Shown here one piece after another: positions 1-64,000 of a stretch of DNA of 64,000 nt. The stretch's first letter is position 1. The number at the start of each line of letters is the position of its first letter. The stretch comes from Ornithinimicrobium sp. CNJ-824. GTDB taxonomy: Bacteria; Actinomycetota; Actinomycetes; Actinomycetales; Dermatophilaceae. Where the stretch lies: assembly GCF_001942405.1 (NCBI RefSeq), contig NZ_MKKA01000011.1, positions 124,001 through 188,000 on the forward strand, written 5' to 3'. Both the position numbers and the translations under genes were made by a program. The notes below the pieces were generated by a model. That model was not told the origin of the DNA. It saw only the letters and a program-made list of their open reading frames with translations, and did no database searches.

Positions 1-735
1 AGCCGGCCTGGGTGATCTGCTCGACCCGGGTCCGCAGCTCGTGGACCACCGCGAGGTAGGCGACCTCCTCCTCGACCCCCTGCCGCACGAGCTCCTCGAA
101 CGCCTCCTCCACCGCCCGCTGGAGGGGTGCGTGGACCTGCTCCTCGGCATACCTCCAGGCGGTGGCCTGGTGCTCCAGGGTGGTGACGACCGCACCCGAG
201 CGGAGCGACCCCATGGCGGCGGCGTAGGCGGTGAGCGTGGCCCAGGCGGCGCCGCTGCGTCGCGGCCGACCGCGACGAGGGCGGGGCAGCCGCGGCCGTC
301 GAGGTACTCCTCGCGCACCCGGTCCCCGTCGCCGACGGCGCGCAGCATGGCCAGGTCGACGCCCTCGGGGACGGCCAGCTCCCCGGAGACGACCGGCTCG
401 GCCGAGGTGACGACCACGAGGTCGCCCGGCTCGGTGTGCGCGGTGAGCAGCCGCTGGACGCCCGTGAGGTCGTGCTCGCCGGAGTCGCCGCCCGTGGGCA
501 CGAGCACGATGTCGCACCTCTGCACCGCGTCCTCGGGCGTGGCGACCGCCAGCCCCTCCATCTCCGCGCGCGCCGCCCCGCGGCTGTCCGGCGCCGTCCC
601 CACCCAGACGTCGACCCCGCTGTCCCGCAGGTTCAGGGCGTGCGCGGCCGCCACGGCGTCGAACCCCAGGACGGCCACCTGCCGGTCCTGCAGGAGCGTC
701 AGGTCGGCGGAGTCGGGGTCGAGCACGGAGGTCAT
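1..735 (-). CDS. Ketol-acid reductoisomerase-like protein, degenerate, partial (3' end off window), frameshifted
   Basis: Reading the minus strand from the ATG at 735 gives a protein that follows the acetohydroxyacid reductoisomerase (IlvC) fold: a Rossmann start VAVLGFDAVAAAHALNLRD, then VREEYLDGRGCPALVAV (as in the IlvC VREEYVRG region) and, near the left edge, EEVAYLAVVHELRTRVEQI, matching the PEIAYFECLHELKLIVD helix. A single-base deletion near 254-258 (a GCC-AGC pair reduced to GCAGC) breaks the frame; reading on in the restored frame gives GAAWATLTAYAAAMGS. The nucleotide-binding glycine pattern GxGxxG is lost (GFDAVA), and the metal-ligand segment TDLFGEQ is WRYAEEQ, so the first metal-binding Asp is absent. 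I infer a non-catalytic paralogue rather than the biosynthetic enzyme. It lies 44 nt downstream of the ABC exporter genes on the same strand. Confidence 0.7.
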   Translation of the reverse strand, partial: MTSVLDPDSADLTLLQDRQVAVLGFDAVAAAHALNLRDSGVDVWVGTAPDSRGAARAEMEGLAVATPEDAVQRCDIVLVPTGGDSGEHDLTGVQRLLTAHTEPGDLVVVTSAEPVVSGELAVPEGVDLAMLRAVGDGDRVREEYLDGRGCPALVAVGRDAAAPPGPRSPPTPPPWGRSARVRSSPPWSTRPPPGGMPRSRSTHPSSGRWRRRSRSSCGRGSRRRSPTSRWSTSCGPGSSRSPRPA

Positions 736-779
736 GCGCCCAGCCTAGTGAGCACCGAGGGACACCCTCCCGCCGGACC

Positions 780-1610
780 TCACCGCAGGAAGAGCGCCCG
801 CAGCCGCACGGTCGTCAGCCACATCCCGACGCCCGTCATCGCCAGGAAGTAGCCGACGTGCACGAGCGTCACCAGCCCCAGATGGCCCACCGACAGCTGC
901 CGCATCAGCTCCACCGCGTGCCACAGCGGCATGGCCATGACGAACCACTGCACCGGCTCGGGGTAGACGGTGATCGGGTAGAGCGTGGCCGAGAACAGGA
1001 ACATCGGCAGCATGGCGAAGTTGATGAGGTCCATCTGCTGGAAGGTCCGCATGAAGCTGGTGATCCCCATCCCCAGCGCGGCGAACCCGAGCGCCACGAG
1101 GACGGCCACCGGCACCATGAGGAGCGCCCACCAGCTGGTCACCAGGCCCATCAGCGCGAGCACCCCGAGGAAGCCCACCGCGTAGACGAAGCCCCGGAAC
1201 AGGGCCATAAGGATCTCCCCCGCGGCCACGTCCAGCGGGCCGAGGCTGGTCTGCAGCATGGCCTGGTAGAGCTTGGCGAACCGCAGCTTGAAGAAGACGT
1301 TCCAGGTGGAGTCGTAGATCGCGCCGTTCATCGCCGAGGTGGCCAGCAGGGCCGGCGCGATGTAGGCGGCGTAGGAGATCGGCTGCCCGCCCGGCCCGAC
1401 GACCTCGCCCACCAGGCCGCCCATCCCCACGCCCATGGCCAGCAGGTAGAGGACCGGCTCGAAGAACCCGGAGACCAGGATCATCCAGTTCTGGTTGCGG
1501 ATGACGGTGAAGCCGCGCTCCAGGACCGCGCCGACGTTGCCCGAGGACAGGGACCGGAAGGGACGGGGACCGGGGGTATGCGGTGGGGCCGGGACCGGGG
1601 TCGCGCTCAC
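780..1610 (-). CDS. ABC-2 type exporter permease (second subunit)
   Basis: Integral membrane permease of about 276 aa, the size of DrrB/NodJ-type ABC-2 permeases. After a cytoplasmic N-terminus rich in proline there are about six hydrophobic segments, including LYLLAMGVGMGGLVG, GILVALMGLV-type stretches and a C-terminal segment FLAMTGVGMWL; the ABC-2 hallmark FLFSATLYPI precedes the last helices. The GTG start at 1610 overlaps the TGA of the preceding permease gene in a GTGA quadruplet, so translation is coupled. Together with the next permease and the ATPase it forms a heterodimeric exporter; the substrate cannot be told from sequence (antibiotic, lipid or polysaccharide export are all possible). 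Confidence 0.88.
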   Translation of the reverse strand: MSATPVPAPPHTPGPRPFRSLSSGNVGAVLERGFTVIRNQNWMILVSGFFEPVLYLLAMGVGMGGLVGEVVGPGGQPISYAAYIAPALLATSAMNGAIYDSTWNVFFKLRFAKLYQAMLQTSLGPLDVAAGEILMALFRGFVYAVGFLGVLALMGLVTSWWALLMVPVAVLVALGFAALGMGITSFMRTFQQMDLINFAMLPMFLFSATLYPITVYPEPVQWFVMAMPLWHAVELMRQLSVGHLGLVTLVHVGYFLAMTGVGMWLTTVRLRALFLR

Positions 1611-2503
1611 GAGTGCAGCCTCCGGGTGTAGACGCGGACGCCGGCCAGCACCCCGCCGACGGTCAGCGCGAGCAGGAAGCCCAGGTGGACCGCGAGCATC
1701 AGGGGGGACACCGGTGCCCCGTAGCTGGCCAGCCGCGCCAGCTCGGTGCCGTGCCAGACCGGGGAGATCCACCCGATCCAGTGCAGGTAGGTCGGCAGCA
1801 CGGACAGGGGGAAGAAGGTGCCGGCGAAGAGGAACATCGGCATGACGACGAAGCGCTGGATGAAGGCGAACTGGAAGCCCTCGTCCCGCAGCGTGGCGGC
1901 GTAGGCCTGGAGCGGGGCGCCGAACGCGGTGGCGGTGAGCACCCCGACCGGCACCACCAGCAGCGACTGCGCCCAGCCGCTCGGCGCGGCCCCGAAGGCC
2001 AGCATGACCAGCCAGAAGACCAGGGACTGGAGCACGAACCGGATGACCACGGCCACCAGGTGGCCCAGGGCGACCTGGCCCGGCTCGAGCGGGCTGGCCG
2101 CCGGCGCGTGGTAGAGCCGCTGCCACTTGAAGCCGGCCATGACCGGGTAGGTCATCTCGGCCGTGACGGACATGACGACGGTGGAGACGAGGAGCGCGGG
2201 CGCGACGAAGGTCAGGTAGTCGACCCCGTCGACGCTGCCCGCCCCCTGCTGCACGAGCGTGCCGAGCCCGATGCCCAGGGCGACCATGTAGATGAGCGGC
2301 TGGCCCACGGAGTAGAGCAGGATCGGCCAGAAGTAGGCCCGCATGCCCCGCAGCACGGTCTCGGCGTAGTACCAGACGCCGCGGGCCCGGGCCCGGGCCG
2401 CCATCACCCCGTGCCCGGGCGCCCGGCCGGAGTAGGCGAGCGCGTTGGTGTCCGCGTCCACGACGGCCTGCGCGGCGGTCGGACGCGGCTGGTGGTCAGT
2501 CAA
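1607..2503 (-). CDS. ABC-2 type exporter permease (first subunit)
   Basis: 298-aa polytopic membrane protein with an amphipathic N-terminus and about six hydrophobic helices; FLFAGTFFPL corresponds to FLFSATLYPI in its partner, showing that the two permeases are paralogues. The ATG at 2503 lies inside the 3' end of the ATPase gene (8-nt overlap), and its stop overlaps the GTG of the second permease. Gene order ATPase-permease-permease with overlaps at both junctions indicates one translationally coupled operon encoding a complete exporter in the cytoplasmic membrane. The N-terminal 40 residues are hydrophilic and rich in Ala/Arg, as usual in DrrB-like actinobacterial proteins. Confidence 0.88.
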   Translation of the reverse strand: MTDHQPRPTAAQAVVDADTNALAYSGRAPGHGVMAARARARGVWYYAETVLRGMRAYFWPILLYSVGQPLIYMVALGIGLGTLVQQGAGSVDGVDYLTFVAPALLVSTVVMSVTAEMTYPVMAGFKWQRLYHAPAASPLEPGQVALGHLVAVVIRFVLQSLVFWLVMLAFGAAPSGWAQSLLVVPVGVLTATAFGAPLQAYAATLRDEGFQFAFIQRFVVMPMFLFAGTFFPLSVLPTYLHWIGWISPVWHGTELARLASYGAPVSPLMLAVHLGFLLALTVGGVLAGVRVYTRRLHS

Positions 2504-3422
2504 CGAGCGTCCTCCCGGTCAGCCGGAGGAAGACGTCCTCCAGGGACGACCGGCGCACCAGCGAGGTGATCGGGTGCAGGCCTCGGCGGGAGATCTCCTC
2601 CAGGGCCGCCTCGCCGTCGTCGGTGTAGACGAGGATGCGGTCCGGCAGGACCTCGTTGCGCGCCCCGACGCCCTCGAGGTCGGCGACGACCTGCGCGTTG
2701 CGCTGCGACCCGAACCGGACCTCCACGACCTCCCGGGTGGAGTGCTCCCGGATGAGCTGCCGGGGCGAGCCCTCGGCCATGATCCGGCCGTGGTCGACGA
2801 CGATGAGCCGGTCGCACAGCTGCTCGGCCTCGTCCATGAAGTGGGTGGTCACCACCAGGGTGGTGCCGGCCTCCTTGAGGCGGAACAGCCGGTCCCACAG
2901 CACGTGCCGGGCCTGCGGGTCCAGCCCCGTCGTCGGCTCGTCGAGCAGGAGGATGCGCGGCTCGTTGACCAGGCCCCGCGCGATGGTGAGGCGGCGCTTC
3001 ATACCCCCGGAGAGGTTGTCCACCTTCGCCTTGGCCTTGGCCTCCAGCTGGGCGAAGGCGAGCAGCTCGTCGGCCTTGGGGCCCAGGTAGGAGCGGGGCA
3101 GCCCGAAGTAGCGGCCGTACATGACGATGTTCTCGCGGACCCGCAGCTCCTCGTCGAGGTTGTCCTGCTGCGGCACCACGCCCAGGTGGGCGCGGACCTC
3201 GGGGCCCTGCCGGCCCGGGTCCAGCCCGAGCACGCGCAGCTGCCCGCCGGTGCGGTCGAGGGTGCCGCCGATCATCCGCATGGTCGTCGACTTCCCGGCC
3301 CCGTTGGGCCCGAGCAGGCCGAAGCTCTCCCCCGGGTGCACCTCGAAGTCGATCCCGTCGACGGCCACGAAGTCCCCGTACTCCTTGCGCAGCCCCTGCG
3401 CGCTGATCACCGGCTCGGTCAC
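2496..3422 (-). CDS. ABC transporter ATP-binding protein (DrrA/NodI-like)
   Basis: 308-aa nucleotide-binding subunit that powers the exporter formed with the two downstream permeases. Visible motifs in order: Walker A GPNGAGKST (about residue 40), Q-loop within VPQQDNLDEEL, signature LSGGMKRRL, Walker B ILLLDEPTTGLD, H-loop VVTTH. The roughly 80-residue tail after the H-loop (VEVRFGSQRNAQVV to LRLTGRTLVD) is typical of the DrrA subfamily. The start ATG at 3422 has 16 nt to the stop of endonuclease IV, so the exporter may be cotranscribed with the upstream nfo-sixA-like genes. High confidence in family, no evidence for the substrate. Confidence 0.93.
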   Translation of the reverse strand: MTEPVISAQGLRKEYGDFVAVDGIDFEVHPGESFGLLGPNGAGKSTTMRMIGGTLDRTGGQLRVLGLDPGRQGPEVRAHLGVVPQQDNLDEELRVRENIVMYGRYFGLPRSYLGPKADELLAFAQLEAKAKAKVDNLSGGMKRRLTIARGLVNEPRILLLDEPTTGLDPQARHVLWDRLFRLKEAGTTLVVTTHFMDEAEQLCDRLIVVDHGRIMAEGSPRQLIREHSTREVVEVRFGSQRNAQVVADLEGVGARNEVLPDRILVYTDDGEAALEEISRRGLHPITSLVRRSSLEDVFLRLTGRTLVD

Positions 3423-3438
3423 GTCGCAGGATGCTACG

Positions 3439-4242
3439 TCAGTTCTGGGCGAGCTCCTGCTGCACCCAGAGGGCCTCGGCCCGGTGCTGGGCCGCCCCGC
3501 CGGGCGTCTCGCTGATCACCGGCGCCCCCGCCTCGCGGACGACGGCCACCAGCTCGCCGGGGTCGATCCGCCCGGACCCGAGGTTGGCGTGCCGGTCGGC
3601 CCCGGAGTCGAAGTCGTCCCGGCTGTCGTTGAGGTGCACCAGGTCGATCCGGCCGGTGATCTCCCGGATCCGCCCGACCACCTCGGTCAGGGGGATGCCC
3701 CCGGCCCAGGCGTGACAGGTGTCGAGGCAGAAGCCCACGTCCTGCGCGCCCCCGGCCTGCTGGACCGCCTCCCAGAGCAGGGCGATCCGGTCGAGCCGGC
3801 GGGCCATCGCGTTGCCGCCCCCGGCGGTGTTCTCGAGCAGGAGCGGGACCTTGATGTCGGTGGCCTCGACCGCCTTGCGCCAGTTGTCGAAGCCCTTGGT
3901 GGGGTCGTCCGCGTCGCCCACGTGGCCGCCGTGGACGACCAGGCCCTTGGCGCCGATCTCGGCGGCGGCGTCCATGTGCTGCTGGAGCAGCTTGCGGCTG
4001 GGGATGCGGATGCGGTTGTTCGTGGAGGCCACGTTGATCATGTAGGGCGCGTGCACGTAGAGGTCGACCCCCGCCTCCTCCGTCGCGGCGCGGAGCGCCT
4101 CCGCCCCGCCGGGGTAGAGCACCTGGGGCCCCTTGTAGCTCTGCGGGTCACCGAGGAAGTGCTGCACGAGCGTGGTGCCGCGGGCCTGCGCCTCCGCCAC
4201 CGGGTCGGTCTGGTCGACGTGCGCACCGATCCTGATCGTCAT
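3439..4242 (-). CDS. nfo: Deoxyribonuclease IV (endonuclease IV, AP endonuclease)
   Basis: 267-aa TIM-barrel enzyme that cuts the DNA backbone 5' of abasic sites in base-excision repair. The zinc-binding residues of the family are all recognisable: [11 protein letters not shown] (His), VVHGGHVG (His), LLENTAGGG (Glu), FCLDTCHAW (Asp and His), [20 protein letters not shown] (His, Asp, His) and ISETPGG (Glu). I chose the ATG at 4242 because MTIRIGAHV is the normal family N-terminus; the open frame upstream is chance. It starts 5 nt after the stop of the phosphatase gene, so the two are probably one transcript. Confidence 0.95.
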
Positions 4243-4247
4243 GTGGC

Positions 4248-4775
4248 TCAGCCTAGGTTCCGCGGGCGGAGGCCCACGAGCCGCGCCCCGCCCGGCCCCA
4301 GCACGGACCACGACTCGACGTCGATGTGCAGGACCGCGGCCGCCGAGGTGGGGAAGCCGGCCCCGACCGCCTCGACGATCGCGTGGTCGCTGCGGTGCGG
4401 CTCGGCCAGCTCGAGGGTGAGGGCGGCCACGACCGGCTGGTGCCCGACCAGCCACACCGTGGTCGCGTCGTCGTCGGCCTCCTGGACCGCCCCCAGGGTC
4501 GCGTCCACCCCGCCGTCGTAGACGCTGCGGGAGGGCCAGGTCGGCACCTGGTCGACGTCGAGCCCGGCACCCTGCAGGACCAGCTCGGCGGTCTGGCGGG
4601 TGCGGGCGGCGGTGGAGACGAGGACGAGGTCGGGCAGCAGCCCCTCGCCCGCGAGCCAGCGGCCCAGCGCGCCGGCGTCCTCGACGCCCCGGGGCGCCAG
4701 CTGCCGCTCGTGGTCACCGCCGGGGTCGGCGTGCTCGGCCTTGGCGTGCCGGATGACGACGAGGGTGCGGCTCAT
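4248..4775 (-). CDS. Histidine phosphatase family protein, SixA-like
   Basis: 175-aa member of the phosphoglycerate-mutase/histidine phosphatase superfamily, short SixA form. The catalytic RH pair is in [12 protein letters not shown] (residues about 8-9), a second arginine in [11 protein letters not shown] and the second catalytic histidine in WLVGHQPVV. SixA removes phosphate from phosphohistidine; actinobacterial homologues are poorly characterised and other phosphoesters are possible substrates. The ATG at 4775 is 22 nt below the stop of the 2-hydroxyacid dehydrogenase, in line with extension of the gat transcription unit. Confidence 0.9.
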
Positions 4776-4796
4776 GGCAGCGACCGTACCGAACCC

Positions 4797-5759
4797 TCAG
4801 GCGTGCGCGCCTCCGGTCGCCACCACGTGGTCCAGGCGCCCCCGGTCCCGGTATGCCGTCAGCTGGCGGTGCAGGTAACGCCCCATCCGCGGGAAGGACG
4901 CGGGCGAGGCGCCGCCGACGTGCGGCACGACGAGGACGCCGGGGGTCGACCACAGCGGGTGCCCGTCCGGCAGCGGCTCGGGGTCGGTGACGTCGAGGGC
5001 GGCCCGGAGACGACCGGACGCGCACTCGGCCATCAGCGCCGCGGTGTCCACCACCCCGCCGCGGGCGACGTTGACGACGAGCGCGTCGTCGGGCAGGGCC
5101 GCCAGCACCTGCGCGTCGACGAGGCCGGTGGTCGCGTCCGTGAGCGGCACGCAGACCGCCAGCACGTCGGCCGTGGGCAGCAGCTCGGGCAGCCGGTCGG
5201 TCCCGTGCACCCGGTCGACCAGCTCGTCGCCCTCCCGGTCCCGGCTCGCCACGGCGACCACCTCGCACTCGGCGGCCAGCAGCCTGCGGGTCAGCGCCTT
5301 CCCGATGCCGCCGTAGCCCAGCACGAGCACGGTGGAGTCGGCCAGCGACCGCCAGGGCTGCCCCTCCGGGGTCGAGCGGTCCCACGTCTCCGCCGCCTGG
5401 GACAGGACGTGCTTGGGCAGGTGGCGCTGCGAGGCGAGCATGAGCGCCAGGGCCATCTCGGCGGTCGCGGTGTCGTGCACCTCGACGGCGTTGGCCATCT
5501 CGACCCCGTCCGGCAGGTACGGCAGGGCGTGCTCGAAGCCGGCCGAGGCCAGCACCACGCCCCTCAGCCCGGGCACCTCGTCCATCCGCCGCAGCCAGGG
5601 GCCGGCGACCATCGGCAGGGACAGCACGTCCACGTCCCGCCCCCCGCCGGGCACACGGTCGCGGTCCCGCGGGTCGTAGACCTCGACCTCGACGCCCTCG
5701 ACCGGGTCGAGGAACGGGGCCAGGTCGGAGGGGACGGCGGCGACGACCGGCGCGGCCAC
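4797..5759 (-). CDS. D-isomer-specific 2-hydroxyacid dehydrogenase, NAD-dependent
   Basis: 320-aa dehydrogenase interconverting 2-oxo acids and D-2-hydroxy acids. The dinucleotide-binding site is VLVLGYGGIGKAL, and the active-site residues of the family are in VNVARGGVVDTAAL (Arg), DVTDPEPLPDGHPLW (Glu) and VVPHVGGAS (His). There is no ACT or ASB domain, so it is not a typical 3-phosphoglycerate dehydrogenase; the substrate is open. The GTG at 5759 (VAAPVVAAV) sits 2 nt after the gatB stop, giving near-perfect coupling; the long open frame upstream is an out-of-frame shadow of gatB. Confidence 0.9.
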   Translation of the reverse strand: MAAPVVAAVPSDLAPFLDPVEGVEVEVYDPRDRDRVPGGGRDVDVLSLPMVAGPWLRRMDEVPGLRGVVLASAGFEHALPYLPDGVEMANAVEVHDTATAEMALALMLASQRHLPKHVLSQAAETWDRSTPEGQPWRSLADSTVLVLGYGGIGKALTRRLLAAECEVVAVASRDREGDELVDRVHGTDRLPELLPTADVLAVCVPLTDATTGLVDAQVLAALPDDALVVNVARGGVVDTAALMAECASGRLRAALDVTDPEPLPDGHPLWSTPGVLVVPHVGGASPASFPRMGRYLHRQLTAYRDRGRLDHVVATGGAHA

Positions 5760-5761
5760 CC

Positions 5762-7312
5762 TCAGCCCTCGACGCCCAGCGTGGTGAGGATCAGCTCCCG
5801 GGCCTTGGCCGCGTCGGCCTGGCCCCGCATCTGCTTCATCACCTGGCCGATGAGGGCACCGACCGCCTGCACCTTGCCGCCGCGGATCTTCTCGGCGACG
5901 TCGGGGTTGGCCGCGACGACCTTGTCGACCGCGGCCTGCAGGGCACCGTCGTCCTGGACCAGCTCCAGGCCGCGGGCGTCCGCCACCTGCGCCGGGGCCC
6001 CCTCCCCGGCGACCACGCCGTCGAGCACCTGCCGGGCCATCGAGTCGTTGAGCCGCCCGGACGTCACCAGCCCGTCGAGCTCGGCGACGTGCGCGGGTGT
6101 CACGCCCAGTTCGGTCACGGCGACCCCGTCGGTGTTCGCCCGGCGGGCCAGCACCCCGGTCCACCACTTGCGGGCGGCGGCCGGGGAGGCCCCCGCGGCG
6201 ACGGTCTCCTCGATGACCTCCACGGCGCCGGCGTTGACGACGTCGCGCATCTCCAGGTCGGTGAAGCCCCACGCGTCCTGCAGGCGGCGTCGCCGCTCCG
6301 CCGGGTTCTCCGGCAGCGTGGCCCGCAGCCGCTCGACGTCCTCGCGGGACGGGGCGACGGGCACCAGGTCCGGCTCGGGGAAGTAGCGGTAGTCGTCGGC
6401 GTCGGACTTGGGCCGGCCCGACGTCGTGATGCCGGTGTCCTCGTGCCAGTGGCGGGTCTCCTGCAGGATGGCCTGGCCCGCGTCGAGCACGGCCGCGTGG
6501 CGCGTCATCTCGTAGCGCACCGCCCGCTCGACCGACCGGAGCGAGTTGACGTTCTTGGTCTCCGTGCGCATGCCCAGGGTGGTCGACCCCGTCGGCATGA
6601 GCGAGACGTTGGCGTCGCAGCGCATCGAGCCCTGCTCCATCCTGACGTCGGAGACGTCCAGCGCCCGCATGAGGTCCCGCAGCGTCGACACGTAGGCGCG
6701 GGCCACCTCGGGCGCCCGCTCCCCCGCCCCGGTGATCGGCCGGGTGACGATCTCGATGAGCGGGATCCCGGCGCGGTTGTAGTCCACGACCGAGTAGTCG
6801 GCCCCGTGGATGCGCCCGGTGGTCCCGCCGACGTGCGTGGACTTGCCGGTGTCCTCCTCCATGTGGGCCCGCTCGATCTCGACCCGGAAGGTGAACGCCT
6901 CCCCGCCCGCCTCGTTGGCCGGGACCTCGACGTCGACCCACCCGTCGAAGGCGATCGGCTCGTCGTACTGGCTGGTCTGGAAGTTCTTCGGCATGTCCGG
7001 GTAGAAGTAGTTCTTCCGCGCGAACCGGCACCACTCGGCGATCCGGCAGTTCAGCGCCAGGCCGATCCGCACCGCCGACTCGACCGCGGTGGCGTTGACC
7101 ACCGGCAGCGCGCCGGGCATCCCGAGGCAGACCGGGCAGGTCTGCGTGTTGGGCTCGGCCCCGAACCCGGTGGCGCAGCCGCAGAACATCTTGGTGGCCG
7201 TCGAGAGCTCGACGTGGACCTCCAGGCCCACGACCGGCTCGTAGCGGGTCAGCAGCTCCTCGTAGGGCACGGTGGGGGCCGTCCCGGCCGTGGCTCTCGT
7301 CGCGGCGTTCAC
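5762..7312 (-). CDS. gatB: Aspartyl/glutamyl-tRNA(Asn/Gln) amidotransferase subunit B
   Basis: 516-aa tRNA-binding and kinase subunit of GatCAB, which converts Glu-tRNA(Gln) and/or Asp-tRNA(Asn) to the amidated form. Recognisable family blocks: [21 protein letters not shown], then the zinc-type cysteines in [20 protein letters not shown] (slightly over one motif), [20 protein letters not shown], the [20 protein letters not shown] stretch and a C-terminal YqeY-like tail ([18 protein letters not shown]). The GTG at 7312 overlaps the gatA stop (GTGA). Complete, normal length. Confidence 0.97.
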
Positions 7313-8922
7313 GCGCGCACCTCCTCGGTGTGGGTCCCGGCGGTGCCGGGGGTATGCCGTGCGCCCGGCACCTCGGGGGCGGTGGTGGGCACCTCGGGAA
7401 GCCGGTCGACGACCGGCCCGCCCTGCGCCCGGGCGAGCCGGGCCTCCAGGGCCGCGCCCACGGCATACAGGCGCTGGTCCTCCATCGCGGGGGCGAGCAG
7501 CTGGATGCCCACGGGCAGCCCGTCCTCCGGGGCCAGCCCCGAGGGGATGGACATGCCGGGGATGCCGGCGAGGTTGGCCGGGATGGTGGCGATGTCGTTG
7601 AGATACATCGCCATGGGGTCGTCCAGCTTGTCGCCGATCCGGAAGGCGGTGGTCGGGGCGGTGGGGCTGACGAGCACGTCGGCCTGCCCGAACGCCGCCT
7701 CGAGGTCGCGCGCGATGAGCGTGCGGACCTTCTGGGCCTGCCCGTAGTAGGCGTCGTAGTAGCCGCTGGAGAGGGCGTAGGTGCCCAGGATGATGCGGCG
7801 CTTGACCTCGTCGCCGAAGGCGTCGTCCCGGCTGGCGGCCATGACCTGCTCGGCGCTGGGGCTGTCCTCCGGGGTGGTGCGGCGGCCGTAGCGCATCGCG
7901 TCGTAGCGGGCCAGGTTGCTGCTCGCCTCGGACGGCAGGATGAGGTAGTAGGCCGCCATCGCGTGGGTGAAGTGGGGGCAGGAGACCTCGACGATCTCCG
8001 CGCCCAGGGCTCGCAGCTCCTCGAGCGCCTCGTCGAAGCGCTGCTGCACGCCCGGCTGGAAGCCCTCGCCGCCGATCTCCTTGACGACGCCGACCTTCAG
8101 CCCGGCGAGCGAGCCGTCCTCGGCGGACGCGCCGGCCACCGACTCCACGACGGGCGGCACGGGGGCGTCGATGCTCGTGGAGTCCATCGGGTCGTGGCCG
8201 CCGAGCACCTCGTGAAGGAGAGCCGCGTCGGCGACCGTGCGGGCGCACGGGCCGATCTGGTCGAGGCTGGAGGCCAGCGCGATGACGCCGTAGCGGCTGA
8301 CCCCGCCGTAGGTCGGCTTGACGCCGACGGTCCCGGTGACGGCGGCGGGCTGGCGGATGGAGCCGCCGGTGTCCGAGCCGATCGCCAGGGGGGCGAGGAA
8401 CCCGGCGACGGCGGCGCTGGAGCCGCCGCCGGAGCCGCCGGGGATGCGCTCCAGGTCCCAGGGGTTGCGGGTGGGGCCGAAGGCGGAGTGCTCGGTGGAG
8501 GAGCCCATGGCGAACTCGTCCATGTTGGTCTTGCCGAGGATGGGCATCCGGGCCTCGCGCAGCCGGGTGACGATGGTGGCGTCGTAGGGCGGCACGAAGT
8601 GCTCCAGCATGCGGGAGCCTGCCGTCGTGGTCAGCCCCTGGGTGCAGGCAATGTCCTTGACGGCGACGGGGACGCCGGCCAGGCGGGGCAGGTCCTCCCC
8701 AGCCGCCCGGGCGGCGTCGACCTCGCGAGCGGTGGCGAGGGCCCCGTCGGCATCGACGAGGAGGAAGGCGTTGAGGGCCGGGTTGAGCCGCTCGATGCGG
8801 TCCAGGTGCGCCTGCACCAGCTCCTCGGACGTGGTCTCGCCGGCGGCCATGGCGTCGGCCATCTGGACGGCGGTCATCCGGGTCAGGTCGCGCCCGGCAT
8901 CGGTGGGGGTGGTCTCGCTCAC
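7309..8922 (-). CDS. gatA: Aspartyl/glutamyl-tRNA(Asn/Gln) amidotransferase subunit A
   Basis: 537-aa amidase-signature glutaminase subunit of GatCAB. The Ser-cisSer-Lys triad is visible: Lys in GVPVAVKDI, then the glycine/serine-rich block [15 protein letters not shown] and [12 protein letters not shown]. The start is the GTG at 8922 ([10 protein letters not shown]), 8 nt after the gatC stop; its own stop overlaps gatB. The C-terminal 25 residues after VVDRLPEVP are a Thr/Pro-rich extension without family counterpart that I know. It supplies ammonia from glutamine to the GatB active site. Confidence 0.97.
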
Positions 8923-8930
8923 GTTTGTCC

Positions 8931-9227
8931 TCACTCCTCGTCGAGGATGCGCGGCACGCCGAAACGCCCGTCCTCGGGGTCGGGGGCGTTGGCCAGGGCC
9001 TGCTCGGCGGTCAGGCTGGGTCGGACCTCGTCGGGGCGGGTGACGTTGACCAGCGGCAGGGGGTGGGACATCGGGGGCACGTCGGCGGCGGCGACCTCGT
9101 TGACCTGGCCGACCCAGTCGACGATCTGGTCGAGCTGGCCGGCGAGCCGGTCCAGCTCGGAGTCCTCGAGCTGGATGCGCGCCAGCATGGCGACGTGCGC
9201 GACGTCGTCGCGCGAGAGGTTGGACAT
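8931..9227 (-). CDS. gatC: Aspartyl/glutamyl-tRNA(Asn/Gln) amidotransferase subunit C
   Basis: 98-aa subunit that stabilises the GatA-GatB interface. The N-terminal helix ([21 protein letters not shown]) and the belt segment [19 protein letters not shown] are typical, and the C-terminus ends [11 protein letters not shown] as in most GatC proteins. ATG at 9227. First gene of gatC-gatA-gatB; the 55 nt up to the mycoredoxin gene stop could hold its promoter, but I see no convincing -35/-10 pair. Confidence 0.96.
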
Positions 9228-9282
9228 GGCCGACAGTGTAGGTGGCCGTCGGAGCGTCGCCGTCCCCCACCGCCGCCGGGCG

Positions 9283-9725
9283 TCACCGGTCGTCGAGCTG
9301 CCGCAACCGCTCCAGGACCAGCTTCGGCGAGGGGTTGGTGTGCGGGACCCCGTCGATCACGACCGTCGGCACCGTCTCGTTGCCGCCGTTGACCTCACGC
9401 ACGTAGGCGGCACCCTGCTCGTCCTCCCAGATGTTGATCCAGGTCGCACGGTCGCGGGCCGAGCCGAGCCGTGCCTTGAGCATCGCGCAGAAACCGCACC
9501 CGGGGCGCCAGTAGATGACGACGTCCGGTCGAGCCTCGGTGTCGCTCATGGTGAGGACCTCCTCGTGGGTGGGGCCGCCGCGTCCACGCCACGGTGAGGA
9601 CCACCAGGCGACGGCGAGCGCCACGACACCGTAACCGACCGCGAACGCCGGCCGCCCGTCGCGGGCCGCGTCGACCACGACGAGGCCCAGCAGCAGGACG
9701 AGCAGCACCCAGAGCGGGCGGGACC

Positions 9726-9729
<4 letters not shown>
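9283..9729 (-). CDS. Membrane-anchored mycoredoxin/glutaredoxin-like protein
   Basis: 148-aa protein with two predicted N-terminal membrane helices (LWVLLVLLLGLVVVDAA and AVGYGVVALAVAWW) followed by a thioredoxin-fold domain carrying the redox motif WRPGCGFCAMLKARL and the cis-Pro region NETVPTVVIDG. Mycoredoxins use a CxxC of this type to reduce mycothiol mixed disulfides. I chose GTG 9729 because it forms a GTGA overlap with the stop of the DinB-like gene. An internal ATG at 9549, preceded by GAGGAGG, would give a soluble 88-aa protein; both forms may be made. The partner is a DinB-fold protein, a family that includes mycothiol-dependent enzymes, which fits a thiol-redox role. Confidence 0.8.
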
Positions 9730-13482
<3,753 letters not shown>

Positions 13483-13486
<4 letters not shown>

Positions 13487-14532
13487 CCCGCGGCGATCCC
13501 GGCCAGGCGGGCGGCAGCCTGCACGGTCGCGGCCGTGGTGGCCCGCGCCTCCTCGGGCGTCGAGCCGGCCAGGCCGCAGGAGGGGGTCACCGTCAGGCCG
13601 GCCAGGTCGGCGACGGGCAGCCCGAGCTCGCGCCAGCCCACCAGCAGCCGGTCCACGTGCTCGGCGGCCGTCGGGGTCCCGGGGCCGTCCGAGGGCAGCG
13701 CCCCGGCCCACAGGCCGACCCCGGCGTCGAGGAGGGTGGCCACGGCGTCCCAGCCGGGCCGCCGCAGGAGCGCGACGTCGAGGCTCACCGCGTCCACGCC
13801 GGCACGCCGCAGGAGGTCCAGGGGCAGGTCCGGTGCGCACGAGTGGACGGCGACCTCCACGGCCCCGGCGGTCCGGGCGGCCTCCACGACGTCGCGCAGC
13901 GCCCCCGCGAGCTCCCCGAGCTCGGGGGTGCGCAGCACCGAGTAGCCGGACTCCGACCGCACGCACCCCAGCGACACGGCCGTCAGCGACGGTTCGTCGA
14001 GCTGCAGCACGACGTCCGCGCCCGGCACCAGGCGGCGCACGTGCGCCACGTGGCCGGCGACCCCCTCGGAAAGGGAGGCGACCAGGTCGCGGGAGGCGCC
14101 GGGGTCCGACAGCACCCGGTCGCCCAGCGGCAGCCACACCCCGGCGGCCAGGGTCCACGGTCCGGCCACCTGCACCTTGAGCGGGCCGGCCCAGCCGTCG
14201 AGGGCCTCGGCCAGCTCGTCGAGGTCCTGCCCCCACAGCGCCCCCGCCCGGTCGTGGTCGCGTCCCGGGCGGTCGACGAGGCGCCACCCCTGAGGCTGCA
14301 GGTCCACGGGCAGGTCGACGAGCAGGTGGGCGCCCCGGCCCAGCAGGTCCGACCCCGGCCCCCGGGCCGGCAGCTCGGGCAGGTAGGGCATCCCGACGAC
14401 CCCCTCGGGGACCGACGCGGTCAGCGTCCCGAGGACCACGCGCAGGGCCTCGCGCACGTCCGTGCCGGGCCACGAGCCGATCCCGGTGGCGCGCACCCCG
14501 TCCGCGGGCGGCATACCCGCGCCGGTGCTCAT
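13483..14532 (-). CDS. MetE C-terminal-like protein (core methionine-synthase fold)
   Basis: 349-aa TIM-barrel protein of the cobalamin-independent methionine synthase/uroporphyrinogen decarboxylase clan, about half the length of MetE. It opens [16 protein letters not shown], as in the actinobacterial short MetE-like group, and keeps zinc-ligand positions: His-x-Cys in [11 protein letters not shown] and a late Cys in [11 protein letters not shown]. The N-terminal folate half of MetE is missing. A methyl- or thiol-transfer role is inferred only from the fold. It is locked between mnmA and the EamA gene by ATGA overlaps at both ends, which links it to sulfur-related tRNA modification genes. Confidence 0.82.
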
Positions 14533-15644
14533 GCGGCCCTGCCCGAGGCGGCGATCGTGCCGGACCCGACCACGCGGGTGCCGTCGTAGAGGACGACCGA
14601 CTGGCCCGGCGCCACGCCCCTCGTCCGCCCGTCCAGGTGGACGACGAGCCGCTCCGGTATGCCGTCGGCCCGCTCCACCCGCGCCGTCGCCGGGTGCTCC
14701 TCCCCGTGGGCGCGCAGCTGGGCGCCCACGCGTACCTCGCCGGTCGGGGCGGGTCCGCACCAGCGCACGTGGTCGGCGGTGACCAGGTCGACCCCCAGCA
14801 GCTCCTCGGGGCCGACGACGACCGTGTTGGACCGGGTGTCGGTCGAGACCACGTACCTCTTGGAGCCGTCCGCGGGCGGCACCTTCAGCCCGAGACCGCG
14901 CCGCTGGCCCACGGTGTAGCCGTGCGCCCCCCGGTGCTCCCCCAGCACGGTGCCGTGCTCGTCGACGACCGGTCCGGGCCGCTCCCCCAGCCGCTGGGCG
15001 AGCCAGCCGCGGGTGTCCCCGTCGGCGATGAAGCAGATGTCGTGGCTGTCCGGCTTCTTCGCGACCGAGAAGCCGCGGGCGGCGGCCTCCGCGCGGATGT
15101 CGGCCTTGACCGTGTCGCCGAGGGGGAAGAAGCTGCGGGCCAGCTGGTCGGCGTCGAGCACGCCGAGGACGTAGGACTGGTCCTTGGCCGGGTCCACCGC
15201 ACGGTGCAGCTCGCGGCGGACCCCCTGCGGCGCAGCCGGATCGGGCACCTCGACCACCTGGGCGTAGTGACCCGTGGCGACCGCGTCGAAGCCGAGGGCC
15301 AGGGCCTTGTCGAGCAGGGCGGCGAACTTGATCTTCTCGTTGCAGCGCAGGCACGGGTTGGGGGTGCGGCCGGCGGCGTACTCGGCGACGAAGTCCTCGA
15401 CGACGTCCTCGCGGAAGCGGTCGGCCATGTCCCACACGTAGAACGGGATGCCGAGCCGGTCGGCCACCCGGCGGGCGTCCCCGGCGTCCTCGAGGGTGCA
15501 GCACCCGCGGGCGCTCTCCCGCAGCGTCGAGGCGGACTGGGCCAGGGCCAGGTGGACCCCCACCACCTCGTGCCCGGCGTCGATCATCCGGGCGGCGGCG
15601 ACGGCGGAGTCGACCCCGCCGCTCATCGCGGCGACGACCCTCAT
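14529..15644 (-). CDS. mnmA: tRNA-specific 2-thiouridylase
   Basis: 371-aa ATP pyrophosphatase that installs sulfur at U34 of tRNA Glu/Gln/Lys. PP-loop [15 protein letters not shown] at the N-terminus; first catalytic cysteine in [15 protein letters not shown]; second in [12 protein letters not shown]-terminal beta-barrel ending [19 protein letters not shown]. The ATG at 15644 overlaps the stop of the cysteine desulfurase gene, placing the sulfur donor enzyme directly upstream in the same unit, as expected for persulfide relay to MnmA. Confidence 0.96.
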
Positions 15645-16852
15645 GCCCGGCTCCTGGAGGCGGCGTGCGCCCGCCGGGCTCGCTCGAGGGCGGGCGGGAG
15701 CGCGGCGAGGACCGCGTCGACGTCGGCCTGCTCGGAGCCGTGGCCGAGGGTGAACCGCAGCGCGCCCCGGGCCTCGCGCTCGGGCACGCCCATGGCCAGC
15801 AGCACGTGGCTGGGCCGCGGGACCCCGGCCTGGCAGGCCGACCCGGTCGAGCAGGCGATCCCGGCGGCGTCGAGCAGGTAGAGCAGGGAGTCCCCCTCGG
15901 CGTCGGCGACGCGCAGGTGCACGTTGCCGGGCAGCCGGTCGGTCACGTCGCCGGGCGTCCAGGTGCCGCTGACGCTGATGCCGTCGTCCAGCGCCAGCGC
16001 GCCCTCGATCAGCCGGTCGCGCAGCGCGGCGAGATGCCGGGCGTGGCTGGCCTGCTCCGCGGCGGCGTGGGCGACGGCCTCGGCCAGCCCGGCGATCCCG
16101 GGGGTGTCCAGGGTGCCGGAGCGCAGCTTGCGCTCCTGCCCGCCGCCGTGCGTGAGCGGCACCGGCGACTGGTCCCGGCCGGCGACGAGCGCGCCGACGC
16201 CCAGCGGGCCGCCGATCTTGTGGCCGGTGATGACGCCCAGGTCGACGACCGAGAGGTCCAGGGGGACCTGGCCCAGCGCCTGCACCGCGTCGCTGTGGAA
16301 CGGGATGCCGTGCTCACGCGCCAGCTCGGCGAGCTCGCGGACGGGCTGCACGGTGCCGACCTCGTTGTTGGCCCACATCACGCTGACGAGCGCCACCGTC
16401 CCGGGGCCGCCGTCCGCGTCCAGCGCGTCCCGGAGGGCCTGCGGGTGGACCCGACCCTGGCCGTCCGGCTCGACCCAGGTGACCCGGGCCCCCGCGGCGC
16501 GGACGAGGTGCTCGACCGGGTCGAGGACGGCGTGGTGCTCGACGCCGCTGACGACCAGCCGGTCGCGACGGGGGTCGGTGGTGCGCCGGGCCGCGAAGGT
16601 CCCCTTGACGGCGATGTTGTCCGACTCGGTGCCGCCGGAGGTGAAGAGCACCTCCGAGGGCCGCACGCCCAACGCCTCGGCGATCCGCTCCCGCGACTCC
16701 TCGACGACGCGGCGGGCCGCCCGGCCCGGCGTGTGCAGCGAGCTGGCGTTGCCGACCTGCCGCATGGTGCGGGTGACGACGTCGACGACCTCGTCCAGCA
16801 CCGGCGTGGTCGCGGCGTGGTCGAGGTAGACGAGACGGTCGGGAAGGGGCAC
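15641..16852 (-). CDS. Cysteine desulfurase (IscS/NifS family)
   Basis: 403-aa PLP enzyme releasing sulfur from cysteine as an enzyme persulfide. N-terminus [33 protein letters not shown]-lysine in [17 protein letters not shown]; active-site cysteine loop [16 protein letters not shown] start at 16852. It heads the unit ending at the mycoredoxin, and is separated from etfA upstream by a strong stem-loop. Feeding MnmA is the likely job; iron-sulfur assembly is also possible since no isc/suf genes are in view. Confidence 0.95.
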
Positions 16853-16898
16853 CGCAGAAGTCTACGTCCGTCACCCTGCGCCGACGGCCGGACGAGGC

Positions 16899-16934
16899 AA
16901 AGCCCCCGGCCGCGGGGTCGCGGTCGGGGCCTTG
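16899..16934. terminator. Stem-loop between etfA and the cysteine desulfurase gene
   Basis: An imperfect inverted repeat with arms of about 15 nt (two mismatches) around the tetraloop GGGT lies 12 nt after the proposed etfA stop. There is no U-tract, which is usual for actinobacterial terminators. It would end the etfBA transcript. Confidence 0.65.
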
Positions 16935-16945
16935 CGGGGGGGTGC

Positions 16946-17903
16946 TCAGCTTGCGGGTCTGGACCTCCTGGGTGGCCTGGGGCAGGACCGTGAACAGGTC
17001 ACCGACGACGCCGTAGTCGACCAGCTCGAAGATCGGGGCCTCGGGGTCCTTGTTGACCGCCACGATCGTCTTGGACGTCTGCATGCCCGCCCGGTGCTGG
17101 ATCGCCCCGGAGATGCCCGCGGCCACGTACAGCTGCGGCGAGACCGACACCCCGGTCTGCCCGACCTGGGAGGCGTGCGGGTACCACCCCGCGTCGACCG
17201 CCGCCCGCGAGGCGCCCACGGCCGCGCCCAGGGAGTCGGCGAACTCCTCCACCGGGCCGAAGTCGCCGCCCGTGCCACGCCCGCCGGAGACCACGATCGC
17301 GGCCTCGGTCAGCGACGGCCGGCCCGAGGCCGCCTTCTGCGCGCGCTCGGTGATCCGCACCGCGGTGGCCGCCTCCGACAACGACACCGAGACCTCCTCC
17401 ACGACCGGGGAGGCCGGAGCCTCCTGCGCCGGGACCGAGTTCGGCTTCAGCGTGACCACCGGCGTGCCGGAGGTGACCGTCGAGGTCACCGACCAGGACC
17501 CGGCGAACACCGACTGGGTGGTCAGCACGCCACCACCCTCACCGGGCTGGACGTCGACCGCGTCGGTGATGACCCCCGAGGAGGTCTTGATCGCCAACCG
17601 GGCCGCGATCTCCTTGCCGTCGTTGGACGAGGGCAGGATCACCGCCGCCGGCGACACCTTCCCCACCAGGTCGGCCAGCAGCTCGGCCACCGGCGCCACC
17701 AGGTGCTCGGTCAGCGCCGGGTCGCCCGCGGCATACACCTTGGTCGCGCCGAACCGGCCCAGCGTCTCCGCCGCCGCCTGCGCATCACCCCCGACCATCA
17801 CCGCGGCCGGCTCACCCAGCCGGGCCGCGGCCGTCAACGCCTCGGCGGTGGACTTGCGGACCTGCCCGTCGACGTGGTCGACCAGGACGAGAACTTCAGC
17901 CAT
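16946..17903 (-). CDS. etfA: Electron transfer flavoprotein alpha subunit (3' end frameshifted)
   Basis: About 319 aa. EtfA carries the FAD and passes electrons from acyl-CoA dehydrogenases to the respiratory chain. N-terminal domain MAEVLVLVDHVDGQVRKS; FAD domain with VVSGGRGTGGDFGPVEEFADSLGAAVGASRAAVD, VGQTGVSVSPQLYVAAGISGAIQH and KTIVAVNKDPEAPIF. In the given bases the frame does not stop where it should, after GDLFTVLPQATQEVQTRK, but runs on through the stem-loop into the neighbouring gene as a 529-aa ORF. Restoring two bases (AAGGCCTGA read as AAGCTGA) near 16949-16953 puts the TGA at 16946 and gives a normal length. I take the longer ORF as an artefact. Confidence 0.92.
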
Positions 17904-17939
17904 CAGATGTGCTCCTTCATCAATCTCGGGTCGACCGGC

Positions 17940-18728
17940 TCAGACGAACTTGCGCGAGGCCAGGAAGTCGGCCAGGGCCACCCCGCCCTGACCCTCGTCG
18001 GTCACGACCTCGCCCGCCGAGCGCGGCGGACGCTCGGTCGCCTCCACGACCCTCGTCCAGGCCGCGTCCAGCCCCACCTGCGCGGCGTCCACGCCCAAGT
18101 CGGCCAGCGACCAGGTGTCCACCGGCTTCTTCTTCGCCGCCATGATCCCCTTGAACGAGGGGTAGCGCGGCTCGTTGATCTGGTCGGTCACGCTCACCAC
18201 CGCCGGCAGCGAGGCCTCCACCGTCATCGAGGCGGTCTCGTCGTCCCGACGGATCCGCACGGTCGACCCCTCCACCGTCAGCTCCGAGGCGAACGTCACC
18301 TGCGGCAGACCCAGCCGCTCGGCCAGCATCGCCGGCACCACCGACATCACCCCGTCCGTGGACGCCAGCCCGGTCAGCACCAGGTCCACCGGCGACTCCT
18401 GCCCCAGCCTGCGCACCGCCTCGGCCAGCACGAGCGACGTCGCCACCGAGTCCGACCCGGCCAACGCCTCGTCCAGCACGTGCACACCCCGGTGCGCACC
18501 CATCTGCAGGCTCTTCTTCACCGCCGCCACGGCGTCGTCCGGGCCCATGGTCAGCACCGTGACCTCGCCCTCGCCCGCCTCGACGATCTTCAGCGCCTCC
18601 TCCACCGCATACTCGTCCAGCTCCGAGAGCAGCCCGTCCACCGACTCCCGGTCGGTCGTGCGGTCCTCCTCGAAGCCCCGGTCGCCCTGGGCGTCCGGCA
18701 CATACTTCACACAGACGACGATGTTCAC
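17940..18728 (-). CDS. etfB: Electron transfer flavoprotein beta subunit
   Basis: 262-aa partner of EtfA, binding AMP. It begins VNIVVCVKYVPDAQGDR and has the family signature region VLTGLASTDGVMSVVPAMLAERLGLP, followed by SVTDQINEPRYPSFKGIMAAKKKPVD, the conserved ETF-beta motif. GTG start at 18728, 36 nt upstream of etfA. An upstream gap of about 97 nt to the enoyl-CoA hydratase gene could hold the promoter. Confidence 0.96.
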   Translation of the reverse strand: MNIVVCVKYVPDAQGDRGFEEDRTTDRESVDGLLSELDEYAVEEALKIVEAGEGEVTVLTMGPDDAVAAVKKSLQMGAHRGVHVLDEALAGSDSVATSLVLAEAVRRLGQESPVDLVLTGLASTDGVMSVVPAMLAERLGLPQVTFASELTVEGSTVRIRRDDETASMTVEASLPAVVSVTDQINEPRYPSFKGIMAAKKKPVDTWSLADLGVDAAQVGLDAAWTRVVEATERPPRSAGEVVTDEGQGGVALADFLASRKFV

Positions 18729-18825
18729 GTCTCACGTCCTCGTTGGTCGGGGGCAGTCGGGCCCATCTTGTCATCTCGTCCCGGGCCCGACGCCAGGTGG
18801 CTTACTCATGGGTAACACAGGCGCG

Positions 18826-19626
18826 TCAGCGGCCCTCGAAGCTCGCCTTCCCAGGGCCCTCCTTGACGAAGGAGGTCATCCCGATCTCGCGGTCCTTGGT
18901 GGCGAACACCCCGGCGAACTGCATCGCCTCGATGGCCAGGCCGGTCTCCAGGTCGTTGTCCAGTCCGCGGTCGATGGCCTCCTTGGCGGCCCGCAGCGCG
19001 AACGCGGGGCCGTGCACGTAACGCTGGACCATCTCCAGGGCCCGCGCGTAGGCCTGGCCGGAGGGGACGACCTCGTCGACCATGCCCATCTCCCTGGCCT
19101 CGGCGGCGTCGATCTGCCGGCCGGTGAAGACGAGGTCCTTGGCGCGGGAGGGGCCCACGAGCCGGGCCAGCCGCTGGGTGCCGCCGGCCCCCGGGATCAC
19201 GCCGAGCAGGATCTCGGGCTGGCCGAGCTTGGCGTCCTCGGCGGCGACCCGGAAGTCGGCGCACAGGGCCAGCTCGTTGCCGGCTCCCAGGGCGTAGCCC
19301 TCGATGGCGGCCACGACCGGCTTGGGGATGCGCGCCACCGCGCTGAAGCACTCCTGGATGTCGGCGGCCCGCTGCACCATGTCGGTGTAGCTCATCCGCT
19401 GCATCTCCTTGATGTCGGCCCCGGCGGCGAAGACCTTCTCCCCGCCGTAGAGGACGACCGCGGCCACCTCGTCGTCGGCGGACACGAGGCGGGCCGCCTC
19501 CCCGAGCGCGTCCTGCACCTCGATCGAGAGCGGGTTCATCTTCGGCCGGTCGATCCGGATCGTGGCGACGCTGGCCTCGATCTCGATCCGCACGAACTCG
19601 CTGGCCGTGGGGACGGTCCTGCTCAC
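18826..19626 (-). CDS. Enoyl-CoA hydratase/isomerase family protein
   Basis: 266-aa crotonase-fold enzyme, probably hydrating trans-2-enoyl-CoA in beta-oxidation. Oxyanion-hole blocks VFAAGADIKEMQ and AIEGYALGAGNELALCADFRVA are present, and the active-site glutamate region GQPEILLGVIPGAGGTQRL is intact, so it is likely an active hydratase. The start is GTG 19626 (VSRTVPTASEF), which forms a GTGA overlap with the YbjN-like gene. Located just upstream of etfBA on the same strand. Confidence 0.93.
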   Translation of the reverse strand: MSRTVPTASEFVRIEIEASVATIRIDRPKMNPLSIEVQDALGEAARLVSADDEVAAVVLYGGEKVFAAGADIKEMQRMSYTDMVQRAADIQECFSAVARIPKPVVAAIEGYALGAGNELALCADFRVAAEDAKLGQPEILLGVIPGAGGTQRLARLVGPSRAKDLVFTGRQIDAAEAREMGMVDEVVPSGQAYARALEMVQRYVHGPAFALRAAKEAIDRGLDNDLETGLAIEAMQFAGVFATKDREIGMTSFVKEGPGKASFEGR

Positions 19627-20210
19627 GCGTCGCCCTCCCGGCCGTCCGACCCGTCGGCGGGGGCGTCCTGCTGGGCCGAGGCGCCCCGCGTGCCGATCGA
19701 CAGCCACGGGCCGACCTCGGTCCCCTCGGGGGCTCCCTCGGGCAGCTGCGGGTCGAGCCCCTGCTCGGCCCGCGACTTGGCCAGCACGTTGCGGTGCCAC
19801 AGCGACAACGCCTGCAGGATCAGGCCGACGCCGATCTGCAGCTTGGCCTTGGGCTGCTCCTGGCGGGCGACGATCTGCTCGACCGCGAGCACGAGGTGGC
19901 CGGCGGCGATCCCGGCCTTGACGAGGTTCACCCCGAGGGTGATGTCGTTGCAGCCGTCCAGCCGCACGCGCATGTCCTCGGGGACCGAGTCGGCGATCTG
20001 CCACTGGCCAAAGACGCGCATGATGTCGAACTGCTCGCCCTGGACGACCTTGACGAAGAGCTTCTGGTCGCGGGCCTCGAAGGCCACGTCCCCCTCCTTG
20101 TCCAGGTCGGGGTTCATCTGCAGGTCCTGCAGGGCGTCGAGGACCCGGCCGCTGAGGGGGCGGTCCTGCGGCGGCGGGGGAAAGTTGGGCAGCGAGGTGG
20201 GATCCGTCAT
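19623..20210 (-). CDS. YbjN-domain-like hypothetical protein
   Basis: 195-aa cytoplasmic protein, no signal or membrane helix. The middle part (DGDVAFEARDQKLFVKVVQGEQFDIMRVFGQW and then DITLGVNLVKAGIAAGHLVLAVEQIVA) has the alpha/beta pattern of the YbjN/type-III-chaperone-like superfamily common in actinobacteria; the first 25 residues are Pro-rich and the last 40 are acidic and low in complexity. Function unknown. It shares a divergent promoter region (20211-20294) with glgX and overlaps the enoyl-CoA hydratase start. Confidence 0.6.
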   Translation of the reverse strand: MTDPTSLPNFPPPPQDRPLSGRVLDALQDLQMNPDLDKEGDVAFEARDQKLFVKVVQGEQFDIMRVFGQWQIADSVPEDMRVRLDGCNDITLGVNLVKAGIAAGHLVLAVEQIVARQEQPKAKLQIGVGLILQALSLWHRNVLAKSRAEQGLDPQLPEGAPEGTEVGPWLSIGTRGASAQQDAPADGSDGREGDA

Positions 20211-20294
20211 GGCCCCAACGTACCTCCCGCCCGGTCGGCCCCCTGCGGTGTGGGTGCGCGGGCAGCGGGCCCGGCGGACCTACCCTTGGCCACC

Positions 20295-22427
20295 ATGGCC
20301 CCACCCCTCCGCCCCCGCCGCAGCACGGACACCCCGCCCCCTCCCGGGGTCACCAGGACGGCGGCCGGGACCGAGGTCGCCGTCGTCGCGGCCCACGCCA
20401 CCGCGGTCGAGCTGTGCCTCTTCGACGGGGCGCACGAGCGCCGCATACCCCTGCGGCACCGCGCCCACGGCACCTGGTGGGACGAGGTCCCCGAGCTGAC
20501 CCCCGGCACCCGCTACGGCTTCCGCGTCGAGGGCCCGTGGGACCCCGACGCCGGCCACCGGCACAACCCGGCCAAGCTCCTCCTGGACCCCTACGGGCAC
20601 GCCGTCGAGGGCTGGGTGCGCTGGGGGCCCGAGGTCTACGGGCACGTGGTCGACACCTCCGGCCACGCCTCCCCCGGGACCCGGGACCCCCGGGACTCGG
20701 CGCCGTTCGTCCCCCGCTCCGTCGTCCTCGACCACGACTTCGACTGGGGCGACGACGCCCTGCCGGCCGTGCCGTGGTCGGAGACGGTGGTCTACGAGGC
20801 GCACGTGCGCGGGCTGACGATGCGGCACCCGGAGGTGCCCGCCCACCTGCAGGGGACGTATGCCGCGCTGGGACACCCTGCGGTCGTGGAGCACCTGCTG
20901 TCGCTGGGGGTGACCACGCTCGAGCTGCTCCCCGTCCACGCCTACGTCTCCGAACCGACCCTGGTCCGGCAGGGGCGGCACAACTACTGGGGCTACAACA
21001 GCCTGGGGTTCTTCGCCCCGCACGCCGGCTACGCGGCCGCCAACGACCCGCAGGGCGTGGCGGACGAGCTGCGCACGGCCGTGCGGACCCTGCACGCCGC
21101 CGGGATCGAGGTCCTGCTCGACGTGGTCTACAACCACACCGCCGAGCAGGCCTCCGCCTCCGGACCGACGCTGTCCTGGCGCGGCCTGGACAACGCCGGC
21201 TACTACCGGCTGGACGGGCGTGGGCGCGACATCGACGTGACCGGCACCGGCAACACGATGAACGTGACCGAGCCCGCGGTCGTGCGGATGATCCTGGACT
21301 CCCTGCGGCACTGGGTCGAGCACTACCACGTCGACGGCTTCCGCTTCGACCTGGCGCCGGCGCTGGGGCGCGGCCGCGACGACGGCTACGACCGCGACCA
21401 CCCCTTCCTCGTGGCGCTGCGCGCCGACCCCGTCCTGTCCCGGGTCAAGCTCGTCGCCGAGCCGTGGGACGTCGGGGTCCACGGCTGGCGCACCGGTCAG
21501 TTCCCCCCGCCGTTCGCCGAGTGGAACGACCGCTACCGCGACACGGTCCGCAGCTTCTGGCTCGACGACGTCCGGCGGCGCCTGCACGGCGAGCCCGGGC
21601 ACGGCATCCGCGAGCTGGCCACGCGTCTGGCCGGGTCGGCCGACATGTTCGCCGCCGGCGACCGGGGCCCGGTCGCGTCGGTGAACCTCGTCGCCGCGCA
21701 CGACGGGTTCACCCTCGCCGACCTGACGGCCTACGACCAGAAGCACAACTACGCCAACGGCGAGGACAACCGGGACGGGCACGGCGACAACCGGTCGTGG
21801 AACCACGGGGTGGAGGGGTCGACCACGGACGCCACCGTGCTCGCCGCGCGCAACCGCTCGATCCGCAACCTGCTGGCCACCCTCGTCCTGAGCGCCGGCG
21901 TGCCCATGCTGGTGGCCGGCGACGAGATGGGCCGCACCCAGGAGGGCAACAACAACGCCTACAACCAGGACAACCAGATCTCCTGGGTCCGCTGGGACCT
22001 GCGCCCGTGGCAGCAGGAGCTCCTCGCCGACGCCCGCGACCTGCTCGCGCTGCGCCGCGAGCTGGCGCTCGTGCGCACGCCCCGCTTCCCCACCCACGAG
22101 CCCGTCCCGGGGCGGACCCGCCTGCGGTGGTTCACCGAGACCGGGCACGTCGTCGACGACGAGGGGTGGCTCGACCCGTGGCGACGCACCGTGGTGGCGG
22201 TGCTCGACACCCTCCACGCCGAGGACGGCGCGGAGCGGCAGGCCGTGGCGCTGGTCCTGCACGGCGGGCTCGACCGCGTCGACGTCGTGGCCCCCGTGGT
22301 GGAGGGGGTGCCAGGCTGGCGGCGGCGCTGGACCAGCGAGCCGGACCCGGCCGGCCCGGGGTCGGTAGACCCCGGGCAGGACCTGTCCGTCGGCGCCACC
22401 ACCGTCACGGTGCTCGTCGGCGCCTGA
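20295..22427 (+). CDS. glgX: Glycogen debranching protein GlgX
   Basis: 710-aa isoamylase-type GH13 enzyme cleaving alpha-1,6 branches of limit glycogen. N-terminal CBM48 (VELCLFDGAHERRIPL to RYGFRVEGPWDPDAGHRHNPAKLLLDPY), then the barrel with LLPVHAYV, LDVVYNHTAE, nucleophile Asp in VDGFRFDLAPAL, acid Glu in KLVAEPWDVG and third Asp in LVAAHDGFTLADLTAY. The ATG at 20295 gives the usual GlgX N-terminus; upstream codons belong to a chance frame. Convergent with glgP, 9 nt apart, so both breakdown enzymes end at the same spot. Confidence 0.95.
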   Translation: MAPPLRPRRSTDTPPPPGVTRTAAGTEVAVVAAHATAVELCLFDGAHERRIPLRHRAHGTWWDEVPELTPGTRYGFRVEGPWDPDAGHRHNPAKLLLDPYGHAVEGWVRWGPEVYGHVVDTSGHASPGTRDPRDSAPFVPRSVVLDHDFDWGDDALPAVPWSETVVYEAHVRGLTMRHPEVPAHLQGTYAALGHPAVVEHLLSLGVTTLELLPVHAYVSEPTLVRQGRHNYWGYNSLGFFAPHAGYAAANDPQGVADELRTAVRTLHAAGIEVLLDVVYNHTAEQASASGPTLSWRGLDNAGYYRLDGRGRDIDVTGTGNTMNVTEPAVVRMILDSLRHWVEHYHVDGFRFDLAPALGRGRDDGYDRDHPFLVALRADPVLSRVKLVAEPWDVGVHGWRTGQFPPPFAEWNDRYRDTVRSFWLDDVRRRLHGEPGHGIRELATRLAGSADMFAAGDRGPVASVNLVAAHDGFTLADLTAYDQKHNYANGEDNRDGHGDNRSWNHGVEGSTTDATVLAARNRSIRNLLATLVLSAGVPMLVAGDEMGRTQEGNNNAYNQDNQISWVRWDLRPWQQELLADARDLLALRRELALVRTPRFPTHEPVPGRTRLRWFTETGHVVDDEGWLDPWRRTVVAVLDTLHAEDGAERQAVALVLHGGLDRVDVVAPVVEGVPGWRRRWTSEPDPAGPGSVDPGQDLSVGATTVTVLVGA

Positions 22428-22436
22428 CCGGCCCGC

Positions 22437-25028
22437 TCAGGGCAGCGTGACCAGCCCCAGCTCGGCGGCGCCGGCCAGCTGCCCGTGGCGCGGGAGCACC
22501 CGCACCGTCCAGCCCAGCGCACCGGTGCGCGCCAGCCGCATCCGGCCGTCGAAGCGGTGCCGGCCCTCCTCGTAGGACTGGGTCGGCTCGAGGTCGACGT
22601 ACTCCAGGTCGGTCAGCGTGTCCTCGGCGTTGGCCCGGCCGTAGGCCATCTGGACCCGCACCTGGTGCGGGTCCAGGTCGCCGAGGCCGACGAAGGCGTG
22701 CACCGAGATCTCGTCGCCGATCTGCGGGGCGTCCGAGAGACCGTCGGCGTCGACGTGGTCGATCCGCACCTGCGGCCAGCTGGCGTGCACCTGCTCGACG
22801 TAGGCGGCCAGGTCGCGGGCGCCGGCGAAGTCGTCGGCGGCGGCGGACCAGGCGGCGTGGGCGGCCGGCCAGTAGTACTGCTCGGTGTAGTCCCGCACCA
22901 TCCGGTCGGCCAGGACCTTCGGGCCCAGGGTGGACAGGGTGTGGCTGACCATCTCCAGCCACCGCTGCGGCAGGCCGTCCTCGTCGCGGTCGTAGAAGGT
23001 CGGCACGACCGTCCGCTCGAGCAGCTCGTACAGGGCTGCCGACTCGAGGTCGTCCCGTCGGTCGGGGTCCTCGACGCCGTCGGCGGTGGGGATGGCCCAG
23101 CCGTTCTGGCCGTCGTACCACTCGTCCCACCACCCGTCGAGGATGGACAGGTTGAGCGCGCCGTTGAGGGCGGCCTTCATCCCGGAGGTGCCGCAGGCCT
23201 CGAACGGACGCAGCGGGTTGTTCAGCCACACGTCGCAGCCGGGGTACAGCTGCTGGGCCATGGCGATGTCGTAGTTGGGCAGGTAGAGGATCTTGCCGCG
23301 GACCTCGGGGTCGTCGGTGAAGCGCACCATCTGCTGGATGAGCGCCTTGCCGGTGTCGTCGGCCGGGTGCGACTTGCCCGCGATGAGCAGCTGCACCGGG
23401 CGCTCGGGGTCGTTGAGCAGCTTCTTGAGCCGCTCCGGGTCGCGCAGCATGAGGGTCAGGCGCTTGTACGTCGCGCCGCGCCGGGCGAAGCCGATCGTCA
23501 GCGCGTCGGGGTCGAGGACGTCCTCGGTCCAGCCGAGCTCGGCCTCGGTGACGCCACGGTCGCGCAGGGAGGTCTTCAGCCGGGCCCGGGCGTCGTCGAT
23601 CAGCTGGGCCCGCAGCTCCCGCTTGGTGCGCCAGAACGCGTCGATCGGCACCTCGTGGATGCGGGTGAAGACCGACCGGGCGGCGGTCTCCGGCCCGAGG
23701 TGGGCCTTGGCCAGGTCGTAGAGCTTGCGGTCGACCCAGGTGCCGGCGTGCACCCCGTTGGTGACCGAGCCGATCGGCACCTCGTCCAGGTCGAAGCCCG
23801 GCCACAGCCCGGAGAACATCTCCCGGCTCACCGCGCCGTGCAGGCGGGAGACCCCGTTGACCCGCTGGCCCAGGCGCATGCCCATGACCGCCATGTTGAA
23901 CCTCGAGCGGTCCCCGCCCTCGTAGTCCTCGGCCCCCAGGGCCAGCAGCCGGTCGAGGGGGACGCCGTCGAGCTGGCAGCCGTCCTCGGCGAAGTGGGCC
24001 CGGATGGCGTCCACGTCGAACCGGTCGATGCCGGCCGGCACGGGGGTGTGCGTGGTGAAGACGGTCCCGGCGCGCACCGCCCGCAGCGCCTCGTCGAAGG
24101 TCAGCCCCTCGCGGGAGACCAGCTCGCTGATCCGCTCCACGCCCTGGAACCCGGCGTGGCCCTCGTTGGTGTGGTAGACGGTCGGCTCCGGGGCGCCGGT
24201 GATCCGGGAGTAGGCGCGCAACGCCCGCACCCCGCCGATGCCCAGCAGCATCTCCTGCTCCAGCCGCTGGTCGCCGCCGCCGCCGTAGAGGCGGTTGGTG
24301 ACCTCGCGCCGGGCGGCGTCGTTGGTCTCCACGTCCGAGTCGAGCAGCAGGAGCGGCACCCGCCCGACCTGCGCACGCCATACCCGCGCGTCCAGGTGGC
24401 CGCCCTGCGGCATCGCCAGCCGCACGACGACGGGGGTGCCGTCCTCCTCGCGCAGCAGCGACAGCGGCAGGTCGTCGGGGTCGAGGACGGGGTAGGACTC
24501 CTGCTGCCAGCCCTCGGCGTTGAACCGCTGGGCGAAGTAGCCGGAGGTGTAGAACAGCCCCACGCCCACGATCGGGATGCCCTGGTCGCTGGCCGCCTTG
24601 AGGTGGTCGCCGGCCAGGATCCCCAGGCCGCCGGAGTACTGCGGCAGCACCGAGGTGATCCCGAACTCCGGGGAGAAGTAGGCGATCGACCGCAGCTCGC
24701 GGTCCCCGTGCTCGGCGGTGCGGCCCGCGCCCTCCTGCTGGTACCACCGGGGCTTGGTCAGGTAGCGCTCCAGGTCCGCCGCGGCCTCGTGCACCCGGGT
24801 GACGAACGACTCGTCGGCCGCCAGCCGGTCCATGTCCGCGGTCCGCAGCGAGGAGAGCACCGCCACCGGGTCGTGCCCGCTGGCCTGCCACAGCTCGGGG
24901 TCGATGCTGGCGAAGATGTCGCGGGTCGGGGGGTGCCAGGACCAGCGCAGGTTGAGCGCCAGGTCGTGGAGCGGGGCAAGGGTCTGCGGGAGGACGGTGC
25001 GTACGTGCAGCCGACGGATAGCCTTCAC
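22437..25028 (-). CDS. glgP: Glycogen/alpha-glucan phosphorylase
   Basis: 863-aa phosphorylase releasing glucose 1-phosphate from glucan ends; 863 aa is also the length I recall for the mycobacterial homologue. N-terminal DUF3417-type domain (RRLHVRTVLPQTLAPL, LNLRWSWHPPTRDIF). FRPEFGI-like SPEFGITSVLPQYSGGLGILAGD, then the PLP-lysine block FEACGTSGMKAALNGALNLSI. The GTG at 25028 (VKAIRRLHV) is the family start; an in-frame ATG at 25058 would add ten residues. Divergent from glgE across a 135-nt gap, so synthesis and breakdown genes may be co-regulated. Confidence 0.95.
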   Translation of the reverse strand: MKAIRRLHVRTVLPQTLAPLHDLALNLRWSWHPPTRDIFASIDPELWQASGHDPVAVLSSLRTADMDRLAADESFVTRVHEAAADLERYLTKPRWYQQEGAGRTAEHGDRELRSIAYFSPEFGITSVLPQYSGGLGILAGDHLKAASDQGIPIVGVGLFYTSGYFAQRFNAEGWQQESYPVLDPDDLPLSLLREEDGTPVVVRLAMPQGGHLDARVWRAQVGRVPLLLLDSDVETNDAARREVTNRLYGGGGDQRLEQEMLLGIGGVRALRAYSRITGAPEPTVYHTNEGHAGFQGVERISELVSREGLTFDEALRAVRAGTVFTTHTPVPAGIDRFDVDAIRAHFAEDGCQLDGVPLDRLLALGAEDYEGGDRSRFNMAVMGMRLGQRVNGVSRLHGAVSREMFSGLWPGFDLDEVPIGSVTNGVHAGTWVDRKLYDLAKAHLGPETAARSVFTRIHEVPIDAFWRTKRELRAQLIDDARARLKTSLRDRGVTEAELGWTEDVLDPDALTIGFARRGATYKRLTLMLRDPERLKKLLNDPERPVQLLIAGKSHPADDTGKALIQQMVRFTDDPEVRGKILYLPNYDIAMAQQLYPGCDVWLNNPLRPFEACGTSGMKAALNGALNLSILDGWWDEWYDGQNGWAIPTADGVEDPDRRDDLESAALYELLERTVVPTFYDRDEDGLPQRWLEMVSHTLSTLGPKVLADRMVRDYTEQYYWPAAHAAWSAAADDFAGARDLAAYVEQVHASWPQVRIDHVDADGLSDAPQIGDEISVHAFVGLGDLDPHQVRVQMAYGRANAEDTLTDLEYVDLEPTQSYEEGRHRFDGRMRLARTGALGWTVRVLPRHGQLAGAAELGLVTLP

Positions 25029-25163
25029 ACCGGTCGAGGATAGGGGACGGGGCTGCAACTTCTTGCACCGTGCTGGTGACGGCCTCGACGGACGGGCCGG
25101 GCGGCGGCGCGAGCGCCGACCTCAGGGTGACCGGCCCACCCGATCCCCGGTAGCGTGAGGCGC
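25029..25163. promoter_or_regulatory. Divergent intergenic region between glgP and glgE
   Basis: 135 nt between two divergent starts, the only regulatory space for both the glgP gene and the glgE-treS-mak/glgB-pgm unit. It contains the only lower-GC patch nearby (GCAACTTCTTGCACC around 25054-25068, with a short dyad GCAA-CTTC-TTGC). No clear sigma-70 boxes were recognised. Confidence 0.4.
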
Positions 25164-27241
25164 GTGACCGAGGACTCGACCACGCCCCCCGCCCAGCCCG
25201 ACGCGACCCGATCGACCGATCCGTCCTGGCCCTCTTCGGCCAGCAGCCGGTCGGCCGCATCCCCGTCCTGGACGTCGAGCCCGTGGTCGACGCCGGCCGC
25301 CGGCCGACCCGCTCGGTGGTGGGTGAGCTGTTCCCCCTGTCCGCCACCGTGCTGCGCGAGGGCCACGACGCCGTCAACGCCACCGCCGTCCTCGTCGACC
25401 CCGACGACCGGGAGCACCACGTGCCGATGGTGCAGACCAACCCCGGTCTGTCGCACTGGGAGACGGTCGTGCACGCGGACCAGGAGGGGGTGTGGAGCTT
25501 CCGCGTGGAGGGGTGGTCCGACCCCTACGGGACCTGGGTGCACGACGGGACGATCAAGGTCGAGGCCGGCGTCGACGTCGAGCTGATGCTCGAGGAGGGG
25601 GCCCGGGTGCTCGAGCGGGCCCTCGACGAGGTCGACCGGCCCCAGGAGGACGCCGACCTGCTCGACCGCGCCATCGGCACGCTGCGGTCCAGCTCGCTCG
25701 ACCCCGCCCGACGGCTGGCCGCCGGCACCGACGAGCAGGTGCAGGAGGTGCTCCGGCGCGCCCCGCTGCGCGACTACGTCAGCGCCAGCCCGAGCTACAC
25801 CTGGTGGGTCGAGCGCCCCCTGGCGCTGACCGGGGCGTGGTACGAGATCTTCCCGCGCTCCGAGGGGGCCACCCAGGACCCGCGGACCGGGCTGTGGACC
25901 ACCGGCACCTTCGAGACCGCCGCCCGCCGGCTGCCGGCCATCGCCGAGATGGGCTTCGACGTGGTCTACCTCACGCCGGTGCACCCCATCGGGTCCACCA
26001 ACCGCAAGGGCCGCAACAACAGCCTGACGGCCGAGGAGCACGACCCGGGCTCCCCCTACGCCATCGGCGCCGCCGAGGGTGGGCACGACGCCATCCACCC
26101 CGACCTGGGGGACTTCGAGGACTTCGACGCCTTCGTCGAGGCCGCCCGGGAGCAGGGCCTGCAGGTCGCCCTCGACCTGGCGCTGCAGGCCTCCCCGGAC
26201 CATCCGTGGGCGAGCGAGCACCCGGAGTTCTTCACCACCCGGGCCGACGGGACGATCGCCTACGCGGAGAACCCGCCGAAGAAGTACCAGGACATCTACC
26301 CGCTCAACTTCGACAACGCCCCCGCGACGATCTACGCCGAGGTCCGGCGGGTCGTTCAGGTGTGGATCGACCACGGCGTGAAGATCTTCCGGGTGGACAA
26401 CCCGCACACCAAGCCGGTGGAGTTCTGGCAGTGGCTGATCGCCGACGTGGCGGTGGACCACCCGGAGGTCATCTGGCTGGCCGAGGCCTTCACCAAGCCC
26501 CGGATGATGCAGATCCTGGCCAAGGTCGGGTTCCAGCAGTCCTACACCTACTACGCCTGGCGCAACACGGCCGCCGAGCTGCGGGAGTACGTCACCGAGC
26601 TGGCGACCGAGACGGCGCCCTACATGCGGCCCTCGTTCTGGCCGACGACGCACGACATCCTCACCCCCTACATGCAGACGGGCGGGGCGACGGCCCACCT
26701 GGTCCGCTCGGCGCTGGCGGCCACCCTGGTGCCCACCTACGGCATCTACGCCGGGTTCGAGCACGTCGAGGACCGGCCGCGGCCGGGGGCCGAGGAGCAC
26801 CTGGACAACGAGAAGTACGAGTTCAAGGACCGTCGCTGGGGCGAGGACGTCCCGGGGCGCACGGACCTCACCGGGTGGCTCACCACGCTCAACCGGATCC
26901 GCCGGGAGCACCCGTCGCTGCACTGGTTGCGCAACATCACCTTCCACGGCGCCGACGACGAGAACGTCCTCGCCTTCTCCAAGCACGGCGGCGGGGCCGC
27001 CGACGGCTCGGCGCAGGACACCGTGCTCGTCGTGGCCAACCTCGACCCGCACAACGTCCGGGGCACCCGGCTGCACCTGGACCTGCCGGCGCTCGGACTG
27101 GGCCTGGGCTGGGGGCGTACGTTCACCGCCCACGACCTGGTCACCGACCAGCGCTGGACCTGGGACTCCGAGCCGTGGGTGGTGCTGGGCCCCGGCTACG
27201 GCCACGAGCCGGTGCACATCATCCACGTGACGACGGACTGA
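25164..27241 (+). CDS. glgE: Alpha-1,4-glucan:maltose-1-phosphate maltosyltransferase (5' end frameshifted)
   Basis: GH13 subfamily-3 enzyme that extends linear alpha-1,4-glucan with maltose from maltose 1-phosphate. The intact frame (25283-27241, 652 aa) has the N-domain (SVVGELFPLSATVLREGHD), GAWYEIFPRSEG, TPVHPIGSTNRKGRNNSL, nucleophile Asp in KIFRVDNPHTKPVEFW, acid Glu in VIWLAEAFTKPRMM and the third Asp in WPTTHDILTPYM. The conserved N-terminus VLALFGQQPVGRIPVLDVEPVV lies in the same frame just upstream but has no start codon; the GTG at 25164 is in another frame, so a single-base deletion between about 25195 and 25225 is likely. Start of the GlgE-pathway operon; treS follows after 9 nt. 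Confidence 0.92.
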
Positions 27242-27250
27242 GGACACCTC

Positions 27251-29007
<1,757 letters not shown>

Positions 29008-29008
<1 letters not shown>

Positions 29009-32000
29009 TGGCCACCCTGTCCCCCGACTTCGACGACTTCCTCCCCGGGTGGATCGCCACCCAGCGCTGGTACCGCGGCACCGGCCGCACCCCGCTGCTG
29101 CGCCGCATCGGGGGCATCCGGTGGGAGGACCCGCTCGGCGAGGTCGGGCTCGAGGACCACCTCCTGGTCGACGAGTCGGGTCCCGAGCCGGTCGTCTACC
29201 AGGTCCCGCTGTCCTACCGGGCCGAGCCGGTGGCCTTCCTGGCCCACGCCCTCGTGGCCACCGCGGAGCACGCCGAGCTGGGCACCCGCTACGTCTACGA
29301 CGCCGCCCACGACCCCGTCTTCGCCCAGACGCTGCTCCAGCACGTCTGGTCGGAGCACGACGTGCCCTCCGCGCGGGCCCGACGGCTCGTCGCCGGCGGG
29401 ACCGCCTCGACCCTGCGCGCCAGCCGGGTGCTGACCGGTGAGCAGTCCAACACCTCGATCGTCGTCGACCCGCACGAGGGCCGTCGCCCCGTGCTGGTCA
29501 AGCTCTTCCGCGTGCTCCAGGCCGGGGAGAACCCCGACGTGACGGTGTGCGCCGCCGTCGCCCGGACCGGCGACCGCACCGTCCCGGGGCCGCTGGGCTA
29601 CGTCGAGGGTCGCTGGAACGACACCGACGGGCAGGAGGTCAGCGGCCACCTGGCCGTGGCCTCGGAGTTCATCGCCGGAGGGCGGGACGGGTGGGAGCTC
29701 GCGCTGGCCGCCGCCCGCTCGGGGGAGGACCTGTCCACCCCCGCGCATGAGCTGGGCGAGGCGACCGCCCGGGTGCACACCGCGCTCGCGGCGGCGTTCG
29801 GCACCGAGGACGCCGAGGCGCAGCGGGAGACGCTGGTCGCGCGCCTGCGGCAGCGGGCCCGGACCGCCTTCGCCGAGGTGGACGAGCTGGCCGTCCACCG
29901 CGAGGACGTGGACCGGACCTACGACGCGCTGGCGGACGTCCCGCTGCCGCCGCTGCAGCGCATCCACGGCGACCTCCACCTCGGCCAGGTGCTCCACGTC
30001 CCCGGGCGCGGCTGGGTGCTGCTCGACTTCGAGGGTGAGCCGCTGCGACCCATGGCCGAGCGCACCGCCCCCGACCTGGCCCTGCGCGACGTGGCCGGGA
30101 TGCTCCGCAGCATCGACTACGCCGCCGCGACCGTCGACCAGGAGGGCGTCGACGCCACCGGCTGGGCCCAGGAGGCCCGCGCCGCCTACCTCCAGGGGTA
30201 TGCCGCCGCCGCGGACGTCGACCTCGACGACCCCCAGGTGCGCACGCTGCTCGACGCCCTCGAGCTGGACAAGGCGCTCTACGAGGTCGTGTACGAGGCC
30301 CGCAACCGGCCCTCCTGGGTGCCGATCCCGGTCGAGGCGGTCCAGCGGCTGGTCTCCGGCGGTCGGGCCGGCCGGCACGAGGCTCCGACCGGCCCGGTGG
30401 CGGCGGCCGACGGTGGCGACGGGAGCTCCGACGAGCGTCCGGGCCGCCACCGCGCGGACCAGGGTCCCTCGGCCGCCGACTTCGGCGTGGCCGGGACGTC
30501 CGCCGAGGACGGTGCCGCGTCGCTGACCGAGGAGTCCGGCGAGGTGCGCAGCGTCGCGCTCCCGGAGGAGTATGCCGCCACCCCCGGTCCCGGCGAGCCC
30601 GACCCGGCCGCCGGCGGGGGGTCGGACGACCGGCCCGAGGACCTCCTCGAGGACGCCGGAGACCTCTCCCCGCTCTACGCAGGGGCCGGAGCGGGCGCCG
30701 ACCAGGACGCGACCGCCGAGGGCGACGAGCAGGCCTCCCCGCACGTGCCCGCCAGCGGCGGCCGTCCGCATGCCCCCGTCCCTCCGCCGGAGGAGATGGT
30801 GGACGCCTTCCGCCCGACCCCGGCGGGGTCCCGGCCCGCCAGCGGCGGGCTTGCCCACGCCCCGGTGCCTCCGCCCGCCGGCATGACCATCACGACGGAC
30901 CTGCCCGCCGGGCCCCGCCAGGGCGGCGAGGAGCCACCGCCGTCCGTGGACGTCGCGCAGCCGGCGGCCGCCCGGGAGTACCCGCCGGCCAGCGGCACCG
31001 CGCCCCGGTCCGCCGAGGGGGTCCTGCTGGATCCCGTGGTCAGCCACCGGCAGGCCTGGGAGGAGGCCAGCAGCTCCCCCGCGGTCGTGACCGGCCGGGT
31101 CGTGCGGGACGACGGTCCCGCCGGAGGGGCCGGGGTCCCCGGGGCCGGCGCCGCCGCGGACGCCCCCGGGACGGTGCGGCGCACCCCCCTGCCGCCGCCG
31201 CAGGAGCCGCCGGCACCGCATACCCGTCCCCTCGACCTGGACGAGGCCACGGACGTCGTGCACGGCCTGCACCGCAGTCCCCACCACGTCCTGGGTCCCC
31301 ACGCCCACGAGGGCCACGTCACCGTGCGCACGCTGCGTCCCGGGGCCCAGGCGGTCTCGGTGCTCCTCGCCGACGGCCGGGAGCTGCCGATGACCCACGA
31401 GACCGGCGGCATCTGGGCGGCGGTGGTCCAGCAGGAGCAGGTCCCGGCCTACCGGCTGGCGGTCACCCGGGAGGGCGAGCGCCGGATCGTCGACGAGTCC
31501 TACCGGCACGCGCCCATGCTCGGCGAGACCGACCTGCACCTGCTCGGCGAGGGCCGGCACGAGGAGCTGTGGCGGGTGCTCGGCTCGCACGTGGTCACCC
31601 GGCGCGACGAGATGGGCGAGGTCACCGGCACCCACTTCGCCGTCTGGGCCCCCAACGCGCTGGCCGTGCACGTCGTCGGGGACTTCAACGGCTGGGACGG
31701 CAGCACCCACGCGCTGCGCGTCCACGAGGACGTCGGCGTCTGGGAGCTCTTCGTGCCCGGCGTGGGCGCGGGTGCCCACTACAAGTACGACATCACCGGC
31801 CCCGACGGCACCCGTCGGGCCAAGGCCGACCCGATGGCCCGCGCGACCGAGGTGCCGCCCTTCAACGACTCGGTCGTCACCGTCTCCACCCACCGGTGGA
31901 ACGACGACGCCTGGATGGAGCGCCGCGCCCGGGAGGACATCCACCTGGGCCCGATGAGCATCTACGAGGTGCACCTGGGGTCCTGGCGGCAGGGGCTGAG

Positions 32001-33756
32001 CTACGAGCAGCTCGCCGACCAGCTCGTCCCCTACGTCAGCGAGATGGGCTTCACCCACGTCGAGCTGATGCCGGTCATGCAGCACCCCTACGGTCCCTCG
32101 TGGGGCTACCACGTCACCGGCTACTTCGCGGCGGACAGCCGGTTCGGTCACGAGGACGGCCTGCGCCACCTCATCGACCGGCTCCACCAGGTCGGGGTCG
32201 GGGTCATCCTCGACTGGGTGCCCGGGCACTTCGCCACCGACCCGTGGGCGCTGGCCCGTTTCGACGGGACGCCGATCTACGAGCACCCGGACCCCCGCAA
32301 GGGCTGGCACCCGGAGTGGGGCTCCTACATCTTCGACTACGGGCGCCCCCAGGTGCGCAACTTCCTCGTCGCCAACGCCTGCTACTGGCTCGAGGAGTTC
32401 CACGCCGACGGCCTGCGGGTCGACGGCGTCGCCTCGATGCTCTACCTGGACTACTCCCGGGAGGGCGACCAGTGGATCCCCAACCGCTACGGCGGCCGGG
32501 AGAACCTCGAGGCGGTAGAGCTGCTGCAGGAGACCAACGCCACCGCCTACCGCCGAAACCCCGGCGTCGTGATGATCGCCGAGGAGTCCACCTCCTGGCC
32601 CGGGGTCACCGCGTCGACCGAGGAGGGCGGCCTGGGCTTCGGCTTCAAGTGGAACATGGGGTGGATGCACGACACCCTCGGCTACCTGGCCGAGCTGCCC
32701 TACGCCCGGGCGCACCACCACCATGCGCTGACGTTCTCGCTCGTCTACGCCTACAGCGAGAAGTACATCCTGCCGATCAGCCACGACGAGGTCGTGCACG
32801 GCAAGGGGTCGCTGCTGCGCAAGATGGCCGGCGACTCCTGGCAGAAGTTCGCCACCACCCGGGCCTTCCTGGCCTACCAGTGGAGCCACCCGGGCAAGCA
32901 GCTGCTCTTCATGGGCAGCGAGTTCGCCCAGGACCGGGAGTGGGCCGACGGGGGCACCCTGTCGTGGGAGCTCACCGAGCGGCCCGACCACGGCGGTGTG
33001 CAGCGGCTCGTGCGCGACCTGAACCGGCTCTACGACGAGCTGCCGGCCCTGTGGCAGATCGACCACCACGAGGACGGCTTCGCCTGGCTGGACGCCAACG
33101 ACGCCCACCGCAACCTCTACTCCTACCTGCGGTGGGGCAACGAGGGACCGGACGGGCTGCGGCCGGTCGTGGCCGTGGTCGTGAACTTCAGCGGGGTGCC
33201 CCAGCACCAGGTGCACGTCGGCCTGCCCTACGGCGGCCGGTGGCGCGAGGTGCTCAACACCGACGCCGAGGTCTACGGCGGGTCCGGCCAGGGCAACATG
33301 GGTGCCGTCCAGGCCTACGACGAGCCGCACCAGCGCCAGCCGTGGTCGGCCCTGGTCACGGTGCCGCCGATGGGTGCGATCTGGCTGGTGCCCGACCCGG
33401 TCGAGGCCGAGGAGGAGCCGCCCGCCCAGATCGAGCAGGCCGACGAGGAGCCGCCCGCCACGGCCGCGGTCTCGGAGGTGTCCGGCCTCGAGGCGGTCGA
33501 GGACGGCTCACGGACCACCGACGAGCCGATCCCCACGGCCACCACGGACACCGGGACCCCGGGCGCCGTGGACGACGGGACGACCGACGCCCCGGCAGCG
33601 GAGCCGGACGGGGACGACGCGACGCCGGACACCCGGCTCCGGGAGCCCGTGGACCCGGGCTACCCCGGGGAGGTCCCCGACACCGACACCGCCGACGACG
33701 CCGACGCCGACGCCGACGCCGACGGCACGGCATACCCCGACACCCGGCAGAGCTGA
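29008..33756 (+). CDS. Maltokinase-glycogen branching enzyme fusion (Mak-GlgB)
   Basis: One uninterrupted 1582-codon frame. Residues 1-450: maltokinase (Pep2/Mak), N-terminal cap FLPGWIATQRWYRG, catalytic RIHGDLHLGQVL (His320, Asp322) and VLLDFEGEP. Residues about 450-740: disordered linker rich in Pro, Ala, Gly and acidic residues, with a duplicated PASGG-HAPVPPP element. Residues about 740-1465: complete GlgB with two CBM48-type modules (HHVLGPHAHEG; FAVWAPNALAVHVVGDFNGW) and GH13 barrel, nucleophile Asp1139 (LRVDGVASMLYLDYSR), acid Glu1192 (VMIAEESTSW), Asp1260 (ILPISHDEVVHGKGSL). Residues 1466-1582: acidic tail. ATG 29008 follows GAGGAGG with 7 nt spacing. No stop or frame change separates the two enzymes, and codon periodicity looks continuous through the linker. 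Confidence 0.93.
30748..30885 (+). repeat. Duplicated PASGG-HAPVPPP element in the Mak-GlgB linker
   Basis: Two copies of a 17-residue element start at codons 581 and 610: PASGGRPHAPVPPPEEM and PASGGLAHAPVPPPAGM, separated by 12 residues. The DNA copies differ at several third positions, so it is an old duplication rather than a recent slippage. Confidence 0.75.
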
Positions 33757-33768
33757 GGAGCGAGCACG

Positions 33769-35420
<1,652 letters not shown>

Positions 35421-35427
35421 GCGTCGG

Positions 35428-36461
35428 TCAGAACAGGGCGCTCATCAGGGCGCTGCGCGCCTTGCCGACCCGCGGGTCGGAGCTGCCGACGACGTCGAAC
35501 AGGCCCAGCAGGTGGGTCCGCACGCGGTCGCGGTCCTCCCCCGTGGTGGCCCGCACGAGGTCCACGAGGCGGACGAAGGCGTCCTCCACGTGCCCGCCCA
35601 CGACGTCCAGGTCGGCGGCGTCCAGCTGAGCCTGCACGTCGGTGGGCCGGTCGGCCGCGGCCTGGCGCACGGCGGTCAGGTCCATCCGGCTGGTGCGTTC
35701 CAGCAGCTGCACCTGGGCCAGGCCGAGACGGGCCTGCTCGTCGCCCGCGTCCTCCCGGAGAGCCTGCTCGTAGGCCTGCTGGGCCGCCGTCCAGTCCCCG
35801 CGCTCGACGGCGTCGTAGGCCGCCTGGTGCAGCGGGGGCAGCTCGGCCTCCGCGTCCTCGTCCGCCTCCCCGCCCGCTGCGTCGGCGTCGGCCAGCTCGA
35901 CCCGCCCGGTGACCCCGTTCGTCACCGCCGCCTGCAGGAACTGGTCGAGCAGCTGGTCGACCTGGCTCATCGGCTGCACGCCCAGGTAGAAGGGCATCGG
36001 CTGGCCGCCCACGAGGCCGATCACCACGGCAGCGCGGTGACCTGCCCGAAGGTCTGCTGCAGCACGGGGGTGAGGGCCTGCATGACCCCGGGGGCGGCCG
36101 CCAGGTCGACGCCGACGACCTGGAAGCGTCCCTCCTTGTCCCGGGCTGCCTGGGCCAGCTCGCGCAGGTGCTGCACCGACTCGGGCACCTGCGGGGTCCA
36201 CAGCACCAGCACCAGGGGGGTGGTCAGGCTGGCGTTGACGACCGCCTCGAAGCTGGCGTCGTCGGCGTGCACGAGCGCCCCGCTGCGCCCGGGGACGCCG
36301 TCACCGGCCTGACCGGTGCCGCCGCCGGCCGGCGCCGACGCCGCCTGAGCCGCAGCACCGGGGGCGGACGCGGGGGCGCCGGGCCGGCCGTTCCCGCCGC
36401 CGAGGCGGGACAGGTCGACGGCACCCCTCAGGGCAGCGGCGGAGAAGGGCTGCTGGGACAT
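35428..36461 (-). CDS. Thioredoxin-fold/TPR co-chaperone, CnoX (YbbN) family (frameshifted)
   Basis: N-terminal thioredoxin-like domain without a CxxC: VVNASLTTPLVLVLWTPQVPESVQHL is the beta-strand where the redox motif would be. C-terminal TPR part: YDAVERGDWTAAQQAYEQALREDAGDEQARLGLAQ. CnoX proteins are holdases working with DnaK/GroEL under oxidative stress; actinobacterial ones lack the cysteines. The frame breaks at 36024-36029, where CCGGTGGTG appears as CCGTGGTG; repaired length 344 aa, ending VGKARSALMSALF. The first 60 residues are a low-complexity Ala/Gly/Pro stretch. Convergent with pgm (7-nt gap). Confidence 0.88.
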
Positions 36462-36530
36462 GGAGGCTCCTCGTACGACGGTGGTGCGGGTCGGGTGCTG
36501 GCTCCCCAGGGTATGCGGTGCCCGCGCCGG

Positions 36531-37697
36531 TCAGGACCCCCAGGCCTCGACCAGCTGCTCGCGGACGGCGATCATCTCGGGGGTGAACTCCTCGCCCTCG
36601 GCGGGTACCCGCACCCCCATGAACACCATGGTGCGCAGGACGGCCTCCTCGGTGACCTCGTCGATGCCGGCCAGGGTGGTGAAGGCCTCCGGCGGCGTGA
36701 GCACCACGTCGGGCTCGACGGTGAACGTGGTGTCGCGCAGGAGCGTCCCGATGACGAACGCCGACCCGTCCTCGAACAGCAGGGTCTTGGTGTCGTCGGA
36801 GATGAGCCAGTTCCTCTCCTGCAGCGTGGCCCTGCCCTCCACCGCGGCCGCCTGCTCCTCGGCGGCGTCCCGGACGGCCGGGCTGTAGCCGTGGGTGCGG
36901 TACTCGGGGATCTCCTCCGGCTGCGGCCAGCTGGTGTAGGCGGCGATCTCCTTCAGCGTGTCCCGCGGGGCGACGAGCAGGTCTCCCTTGCCCTCGCGCA
37001 GCACGGGGGTGCCGACCGACCGGGGGTCGAAGGTGGGCACGGAGGTCCCCGGGAGCATGGGGGCCTCCCAGATGATCCGGAAGTCCTCCTGCTCCCCGGT
37101 GCGGCTCTCCATGAGGTGCAGCACCGGCACCCCGTCGTCGGGCACGGTCTGCACGAGCAGGAACTGGGGCAGTTCCCCGTCCTCGCGGCTGATCGCCAGG
37201 ACGTTGGGCTCGGCCGGGGCGTCCATCTCCGCCTCCGCCGACTCGCCGTTGACGGCCTCCAGGACGTCCGCGGCCTCCGCCGCGTCCCGGGCCGAGCCCA
37301 TGACGGACTTGCGGTGGTCGTCCACGACCTCGTCCCCGTCGCCCCGGAGTGCCGCGTGCCGCCGCTCCAGGATGGTGGCGGCGACCTGCTCGGCGTCCTC
37401 GACGCTCATGACCGCGGTCGCCTCGTCGGTGCTCATGGCGACCGTCTCGTCCTCCGTGTCGCCCGAGGTCGCGGCGACGTCGGCCGTGGCGGTGCTGTCG
37501 TCGGCGTCGGCCCCCTCGGAGGTCGCGGTGGCCCCGTCCGCGTCCGGGCCGGCGGTCGTCGCCGGGCCGTCCGTGGCGGTGGCGCCGGTCGCGTCGTCGG
37601 CGGAGGAGGCGTCGGAGGAGCCGTCCCCACCGGTGCAGGCGGAGAGCGCGAGCGCCGAGGTCAGGGCGACCGCGGCGGTCAGACGGGGAAGTTTCAT
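36531..37697 (-). CDS. Putative lipoprotein of unknown function
   Basis: 388-aa exported lipoprotein: signal peptide MKLPRLTAAVALTSALALSAC ends in a lipobox LSAC, followed by about 80 residues of Ser/Thr/Ala/Asp-rich low-complexity sequence (a wall-spanning tether) and a 280-residue folded part (AAEAADVLEAVNGESAE to VREQLVEAWGS) I cannot assign. An MNxxP-like domain or penicillin-binding feature was not seen. ATG 37697 chosen because it begins the signal peptide; an earlier GTG would add residues before it. Lies between the CnoX-like gene and the DUF1353 gene, same strand. Confidence 0.75.
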   Translation of the reverse strand: MKLPRLTAAVALTSALALSACTGGDGSSDASSADDATGATATDGPATTAGPDADGATATSEGADADDSTATADVAATSGDTEDETVAMSTDEATAVMSVEDAEQVAATILERRHAALRGDGDEVVDDHRKSVMGSARDAAEAADVLEAVNGESAEAEMDAPAEPNVLAISREDGELPQFLLVQTVPDDGVPVLHLMESRTGEQEDFRIIWEAPMLPGTSVPTFDPRSVGTPVLREGKGDLLVAPRDTLKEIAAYTSWPQPEEIPEYRTHGYSPAVRDAAEEQAAAVEGRATLQERNWLISDDTKTLLFEDGSAFVIGTLLRDTTFTVEPDVVLTPPEAFTTLAGIDEVTEEAVLRTMVFMGVRVPAEGEEFTPEMIAVREQLVEAWGS

Positions 37698-37734
37698 AAC
37701 GAAACGGTAAACACCCCCGGCCTCCCGCGCCAAA

Positions 37735-38502
37735 TCAGGGACCTCCCAGGTCCCTGGTCCGCACCCCCCGCCGGTCCGCGGGACCGCTCACCCACCGCTC
37801 CAGCAGCTGGTACCCGCCGTAGAGGACCAGCAGGACTGCCGTCACGTGCAGGAGCAGCGCCAACGCGACCCCGCTGATCACCCCGGCCTGCCAGTAGCGG
37901 CCCCAGGACAGGGCCAGGACCGAGGGGACCAGGACGGCGAAGACCGCCCCCAGGACCAGCTCCTGCTGCCAGGGCCGGTCCCCCATCCACGGCAGCACGT
38001 CGATTACGTCGAGGAAGTCCAGCGTCGCCAGCACCCCGACAAGGGCCACCAGGCCCAGCACGCTCACCAGCCGGGTGCGGTGCCACGGGTCCCGGCCCGC
38101 CCACAGCGTCCCCAGGGTCACCGCCGCCCACATCAGCCAGGCGCGGACCCGGCCGGTGCCCAGCTCGACCATGGCCGTGCGGAAGAGGCGGTCGGCCTCG
38201 TGCCGGTCGACCACCGGTCCCTCGTGCGACCCGGGCCGCACGAGGGCGTCGTGCAGCACCGCCGCGGGCAGGAACTCCCCGCTCACCGGCACCAGCCAGG
38301 TGAACAGGTGGGGCACCGAGGCCAGGTCGGTGGTGAAGGTGTCCAGGTCGGTGGGGACGACGAAGGGCTCGGGGTGGTCGGGCGAGCGGTAGCCGAAGCG
38401 GCGCAGCAGGCTGAAGTCGCGCCCGTCCACGCTGCGCAGCTCCAGCCGCAGCAGACCGCCGGTCTCCGCGTCGAAGAACTCCCCCGACCCCACCTCCGTC
38501 AC
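37735..38502 (-). CDS. DUF1353 protein with C-terminal membrane domain
   Basis: 255 aa. The first 110 residues match the DUF1353 pattern: VVPTDLDTFTTDLASVPHLFTWLVPVSGEF then LPAAVLHDALVRPGS and DRHEADRLFRTAMVELGTG. The rest holds about four hydrophobic helices (LVSVLGLVALVGVLATLDFL, LVLGAVFAVLVPSVLALSW, VALALLLHVTAVLLVLYGGY). DUF1353 is mostly known as a small stand-alone, often phage-encoded domain; function unknown. GTG 38502 overlaps the iminopeptidase stop (GTGA), so the two are coupled. Confidence 0.8.
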   Translation of the reverse strand: MTEVGSGEFFDAETGGLLRLELRSVDGRDFSLLRRFGYRSPDHPEPFVVPTDLDTFTTDLASVPHLFTWLVPVSGEFLPAAVLHDALVRPGSHEGPVVDRHEADRLFRTAMVELGTGRVRAWLMWAAVTLGTLWAGRDPWHRTRLVSVLGLVALVGVLATLDFLDVIDVLPWMGDRPWQQELVLGAVFAVLVPSVLALSWGRYWQAGVISGVALALLLHVTAVLLVLYGGYQLLERWVSGPADRRGVRTRDLGGP

Positions 38503-39474
38503 CCCGCGGCGAAGCGGTCCGTGGCCCGGACCAGGGCGTCGAGGGTGCCCGGCTCGGAGAACGCGTGCCCGGCGTCGGGGACCACGACGAACTCCGCGTG
38601 CGGCATGCGGGCGGCGAGGTCGAAGGCCGTGCGGGCCGGGGTGCACATGTCCAGGCGGCCCTGGACGATGACGGTGGGCACGGCGGAGAGCCGGTCCGCG
38701 TCCGCCAGCAGCTGGCCCTCGCGCAGAAAGCCGCCGTGGGTGAAGTAGTGGTTCTCGATCCGGGCGAAGGCCAGCGCCTGGGCCGGCTCGGTGGCTTGGC
38801 GTAGCCATCCTCGTCCGGCTGGACGGTGATGATCCTCGACTCCCAGCCGCTCCAGGCGACCGCCGCCGGCAGGTGCACCTGCGGGTCGGGGTCGAAGAGC
38901 AGCTCGTGGTAGGCCTCCATCATCGCGTGCCGGCGGTCCGGGGCGACGGGGGCGACGTAGTCGGCCCAGTGGTCGGGGTAGACGTGCTCGAGGTGGCCGC
39001 GTTCGTACATCCACGCCAGCTCCGCCCGGCGCAGGGTGAAGATGCCCCGCAGCACCAGCTCGCCGACCCGCTCCGGGTGCCGTTGCGCGTAGGCCAGCGA
39101 CAGGGTGGAGCCCCACGAGCCGCCGAACACCTGCCACCGGTCCACCCCGAGGTGCTCACGCACCCGTTCCAGGTCCTCGACCAGGTGCCAGGTCGTGTTC
39201 GTCGCCCACACCCGGGGGTCCACGGTGGTGGAGGCGTGCGGCCGCGACCGACCCGCCATCCGCTGGTCGACGAGCACGATCCGGTAGCGCTCCGGGTCGA
39301 ACACCCGACGCTGCCGGGGCGAGGTGCCGCTGCCCGGGCCGCCGTGCACGAAGACCACCGGGCGGCCGTCGGGGTTGCCGGACTGCTCGACGTAGATCTC
39401 GTGCCCGTCCCCCACGGCAGGTGCTCCACGGCATACGGCTCGATCTCGGGGTAGAAGGTGCGTCGCTGCTCCAC
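38499..39474 (-). CDS. pip: Proline iminopeptidase (two apparent 1-nt deletions)
   Basis: Alpha/beta-hydrolase (S33) removing N-terminal proline. Blocks in order across three frames: MEQRRTFYPEIEPYAVEHLP; then EIYVEQSGNPDGRPVVFVHGGPGSG, ERVREHLGVDRWQVFGGSWGSTLSLAYA (catalytic Ser in GGSWGS), RRHAMMEAYHELLF; then FARIENHYFTHGGFL, VQGRLDMCTPA (Asp) and PDAGHAFSEPG (His). Lost bases near 39413-39416 and 38796-38799 explain the frames; repaired length 325 aa. The usual DQRGCGRS loop reads DQRMAGRS here, an unusual change next to the substrate site that may itself be a reading error. Confidence 0.88.
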
Positions 39475-39527
39475 GCCCCCTGCCTACCACGCGACGACGA
39501 CACCGGACGGCAGTAGTCTTCCTGGGC

Positions 39528-40793
39528 ATGTCGACCAGCGCCGCCACCGCCGACACCGACCGCCCGTGGGCCTCCCGGCTGGCCGCCCTCGGACCCGGCC
39601 TGCTCGCGGCCTCGGCCGCGATCGGGGCCTCGCACCTGGTCTCCTCGACCCAGGCGGGGGCGCTCTTCGGCTGGCAGCTGGGGCTGGTCATCGTGCTCGC
39701 CCTCGTGCTGAAGTACCCCTTCTTCCGGTTCGGTCCGGAGTACACCGCCGAGACCGGGCTGAGCCTCGTCGAGGGGTATGCCCGCAAGGGCCGGCCCTAC
39801 CTGCTCGTCTTCTTCGTGCTGTCCGCGCTGTCGTCGGTCATCTCCACCGCCGGCGTCACCCTCCTCGGGACGGTGATCCTCGCGTGGATCCTGCCCTCCT
39901 CCTGGGGGCTGGGGGTGCCCGTGCTCGCGGCCGCCCTCATGGGGCTCACCTGGTTGCTGCTGGTCGGCGGCCACTACAAGGCGCTCGACGGCGTCACCAA
40001 GGTCATCGTGGTCACGCTGGCCCTGGGCACCGTCGTGGCGGTGGTCATGGCCGCGGGACGCACCCCGGTGCGGGAGGCCGGCTTCGTGGACCCCTCGCCG
40101 TGGACGCTGGCCACCCTGCCCTTCCTCGTCGCCCTCGTCGGCTGGATGCCCGCCCCGGTGGAGATCAGCGCGCTCAACTCGCTGTGGGTCAAGGCCAAGG
40201 CGCAGGACCGCCGCCTGTCCCGGGACGGGATCCTGTTCGACTTCACCACCGGCTACGTGGTGTCCGGGATCCTGGCCCTGTTCTTCCTGGCCCTGGGCGT
40301 CTTCGTCCAGTACGGCAGCGGGGAGGAGCTGGAGATGGCCGGCGGCGCCTACATCCCGCAGCTCATGGGCATGTACGGCGAGGCCATCGGGCAGTGGGCC
40401 GTCCCCCTCATGGCGGTGGTCGCGTTCGTGACGATGTTCGGGACGATCATCAGCGTGGTCGACGGCTACGGCCGCGCGTGCGCCGAGTCGCTGCGCCTGC
40501 TCCGGGGGCAGCCGCGGATGAGCCGCCGGGCCAAGGACACCTGGATCACCCTCATCGCCGTCGTCGGCCTGGTCATCGTCATCTTCATGAGCGCCCAGCT
40601 GGCGGGCATGCTGCGGTTCGCGATGATCAGCGCCTTCCTCACGGCCCCGGTGTTCGCCTGGCTGAACTTCTCCCTCGTGCGGCACGAGCACCGGCTCTCC
40701 CCCGGCCTGCGCGCGCTCTCGTGGGCGGGCCTGGCCTTCCTCGCCGGGTTCGCCGTGCTCTTCCTGCTCAGCCTGACCGGGGTGCTGGGCTGA
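39528..40793 (+). CDS. Nramp-family-like transporter lacking the DPGN motif
   Basis: 421-aa protein with about 11 hydrophobic helices, Nramp superfamily. TM1 reads GPGLLAASAAIGASHLVSSTQAG, where canonical Mn/Fe transporters have DPGN; the metal-binding Asp and Asn are replaced by IGAS. TM6 retains a MetPro pair (VGWMPAPVEISALNSLW). Such divergent members (for example magnesium or aluminium transporting groups) exist, so the cargo is probably not Mn2+. ATG 39528, divergent from pip across 53 nt. Its stop codon is directly abutted by the stop of the GNAT gene inside a palindrome. Confidence 0.85.
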   Translation: MSTSAATADTDRPWASRLAALGPGLLAASAAIGASHLVSSTQAGALFGWQLGLVIVLALVLKYPFFRFGPEYTAETGLSLVEGYARKGRPYLLVFFVLSALSSVISTAGVTLLGTVILAWILPSSWGLGVPVLAAALMGLTWLLLVGGHYKALDGVTKVIVVTLALGTVVAVVMAAGRTPVREAGFVDPSPWTLATLPFLVALVGWMPAPVEISALNSLWVKAKAQDRRLSRDGILFDFTTGYVVSGILALFFLALGVFVQYGSGEELEMAGGAYIPQLMGMYGEAIGQWAVPLMAVVAFVTMFGTIISVVDGYGRACAESLRLLRGQPRMSRRAKDTWITLIAVVGLVIVIFMSAQLAGMLRFAMISAFLTAPVFAWLNFSLVRHEHRLSPGLRALSWAGLAFLAGFAVLFLLSLTGVLG

Positions 40794-40800
40794 TCAGCCC
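40787..40800. terminator. 14-bp palindrome carrying both convergent stop codons
   Basis: GGGCTGATCAGCCC is a perfect palindrome; the TGA of the Nramp-like gene (40791-40793) and the TGA of the GNAT gene on the other strand (40794-40796) are its centre. As RNA either strand can form a short GC hairpin; a bidirectional terminator is plausible. Confidence 0.5.
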
Positions 40801-41327
40801 CGACGCACCATCCGCGCCTCCCGGACGCCCGCGTGGCGGTCGTCCGACACCGCCCCGTCGAGCTCGAACCCGTGACGCCGGTAGAACCGGACCGCCCGGT
40901 CGTTGCCCTCGGCCAGCCACAGGTAGGCCGGGCCCGGCCCGAGCACCTCGGCCATGAGCCGGGCGCCCAGGCCCCTGCCCTGGTGCCCGGGCGCCACGTT
41001 GAGCGCCCACAGCTGGTCGGGCGTCGGTGCGTCCTCGTCGCGCGCCGGGCCGCACATGAGCCAGCCCGCGGGATCGTCGCCGAACACCGCCACCCTGATA
41101 CGGCGCCCGTCCGCGGGGACGGCGTCGCGGGCGTAGGCCTGGGCCACGGAGTACCACAGCGGCCGGAAGGTGTCCGCCGACAGCCCGTCGACGACCTCGT
41201 CGTCCATGAGCCCGCGGTAGGTCTCCTGCCAGACGCGGGCGTGCAGCTGCGCGAACGGCTCGACGTCCGCCATGACCGGGTCCCGCAGCAGGTATGCCGC
41301 CGGGTCGGGCTCCCCGGGTGCGCTCAC
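40794..41327 (-). CDS. GNAT family N-acetyltransferase
   Basis: 177-aa acetyl-CoA-dependent acyltransferase. LRDPVMADVEPFAQLHARVWQETYRGL is the usual opening; the acetyl-CoA pyrophosphate loop is LWALNVAPGHQGRGLGARLM and the last strands LWLAEGNDRAVRFYRRHGFELDG. Substrate unknown. GTG 41327 overlaps the stop of the thiamine-binding-family gene (GTGA). Confidence 0.9.
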   Translation of the reverse strand: MSAPGEPDPAAYLLRDPVMADVEPFAQLHARVWQETYRGLMDDEVVDGLSADTFRPLWYSVAQAYARDAVPADGRRIRVAVFGDDPAGWLMCGPARDEDAPTPDQLWALNVAPGHQGRGLGARLMAEVLGPGPAYLWLAEGNDRAVRFYRRHGFELDGAVSDDRHAGVREARMVRRG

Positions 41328-41638
41328 CGGGGGTCCTCCGCCAGGTGGGTTCGGACGCGCTCCACCTTGCTGCGCAGCTGGTCCGTGCGCCCCGGACGCA
41401 GGTCGGCCTTGAGCACGAGCGAGACGCGCGGGCCGTGGGCCGCGACGGCGTCGCAGGCTGCCCGGACCACCGGCATCACCTCGTCCCACTCCCCCTCGAC
41501 GGTGGTGAACATCGAGGTGAGCTCGTAGGGCAGACCGGACTCGCGGACCACCCGGACGGCGTCGGCGACGGCCTCGCTGACCGACCCGGAGCCGTCGGCG
41601 GCCACGGACGGGGCGACGGAGAACGCGAAGAGAGCCAT
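41324..41638 (-). CDS. Thiamine-binding family protein (MTH1187/YqgV, DUF77)
   Basis: 104-aa ferredoxin-like protein: FAFSVAPSVAADGSGSVSEAVADAV, SGLPYELTSMFTTVEGEWDEVMPVV, RVSLVLKADLRPG. The family binds hydroxymethylpyrimidine/thiamine-like ligands in structures; a physiological role is not settled. ATG 41638. Because meaB has lost a base near its end, the two genes appear joined in one frame in the raw data; that fusion is not real. Confidence 0.85.
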   Translation of the reverse strand: MALFAFSVAPSVAADGSGSVSEAVADAVRVVRESGLPYELTSMFTTVEGEWDEVMPVVRAACDAVAAHGPRVSLVLKADLRPGRTDQLRSKVERVRTHLAEDPR

Positions 41639-41675
41639 GGCCCCACCGTACCGAGGCCGCCCGGCACCCCCGGGG

Positions 41676-42646
41676 TCAGCGGCCGAGGGTCTGCTCGACG
41701 ACCGTGTCCGCCGCCGCGTAGGGTCGAGCCGGCCGGCCAGCACCTCGCCGACGGCCGTCGCCAGGATCCCTCCACCGTGCTCGTCCCCCAGCCGTTCCCG
41801 CAGCCGGGCCAGCGCCAGGGCCTCGACCTCGCGGGCCGCCCGCTCGCGGCGGCGGCGCTCCAGCTCGCCGTGCTCCCCCAGCCACGACCAGTGCTTGTCG
41901 AGGGCCGCCATGAGCTCCTCGACCCCCTCGCCGCGGTCCGCGACCGTCTTCACCACGGGCGGCCGCCACAGGTGGGGCTCGGTGCGGTCGCCGAGGGAGA
42001 TCATGTGGCGCAGCTCCCGGACGGTGGCGTCGGCCCCGTCCCGGTCGGCCTTGTTGACGACGAAGACGTCCCCGATCTCCAGGATCCCCGCCTTGGCGGC
42101 CTGCACCCCGTCGCCCATCCCGGGCGCCAGCAGCACGAGGGTGGTGTCGGCCAGACCGGCGACCTCGACCTCGCTCTGGCCGACCCCGACGGTCTCGACG
42201 AGGACCACGTCGTAGCCGGCCGCGTCGAGCACCCGCAGCGCCTGCGGCGTCGCCCGCGCCAGCCCGCCGAGGTGGCCCCGCGAGGCCATCGACCGGATGT
42301 AGACGCCCTCGTCCAGGGCGTGGTCCACCAGCCGGATCCGGTCGCCCAGCAGCGCTCCTCCGGAGAACGGGCTGGAGGGGTCGACCGCCAGCACGGCCAC
42401 CCGCAGGTCCCGGTCCCGCAGGGCCCGCACGAGCATCCCGGTCGAGGTCGACTTGCCCACCCCGGGGCTTCCCGTCAGCCCGATCGTGCGGGCCCCCGAG
42501 GCGTGCGGGGCCAGGGCGGCCATCGCCTCCCGCAGGGCCGGGTCGCCGTTCTCCACCAGGGTGAGCAGCCGGCCCAGGGCACGCGGGCTGCCCGCCCGGG
42601 CCTGCTCGACCAGGGCGGGGACGTCGACCTTCCGTCTCGATCGCAT
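41676..42646 (-). CDS. meaB: Methylmalonyl-CoA mutase-associated GTPase MeaB (3' end frameshifted)
   Basis: 323-aa G3E-family GTPase that loads and protects adenosylcobalamin-dependent methylmalonyl-CoA mutase. P-loop [75 protein letters not shown] and NKAD specificity motif ([11 protein letters not shown]). The expected end [17 protein letters not shown] is one frame over; one C missing at about 41720-41723 explains it and puts the TGA at 41676. Downstream of the thiolase across a 23-bp inverted repeat. Confidence 0.94.
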
Positions 42647-42657
42647 GGGACCAGCGT

Positions 42658-42708
42658 CGCAGAGGGTATGCGGTGCACCCGGCCCGGGTGCACCGCATAC
42701 CCTCTGCG
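42658..42708. terminator. Perfect 23-bp inverted repeat between thiolase and meaB
   Basis: Arms at 42658-42680 and 42686-42708 are exact reverse complements around a 5-nt centre GGCCC. Each arm carries the octamer GTATGCGG that recurs elsewhere in the window. It fills most of the 66-nt gap between the thiolase stop (42713) and the meaB start (42646), so it can form a very stable hairpin 5 nt after the thiolase stop: most likely a terminator, possibly an attenuator of meaB. Confidence 0.75.
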
Positions 42709-42712
42709 GACG

Positions 42713-43922
42713 TCAGGCCTGCTGCGCCGGCACCCGGACGATGAGGGCGTCGCCCTGGCCCCCGCCGCCGCACAGGGCGGCGGCGCCCACCCCTCCACCG
42801 CGGCGCTGCAGCTCGAGGGCCAGGTGGAGGAGGATGCGCGCGCCGGACATGCCGATCGGGTGGCCCATCGCGATGGCCCCGCCGTTGACGTTGACCTTGT
42901 CCGGGTCCAGGCCCAGCTCCTTGGAGGCGGCCAGCCCGACGGCGGCGAAGGCCTCGTTGATCTCGACGAGGTCCAGGTCGGTGGGGGCCAGGCCCTCCTT
43001 CGCGCAGGCCTTGGCGATCGCGCGCGCGGGCTGGCTCTGCAGGGTCGAGTCCGGGCCGGCCACCATGCCGTGGGCGCCGATCTCGGCGATCCAGCTCAGG
43101 CCGAGCTCCTGGGCCTTCTCCTTGCTCATGACGACCACCGCGGCGGCGCCGTCGGAGATCTGCGACGCCGACCCGGCGGTGATCGTCCCGTCCTTGCTGA
43201 AGGCCGGGCGCAGCCGGGAGAGCGACTCGACCGTCGTGTCGGCCCGGATCCCCTCGTCGGTCTTGAAGGCGACCGGGTCGCCCTTGCGCTGCGGGATCTG
43301 CACCGTCACGACCTCCTCGTCGAAGCGGCCCTCCTCCCACGCTCGCGGCGAGCTGGTGGCTGCGCGCGGCGAAGGCGTCCTGCTCCTCGCGGGTGAACTC
43401 CGCCGACCCGCAGTTGGCCCCCTCGGTGAGGTTGCCCATGGCCTGGTCGGTGAAGGCGTCCCAGAGGCCGTCGTAGGCCATGTGGTCGCGCACGGTGACG
43501 TCGCCGTACTTGTAGCCGCTGCGGGACTTCTCCAGCAGGTGCGGGGCGTTGGACATCGACTCCTGACCGCCGGCGACGACCACCTCGACCTCGCCGGCGC
43601 GGATCAGCTGGTCGGCCAGGGCGATGGCGTCGATCCCGGAGAGGCACACCTTGTTGACGGTGAGGGCGGGCACGTCCATGGGGATGCCCGCCTTCACGGC
43701 GGCCTGCCGGGCCGGGATCTGGCCGGCACCGGCGGTGAGCACCTGGCCCATGATCACGTAGTCGACCTGGTCGCCGGAGACCCCGGCCTTCTCCAGGGCC
43801 CCCTCGATCGCGAACCCGCCGAGCTCGGCCCCGCTGAACCCCGAGAGCGAGCCGAGCAGGCGGCCCATCGGGGTGCGGGCCCCGGCGACGAGGACGGACG
43901 TGGTGGGGGCGGACGTGCTCAT
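42713..43922 (-). CDS. Acetyl-CoA acetyltransferase (thiolase, frameshifted)
   Basis: About 403 aa, condensing or cleaving acetoacetyl-CoA and longer 3-ketoacyl-CoA. First cysteine in [18 protein letters not shown], then [14 protein letters not shown]; second part [12 protein letters not shown] (His-type NEAF block), [17 protein letters not shown] (His) and the second cysteine in [16 protein letters not shown]. The frame breaks at 43338-43346; two shortened GG pairs restore [19 protein letters not shown] single-base insertion would also do. ATG 43922. Confidence 0.92.
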
Positions 43923-44014
43923 CGGGAAGGACCTCCGGCGTCGGTGGTGGAAGCGGTGCTGCCTCCCACTGTAGTGCGCCGACCGGACGCTCCCGGCGGG
44001 CCCCGGCCGGGTCC

Positions 44015-45532
44015 TCAGCCCCCGTGGATCAGGGTCCCGGCCACGACCGTCGCCGAGACCCTCGTCGCCCGCAGCCGACGCGCCTGCTCGGGCGAGGTCG
44101 CCCCGGGCGCCCCGAGCGGGTCGTCCTCCAGGAGCACCAGGTCCCCGGGGGCGCCGGCCCGCACCCGTCGTCCGTCCACGGAGGCCGCGAGGGCCTCGAC
44201 CGGGGTGAGCGCCTGCTCCGGGTGCCAGTTCTCGCCGTCGAGGGGACCGCGGTGCACGGCGGCCGCCGCGGCCAGCCAGGGGTCCAGGGGCGAGACCGGG
44301 GCGTCGGAGCCGAGGACCACCTCGATGCCGCGGTCGAGGAAGCTGCGCAGCGTGAACGTCCGGTCGGTGCGGTCGGGCCAGCACTGCTCGGTCACGACCC
44401 GGTCGTCGAGCAGGTGGGCCGGCTGGACGCTGGCCCGCACGGGCAGCCGGCGCCACCGGTCCAGGTCCTCGACCGCGACCAGCTGGGCGTGCTCGATCCC
44501 GCCCCTGGCCCCGGTCCGGCCGAAGGCCGTCAGCGCCTGGTGGACGGCGGCGTCCCCGATGGCGTGCAGGGCCACCTCCAGCCCGGCCCTGCGCGCGGTG
44601 GCCAGCAGGTCCACCAGCTCCTCGCCGCCGAGGTTGGGCGCCCCGGCCGGCTCGGCCAGGCTGGCCCCGTCGGCGTAGGGCTGGCAGCACCAGGCCGTCC
44701 GGGTGTTCAACGACCCGTCGCTGATGATCTTCAGCGGACCCATGGTGACCAGCCCGTCGGTGGCACGGATCGTGTCGCCCGTCCGCACCCCTGCGGCCAG
44801 GACCTCCTCCAGGCCCTCGGGATAGACCCCCACGCGGGCCCGCAGGGCCGGCAGGTGCTCGGCCACCCGGTCGCGCCAGTGCGCCCAGGGCCGGCCGAAC
44901 TCCAGGTCGGTGATGCCGACGACCCCCAGGGCGACGGCGTCCGCCAGCGCCAGGGCCACCCCGGCCTCCGCCTCGTCGTGGGCGCCGGGCAGTCCGCCGA
45001 GGCGTTCGTAGACGGCGAACCACTCGGCCTCGGCGATGACGCCGTCGCGCCGGGGCGCACCGAGCAGGTCCATGGCCCGCGAGTTGAGCCACCCGTGGTG
45101 GCCGTCCCCGCTGATGAGGACGACGGGGACGTCGGGGGCGACCGCGTCCAGGTCCGCCGTCGAGGGGTCGCGCCCCCAGGTCGCGGGTCGGTGCCCCCAC
45201 CCGGTGAGCACCCCGCTCGTCGGCAGGTTCCCCTCCGCCAGCCGCCGCCGCACCAGGTCGACGGCCTCGTCCGCGTCCCGGGCGCCCGACAGGTCGAGCC
45301 GGCTGCGCACGAGGCCCCACTGGCGCACGTGGACGTGGTGGTCCCACAGCCCCGGCAGGACCCACCGCCCGCCGCCCTCCAGCTGCTCCCCGCCGGGCGG
45401 CCGGGGCAGGGTCGGGGCGACCTCGGTCACCGTTCCGTCCTCGACGAGGACGTCGACGGGCGTGCCGGACGGGTCGGGCGCCGTTCCGTCGAGCGGCACG
45501 ACACGCACCCCGCGGATGAGGAGAGAGTCCAT
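44015..45532 (-). CDS. Amidohydrolase family protein (YtcJ-like)
   Basis: 505-aa metal-dependent hydrolase of the Amidohydrolase_3 group. N-terminal beta-sandwich ([16 protein letters not shown]), metal site [11 protein letters not shown], Lys-type block [40 protein letters not shown], and the catalytic Asp in [15 protein letters not shown]. Substrate not predictable; homologues act on N-substituted amides or imides. ATG 45532; divergent from mce, 59 nt apart. 92 nt separate its stop from the thiolase start. Confidence 0.88.
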
Positions 45533-45591
45533 GGGGTGGGAGTATGCCGCCCGTCCCCACCCGTGTCGGGCACCGGGCCTAGTCTGTGGTC

Positions 45592-46077
45592 ATGAGCGCT
45601 ACCCCCGGCCCGCAGGACCCCTCGGCGCAGAGCGTGCTCGGTCCGTTCCTCCTCGCGATCGACCACGTGGGCATCGCCGTGCCCGACCTGGACGCCGCGA
45701 TCACCTTCCACCAGGAGGTCCTGGGCAACCGGGTCGTGCACGAGGAGACCAACCCCGAGCAGGGGGTGCGGGAGGCGATGGTGGCGGTCGGCCCGGCCGA
45801 CACCGGCGGCGGCGCGCCGCCCACGATGATCCAGCTGCTGGCCCCGACCGGTCCGGACTCGACGATCGCGAGGTTCCTCGACCGGTCCGGGCCGGGCCTG
45901 CAGCAGCTGGCCTACCGGGTGGCCGACGTCGACGCCGTCTGCGTGCTCCTGCGGGAGCGCGGGCTGCGGCTGCTCTACGACGAGCCCCGGCTGGGCACCG
46001 CGGGGTCGCGGATCAACTTCATCCACCCCAAGGACGCCGGCGGGGTGCTCGTCGAGCTGGTGGAGCCTGCCGGGTGA
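45592..46077 (+). CDS. mce: Methylmalonyl-CoA epimerase
   Basis: 161-aa vicinal-oxygen-chelate protein. Two VOC modules: LAIDHVGIAVPDLDAAITFHQEVLG with metal His, and GLQQLAYRVADVDAVCVLLRERGLRLL; C-terminus NFIHPKDAGGVLVELVEPAG supplies the Glu ligand. It interconverts (R)- and (S)-methylmalonyl-CoA, serving the mutase helped by MeaB nearby. ATG 45592. Its TGA overlaps the GTG of the next gene. Confidence 0.93.
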   Translation: MSATPGPQDPSAQSVLGPFLLAIDHVGIAVPDLDAAITFHQEVLGNRVVHEETNPEQGVREAMVAVGPADTGGGAPPTMIQLLAPTGPDSTIARFLDRSGPGLQQLAYRVADVDAVCVLLRERGLRLLYDEPRLGTAGSRINFIHPKDAGGVLVELVEPAG

Positions 46078-47385
46078 GCCGAGGCAGCACGAGGCTGGTC
46101 CGCGGCCGCCGGATGCTGCGCCGGCTGCGCCCCCACCACGTCCCCCGGGCCGGACGGCGCGCCGTGCGCCGCTGGCAGGACTACCGCGAGCGCCAGCTGA
46201 CCCTCCTCGCCGAGAGCAACCGGCTCCAGCAGGAGCTGCGCGACCAGGTGGCCGCCCCCGTGACGGTGGTCCCCGGCGTCCCGCCGCCGGGGGCGGTCGA
46301 CGCCTCGGCCCCCGGCACCGCGGACCAGGACCCCCGGGCCGGTCGCAGCTGGTCGCTCGCCTCCCCGTTCTACGTCGGGTTCACCTTCGCCCTGGGCGCC
46401 CTGCTCGCCTGGCTGCTCGTGCAGAACCTGACCCGGCTGACCTCCGTGTTCACCTTCCTGCTCGTGGCCCTGTTCGTCACCCTCGCGCTCGACCCGGTCG
46501 TGCAGTGGCTCACCCGGAGAGGGTTCACGAGGGGGCCTGCGGTCCTCGTCGTGTTCCTGGGCCTGGTGGCGGTGGTCACCGTCGTCGGTCTGCTCGTCGT
46601 CCCCCCCATCGTGGCGCAGGCCGGGGCCCTGGTGGAGAAGTTCCCCTCCTACCTGCAGAACCTCGGCGGCCAGCCTGGCTGGCGACCTGGACGCCCGCTA
46701 CGACCTCTCCGGACGGCTCACCGAGGAGGCCGACCGCCTGGCCACGGACGGGCGCACCATCTCCACCGTCTTCGGCGGCGTGCTGGGGGCGGCCGGCTGG
46801 GTCGCCGGCAGCCTCGTGGGTCTGCTGACCTCGGTGATCCTCACGCTGTACCTGCTCGCCACCCTGCCCACCGTCAAGGAGGCCGCCTTCCTCCTCGTGC
46901 CCAGCAGCCGTCGTCCCCGGGTCGTCGGCCTGGCGGAGGAGATCATGCGGCGGGTCGGCGGGTACGCCCTGGGGCAGAGCGCGGTGGCCACGATCAACGC
47001 CGCCTGCTCCTGGGTCATGATGCAGATCATGGGGATCCCCTACCCGGCCGTCCTCGCGGTGCTCGTCGGGCTGCTGGGCCTCATCCCCATGATCGGCGCC
47101 ACCCTGGGCGCCATCATCGTCGGGCTCGTGGCGCTGACCGTCTCCCCCACGACGGTGCTCGTGGTCATCGTCTACTACGTGGTGTACCAGCAGGTGGAGA
47201 ACTACGTCATCGTGCCCAACATCATGCGGCGGACGGTGTCCGTGCCCGGCGCGGTGACCGTCGTGGCGGTCCTGGTCGGCGGCACCCTCCTCGGGGTGCT
47301 CGGCGCGCTCATCGCCATCCCCGTGGCGGCGGGCCTGCTCCTGCTCTACCACGAGGTGATCGTCCCCCGGCAGCAGCGCACCTGA
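46074..47385 (+). CDS. AI-2E family transporter (one apparent indel)
   Basis: About 436 aa with eight predicted helices, family of autoinducer-2 exporters/Na+/H+ antiporters (PerM). A basic Arg-rich N-terminus of about 90 residues precedes TM1 (FYVGFTFALGALLAWLLVQNL). Family blocks: VTLALDPVVQWLTRRGFTRGPAVLVVF, then, after a frame change at about 46671-46676 (probably one extra C), DLDARYDLSGRLTEEAD, LYLLATLPTVKEAAFLLVP, GIPYPAVLAVLVGLLGLIPMIGATLGA and YYVVYQQVENYVIVPNIM. GTG 46074 overlaps the mce stop. Substrate unknown. Confidence 0.88.
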
Positions 47386-47394
47386 CGACGACGG

Positions 47395-47715
47395 TCAGGC
47401 GAACGACCCGCCCGGGCGCCGACGCTCCCGGGCCGACCAGCACACCGTGTGCCAGTGCCGGCGGTTGTCCAGCTGCTGCATCCCGTCCACCGGCCAGACC
47501 ACGGTGTGGGCCACGTCGGCGCCGACCTCGTGCTGGCAGCCGGGGCAGCGGTAGACCCGGCCGGTGCCGGTCGGCCCGACCTGCCGGACGGCCCACACCT
47601 GGCCCGCCCAGGCGACCTCCACGACCGTCGGGCCCCGGGGCCCGGGTGCGGGCGCGCCCGCACGCCCGGGGACCGGCCGTCCCCGGCGCCGAGGACGGTT
47701 GGACCGGGGAGCCAC
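47395..47715 (-). CDS. Small zinc-ribbon-like hypothetical protein
   Basis: 106 aa. A basic N-terminus ([15 protein letters not shown]) is followed by a compact domain with YRCPGCQHEV and HWHTVCWSARERRR, a likely C-x2-C...H-x-H/C zinc site. Similar small proteins are common in actinobacteria and unassigned. GTG 47715, 10 nt after the stop of the hydroxyacyl-CoA dehydrogenase gene. Convergent with the AI-2E gene; the two stop codons sit in a CCTGAC/GTCAGG dyad (47381-47399). Confidence 0.7.
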   Translation of the reverse strand: MAPRSNRPRRRGRPVPGRAGAPAPGPRGPTVVEVAWAGQVWAVRQVGPTGTGRVYRCPGCQHEVGADVAHTVVWPVDGMQQLDNRRHWHTVCWSARERRRPGGSFA

Positions 47716-47725
47716 GGTCGGCCCG

Positions 47726-49402
47726 TCAGGAGGTGAAGGGGCGGTCCAGCAGGACGTGCTCCAGGAGCAGCGGGGACGGGCGCAGGGCGTCCGCCGGGAG
47801 CCCGGTGCCGCCGGCCGAGAGCTCCTCGCAGACCGCGAGCACCTCGTCCGCCCCGATCTGGTCGATCATCGCGAACGGCCCCGTCGGGTAGCCCAGGCCG
47901 TGCTGGAGGGCGGTGTCGATGTCGGCCACGCCCGCATAGCCCTCGTCGAGCATCCGGACCGCGTCGTTGAGGTGCGGCACGAGCAGGGCGTCCACGACCA
48001 TGCCCGACCGGTCGCGGCAGACGACCGGCTCGGCACCGATCCGGGTGACGACCTCGCGCAGCAGGGCGACCGTGGCGTCGTCGGTCGCCGAGGACCGGCC
48101 GATCTCGACCACCTGGCCGTTGCCGGTGGGGGCGTGGACCTGGAGCACGGCCACCTTCTCCGGCCGCCCGGACAGGGCGCCGACGGCGACGGCCGCCTCG
48201 GGGTTGACCGTGGTCAGCACCGTGCCGGGGCCGACGACCTCGCCCAGGGCCTCCCACAGGTCCTCGCCCGTCGCCTCCACCCAGGCCTGGGCGTCGGCCA
48301 GCTCCTCCTCGCCCGGCGGCGGGGCGGGTGCCTGGGCCTCGACGACGAGGCCGACGTCCGCGAGCCGGGCGAGCTCCGCCCGGTCGGCGGGGTCCTCCAC
48401 GCGGGTGACCGCATACCCGCCGTCCTGGAGTCGCGAGACGAGCTCGTCGGCCAGCTCGCCCGTGCCCACGACCCCGACGGCGGACAGGTCCGTCGCCGCG
48501 GCCGCGGACGGGGTCTGCTCGTCCTCGACGACCTGCCCGCTGCCCGGCGCGGCGTAGGTGTAGAAGCCGCGGCCGCTCTTGCGGCCCAGCAGCCCGGCGG
48601 TGACCATCCGCTCGAGCAGCGTGCTCGGCGCGTGCATGGGGCTGCGGCTGTGGGCGTAGATGACCTCGCCGATGTGGTGGCACACGTCCAGCCCGACGAG
48701 GTCCATCAGCGTGCAGGGGCCCATCGGCAGACCGGCACCCACGCGCATGGCGGTGTCCAGGTCCTCCCGGCTGACGTGGCCCTGCTCGAGCATCTTCAGG
48801 GCCGAGACGAAGTAGCCGAAGAGGAGGTAGTTGGCCACGAACCCGGCCCGGTCCCCCACGACGACGGGCTTCTTGCCGATCCGCCCGGCGAGCGCCACCA
48901 CCGCGGCGGTCACGTCCTCGTCGGTGCGCAGGGTGGTGATGATCTCGACGAGCTTGAGGACGGGCGCCGGGTTGAAGAAGTGCATCCCGACCACGCGGGC
49001 CGGGTGACGGGTGCCGGCGGCGATCGAGGTGATCGACAGGCTGGAGGTGTTGGAGGCCAGGACCGCGTCCTCGCCGACGATGTCGTCCAGCTGGCCGAAC
49101 ACGCGGTGCTTGAGGTCGAGGATCTCCGGGACGGCCTCGACCACGAGGTCGGCGTCGGCCAGGTCGGCCATCCGGGTGGTGATCGTCACCCGCCCGAGGA
49201 TCTCGGCCTGCCCGGCCTCGTCCAGCCGGCCCTTCTTCACGGCCCGGTCGGTCGAGGCCTGCAGGATCGCCCGGCCGCGGTCGGCGAGCTCCTGGGTCGT
49301 CTCGACGCCGACGACCTGCAGCCCTCCCCGGGCGAAGACCTCGACGATGCCGGCACCCATGGTGCCCAGTCCGATGACCCCGACGGTGCTGATCTCGCGC
49401 AT
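47726..49402 (-). CDS. 3-hydroxyacyl-CoA dehydrogenase, tandem two-module form
   Basis: 558 aa made of two dehydrogenase modules. Module 1 (1-290) is complete: [38 protein letters not shown], catalytic His in [17 protein letters not shown], and the dimer domain [15 protein letters not shown] to [11 protein letters not shown]. Module 2 (about 315-558) repeats the layout ([53 protein letters not shown]) but has a degraded nucleotide loop (GTGELA) and no HFFNP. It oxidises 3-hydroxyacyl-CoA; with module 2 probably structural. ATG 49402; divergent from nucS across 74 nt. Confidence 0.92.
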
Positions 49403-49476
49403 GGGCCGATCCTCTCAGACGGCCGGGGGCCCCGCGGGCCGGGGTCGGGCCCCCGCCGGGCGTTAGGGTGGCCCGC
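49403..49476. promoter_or_regulatory. Divergent region between the hydroxyacyl-CoA dehydrogenase gene and nucS
   Basis: 74 nt of very GC-rich sequence including GCCGGGGGCCCCGCGGGCCGGGG, able to fold on itself. Promoters for both genes must lie here or within coding sequence; no box was recognised except a weak TTAGGGT near 49463 upstream of nucS. Confidence 0.3.
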
Positions 49477-50170
49477 GTGCGTGTCGTGATCGCCCGCTGC
49501 TCCGTCGACTACCACGGCGCCCTCGAGGCCCACCTGCCGCTGGCGACCCGCCTGCTCATGGTCAAGGCCGACGGGTCGGTGCTCGTGCACTCCGACGGCG
49601 GCTCCTACAAGCCGCTGAACTGGATGGCGCCCCCGTGCTCGATGGTCCAGGTGGAGCCGGACGAGCTGGAGCGCGAGGAGGGCGTCGAGCAGGTGTGGGT
49701 GGTCTCGCACGCCAAGCGGGAGGACACCCTCCGGGTGCGGCTGCACGAGATCCACGCCGACAGCTCGCACGACCTCGGGATCGACCCGGGCCTGGTCAAG
49801 GACGGGGTCGAGGCCCAGCTGCAGGCGCTGCTGGCCGAGCACATCGGCACCCTCGGCGAGGGGTGGACCCTGCTGCGCCGGGAGTACCCCACGGCGATCG
49901 GCCCCGTCGACATCCTGTGCCGGGACGCCGACGGCGCCACGGTCGCGTGGAGATCAGCGCCGGGGCGACATCGACGGCGTGGAGCAGCTCAGCCGGTACC
50001 TGGAGCTGCTCAACCGCGACCCCCACCTCGCCCCCGTCCAGGGGGTCTTCGCGGCCCAGCAGATCCGCCCCCAGGCCCGCGTGCTGGCCACGGACCGCGG
50101 CATCCGGTGCGTGACCCTCGACTACGAGGCCCTGCGCGGACGCGACGACGCCGCCTCCCGCCTGTTCTAG
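49477..50170 (+). CDS. nucS: Endonuclease NucS (mismatch-specific), frame broken at the catalytic motif
   Basis: NucS replaces MutS/MutL in actinobacteria, cutting mismatched DNA. N-terminal DNA-binding domain [27 protein letters not shown]-like (over one block), [16 protein letters not shown], and [20 protein letters not shown] with the first catalytic Asp; then [29 protein letters not shown] and [15 protein letters not shown]. Between 49945 and 49958 two bases are missing: repairing GCG(G)TGG and ATCA(A)GC restores [15 protein letters not shown], the nuclease E-x-K motif, and a 231-aa protein. As given, translation from GTG 49477 goes off frame exactly there. A GTG 9 nt upstream (49468) is an alternative start. 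Confidence 0.9.
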
Positions 50171-50178
50171 GTACCTAG
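50167..50178. other. 12-bp palindrome at the nucS stop and left island border
   Basis: CTAGGTACCTAG spans the nucS stop codon and is the exact point where composition falls from about 73% to 50-60% G+C. CTAG is rare in such genomes and occurs twice here. It may be a junction relic; no matching copy was found at the right border. Confidence 0.45.
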
Positions 50179-50361
50179 GATTCCTTCACCGCGAGTGGAC
50201 TGCGTGGGAATTCATCCTGTAGAGCAGGTCGCCTAACTCGGGTTATCAGCATTCCTCCCCTTGGCATTCATTGCAGACGCAGTCACGTGGTTCTCTAAGT
50301 CCACATTGCGCAGAGACGAGAACCACGCTTGGCACAGGCAATCGGTAAGGGCACTGGGGAC

Positions 50362-52104
50362 TCAAGGCAACTGAGATCCTATGGTGGGAGCAGGACTCCA
50401 TGCCCGCTCTGGGGAAAGGACATTCAGGCCTGTCGTCGGCAGGAGCGCACTCCCATCGTCGTCCTGCAGATGCAATTCTTCGATAATTGCCCTTCTGACG
50501 AAATCATAGACCTCTTGCGAACGGTCCTTAGAGCCCACACCTCCACCTTTCCTCGACGACGCTCCTCGTCGAAGCAACGCAATCAATTCTGGGATTCCGC
50601 GCTCCGCAGGCTGCAAAAATTCGTTGATTTTCGGATGGCCAATCAACGCCGCCCAGGCCTCCCGTTGGGACCAACGCCGCACGCTCGTGTCGCGATGAGG
50701 CACAGCGGCGAACCCCATGGGCGTCTTGCGATCGAAGGATAGAAACGGCAAAGGAAGCGCGTATTGTTGGCACATGAGCCTCTTCCCAAATACTTCGGCT
50801 TCCAGCAAGGCCACGTCGCAACTGACACCTTGACGTTCGGTCTCACCAGACTTGGGCACCCCCTCAGAGGTATGCATCATGGCCATCTGTCGCGGAGTCA
50901 GCAAGAGCACTGCAACAGGCGCGTCATTACCGAGTGTGGCGGCACGAGCGACACGCCCTCCCCCTCGTGACGTGAGCAAGGCTGCATAGATATATCCCCA
51001 GTAACCGATGTTACACATGACAACGTCTGCATCAGCGACCGACCCCGATAGGACAAAGAATGGCTCAGCCTCATGACCAGATTTCTCGGCATAATTTTCG
51101 AATTTCCATGCGAGATTGGCGATGTCGCGATTCGCACCGAAGGCTATTTGGGGGACTCGTTCGTATAGGGATTCTACCGCCCCTGCGGCCCTGGCAGAAA
51201 TGTCCCGGAGAGGCCCGCCCGAGGCCAATTCATTAACCTCAGGAACATCACTCCATTTCCAATCCAATTGATACACTTGGTCGTGATCCACGTAGAATGC
51301 GCCAGTCCTCAAAGTCGAGGGGTACGCCAGAGGATCCCCCAACTGGCCGTAGATCGACTCTTCGCCGGAGATTTTCATGAAACTCCTCCATGGGTCAGCT
51401 GGGGCTTTATTGTCCCTGATTCGACGATAGTTTTCCACGGCTCCACGCCATTGCTCCGAAGACCATAAGGGCCTGGAAAAAAAGAAGGTGGTGTAGGGAG
51501 AGACCCCGTCAGCCGGGTCAGATTGACGAATGTTGTTGGTCTCTAAGTAGCGGCTAAGCAAGAAGGCATCTGTGTGATCGAACACCCCCGGCCAAACTAG
51601 AAGCCACCATGCCACGATCCGTCCCATGCGCCGCTGCAGGTATTCCGCCGCGACTTCGTTTTCTTCGTGTGCCCGCACGAAAGCGTCGAATATCGATGTC
51701 AGAGCGGCCGAATTTTCTAAGAACGTTTCCCTGCACGCCTCCGCCTCAGGTGTTTCCGCAGGAAATCTTGACCAATATTGCTGCAATTCATACCGGGTTG
51801 GAAATCTGGTTGCTTCAGGCGTCACTCTGAAGTCACGCGCTAAAGCTCTATCTGCCCACTTTGGCTCAGTAGCCGAAGCAAAGACTCGCACAATCATATC
51901 ATACAACTCAAACCGCACACGAGCGAGGTCCTGAGAGTAGAACCTGGACGCAACGTCCACTGCCGGGGACTTGAGCGCCGACTCATGCTCCAGCTTCTGC
52001 ATGTGCACACTGGTACGCCACGCCAGGATCGCCACCCAGAGCGATCCCGTCGCTGTGACTATCCCGACTGCTGAGCTCACCATCAGCCACTCAAATTGCA
52101 GCAT
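50362..52104 (-). CDS. Orphan membrane-anchored protein of unknown function
   Basis: 580 aa. I chose ATG 52104 because GGAGG stands 4 nt before it; ATG 52134 would add ten residues. One N-terminal membrane helix (about residues 6-30, FEWLMVSSAVGIVTATGSLW then VAILAWRTS) followed by a short HMQKLEHESALK juxtamembrane helix: the layout of DUF4760-like proteins. The next 150 residues are helical (YSQDLARVRFELYDMIVRVF; EEYLQRRMGRIVAWWLLVWPG-like). The C-terminal half looks alpha/beta, with VVMCNIGYWGYIYAALLTSRGGG and DAPVAVLLLTPRQMAMM. No catalytic motif recognised. No paralogue in the window; divergent from the transferase gene. A signalling or defence role can be imagined but nothing in the sequence proves it. 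Confidence 0.75.
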   Translation of the reverse strand: MLQFEWLMVSSAVGIVTATGSLWVAILAWRTSVHMQKLEHESALKSPAVDVASRFYSQDLARVRFELYDMIVRVFASATEPKWADRALARDFRVTPEATRFPTRYELQQYWSRFPAETPEAEACRETFLENSAALTSIFDAFVRAHEENEVAAEYLQRRMGRIVAWWLLVWPGVFDHTDAFLLSRYLETNNIRQSDPADGVSPYTTFFFSRPLWSSEQWRGAVENYRRIRDNKAPADPWRSFMKISGEESIYGQLGDPLAYPSTLRTGAFYVDHDQVYQLDWKWSDVPEVNELASGGPLRDISARAAGAVESLYERVPQIAFGANRDIANLAWKFENYAEKSGHEAEPFFVLSGSVADADVVMCNIGYWGYIYAALLTSRGGGRVARAATLGNDAPVAVLLLTPRQMAMMHTSEGVPKSGETERQGVSCDVALLEAEVFGKRLMCQQYALPLPFLSFDRKTPMGFAAVPHRDTSVRRWSQREAWAALIGHPKINEFLQPAERGIPELIALLRRGASSRKGGGVGSKDRSQEVYDFVRRAIIEELHLQDDDGSALLPTTGLNVLSPERAWSPAPTIGSQLP

Positions 52105-52235
52105 ACGCCCTCCAATGTTCGGCACGGCACACATGGCACTTCGACGTGTCAGTCTAGAGCGCTGACCAGTGGCCCGAGTCCAGACCAGACCTGGCTGGTT
52201 GCCTCCACACCCATCAGCCCCGCGCCTGTCACGTT

Positions 52236-52276
52236 ACATGTGCTAAAGACTCCCAGGGGAGAGCACCAGCACATGT
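52236..52276. repeat. 9-bp inverted repeat upstream of the gamma-glutamyltransferase gene
   Basis: ACATGTGCT (52236-52244) and AGCACATGT (52268-52276) are perfect reverse complements with a 23-nt spacer, ending 16 nt before the ATG at 52293, in the divergent region with the orphan gene. Its spacing (centre to centre 32 nt, about three helix turns) suits an operator for a dimeric regulator. Confidence 0.45.
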
Positions 52277-52292
52277 GGGGCAGGATAGCCTC

Positions 52293-53825
52293 ATGGTTAC
52301 CCGCCGCCGCGCCTCTATTGCCGCCCCGAACTCTCAGGCCACCCTTGCAGCTGCTCAGGTCTTGGAGGAGGGTGGCTCTGCGGTCGATGCTGCGGTCGCA
52401 GCCATGTTGAGCGCGACGGTCACGGAACCAGGGGTCGTGGCACCCCTGGGTGGATGCTACGTCAATGTGTGGCCTCCGGATGGCGACCCGGTCGTCATCG
52501 ACGGCAACGTCGAGATGCCTGGGCGTGGACAACCCCTTGACCGCTTCGGATCCGGGCTCATCGAGTCCAGATCCGAGTACGGGGGCGGAATGGTCACGTT
52601 CGTGGGTCCCGGTTCTGTGGCGACTCCGGGCACGTTCGCGGGGCTTGGGTGGGCGCATGAACGTTTCGGTCGCATCCCATGGGCGCTTCTTATTCAGCCA
52701 GCAGTAGGCGTCGCGCGCGGCGGTTTTGCTCTGGGCCGTACATCGCAAAGTTATCTGGCGTTGGTTGCCGACACCATCATGTCGTGGGATCCGCACACGC
52801 GCGCACTACTGACTGTTAATGGCATGGCTCCAGAAGTGGGCCATATTATATGCGACGAAGTGTTGGCTCAAAGCTTAGAGGAGATCGGGGCCGAGGGCTG
52901 GCGCACGGTATACACCGGCGACATCGCCTCTAAGATTGATAACGATATGCGGGTACGCGGCGGACTCCTACGAAAAGCGGATCTGCAGGCATACAAGCCT
53001 GTGGTCAGGCCAGCACTGCGGACGGCCCTTGGTGAGTGGGGCCTCGCCTGCAACCCACCTCCCTCTGTCGGTGGACCCGTCCTGACAGCGCTCTTGCGAC
53101 TGTTGAGTACTGTGGGACGTGAGATCACACCAGCGTCGGCCGCCGCAATCATGAAGGAAGTCTTGGACATCCGGCTGGATAGAATAGATACGGCCGCCGA
53201 CCTGGCAGCGGCTGGTGCGGAACTCTTAGACACACTACATGCGATCGGTGCGACTGGTCTGCCCACCTCCCCCTCGACAGCCCACGTATCTATAGTTGAC
53301 AGCCATGGCTTTGCCTGTGCCATCACAGCCTCTGCGGGCTACTGCTCGGGAATGACGGTCAGTGGCACCGGCCTCATGGCCAATAACGCGCTCGGGGAAT
53401 TGGAACTTAATCGATTGGGCCTGCACAGTCTGCAGCCAGGAACTCGGTTGGCATCGAATATGGCCCCCACAACTGGAAGGAGTAAGGACGGAGCTGCAAT
53501 TGCCATCGGATCGCCGGGGGCGGACCGCATCACCACGGCACTAGCCCAAGTCATCCTGCACGTCGCGTGCCACGGCGAGGACCTGCAGACGGCGGTCGAC
53601 CGCCCCCGGATGCACCCGCGTCGCCTGGACGACGGTTCCACCCGGGTCGAGCACGAGCAGGACGCCATGATCGCCGCGAGCCTGGACGCCGCCGGGCTGG
53701 CGCGCCACGAGCACCCGTTGCACGTCATGTACTTCGGCGGCGTCGGCGCGGCGCTGCGGACCGGGGAGGGCCAGCTGCAGGCCGCGGCGGACCCGCGGCG
53801 CGAGGCCGCCACCCTCATCACCTGA
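52293..53825 (+). CDS. Gamma-glutamyltransferase family protein, mosaic composition
   Basis: 510-aa Ntn-hydrolase-fold protein. Blocks: AAAQVLEEGGSAVDAAVAAML, VVAPLGGCYVNVW, GPGSVATPGTFAGLGWAHERFG, NPPPSVGGPVLTALLRLL, the self-processing site PSTAHVSIVDSHGFACAITASAG (Thr nucleophile kept; usual TTH is TAH) and GSPGADRITTALAQVI. No signal peptide, so probably cytoplasmic, unlike periplasmic GGTs. The last 95 codons (from about 53541) are host-like in composition, the middle is about 50% G+C, the first 130 codons about 67%: a recombinant gene. ATG 52293 chosen; a GTG at 52275 also is in frame. Confidence 0.85.
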   Translation: MVTRRRASIAAPNSQATLAAAQVLEEGGSAVDAAVAAMLSATVTEPGVVAPLGGCYVNVWPPDGDPVVIDGNVEMPGRGQPLDRFGSGLIESRSEYGGGMVTFVGPGSVATPGTFAGLGWAHERFGRIPWALLIQPAVGVARGGFALGRTSQSYLALVADTIMSWDPHTRALLTVNGMAPEVGHIICDEVLAQSLEEIGAEGWRTVYTGDIASKIDNDMRVRGGLLRKADLQAYKPVVRPALRTALGEWGLACNPPPSVGGPVLTALLRLLSTVGREITPASAAAIMKEVLDIRLDRIDTAADLAAAGAELLDTLHAIGATGLPTSPSTAHVSIVDSHGFACAITASAGYCSGMTVSGTGLMANNALGELELNRLGLHSLQPGTRLASNMAPTTGRSKDGAAIAIGSPGADRITTALAQVILHVACHGEDLQTAVDRPRMHPRRLDDGSTRVEHEQDAMIAASLDAAGLARHEHPLHVMYFGGVGAALRTGEGQLQAAADPRREAATLIT

Positions 53826-53867
53826 CCGGTCCACCGGCCGGCAGGCCCGCGTGGGACGATGCCGTCC

Positions 53868-54527
53868 ATGGTCAACCTCACCCGGATCTACACCCGCACC
53901 GGCGACGACGGCACCACCGCGCTCGGGGACCTCGGCCGCACCGGCAAGAACGACCCCCGCCTCGTGGCCTACGCCGACACCGACGAGACCAACGCGGTCA
54001 TCGGCGTGGCCCTGGCCGGGGCCAGCCTGCCCGTCGACGTGCAGCGCACCCTCACCCGGGTGCAGAACGACCTGTTCGACGTGGGTGCCGACCTGGCCAT
54101 GCCCCTGCGGGCCAGCTACGACTGGGAGCCGCTGCGGGTCCAGGCGCCGTGGATCGAGGAGCTCGAGGCCGACTGCGACCACTACAACGAGCCGCTGGAG
54201 CCCCTCCGTTCCTTCATCCTGCCCGGCGGGACCCCCGGGTCGGCCCACCTGCACGTGGCGCGCACCGTGGCCCGGCGGGCCGAGCGGTCGGCCTGGGCCG
54301 CCCTGGACGTCCACGGCGACGCCCCGGCGCCCGAGGGGGCCGAGAAGGGGATCGGCGGGGTCAACCCGCTGGCGCCGAAGTACCTCAACCGGCTCTCCGA
54401 CCTGCTCTTCATCCTCGCGCGCGTGGCCAACCGCTCCCAGGGGGACGTGCTGTGGCGGCCGGGCGGAGGTCGGGTGGAGGCGCCGGAACGTCGCCGGCGC
54501 CGGGGCCCTCAGGCCACGCGCGACTGA
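53868..54527 (+). CDS. Cob(I)yrinic acid a,c-diamide adenosyltransferase (PduO type)
   Basis: 219-aa ATP:corrinoid adenosyltransferase making adenosylcobalamin. N-terminal ATP-binding signature RIYTRTGDDGTTALGDLGRTGKND, VAYADTDETNAVIGVAL, and C-terminal NPLAPKYLNRLSDLLFILARVANR. ATG 53868 gives the common MVNLTRIYT start; an ATG 9 nt upstream is in frame. The 25-residue tail (GGGRVEAPERRRRRG) is a basic extension overlapping the convergent DUF2550 gene by 19 nt. It fits MeaB and methylmalonyl-CoA epimerase functionally. Confidence 0.94.
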   Translation: MVNLTRIYTRTGDDGTTALGDLGRTGKNDPRLVAYADTDETNAVIGVALAGASLPVDVQRTLTRVQNDLFDVGADLAMPLRASYDWEPLRVQAPWIEELEADCDHYNEPLEPLRSFILPGGTPGSAHLHVARTVARRAERSAWAALDVHGDAPAPEGAEKGIGGVNPLAPKYLNRLSDLLFILARVANRSQGDVLWRPGGGRVEAPERRRRRGPQATRD

Positions 54528-54937
54528 CGGTAGCCGGGCGGGACGGCCTCGACCCAGGCCCGCAGCGCGGTGTAGTGCTGCTCGTCGAGGGCCAGCTCGA
54601 AGGTGGCCGTCCCGTAGCGCACCGGCACCTGGATCAGGTCCTGGCGACCCAGACCGTGGGCGTCGTCGGCGGTCAGCGCGGTCGCCACGCCCAGGTCCAG
54701 CTCCCCCCGCAGCCACGGACCGTCGGAAAGACCGCCCGGCCCACGCACGGCCAGGCGGTCCTCGGTGAAGCGGAGCATGCCCCGACGCCAGTCCGCGGAC
54801 CCTCGTCGGTAGGCGGTCGGCATCGGCGGACAGATCAGGTCCTGGTCGGCGAACCGGTGGAAGAGGACCAGCCCCAGTCCCAGGATCACCAGCGCGCCGA
54901 CGGCGGCCAGGAGCACCAGGACGAGGCTCTCCGGCAT
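54509..54937 (-). CDS. DUF2550 family membrane protein
   Basis: 142 aa: one N-terminal helix (SLVLVLLAAVGALVILGLGLVLF) then a soluble beta-rich domain (RRGMLRFTEDRLAVRGPGGLSDGPWLRGELDLGV, FELALDEQHYTALRAWVEAVPPGYR). Actinobacterial DUF2550 proteins are regularly found directly after atpC, as here (4-nt gap to the atpC stop at 54942). Function unknown; co-occurrence suggests a link to ATP synthase or the membrane. Confidence 0.85.
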   Translation of the reverse strand: MPESLVLVLLAAVGALVILGLGLVLFHRFADQDLICPPMPTAYRRGSADWRRGMLRFTEDRLAVRGPGGLSDGPWLRGELDLGVATALTADDAHGLGRQDLIQVPVRYGTATFELALDEQHYTALRAWVEAVPPGYRQSRVA

Positions 54938-54941
54938 GGCG

Positions 54942-55226
54942 TCAGGCGGTGGCGGCGGTGGTCAGGCTGCCCGCGTCGACGCTGTCGGCGACGATGACGA
55001 CGCGGTCGTGGTCGACGGAGAGGAAGCCCCCGTCGATGGTCACCGTCTCGGTCGAACCGCCGCCGGTGACGATGCGCACGTCCCCGGTGACGAGGACGCC
55101 CAGCAGGGGGGTGTGGCCCGGCAGGATCCCCAGCTCGCCGTCGATGCTGCGCGCGCTGACGCTCGCGGCCTCGCCCTCCCAGACCTTGCGGTCGGCGGCG
55201 ACCAGCTGGACCTTGAGCTCACTCAC
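54942..55226 (-). CDS. atpC: ATP synthase epsilon subunit (F1)
   Basis: 94-aa short epsilon subunit, lacking most of the C-terminal helical hairpin, as I expect for this group. LKVQLVAADRKVWEGEAASVSARSIDGELGILPGHTPLLGVL is the classic beta-sandwich. GTG 55226 (VSELKVQL); the open frame upstream starts at a later-found codon without support. Separated from atpD by a CoA-transferase/hydrolase gene, with 69 nt between that gene and atpC. Confidence 0.94.
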   Translation of the reverse strand: MSELKVQLVAADRKVWEGEAASVSARSIDGELGILPGHTPLLGVLVTGDVRIVTGGGSTETVTIDGGFLSVDHDRVVIVADSVDAGSLTTAATA

Positions 55227-55295
55227 GGATTCTGTCCTCTCGGGTACGGCGGTCGGTGCTGCCAAGTCTACCGGTCCTGCGGGCCTGCCCGGGAC

Positions 55296-56525
55296 TCACG
55301 CCAGGCCCAGGTGCTCGGCCTCCTCCCACAGCTCGTCCCGGACCCGCGGGTGGGCGGTCCGTTCGATGAGGTGCCGCGCCTGCTCCTTCTCGCTGTGCCC
55401 GAACAGCGGCGCCACCCCCTGCTCGGTGACGATCGCCGAGGCCTGGAAGGAGGTGACCGGCTCGTCGACCATCGGCACGATCGTGGACACGTCGGCCTTG
55501 GGGTGCCAGGAGCGCAGCGCCATGATCGCCTGGCCGCCCTGGGAGTGCAGCGCCCCGACGATGAAGTCGGTCTGGCCGCCGAAGCCGCTGTGGATCCGGG
55601 CGTCGATGCGCGAGGCGTTGGCCTGCCCGAAGAGATCGACCTCCAGCGCGGTGTTGATCGAGGTCATGGACCGCTGCCGGGCGATGAGCGCCGGGTCGTT
55701 GGTGCGTTCGGTGCGCAGCAGGTGGACCCGGCGGTTGCCGTCGAGCCAGTCGTAGAGGTCCTGGGTGCCGAAGAGGAAGGACGTGGTCAGCGGGTGGTCG
55801 TCGTCGAGGGCCCCGGCGGCGTCGAGGGCGAGCACCCCGTCGGAGAACATCTCGGTCCACAGCCGCAGCCCCCGGTGGCCCGTCAGGGCCGCCAGCACCG
55901 CGTCGGGGACGGCCCCGATGCCCATCTGCAGGGTGGCCCCGTCGGGCACCATCGCGGCCACCCGCTCGCCGATGGCCCGCGCGTCCTCCCCCAGCGGGGC
56001 CGCGGCCGGAGGTGTCGGCAGCGGGCTGCTCGCCTCCAGCGCGAGGTCGATGTGCTCGACGGGCACCAGCGCGTCGCCGTGCGTGAACGGCATCCGGTCG
56101 TTGACCTGGGCCACGACCAGTCCGCCCCGTTCCCGGCAGGCCTCGACGGCGGCCGGCAGCACGTTGACCTCGATGCCGAGCGAGACCACCCCGTCGCGGG
56201 GTGGCGAGCAGTGCAGGAACACCGCGTCCACCGGCAGGGAGCGCCGGAAGAGCACCGGGACGAGGGACAGCCGCGAGGGTACGTAGCGCAGCCCCGGGTG
56301 CCGTCGCTGGCCTGCCCCCACGAAGCTGGTCTCGGCCACGACGCCGTCCCTCTCGGGCAGCCCGGGCGGGCCGTTGAGCGTGTTGAGCACGTAACGCTCC
56401 ACGTGCTCGTCGAGGACGCGCACCAGCTCCCAGGGCACGCTGTGGTTGCCGGAGGCGACGACCCGGGGGGTGTCGGGAAGGGCGCGGAGCGCGGCGGCGA
56501 GGGCCGGGGTGTCGACGGTGATCAC
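55296..56525 (-). CDS. Acetyl-CoA hydrolase/transferase family protein (between atpD and atpC)
   Basis: 409-aa class I CoA-transferase relative (acetyl-CoA hydrolase, 4-hydroxybutyrate CoA-transferase group). N-terminal domain VASGNHSVPWELVRVLDEHV; DAVFLHCSPPRDGVVSLG; C-terminal domain with GATLQMGIGAVPDAVLAAL, the catalytic glutamate in LWTEMFSDGVLAL and GGQTDFIVGALHSQGGQAIMAL, VTSFQASAIVTEQGVAPLFGHS. It moves CoA between acetate-like acids or releases acetate. GTG 56525. Same strand as the atp genes, 146 nt after the atpD stop. Confidence 0.9.
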   Translation of the reverse strand: MITVDTPALAAALRALPDTPRVVASGNHSVPWELVRVLDEHVERYVLNTLNGPPGLPERDGVVAETSFVGAGQRRHPGLRYVPSRLSLVPVLFRRSLPVDAVFLHCSPPRDGVVSLGIEVNVLPAAVEACRERGGLVVAQVNDRMPFTHGDALVPVEHIDLALEASSPLPTPPAAAPLGEDARAIGERVAAMVPDGATLQMGIGAVPDAVLAALTGHRGLRLWTEMFSDGVLALDAAGALDDDHPLTTSFLFGTQDLYDWLDGNRRVHLLRTERTNDPALIARQRSMTSINTALEVDLFGQANASRIDARIHSGFGGQTDFIVGALHSQGGQAIMALRSWHPKADVSTIVPMVDEPVTSFQASAIVTEQGVAPLFGHSEKEQARHLIERTAHPRVRDELWEEAEHLGLA

Positions 56526-56640
56526 CCGCCCATTGTCCCGTCGGGCCGGCCGGGCCGTCGCCCGGGGTCGCCCGTCCCCGTCCCCCGACCGGGACGACGC
56601 AGGGCCGGCGCGGCTCGTCTCCGCACCGGCCCCTCCGCCC

Positions 56641-56658
56641 ACCCCCACGGACGGGGGT
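56641..56658 (-). terminator. Hairpin just after atpD
   Basis: ACCCCC and GGGGGT arms (6 bp) around a 6-nt loop, 14 nt downstream of the atpD stop on the minus strand. It could stop or thin transcription before the CoA-transferase gene and atpC. Confidence 0.45.
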
Positions 56659-56671
56659 ATGGCGCGTCAGC

Positions 56672-58147
<1,476 letters not shown>

Positions 58148-59050
58148 TCACTTGGCGTCGGCGAGGGCGCTCGCGCCGCCCACGATTTCGCTGATCTCTT
58201 GGGTGATCTCGGCCTGGCGGGCCTGGTTCGCCAGCCGGGTGTAGGTCTTGATGAGCTCCTCGGCGTTGTCCGTGGCCGACTTCATCGCCCGCTGGCGGGC
58301 AGCCAGCTCGGACGCGGACGCCTGCAGCAGCGCGTTCCAGATCCGGGAGGTGACGTACTTGGGCAGCAGCGCGTCAAGGACCTCGCCGCCGTCGGGCTCG
58401 AACTCGTAGAGGGGGTAGATGTCCTCCTCCGTCGCCGGGCTGTCGTCCTCGACGACCTCCAGCGGCAGCAGCCGCACGACGTGCACCTCCTGGGTGACCA
58501 TCGAGACGAACCGCGTGGAGACGATGTGCAGCTCGTCGACCCCGCCGTTCTCCGAGCCCGCCACGAAGTCCTCGGTCAGCCGGGTGGCGATCTCCTTGGC
58601 CACCTCGAAGGTGGGCGCGTCGGAGAAGCCGGACCAGGACTGCTCGAAGGAGCGCCCGCGGAACTTGTAGTAGCCCTCGGCCTTGCGCCCGGAGAGGTAG
58701 GGGACGAACTCCTTGCCCTCGTCGTCGACGAGCAGCTCGCGCAGCTGCTCGCTGCGCTTGAGCACGTTGCCCGCGTAGGCCCCGGCCAGACCCCGGTCGC
58801 TGGTGATGATGAGCACACCGGCCCGGCGGACCGCCTCCCGCTCGGTGGTCAGGGGGTGGTCGACGTCGGAGTAGCTGGCGACGGCGGACACGGCGCGGGT
58901 GATCGCGTTCGCGTAGGGCGTCGTCTCGGCGACCCGCTGGCGGGCCTTGACCACGCGGGAGGCCGCGATGAGCTCCATCGCCCGGGTGATCTTCTTGGTC
59001 GACTGGACGGACCGGCTGCGCTGGCGGTACTCCCGCTGCTGCGCTCCCAT
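58148..59050 (-). CDS. atpG: ATP synthase gamma subunit (F1 rotor)
   Basis: 300 aa. N-terminal coiled-coil [20 protein letters not shown], then [36 protein letters not shown]-terminal coiled coil [16 protein letters not shown] and [24 protein letters not shown] 59050. Separated from atpA by 101 nt holding a 26-bp palindrome. Confidence 0.97.
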
Positions 59051-59115
59051 ATCTCGCCTCTCTCGTGTGTCGGTGACGTCTGCGGTCGGTGCGTGCCTGC
59101 CGGCCGGGGCCGGGT

Positions 59116-59141
59116 ATGCCGTGGGGCGCGCCCCACGGCAT
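59116..59141. terminator. 26-bp perfect palindrome between atpA and atpG
   Basis: Positions 59116-59141 form a perfect dyad with 13-bp arms (ATGCCGTGGGGCG and its complement). One arm extends into the host octamer GTATGCCG. It sits 10 nt after the atpA stop, inside the atp operon, so partial termination or an mRNA-stabilising hairpin that adjusts subunit stoichiometry is likely. Confidence 0.7.
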
Positions 59142-59151
59142 CCCCGCGGGG

Positions 59152-60801
<1,650 letters not shown>

Positions 60802-60867
60802 GTCTCTTCTCCTCGTCGTCGTCCGCTGGCGCGGCCCGGGTGTCTGTCGTGGCGGGTATGGGGTGGC

Positions 60868-61673
60868 TCAGCTGGTCATCTGGCGGCGGGCGTCGGCCAG
60901 GCGCTGGCTGACGGTCCCGTCGATGACCTCGTCGCCGATCTCCACCCGGATGCCACCGACGACGTCCTCGTCGATGACCACGTTCGTGTGGACCTGGCGG
61001 CCGTACTGGGTGCTCAGGGCTGCGGTGAGCCGCTCGAGCTGCTGCGTGGACAGCGGCACCGCGCTGGTGACGGTCGCGGTGACCTGGTCCTGCCGGTCGG
61101 CGGCCTGCTCCAGGAAGGAGGCGACGGCCAGGTCGAAGCGGCGGCCCCGCGTGCCGGCGACGGCCTGCCGGGCCAGGCTGACCGTCTCCGGGGAGCTGCG
61201 CACCGCCAGCAGACGGTCCACCAGGGACCCCTTCGCCTGCGCGTCGGCCCGCCGGTCCGCCAGGGCGGCCTGCAGGTCGGGGGTGCCCTCGACGATCCGG
61301 GCGAACCGGAACAGCTCGTCCTCGACCTGCCCCAGCCGGCCGTGCCGCTGGGCCTGGGCGAGCATGGCCTCGACGCCGAGCCGCTCGAGCGCGGTCACCA
61401 GGTCACCCTGGCGCGGCCAGCGCTGGGCCACGGTGGCCCGGGCGACGGACAGGGCGTCCCCGCCGACCTTGCCGGCCAGCAGCCGTTCCGCCAGGGCGGC
61501 CTTGTCGGCGCCCTCGCGGGAGGGGTCGGCCAGGTTGCGGCGCAGCGTCGGGTTGGCGTCGACGACCCGGGCCACGGCCCACAGGTCCTCGGCCACCCGG
61601 GCCGGATCGCCCTCCAGCACCTGCTGGAGGGCCTGGTCGGCCTCGTGGTAGGACCGGCGGAAGGCGCTCTCCA

Positions 61674-61674
<1 letters not shown>
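60868..61674 (-). CDS. atpH: ATP synthase delta subunit (F1 stalk)
   Basis: 268 aa, longer than the E. coli protein (177) but typical for Micrococcales. N-terminal helical domain [24 protein letters not shown]; the end [42 protein letters not shown] (over two blocks) is the conserved delta C-terminus. ATG 61674 overlaps the atpF stop by one base (TGATG). Confidence 0.95.
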
Positions 61675-62282
<608 letters not shown>

Positions 62283-62351
62283 TCACGTGTGCGTGTCCCT
62301 CGGTGCCCTCACGGGCCCCGGCGGGACGGGTCTGGACGGGTCGGGGTCGGG

Positions 62352-62567
62352 TCAGCCGACGAAGAACGCGATGAAGAACAGCACCAGACCGAAGATGGCC
62401 AGCGCCTCGGCGAGCGCGAAGCCGAGGATGGCGATCGGCTGCAGCTTGCCCTGCGCCTCGGGCTGGCGGGCGACGCCGTTGATGTAGGCGGCGAAGATCA
62501 GACCCACGGCGATGGCCGGGCCGATGGTGGACAGGCCGTAGCCGAGCAGAGTGATGTCACCAGTCAC
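62352..62567 (-). CDS. atpE: ATP synthase c subunit (FO ring)
   Basis: 71-aa hairpin of two helices. The ion-binding carboxylate is Glu54 in [17 protein letters not shown]; the polar loop is [12 protein letters not shown]. No sodium-type ligand pattern (no Gln/Ser-Thr set) is visible, so proton coupling is expected. GTG 62567. 79-nt gap to atpF and 119-nt gap to atpB; the latter has a GGGGCGGCGCCCCG dyad near 62596-62609 that may act as a stability hairpin. Confidence 0.97.
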
Positions 62568-62686
62568 GTCGTATCTCTTTCTGTGTGATGTCCCGACGGG
62601 GCGGCGCCCCGTCGAAGGCCTTGGAACTATTCAGTTGTGCGGGTGTGGTCGGTGGTCCGGGCGGGCGCCGGCCGTCGCGGGGACGG

Positions 62687-63508
62687 TCAGTGCTCGTCGG
62701 CGAGGGCGCCCCCGATGTAGGAGGCGGCCAGGAGGGTGAAGACGTAGGCCTGCAGGAACTGGACCAGCGCCTCGAAGGCGGTCAGCGCCACGCCGAGGAT
62801 CCAGGCGGGGATGGCGACCAGCATGAGGCCGGGGTCGTAGGTCTTGAACAGGTACCAGCCGCCGACGATGAAGACGACCAGGAGCATGTGGCCGGCGAAC
62901 ATGTTGCCGAAGAGTCGCAGGGCGAGCGTCAGCGGGCGGGTGATGAAGAAGGTGATGAGCTCCAGCAGGAGGATGAACGGCTTGATCCACCCCGGCAGGC
63001 CGCTGGGGAGCATGCCGCCCAGGTAGGCGCCGATGCTGCCCTTCTTGCGCAGCCCCACCCAGTGGTAGACGACGTACACCAGCAGCGTCAGCCCGATGGG
63101 GAAGGCCACCCGGGCCATCGTCGGGTTCTGGAACGGCGGGACGATGCCCATGAGGTTGTTCAGCAGGATGAAGACGAACAACGAGAACAGGAACGGCACG
63201 AACGGCATGAACTCCTTGCTGCCGATCATGTCGCGCGCGATGCCGTTGCGGCCGAAGTTGTAGACCTGCTCGGTCAGCCACTGGCCCTTGCCGGGCACGA
63301 GGGCGGCCTGCCGGGTGGTCAGCCACAGCCAGACCATGAGGATGACGGTGGCGATCGCCATGAGCAGCATCGGCCGGGTGAAGTAGTACTCGGTGCCCGG
63401 GATCGCGAACAGCGGCTGCCAGAAGTCGCCCGGCGTGGGCGGGAAGTGGCTGGACTCGCCTTCAGCCATGGGCAGCACCAGCCCAGCGGCCGTCATGGTC
63501 GCACTCAC
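62687..63508 (-). CDS. atpB: ATP synthase a subunit (FO)
   Basis: 273-aa membrane protein with five to six helices. The essential arginine lies in RPLTLALRLFGNMFAGHMLL, and the C-terminal helix pair FEALVQFLQAYVFTLLAASYIGGA is typical. GTG 63508; ATG 63496 (MTAAGLVLPMAEG) is an equally good start. First core gene of atpB-E-F-H-A-G-D. Confidence 0.96.
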   Translation of the reverse strand: MSATMTAAGLVLPMAEGESSHFPPTPGDFWQPLFAIPGTEYYFTRPMLLMAIATVILMVWLWLTTRQAALVPGKGQWLTEQVYNFGRNGIARDMIGSKEFMPFVPFLFSLFVFILLNNLMGIVPPFQNPTMARVAFPIGLTLLVYVVYHWVGLRKKGSIGAYLGGMLPSGLPGWIKPFILLLELITFFITRPLTLALRLFGNMFAGHMLLVVFIVGGWYLFKTYDPGLMLVAIPAWILGVALTAFEALVQFLQAYVFTLLAASYIGGALADEH

Positions 63509-63596
63509 GCGTTCTCCTTCACAGGGTGTTCGACGGGTGTCGGGGCTGGCTCCCGGACAGGGTGCGACGCCGTGGGGTCGCGGTGGGACACCGACG

Positions 63597-63887
63597 TCAT
63601 GACCTACCGTACCTGAGCCAGATGACGTACATGGACAGCACCATCCCGCCGAGCACCCCGACGGGCAGCAGGAACCAGGTGCCCAGCAGCAGGTCGAGCA
63701 CCCAGCCCAGCGCCCCGAAGCCCACCGGCCCGGCGAGCAGGTAGGCCAGCACGGCGTTGCCGAGGTCGGTCTGCCGGGCCATGCCCACGACCTCCCGCTC
63801 GGTGCCGCCGTGCGGCGAGGGGATGGAGGGGCGGGGCGGGTCGCCCGGGCGGCCGGCGTCGGGGCCCGGGGTGCCGGGGTCGGTCAC
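63597..63887 (-). CDS. AtpZ/AtpI-like small membrane protein
   Basis: 96 aa: Pro-rich N-terminus, then two helices (AVLAYLLAGPVGFGALGWVL and WFLLPVGVLGGMVLSMYVIW) with a DLLLGTW turn, the AtpZ pattern (family linked to FO assembly or Mg2+/Ca2+ transport in other bacteria). GTG 63887 overlaps the stop of the upstream gene (GTGA), so it belongs to the atp operon. Confidence 0.8.
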   Translation of the reverse strand: MTDPGTPGPDAGRPGDPPRPSIPSPHGGTEREVVGMARQTDLGNAVLAYLLAGPVGFGALGWVLDLLLGTWFLLPVGVLGGMVLSMYVIWLRYGRS

Positions 63888-64000
63888 CGGACCTCCCCCG
63901 GGAGCGTGACGTCCAGCTGGGGACGGGACCGCAGGTAGCCCACGACGAGGCCGGCCTGGAAGACCAGACCGGTGACGACGAAGGCGAGGACCAGCGGGAG
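63884..64000 (-). CDS. 3' end of a membrane protein gene, probably AtpI-like (partial)
   Basis: 39 codons to the window edge, reading LPLVLAFVVTGLVFQAGLVVG, then YLRSRPQLDVTLPGEVR before TGA at 63884. One hydrophobic helix and a short polar tail, upstream of and overlapping the AtpZ-like gene; position suggests ATP synthase subunit I, but too little is visible to be sure. Confidence 0.55.
   Translation of the reverse strand, partial: LPLVLAFVVTGLVFQAGLVVGYLRSRPQLDVTLPGEVR

Follow-up and report, generated by a model that had tools for sequence, protein, structure and literature searches.

The window (the whole stretch of 64,000 nucleotides analysed here, from Ornithinimicrobium sp. CNJ-824) holds the GlgE-pathway genes glgE, treS, mak and glgB together on the forward strand, in one operon with the order glgE – treS – mak/glgB – pgm. 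The maltosyltransferase gene glgE (25283..27241, start codon provisional; Pfam GlgE_dom_N_S and GLGE_C) and the trehalose synthase gene treS (27251..29008; Pfam, and 894 bits against a cut-off of 678 for TIGR02456) are both separate, which bears out an earlier note on this DNA that had placed TreS and GlgE outside the fusion. The treS stop overlaps by one base with the ATG of a single long gene (29008..33756) that encodes both the maltokinase (Mak) and the branching enzyme GlgB. The alpha-phosphoglucomutase gene pgm (33769..35420) is again separate; it was matched as two ORFs, with its frame broken once at about 34165-34190, and its ATG lies 12 nt past the fusion stop and in the same frame. 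It is the stop at 33754-33756 that keeps pgm apart, and the window thus has no triple fusion. In the draft genome (62 contigs, 92.5% complete) we found no full GlgB besides that of the fusion, suggesting that the GlgB part probably serves.

The mak-glgB gene runs for 1582 codons without an internal stop; the nearest in-frame stop upstream of its ATG is at 28123, and a GAGGAGG-type site lies immediately 5' of that ATG at 29008. Third-position GC stays at 0.91-1.00 across all 100-codon blocks, those of the linker included. The open frame, together with domain and PDB sequence matches (maltokinase at about 14-450, GlgB at 746-1462), divides the 1582-residue product into a Mak part (29008..30354, residues 1-449), a low-complexity linker (30355..31242, residues 450-745), a GlgB part (31243..33396, residues 746-1463) and an acidic tail (33397..33753, residues 1464-1582). 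The Mak part is a maltokinase by its cap domain (Mak_N_cap, PF18085, residues 15-102; 90 bits, cut-off 22), by its similarity over the whole part (191-210 bits to PDB 4u94, 5jy7 and 4o7o at residues 14-448, against only 77 bits to the glucosamine kinase 6hwj at residues 133-442) and by its HGD motif (320-322), which is unchanged across 23 aligned Maks. Against TIGR02457 ("putative maltokinase") it reaches 182 bits over residues 10-449, below the required 375. The name of that model indicates the TreS-joined type of maltokinase. The GlgB part has GlgB_N (746-832), CBM48 (858-944), the alpha-amylase domain (GH13 barrel) and a C-terminal beta domain (alpha-amylase_C, 1360-1462), and it passes two GlgB equivalog models, NF003811 (926 bits, cut-off 741) and TIGR01515 (862 bits, cut-off 464). 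Asp1139, Glu1192 and Asp1260, which we take to be its catalytic residues, are all in place. The earlier note had described a complete maltokinase, a linker, a complete GlgB and an acidic tail in one continuous frame, and had given these three residues along with His320 and Asp322; the architecture and the residue positions stand, while the linker and tail, both present, measure 296 and 119 residues rather than 290 and 117.

With respect to the linker, its composition (84% disorder-promoting residues, and 89% in the tail, as against 65% in Mak and 58% in GlgB), the charge-hydropathy rule, which puts the tail clearly and the linker barely on the disordered side, and low AlphaFold2 confidence make it probable that these 296 residues are disordered, as had been proposed. 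In the model of residues 430-855, mean pLDDT is 32-49 over about 460-710 and rises to 83-97 from about 730, where GlgB_N begins; a single short helix is predicted in the linker, near 676-687. The model lends weak support, since it was built on a shallow alignment of 21 rows, all with shorter linkers than that of the window. Across 64 fused loci the linkers vary from 20 to 307 residues, with a median of 57, and by eye their sequences are little alike between genera. Among the Ornithinimicrobium loci read, one deep clade has linkers of 35-118 residues and the other has linkers of 224-310; Mak and GlgB are fused in both, which weakens the idea that the long linker plays a special part. Such loose lengths also argue against a precise geometry.

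The fusion is by no means confined to this genome: in the window's order, Actinomycetales, 64 of the 140 Mak loci read are fused to GlgB. The 140 retain some doubtful "Mak alone" rows, four of which run off their contig (G006, G071, G086, G219) and one of which has a broken Mak (G089); G137 is also counted there; its GlgB lies in a different frame that overlaps the long frame of its Mak, and its sister G204 is fused. On the Mak tree (FastTree, 133 of the 140 loci, with long-branch warnings), the fused state requires 15 changes, 10 of them forced by starred branches. The sample of the window's own family comprises the 96 genomes with a Mak_N_cap match, minus G036, G085 and G091; among its 52 genera, 21 have the fusion throughout, 28 have separate genes throughout and 3 are mixed, many of them being represented by one genome each. 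Of this family's 53 unfused loci, 41 have a GlgB match that starts no more than 150 nt from where the Mak frame ends. Outside the family, 24 of 47 loci of the order are fused, which is not a rate, as long frames were among the grounds for choosing these loci. Among the best 80 named loci of the scan, some of which end near the gene, 20 are fused, in Arthrobacter, Pseudarthrobacter, Paenarthrobacter, Sinomonas, Pseudokineococcus, Leekyejoonella and Ornithinimicrobium (two loci); every one of the 20 has treS upstream, and 19 have glgE there as well. Beyond the order, no frame longer than 1151 aa occurs among the matches listed for 148 genomes of the class, where about 1185 would be needed, frame length being a proxy for fusion. 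As close relatives live with separate genes, the fusion is not essential to the pathway.

Within Ornithinimicrobium, Mak and GlgB are fused in 26 of 31 genomes, several of them single contigs. The other five junctions were set aside, three at contig ends (G291, G302, G303) and two with several broken frames (G296, G304); in G296, a single contig, Mak and GlgB are in different frames, and we leave it unjudged because its treS and glgB are broken too. In 11 of the 31 genomes, four of which are single contigs, pgm is fused as well, so that the product is a Mak-GlgB-phosphoglucomutase some 2000 residues long, with complete Pgm domains in the three triple fusions scanned. On a GlgB tree of 29 of the 31 genomes, the pgm fusion requires four changes, three of them forced. 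Elsewhere in the family, 47 of 90 genomes have a Pgm match that begins less than 300 nt past the end of the GlgB frame, with 5 nt as the commonest gap. The 11 genus members are the only pgm frames of more than 2000 aa among the matches listed, and of the long ones outside the genus, which also include G363 and G365 (both 1348 aa), the seven checked (1079-1501 aa: G021, G028, G063, G067, G069, G082, G094) contain no GlgB match.

Considering domain content and operon context, we think it probable that the fusion is a bifunctional GlgE-pathway enzyme, which arose when the stop codon separating the adjacent, tightly packed genes mak and glgB was lost, and that it tethers maltose phosphorylation to branching. 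This judgement concerns mostly what the protein is, and the other explanations weighed below are not exclusive of it. The former intergenic gap would then have become the linker. The Mak part would convert TreS-made maltose into maltose 1-phosphate, the separate GlgE would use this to build linear glucan, and the GlgB part would branch that glucan while, bound to it, keeping Mak beside the growing particle and at a constant 1:1 ratio to the branching activity. In some Ornithinimicrobium species pgm would have been joined by the same process. Both parts, we infer, are active in a single polypeptide and the tether is useful. According to a 2024 review (PMC11046441, in excerpt), loss of GlgE leads to a toxic build-up of maltose 1-phosphate and loss of GlgB curtails GlgE, which could explain an advantage in linking Mak with GlgB.

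The most serious competitor is a neutral one, in which drift removes and restores the stops between abutting genes of a GC-rich operon and fusion brings no advantage over separate genes; we regard it as quite possible, though less probable than not. The repeated changes of state on the Mak tree and, for pgm, within one genus fit drift, as do the tight gene spacing and the little-conserved linkers. However, whole groups are fused alike (if often on one genome per genus), and some of the added sequence has been kept: the 17 linkers of the long-linker Ornithinimicrobium clade retain ASGGxPHAPVxPP and AWxxAxxSxxVVT against a variable background, and an RPEL[S/T] motif occurs in 12 of 63 fused GlgB tails, all from other genera, and in none of 61 unfused ones. 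A retained glgB start within the linker could, alternatively, yield free GlgB besides the full-length protein, which seems to us rather unlikely. RBS-like sites precede 22 of 56 in-frame linker ATGs, compared with 40 of the 1246 that lie within domains, and in the 22 of 64 fused loci that have such a pair free GlgB could still be made. In one sampled genus (f6 g58) each of the six loci read carries it 23-26 residues before GlgB, and six triple-fusion Ornithinimicrobium have one 156-177 residues ahead of it. The p-value for this enrichment is inflated by the relatedness of the loci, GAGGAG is also a common Glu-Glu codon pair, and neither of the window's two linker ATGs passes the RBS test; with GTG and TTG admitted besides ATG, a strong site precedes at least one candidate start in 14 of the 26 linkers from the genus, and the window has two such starts, both GTGs. 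The same enrichment is, moreover, the remnant expected when a stop is lost before a working glgB start.

The earlier note had instead suggested that the long linker could hold Mak and GlgB together on the growing glucan with TreS and GlgE recruited to them, all four enzymes forming a scaffolded particle. One operon does hold all four, and the conserved linker motif of the genus, with its short predicted helix, and the RPEL[S/T] motif of the other genera are candidate docking sites, but half of the 64 linkers are of 57 residues or fewer, which leaves the long linker unsupported as a scaffolding device. TreS recruitment through the mycobacterial interface is likewise unsupported. In the TreS:Pep2 complex (PMC6509496, in excerpt), Arg312, Pro503 and Arg534 of M. 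smegmatis TreS are interface positions, and that study found the complex perturbed when the equivalent of Arg312 in M. tuberculosis was replaced by Glu; the window TreS reads Glu, Asp and Ser there, and the two salt bridges described in those excerpts cannot, with these residues, form as they do in that complex. We therefore rejected docking by this route, and consider the scaffolded particle as a whole improbable. Arg312 is kept in none of the 58 fused TreS rows and in 19 of the 77 unfused ones, the keepers being 14 named loci, mostly of other orders (including Streptomyces, Streptosporangium, Nonomuraea, Williamsia and Skermania), and five of this order (f10, f14, f19); the loss occurs in this order whether or not Mak and GlgB are fused and is therefore not caused by the fusion. 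As for an assembly or sequencing artefact having joined two genes, the draft state of the genome and the broken pgm frame might invite the suspicion, but recurrence in 25 congeners (several on single contigs), in other genera and on a complete Arthrobacter chromosome (L286) leaves it next to no credibility; we excluded sequencing error on this ground, and the fusion is genuine, as the earlier note had supposed.

The note had left open whether such a fusion was already described. The NCBIfam model NF011293/PRK14705 ("1,4-alpha-glucan branching enzyme", 1224 positions) probably represents it already under the name of GlgB: the window GlgB aligns at positions 500-1222, and the roughly 500 positions ahead of it, to judge by their Mak-like length and by the score, would be Mak. 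Two stretches of the window protein match, for 1368 bits against a cut-off of 2376, its linker and tail being longer than the model's. Searches of open-access text turned up no paper that treats Mak-GlgB or GlgB-Pgm fusions, and within that reach the triple fusion is undescribed. The fusions of Arthrobacter, Pseudarthrobacter, Paenarthrobacter, Sinomonas, Pseudokineococcus and Leekyejoonella join the same enzymes in the same order, although with linkers of 21-105 residues (best 80 named loci) against 296 in the window. The TreS-Mak (TreS-Pep2) fusions reported from Pseudomonas, Rubrobacter and Chlamydiae (PMC2885305, PMC11046441, both in excerpt) likewise join maltokinase to another GlgE-pathway enzyme; there the partner is TreS, N-terminal and one step before Mak, whereas here it is GlgB, C-terminal and two steps later. 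The mycobacterial complex (PDB 5JY7), whose Mak and TreS are homologous to the window's, is by contrast non-covalent, and its three named interface residues are those missing here. The excerpted review describes GlgE-pathway maltokinase as free or TreS-joined and calls GlgE-GlgB contact unknown (PMC11046441).

For Ornithinimicrobium, we lean somewhat towards a glycogen operon that is collapsing stepwise into one polyenzyme, Mak having swapped TreS for GlgB and Pgm having been added in about a third of the species; if so, one chain of about 2000 residues would make maltose 1-phosphate, branch glucan and interconvert glucose 1- and 6-phosphate. Judging from the name of PRK14705, which omits the kinase, such fusions may carry the label "branching enzyme" only, and maltokinase would then be scored as missing. 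A large share of one order has its kinase joined to its branching enzyme and has repeatedly switched between the joined and split states, which amounts to a natural experiment: species that differ at this junction could reveal the effect of tethering on glucan structure and on the level of maltose 1-phosphate.

The maltokinase (Mak) and the glycogen branching enzyme (GlgB) are, as the earlier note claimed, encoded in one frame: the mak-glgB gene (29008-33756, + strand) has 1582 open codons, both enzymes are complete in sequence, and the catalytic residues named in that note were found where it placed them. A GAGGAGG-type site precedes the ATG, which shares one base with the treS stop, and third-position GC is 0.91-1.00 across all 100-codon blocks, including those of the linker and tail. 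Pfam places the maltokinase cap at residues 15-102, GlgB_N at 746-832, CBM48 at 858-944, then the alpha-amylase barrel and, at 1360-1462, the C-terminal beta domain; PDB sequence matches cover residues 14-450 (maltokinase) and 746-1462 (GlgB). The linker (residues 450-745) and tail (1464-1582) consist of 84% and 89% disorder-promoting residues, respectively. When residues 430-855 are modelled with AlphaFold2, pLDDT averages 32-49 over about 460-710 and 83-97 in GlgB_N, with a single short helix near 676-687; since its 21-sequence alignment holds no other linker of such length, the low values are a weak indication of disorder. A PASGGxxHAPVPPP unit is present twice at residues about 581-623 (near 30748-30876), and HAPVPPP occurs in 11 of the 17 linkers of the long-linker clade, the deep clade of the genus with linkers of 224-310 residues.

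Upstream of the fusion lie glgE (25283-27241, +) and treS (27251-29008, +), along with a glgP-like ORF on the opposite strand (22437-25058; DUF3417 and phosphorylase) and an ORF with CBM48 and amylase domains (19794-22427). Downstream is the phosphoglucomutase gene pgm (33769-35420), whose ATG at 33769 stands 12 nt past the fusion stop and in the same frame. Its frame is broken once, at about 34165-34190; as the genome has no second match at E 1e-100 to the Pgm model, the break is an error in the draft or a genuine loss. Apart from the fused one, no full GlgB was found in the genome (92.5% complete), the remaining matches being partial with 34-35% identity. The genome also seems to encode both GlgC (468 bits against a cut-off of 425) and GlgM (a GlgA_Coryne/GlgM-type enzyme; 519 against 302) elsewhere, on C60.

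The fusion is not unique to the window. The cap is present in 96 of 99 Dermatophilaceae genomes, and when the pairing of cap and GlgB is mapped over the taxonomy, as the earlier note had suggested, the two enzymes share one frame in 40 of the 93 family loci read and do not in 53; in 41 of these 53 the GlgB match starts no more than 150 nt past the Mak frame end. At the genus level, every sampled locus is fused in 21 genera and none in 28, while 3 genera are mixed. Fusions also account for 24 of the 47 loci read from the order's other families, a set picked partly for long frames. Among the best 80 named loci, 20 are fused, chiefly those of Arthrobacter and its relatives but also Sinomonas, Pseudokineococcus, Leekyejoonella and two Ornithinimicrobium, and those of Streptomyces, Cellulomonas and Williamsia are not. 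None of the frames listed from outside the order, for 148 genomes drawn from the class, is long enough for the fusion. Such recurrence across many genomes led us to reject an error as its source. Whether the fusion had been described was left open in the earlier note: NCBIfam PRK14705 probably models it already, as a branching enzyme, but we found no discussion of it in the open-access collection that we searched.

On a Mak tree (133 rows; FastTree, with long-branch warnings) the fused state requires 15 changes, gains and losses counted together, of which 10 are forced by starred branches. Since glgB abuts mak in unfused relatives, the simplest origin would be loss of the mak stop in front of the adjoining glgB. 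Linkers range from 20 to 307 residues (median 57), and many look as if they keep the old glgB start: a suitably spaced ribosome-binding-like site precedes 22 of the 56 in-frame linker ATGs of fused ORFs, compared with 40 of the 1246 ATGs within the two enzymes (p = 1e-16, which is not literal because the rows are related; the direction is clear). All six loci read from the genus to which Pseudarthrobacter sp. PS3-L1 belongs have such a start, with GGAAGGT about 8 bases 5' of an ATG 23-26 residues before GlgB (e.g. L107, L108, L111, L112). This is likely a retained internal start, and these loci may still produce free GlgB. Neither of the two ATGs in the window linker passes the same test, though two GTGs have a strong site under a looser rule; the window's fusion may be further committed than those of that genus.

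Within Ornithinimicrobium the fusion extends further. In 11 of 31 genomes the pgm domain at the locus lies within a frame of >2000 codons, and reading these loci (L264, L235, L243, L250 and seven others, about 2000 residues) showed a single frame spanning Mak, GlgB and Pgm in G080, G285, G286, G293, G298, G299, G300, G307, G308, G309 and G310, with G285, G299, G300 and G309 on single contigs. From Mak to the end they measure 1991-2072 residues. The three scanned (G080, G299, G310) have all four Pgm domains and score 886-903 bits, above the TIGR01132 curated cut-off of 778. None of the 11 carries an ATG between its GlgB and Pgm matches, and six lack GTG and TTG there as well; of the other five, G293 has a GTG behind GGAGG, and shorter sites precede GTGs in G299 and G310, so a few loci could possibly make free Pgm. 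In the other 20 genomes pgm is separate, and since the triple state requires four changes on a GlgB tree (29 rows), three of them forced, it has, on this tree, been gained or lost more than once. Among the frames listed for 186 family genomes, no pgm frame >2000 lies outside the genus, and seven long ones from other genera (1079-1501) contain no GlgB. In L245 (G296) and L262 (G304) several operon genes are frameshifted, in G304 all five looked for; these are perhaps error-prone assemblies.

The proposal that the long linker could act as a scaffold recruiting TreS and GlgE gains no support from the TreS sequence. In mycobacteria the contacts by which the maltokinase Pep2 binds TreS include TreS Arg312, Pro503 and Arg534 (PMC6509496); the window TreS has Glu, Asp and Ser at these three, and the known docking cannot be assumed. 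Wherever both genes are present in a row, Arg312 is kept in 0/58 fused and 19/77 unfused TreS. Of these 19, five are unfused loci of the order and 14 are named loci, from Streptomyces and other groups that mostly lie beyond it. Because the order's other unfused loci also lack it, loss of Arg312 in these sequences tracks most of the order and not the fusion. A new interface is possible, and some linker motifs kept across the long-linker clade are candidate docking sites. So, possibly, is a tail motif, RPEL[S/T], found in 12/63 fused (L069, L072, L085, L088, L091, L095, L096, L101-L103, L166, L170; seven genera of the family) versus 0/61 unfused GlgBs, and absent from GlgB tails in the 31 Ornithinimicrobium genomes. 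A different tail stretch, around HPFVxEGGQPIDH, is common to G047, G290, G294 and G296 (L263, L260, L252, L245) and is not in the window's tail.

Within the reach of our searches of an open-access collection, three things are new: how widespread the fusion is, how repeatedly its state has changed, and the triple fusion with phosphoglucomutase in the window's genus. A neutral fusion is a serious rival to any functional account, since the fused state changes so often. The odds of such rivals and those of the best explanation do not exclude each other. Pgm supplies glucose 1-phosphate to GlgC and GlgM, or takes it from GlgP, and for this reason would fit the fusion. The Mak and GlgB parts are presumably both active, and GlgB would hold Mak at the glucan at a constant ratio. 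Given that, according to a review (PMC11046441), maltose 1-phosphate is toxic upon GlgE loss and GlgB loss curtails GlgE, tying the maker of maltose 1-phosphate to branch formation could keep its production in step with demand.
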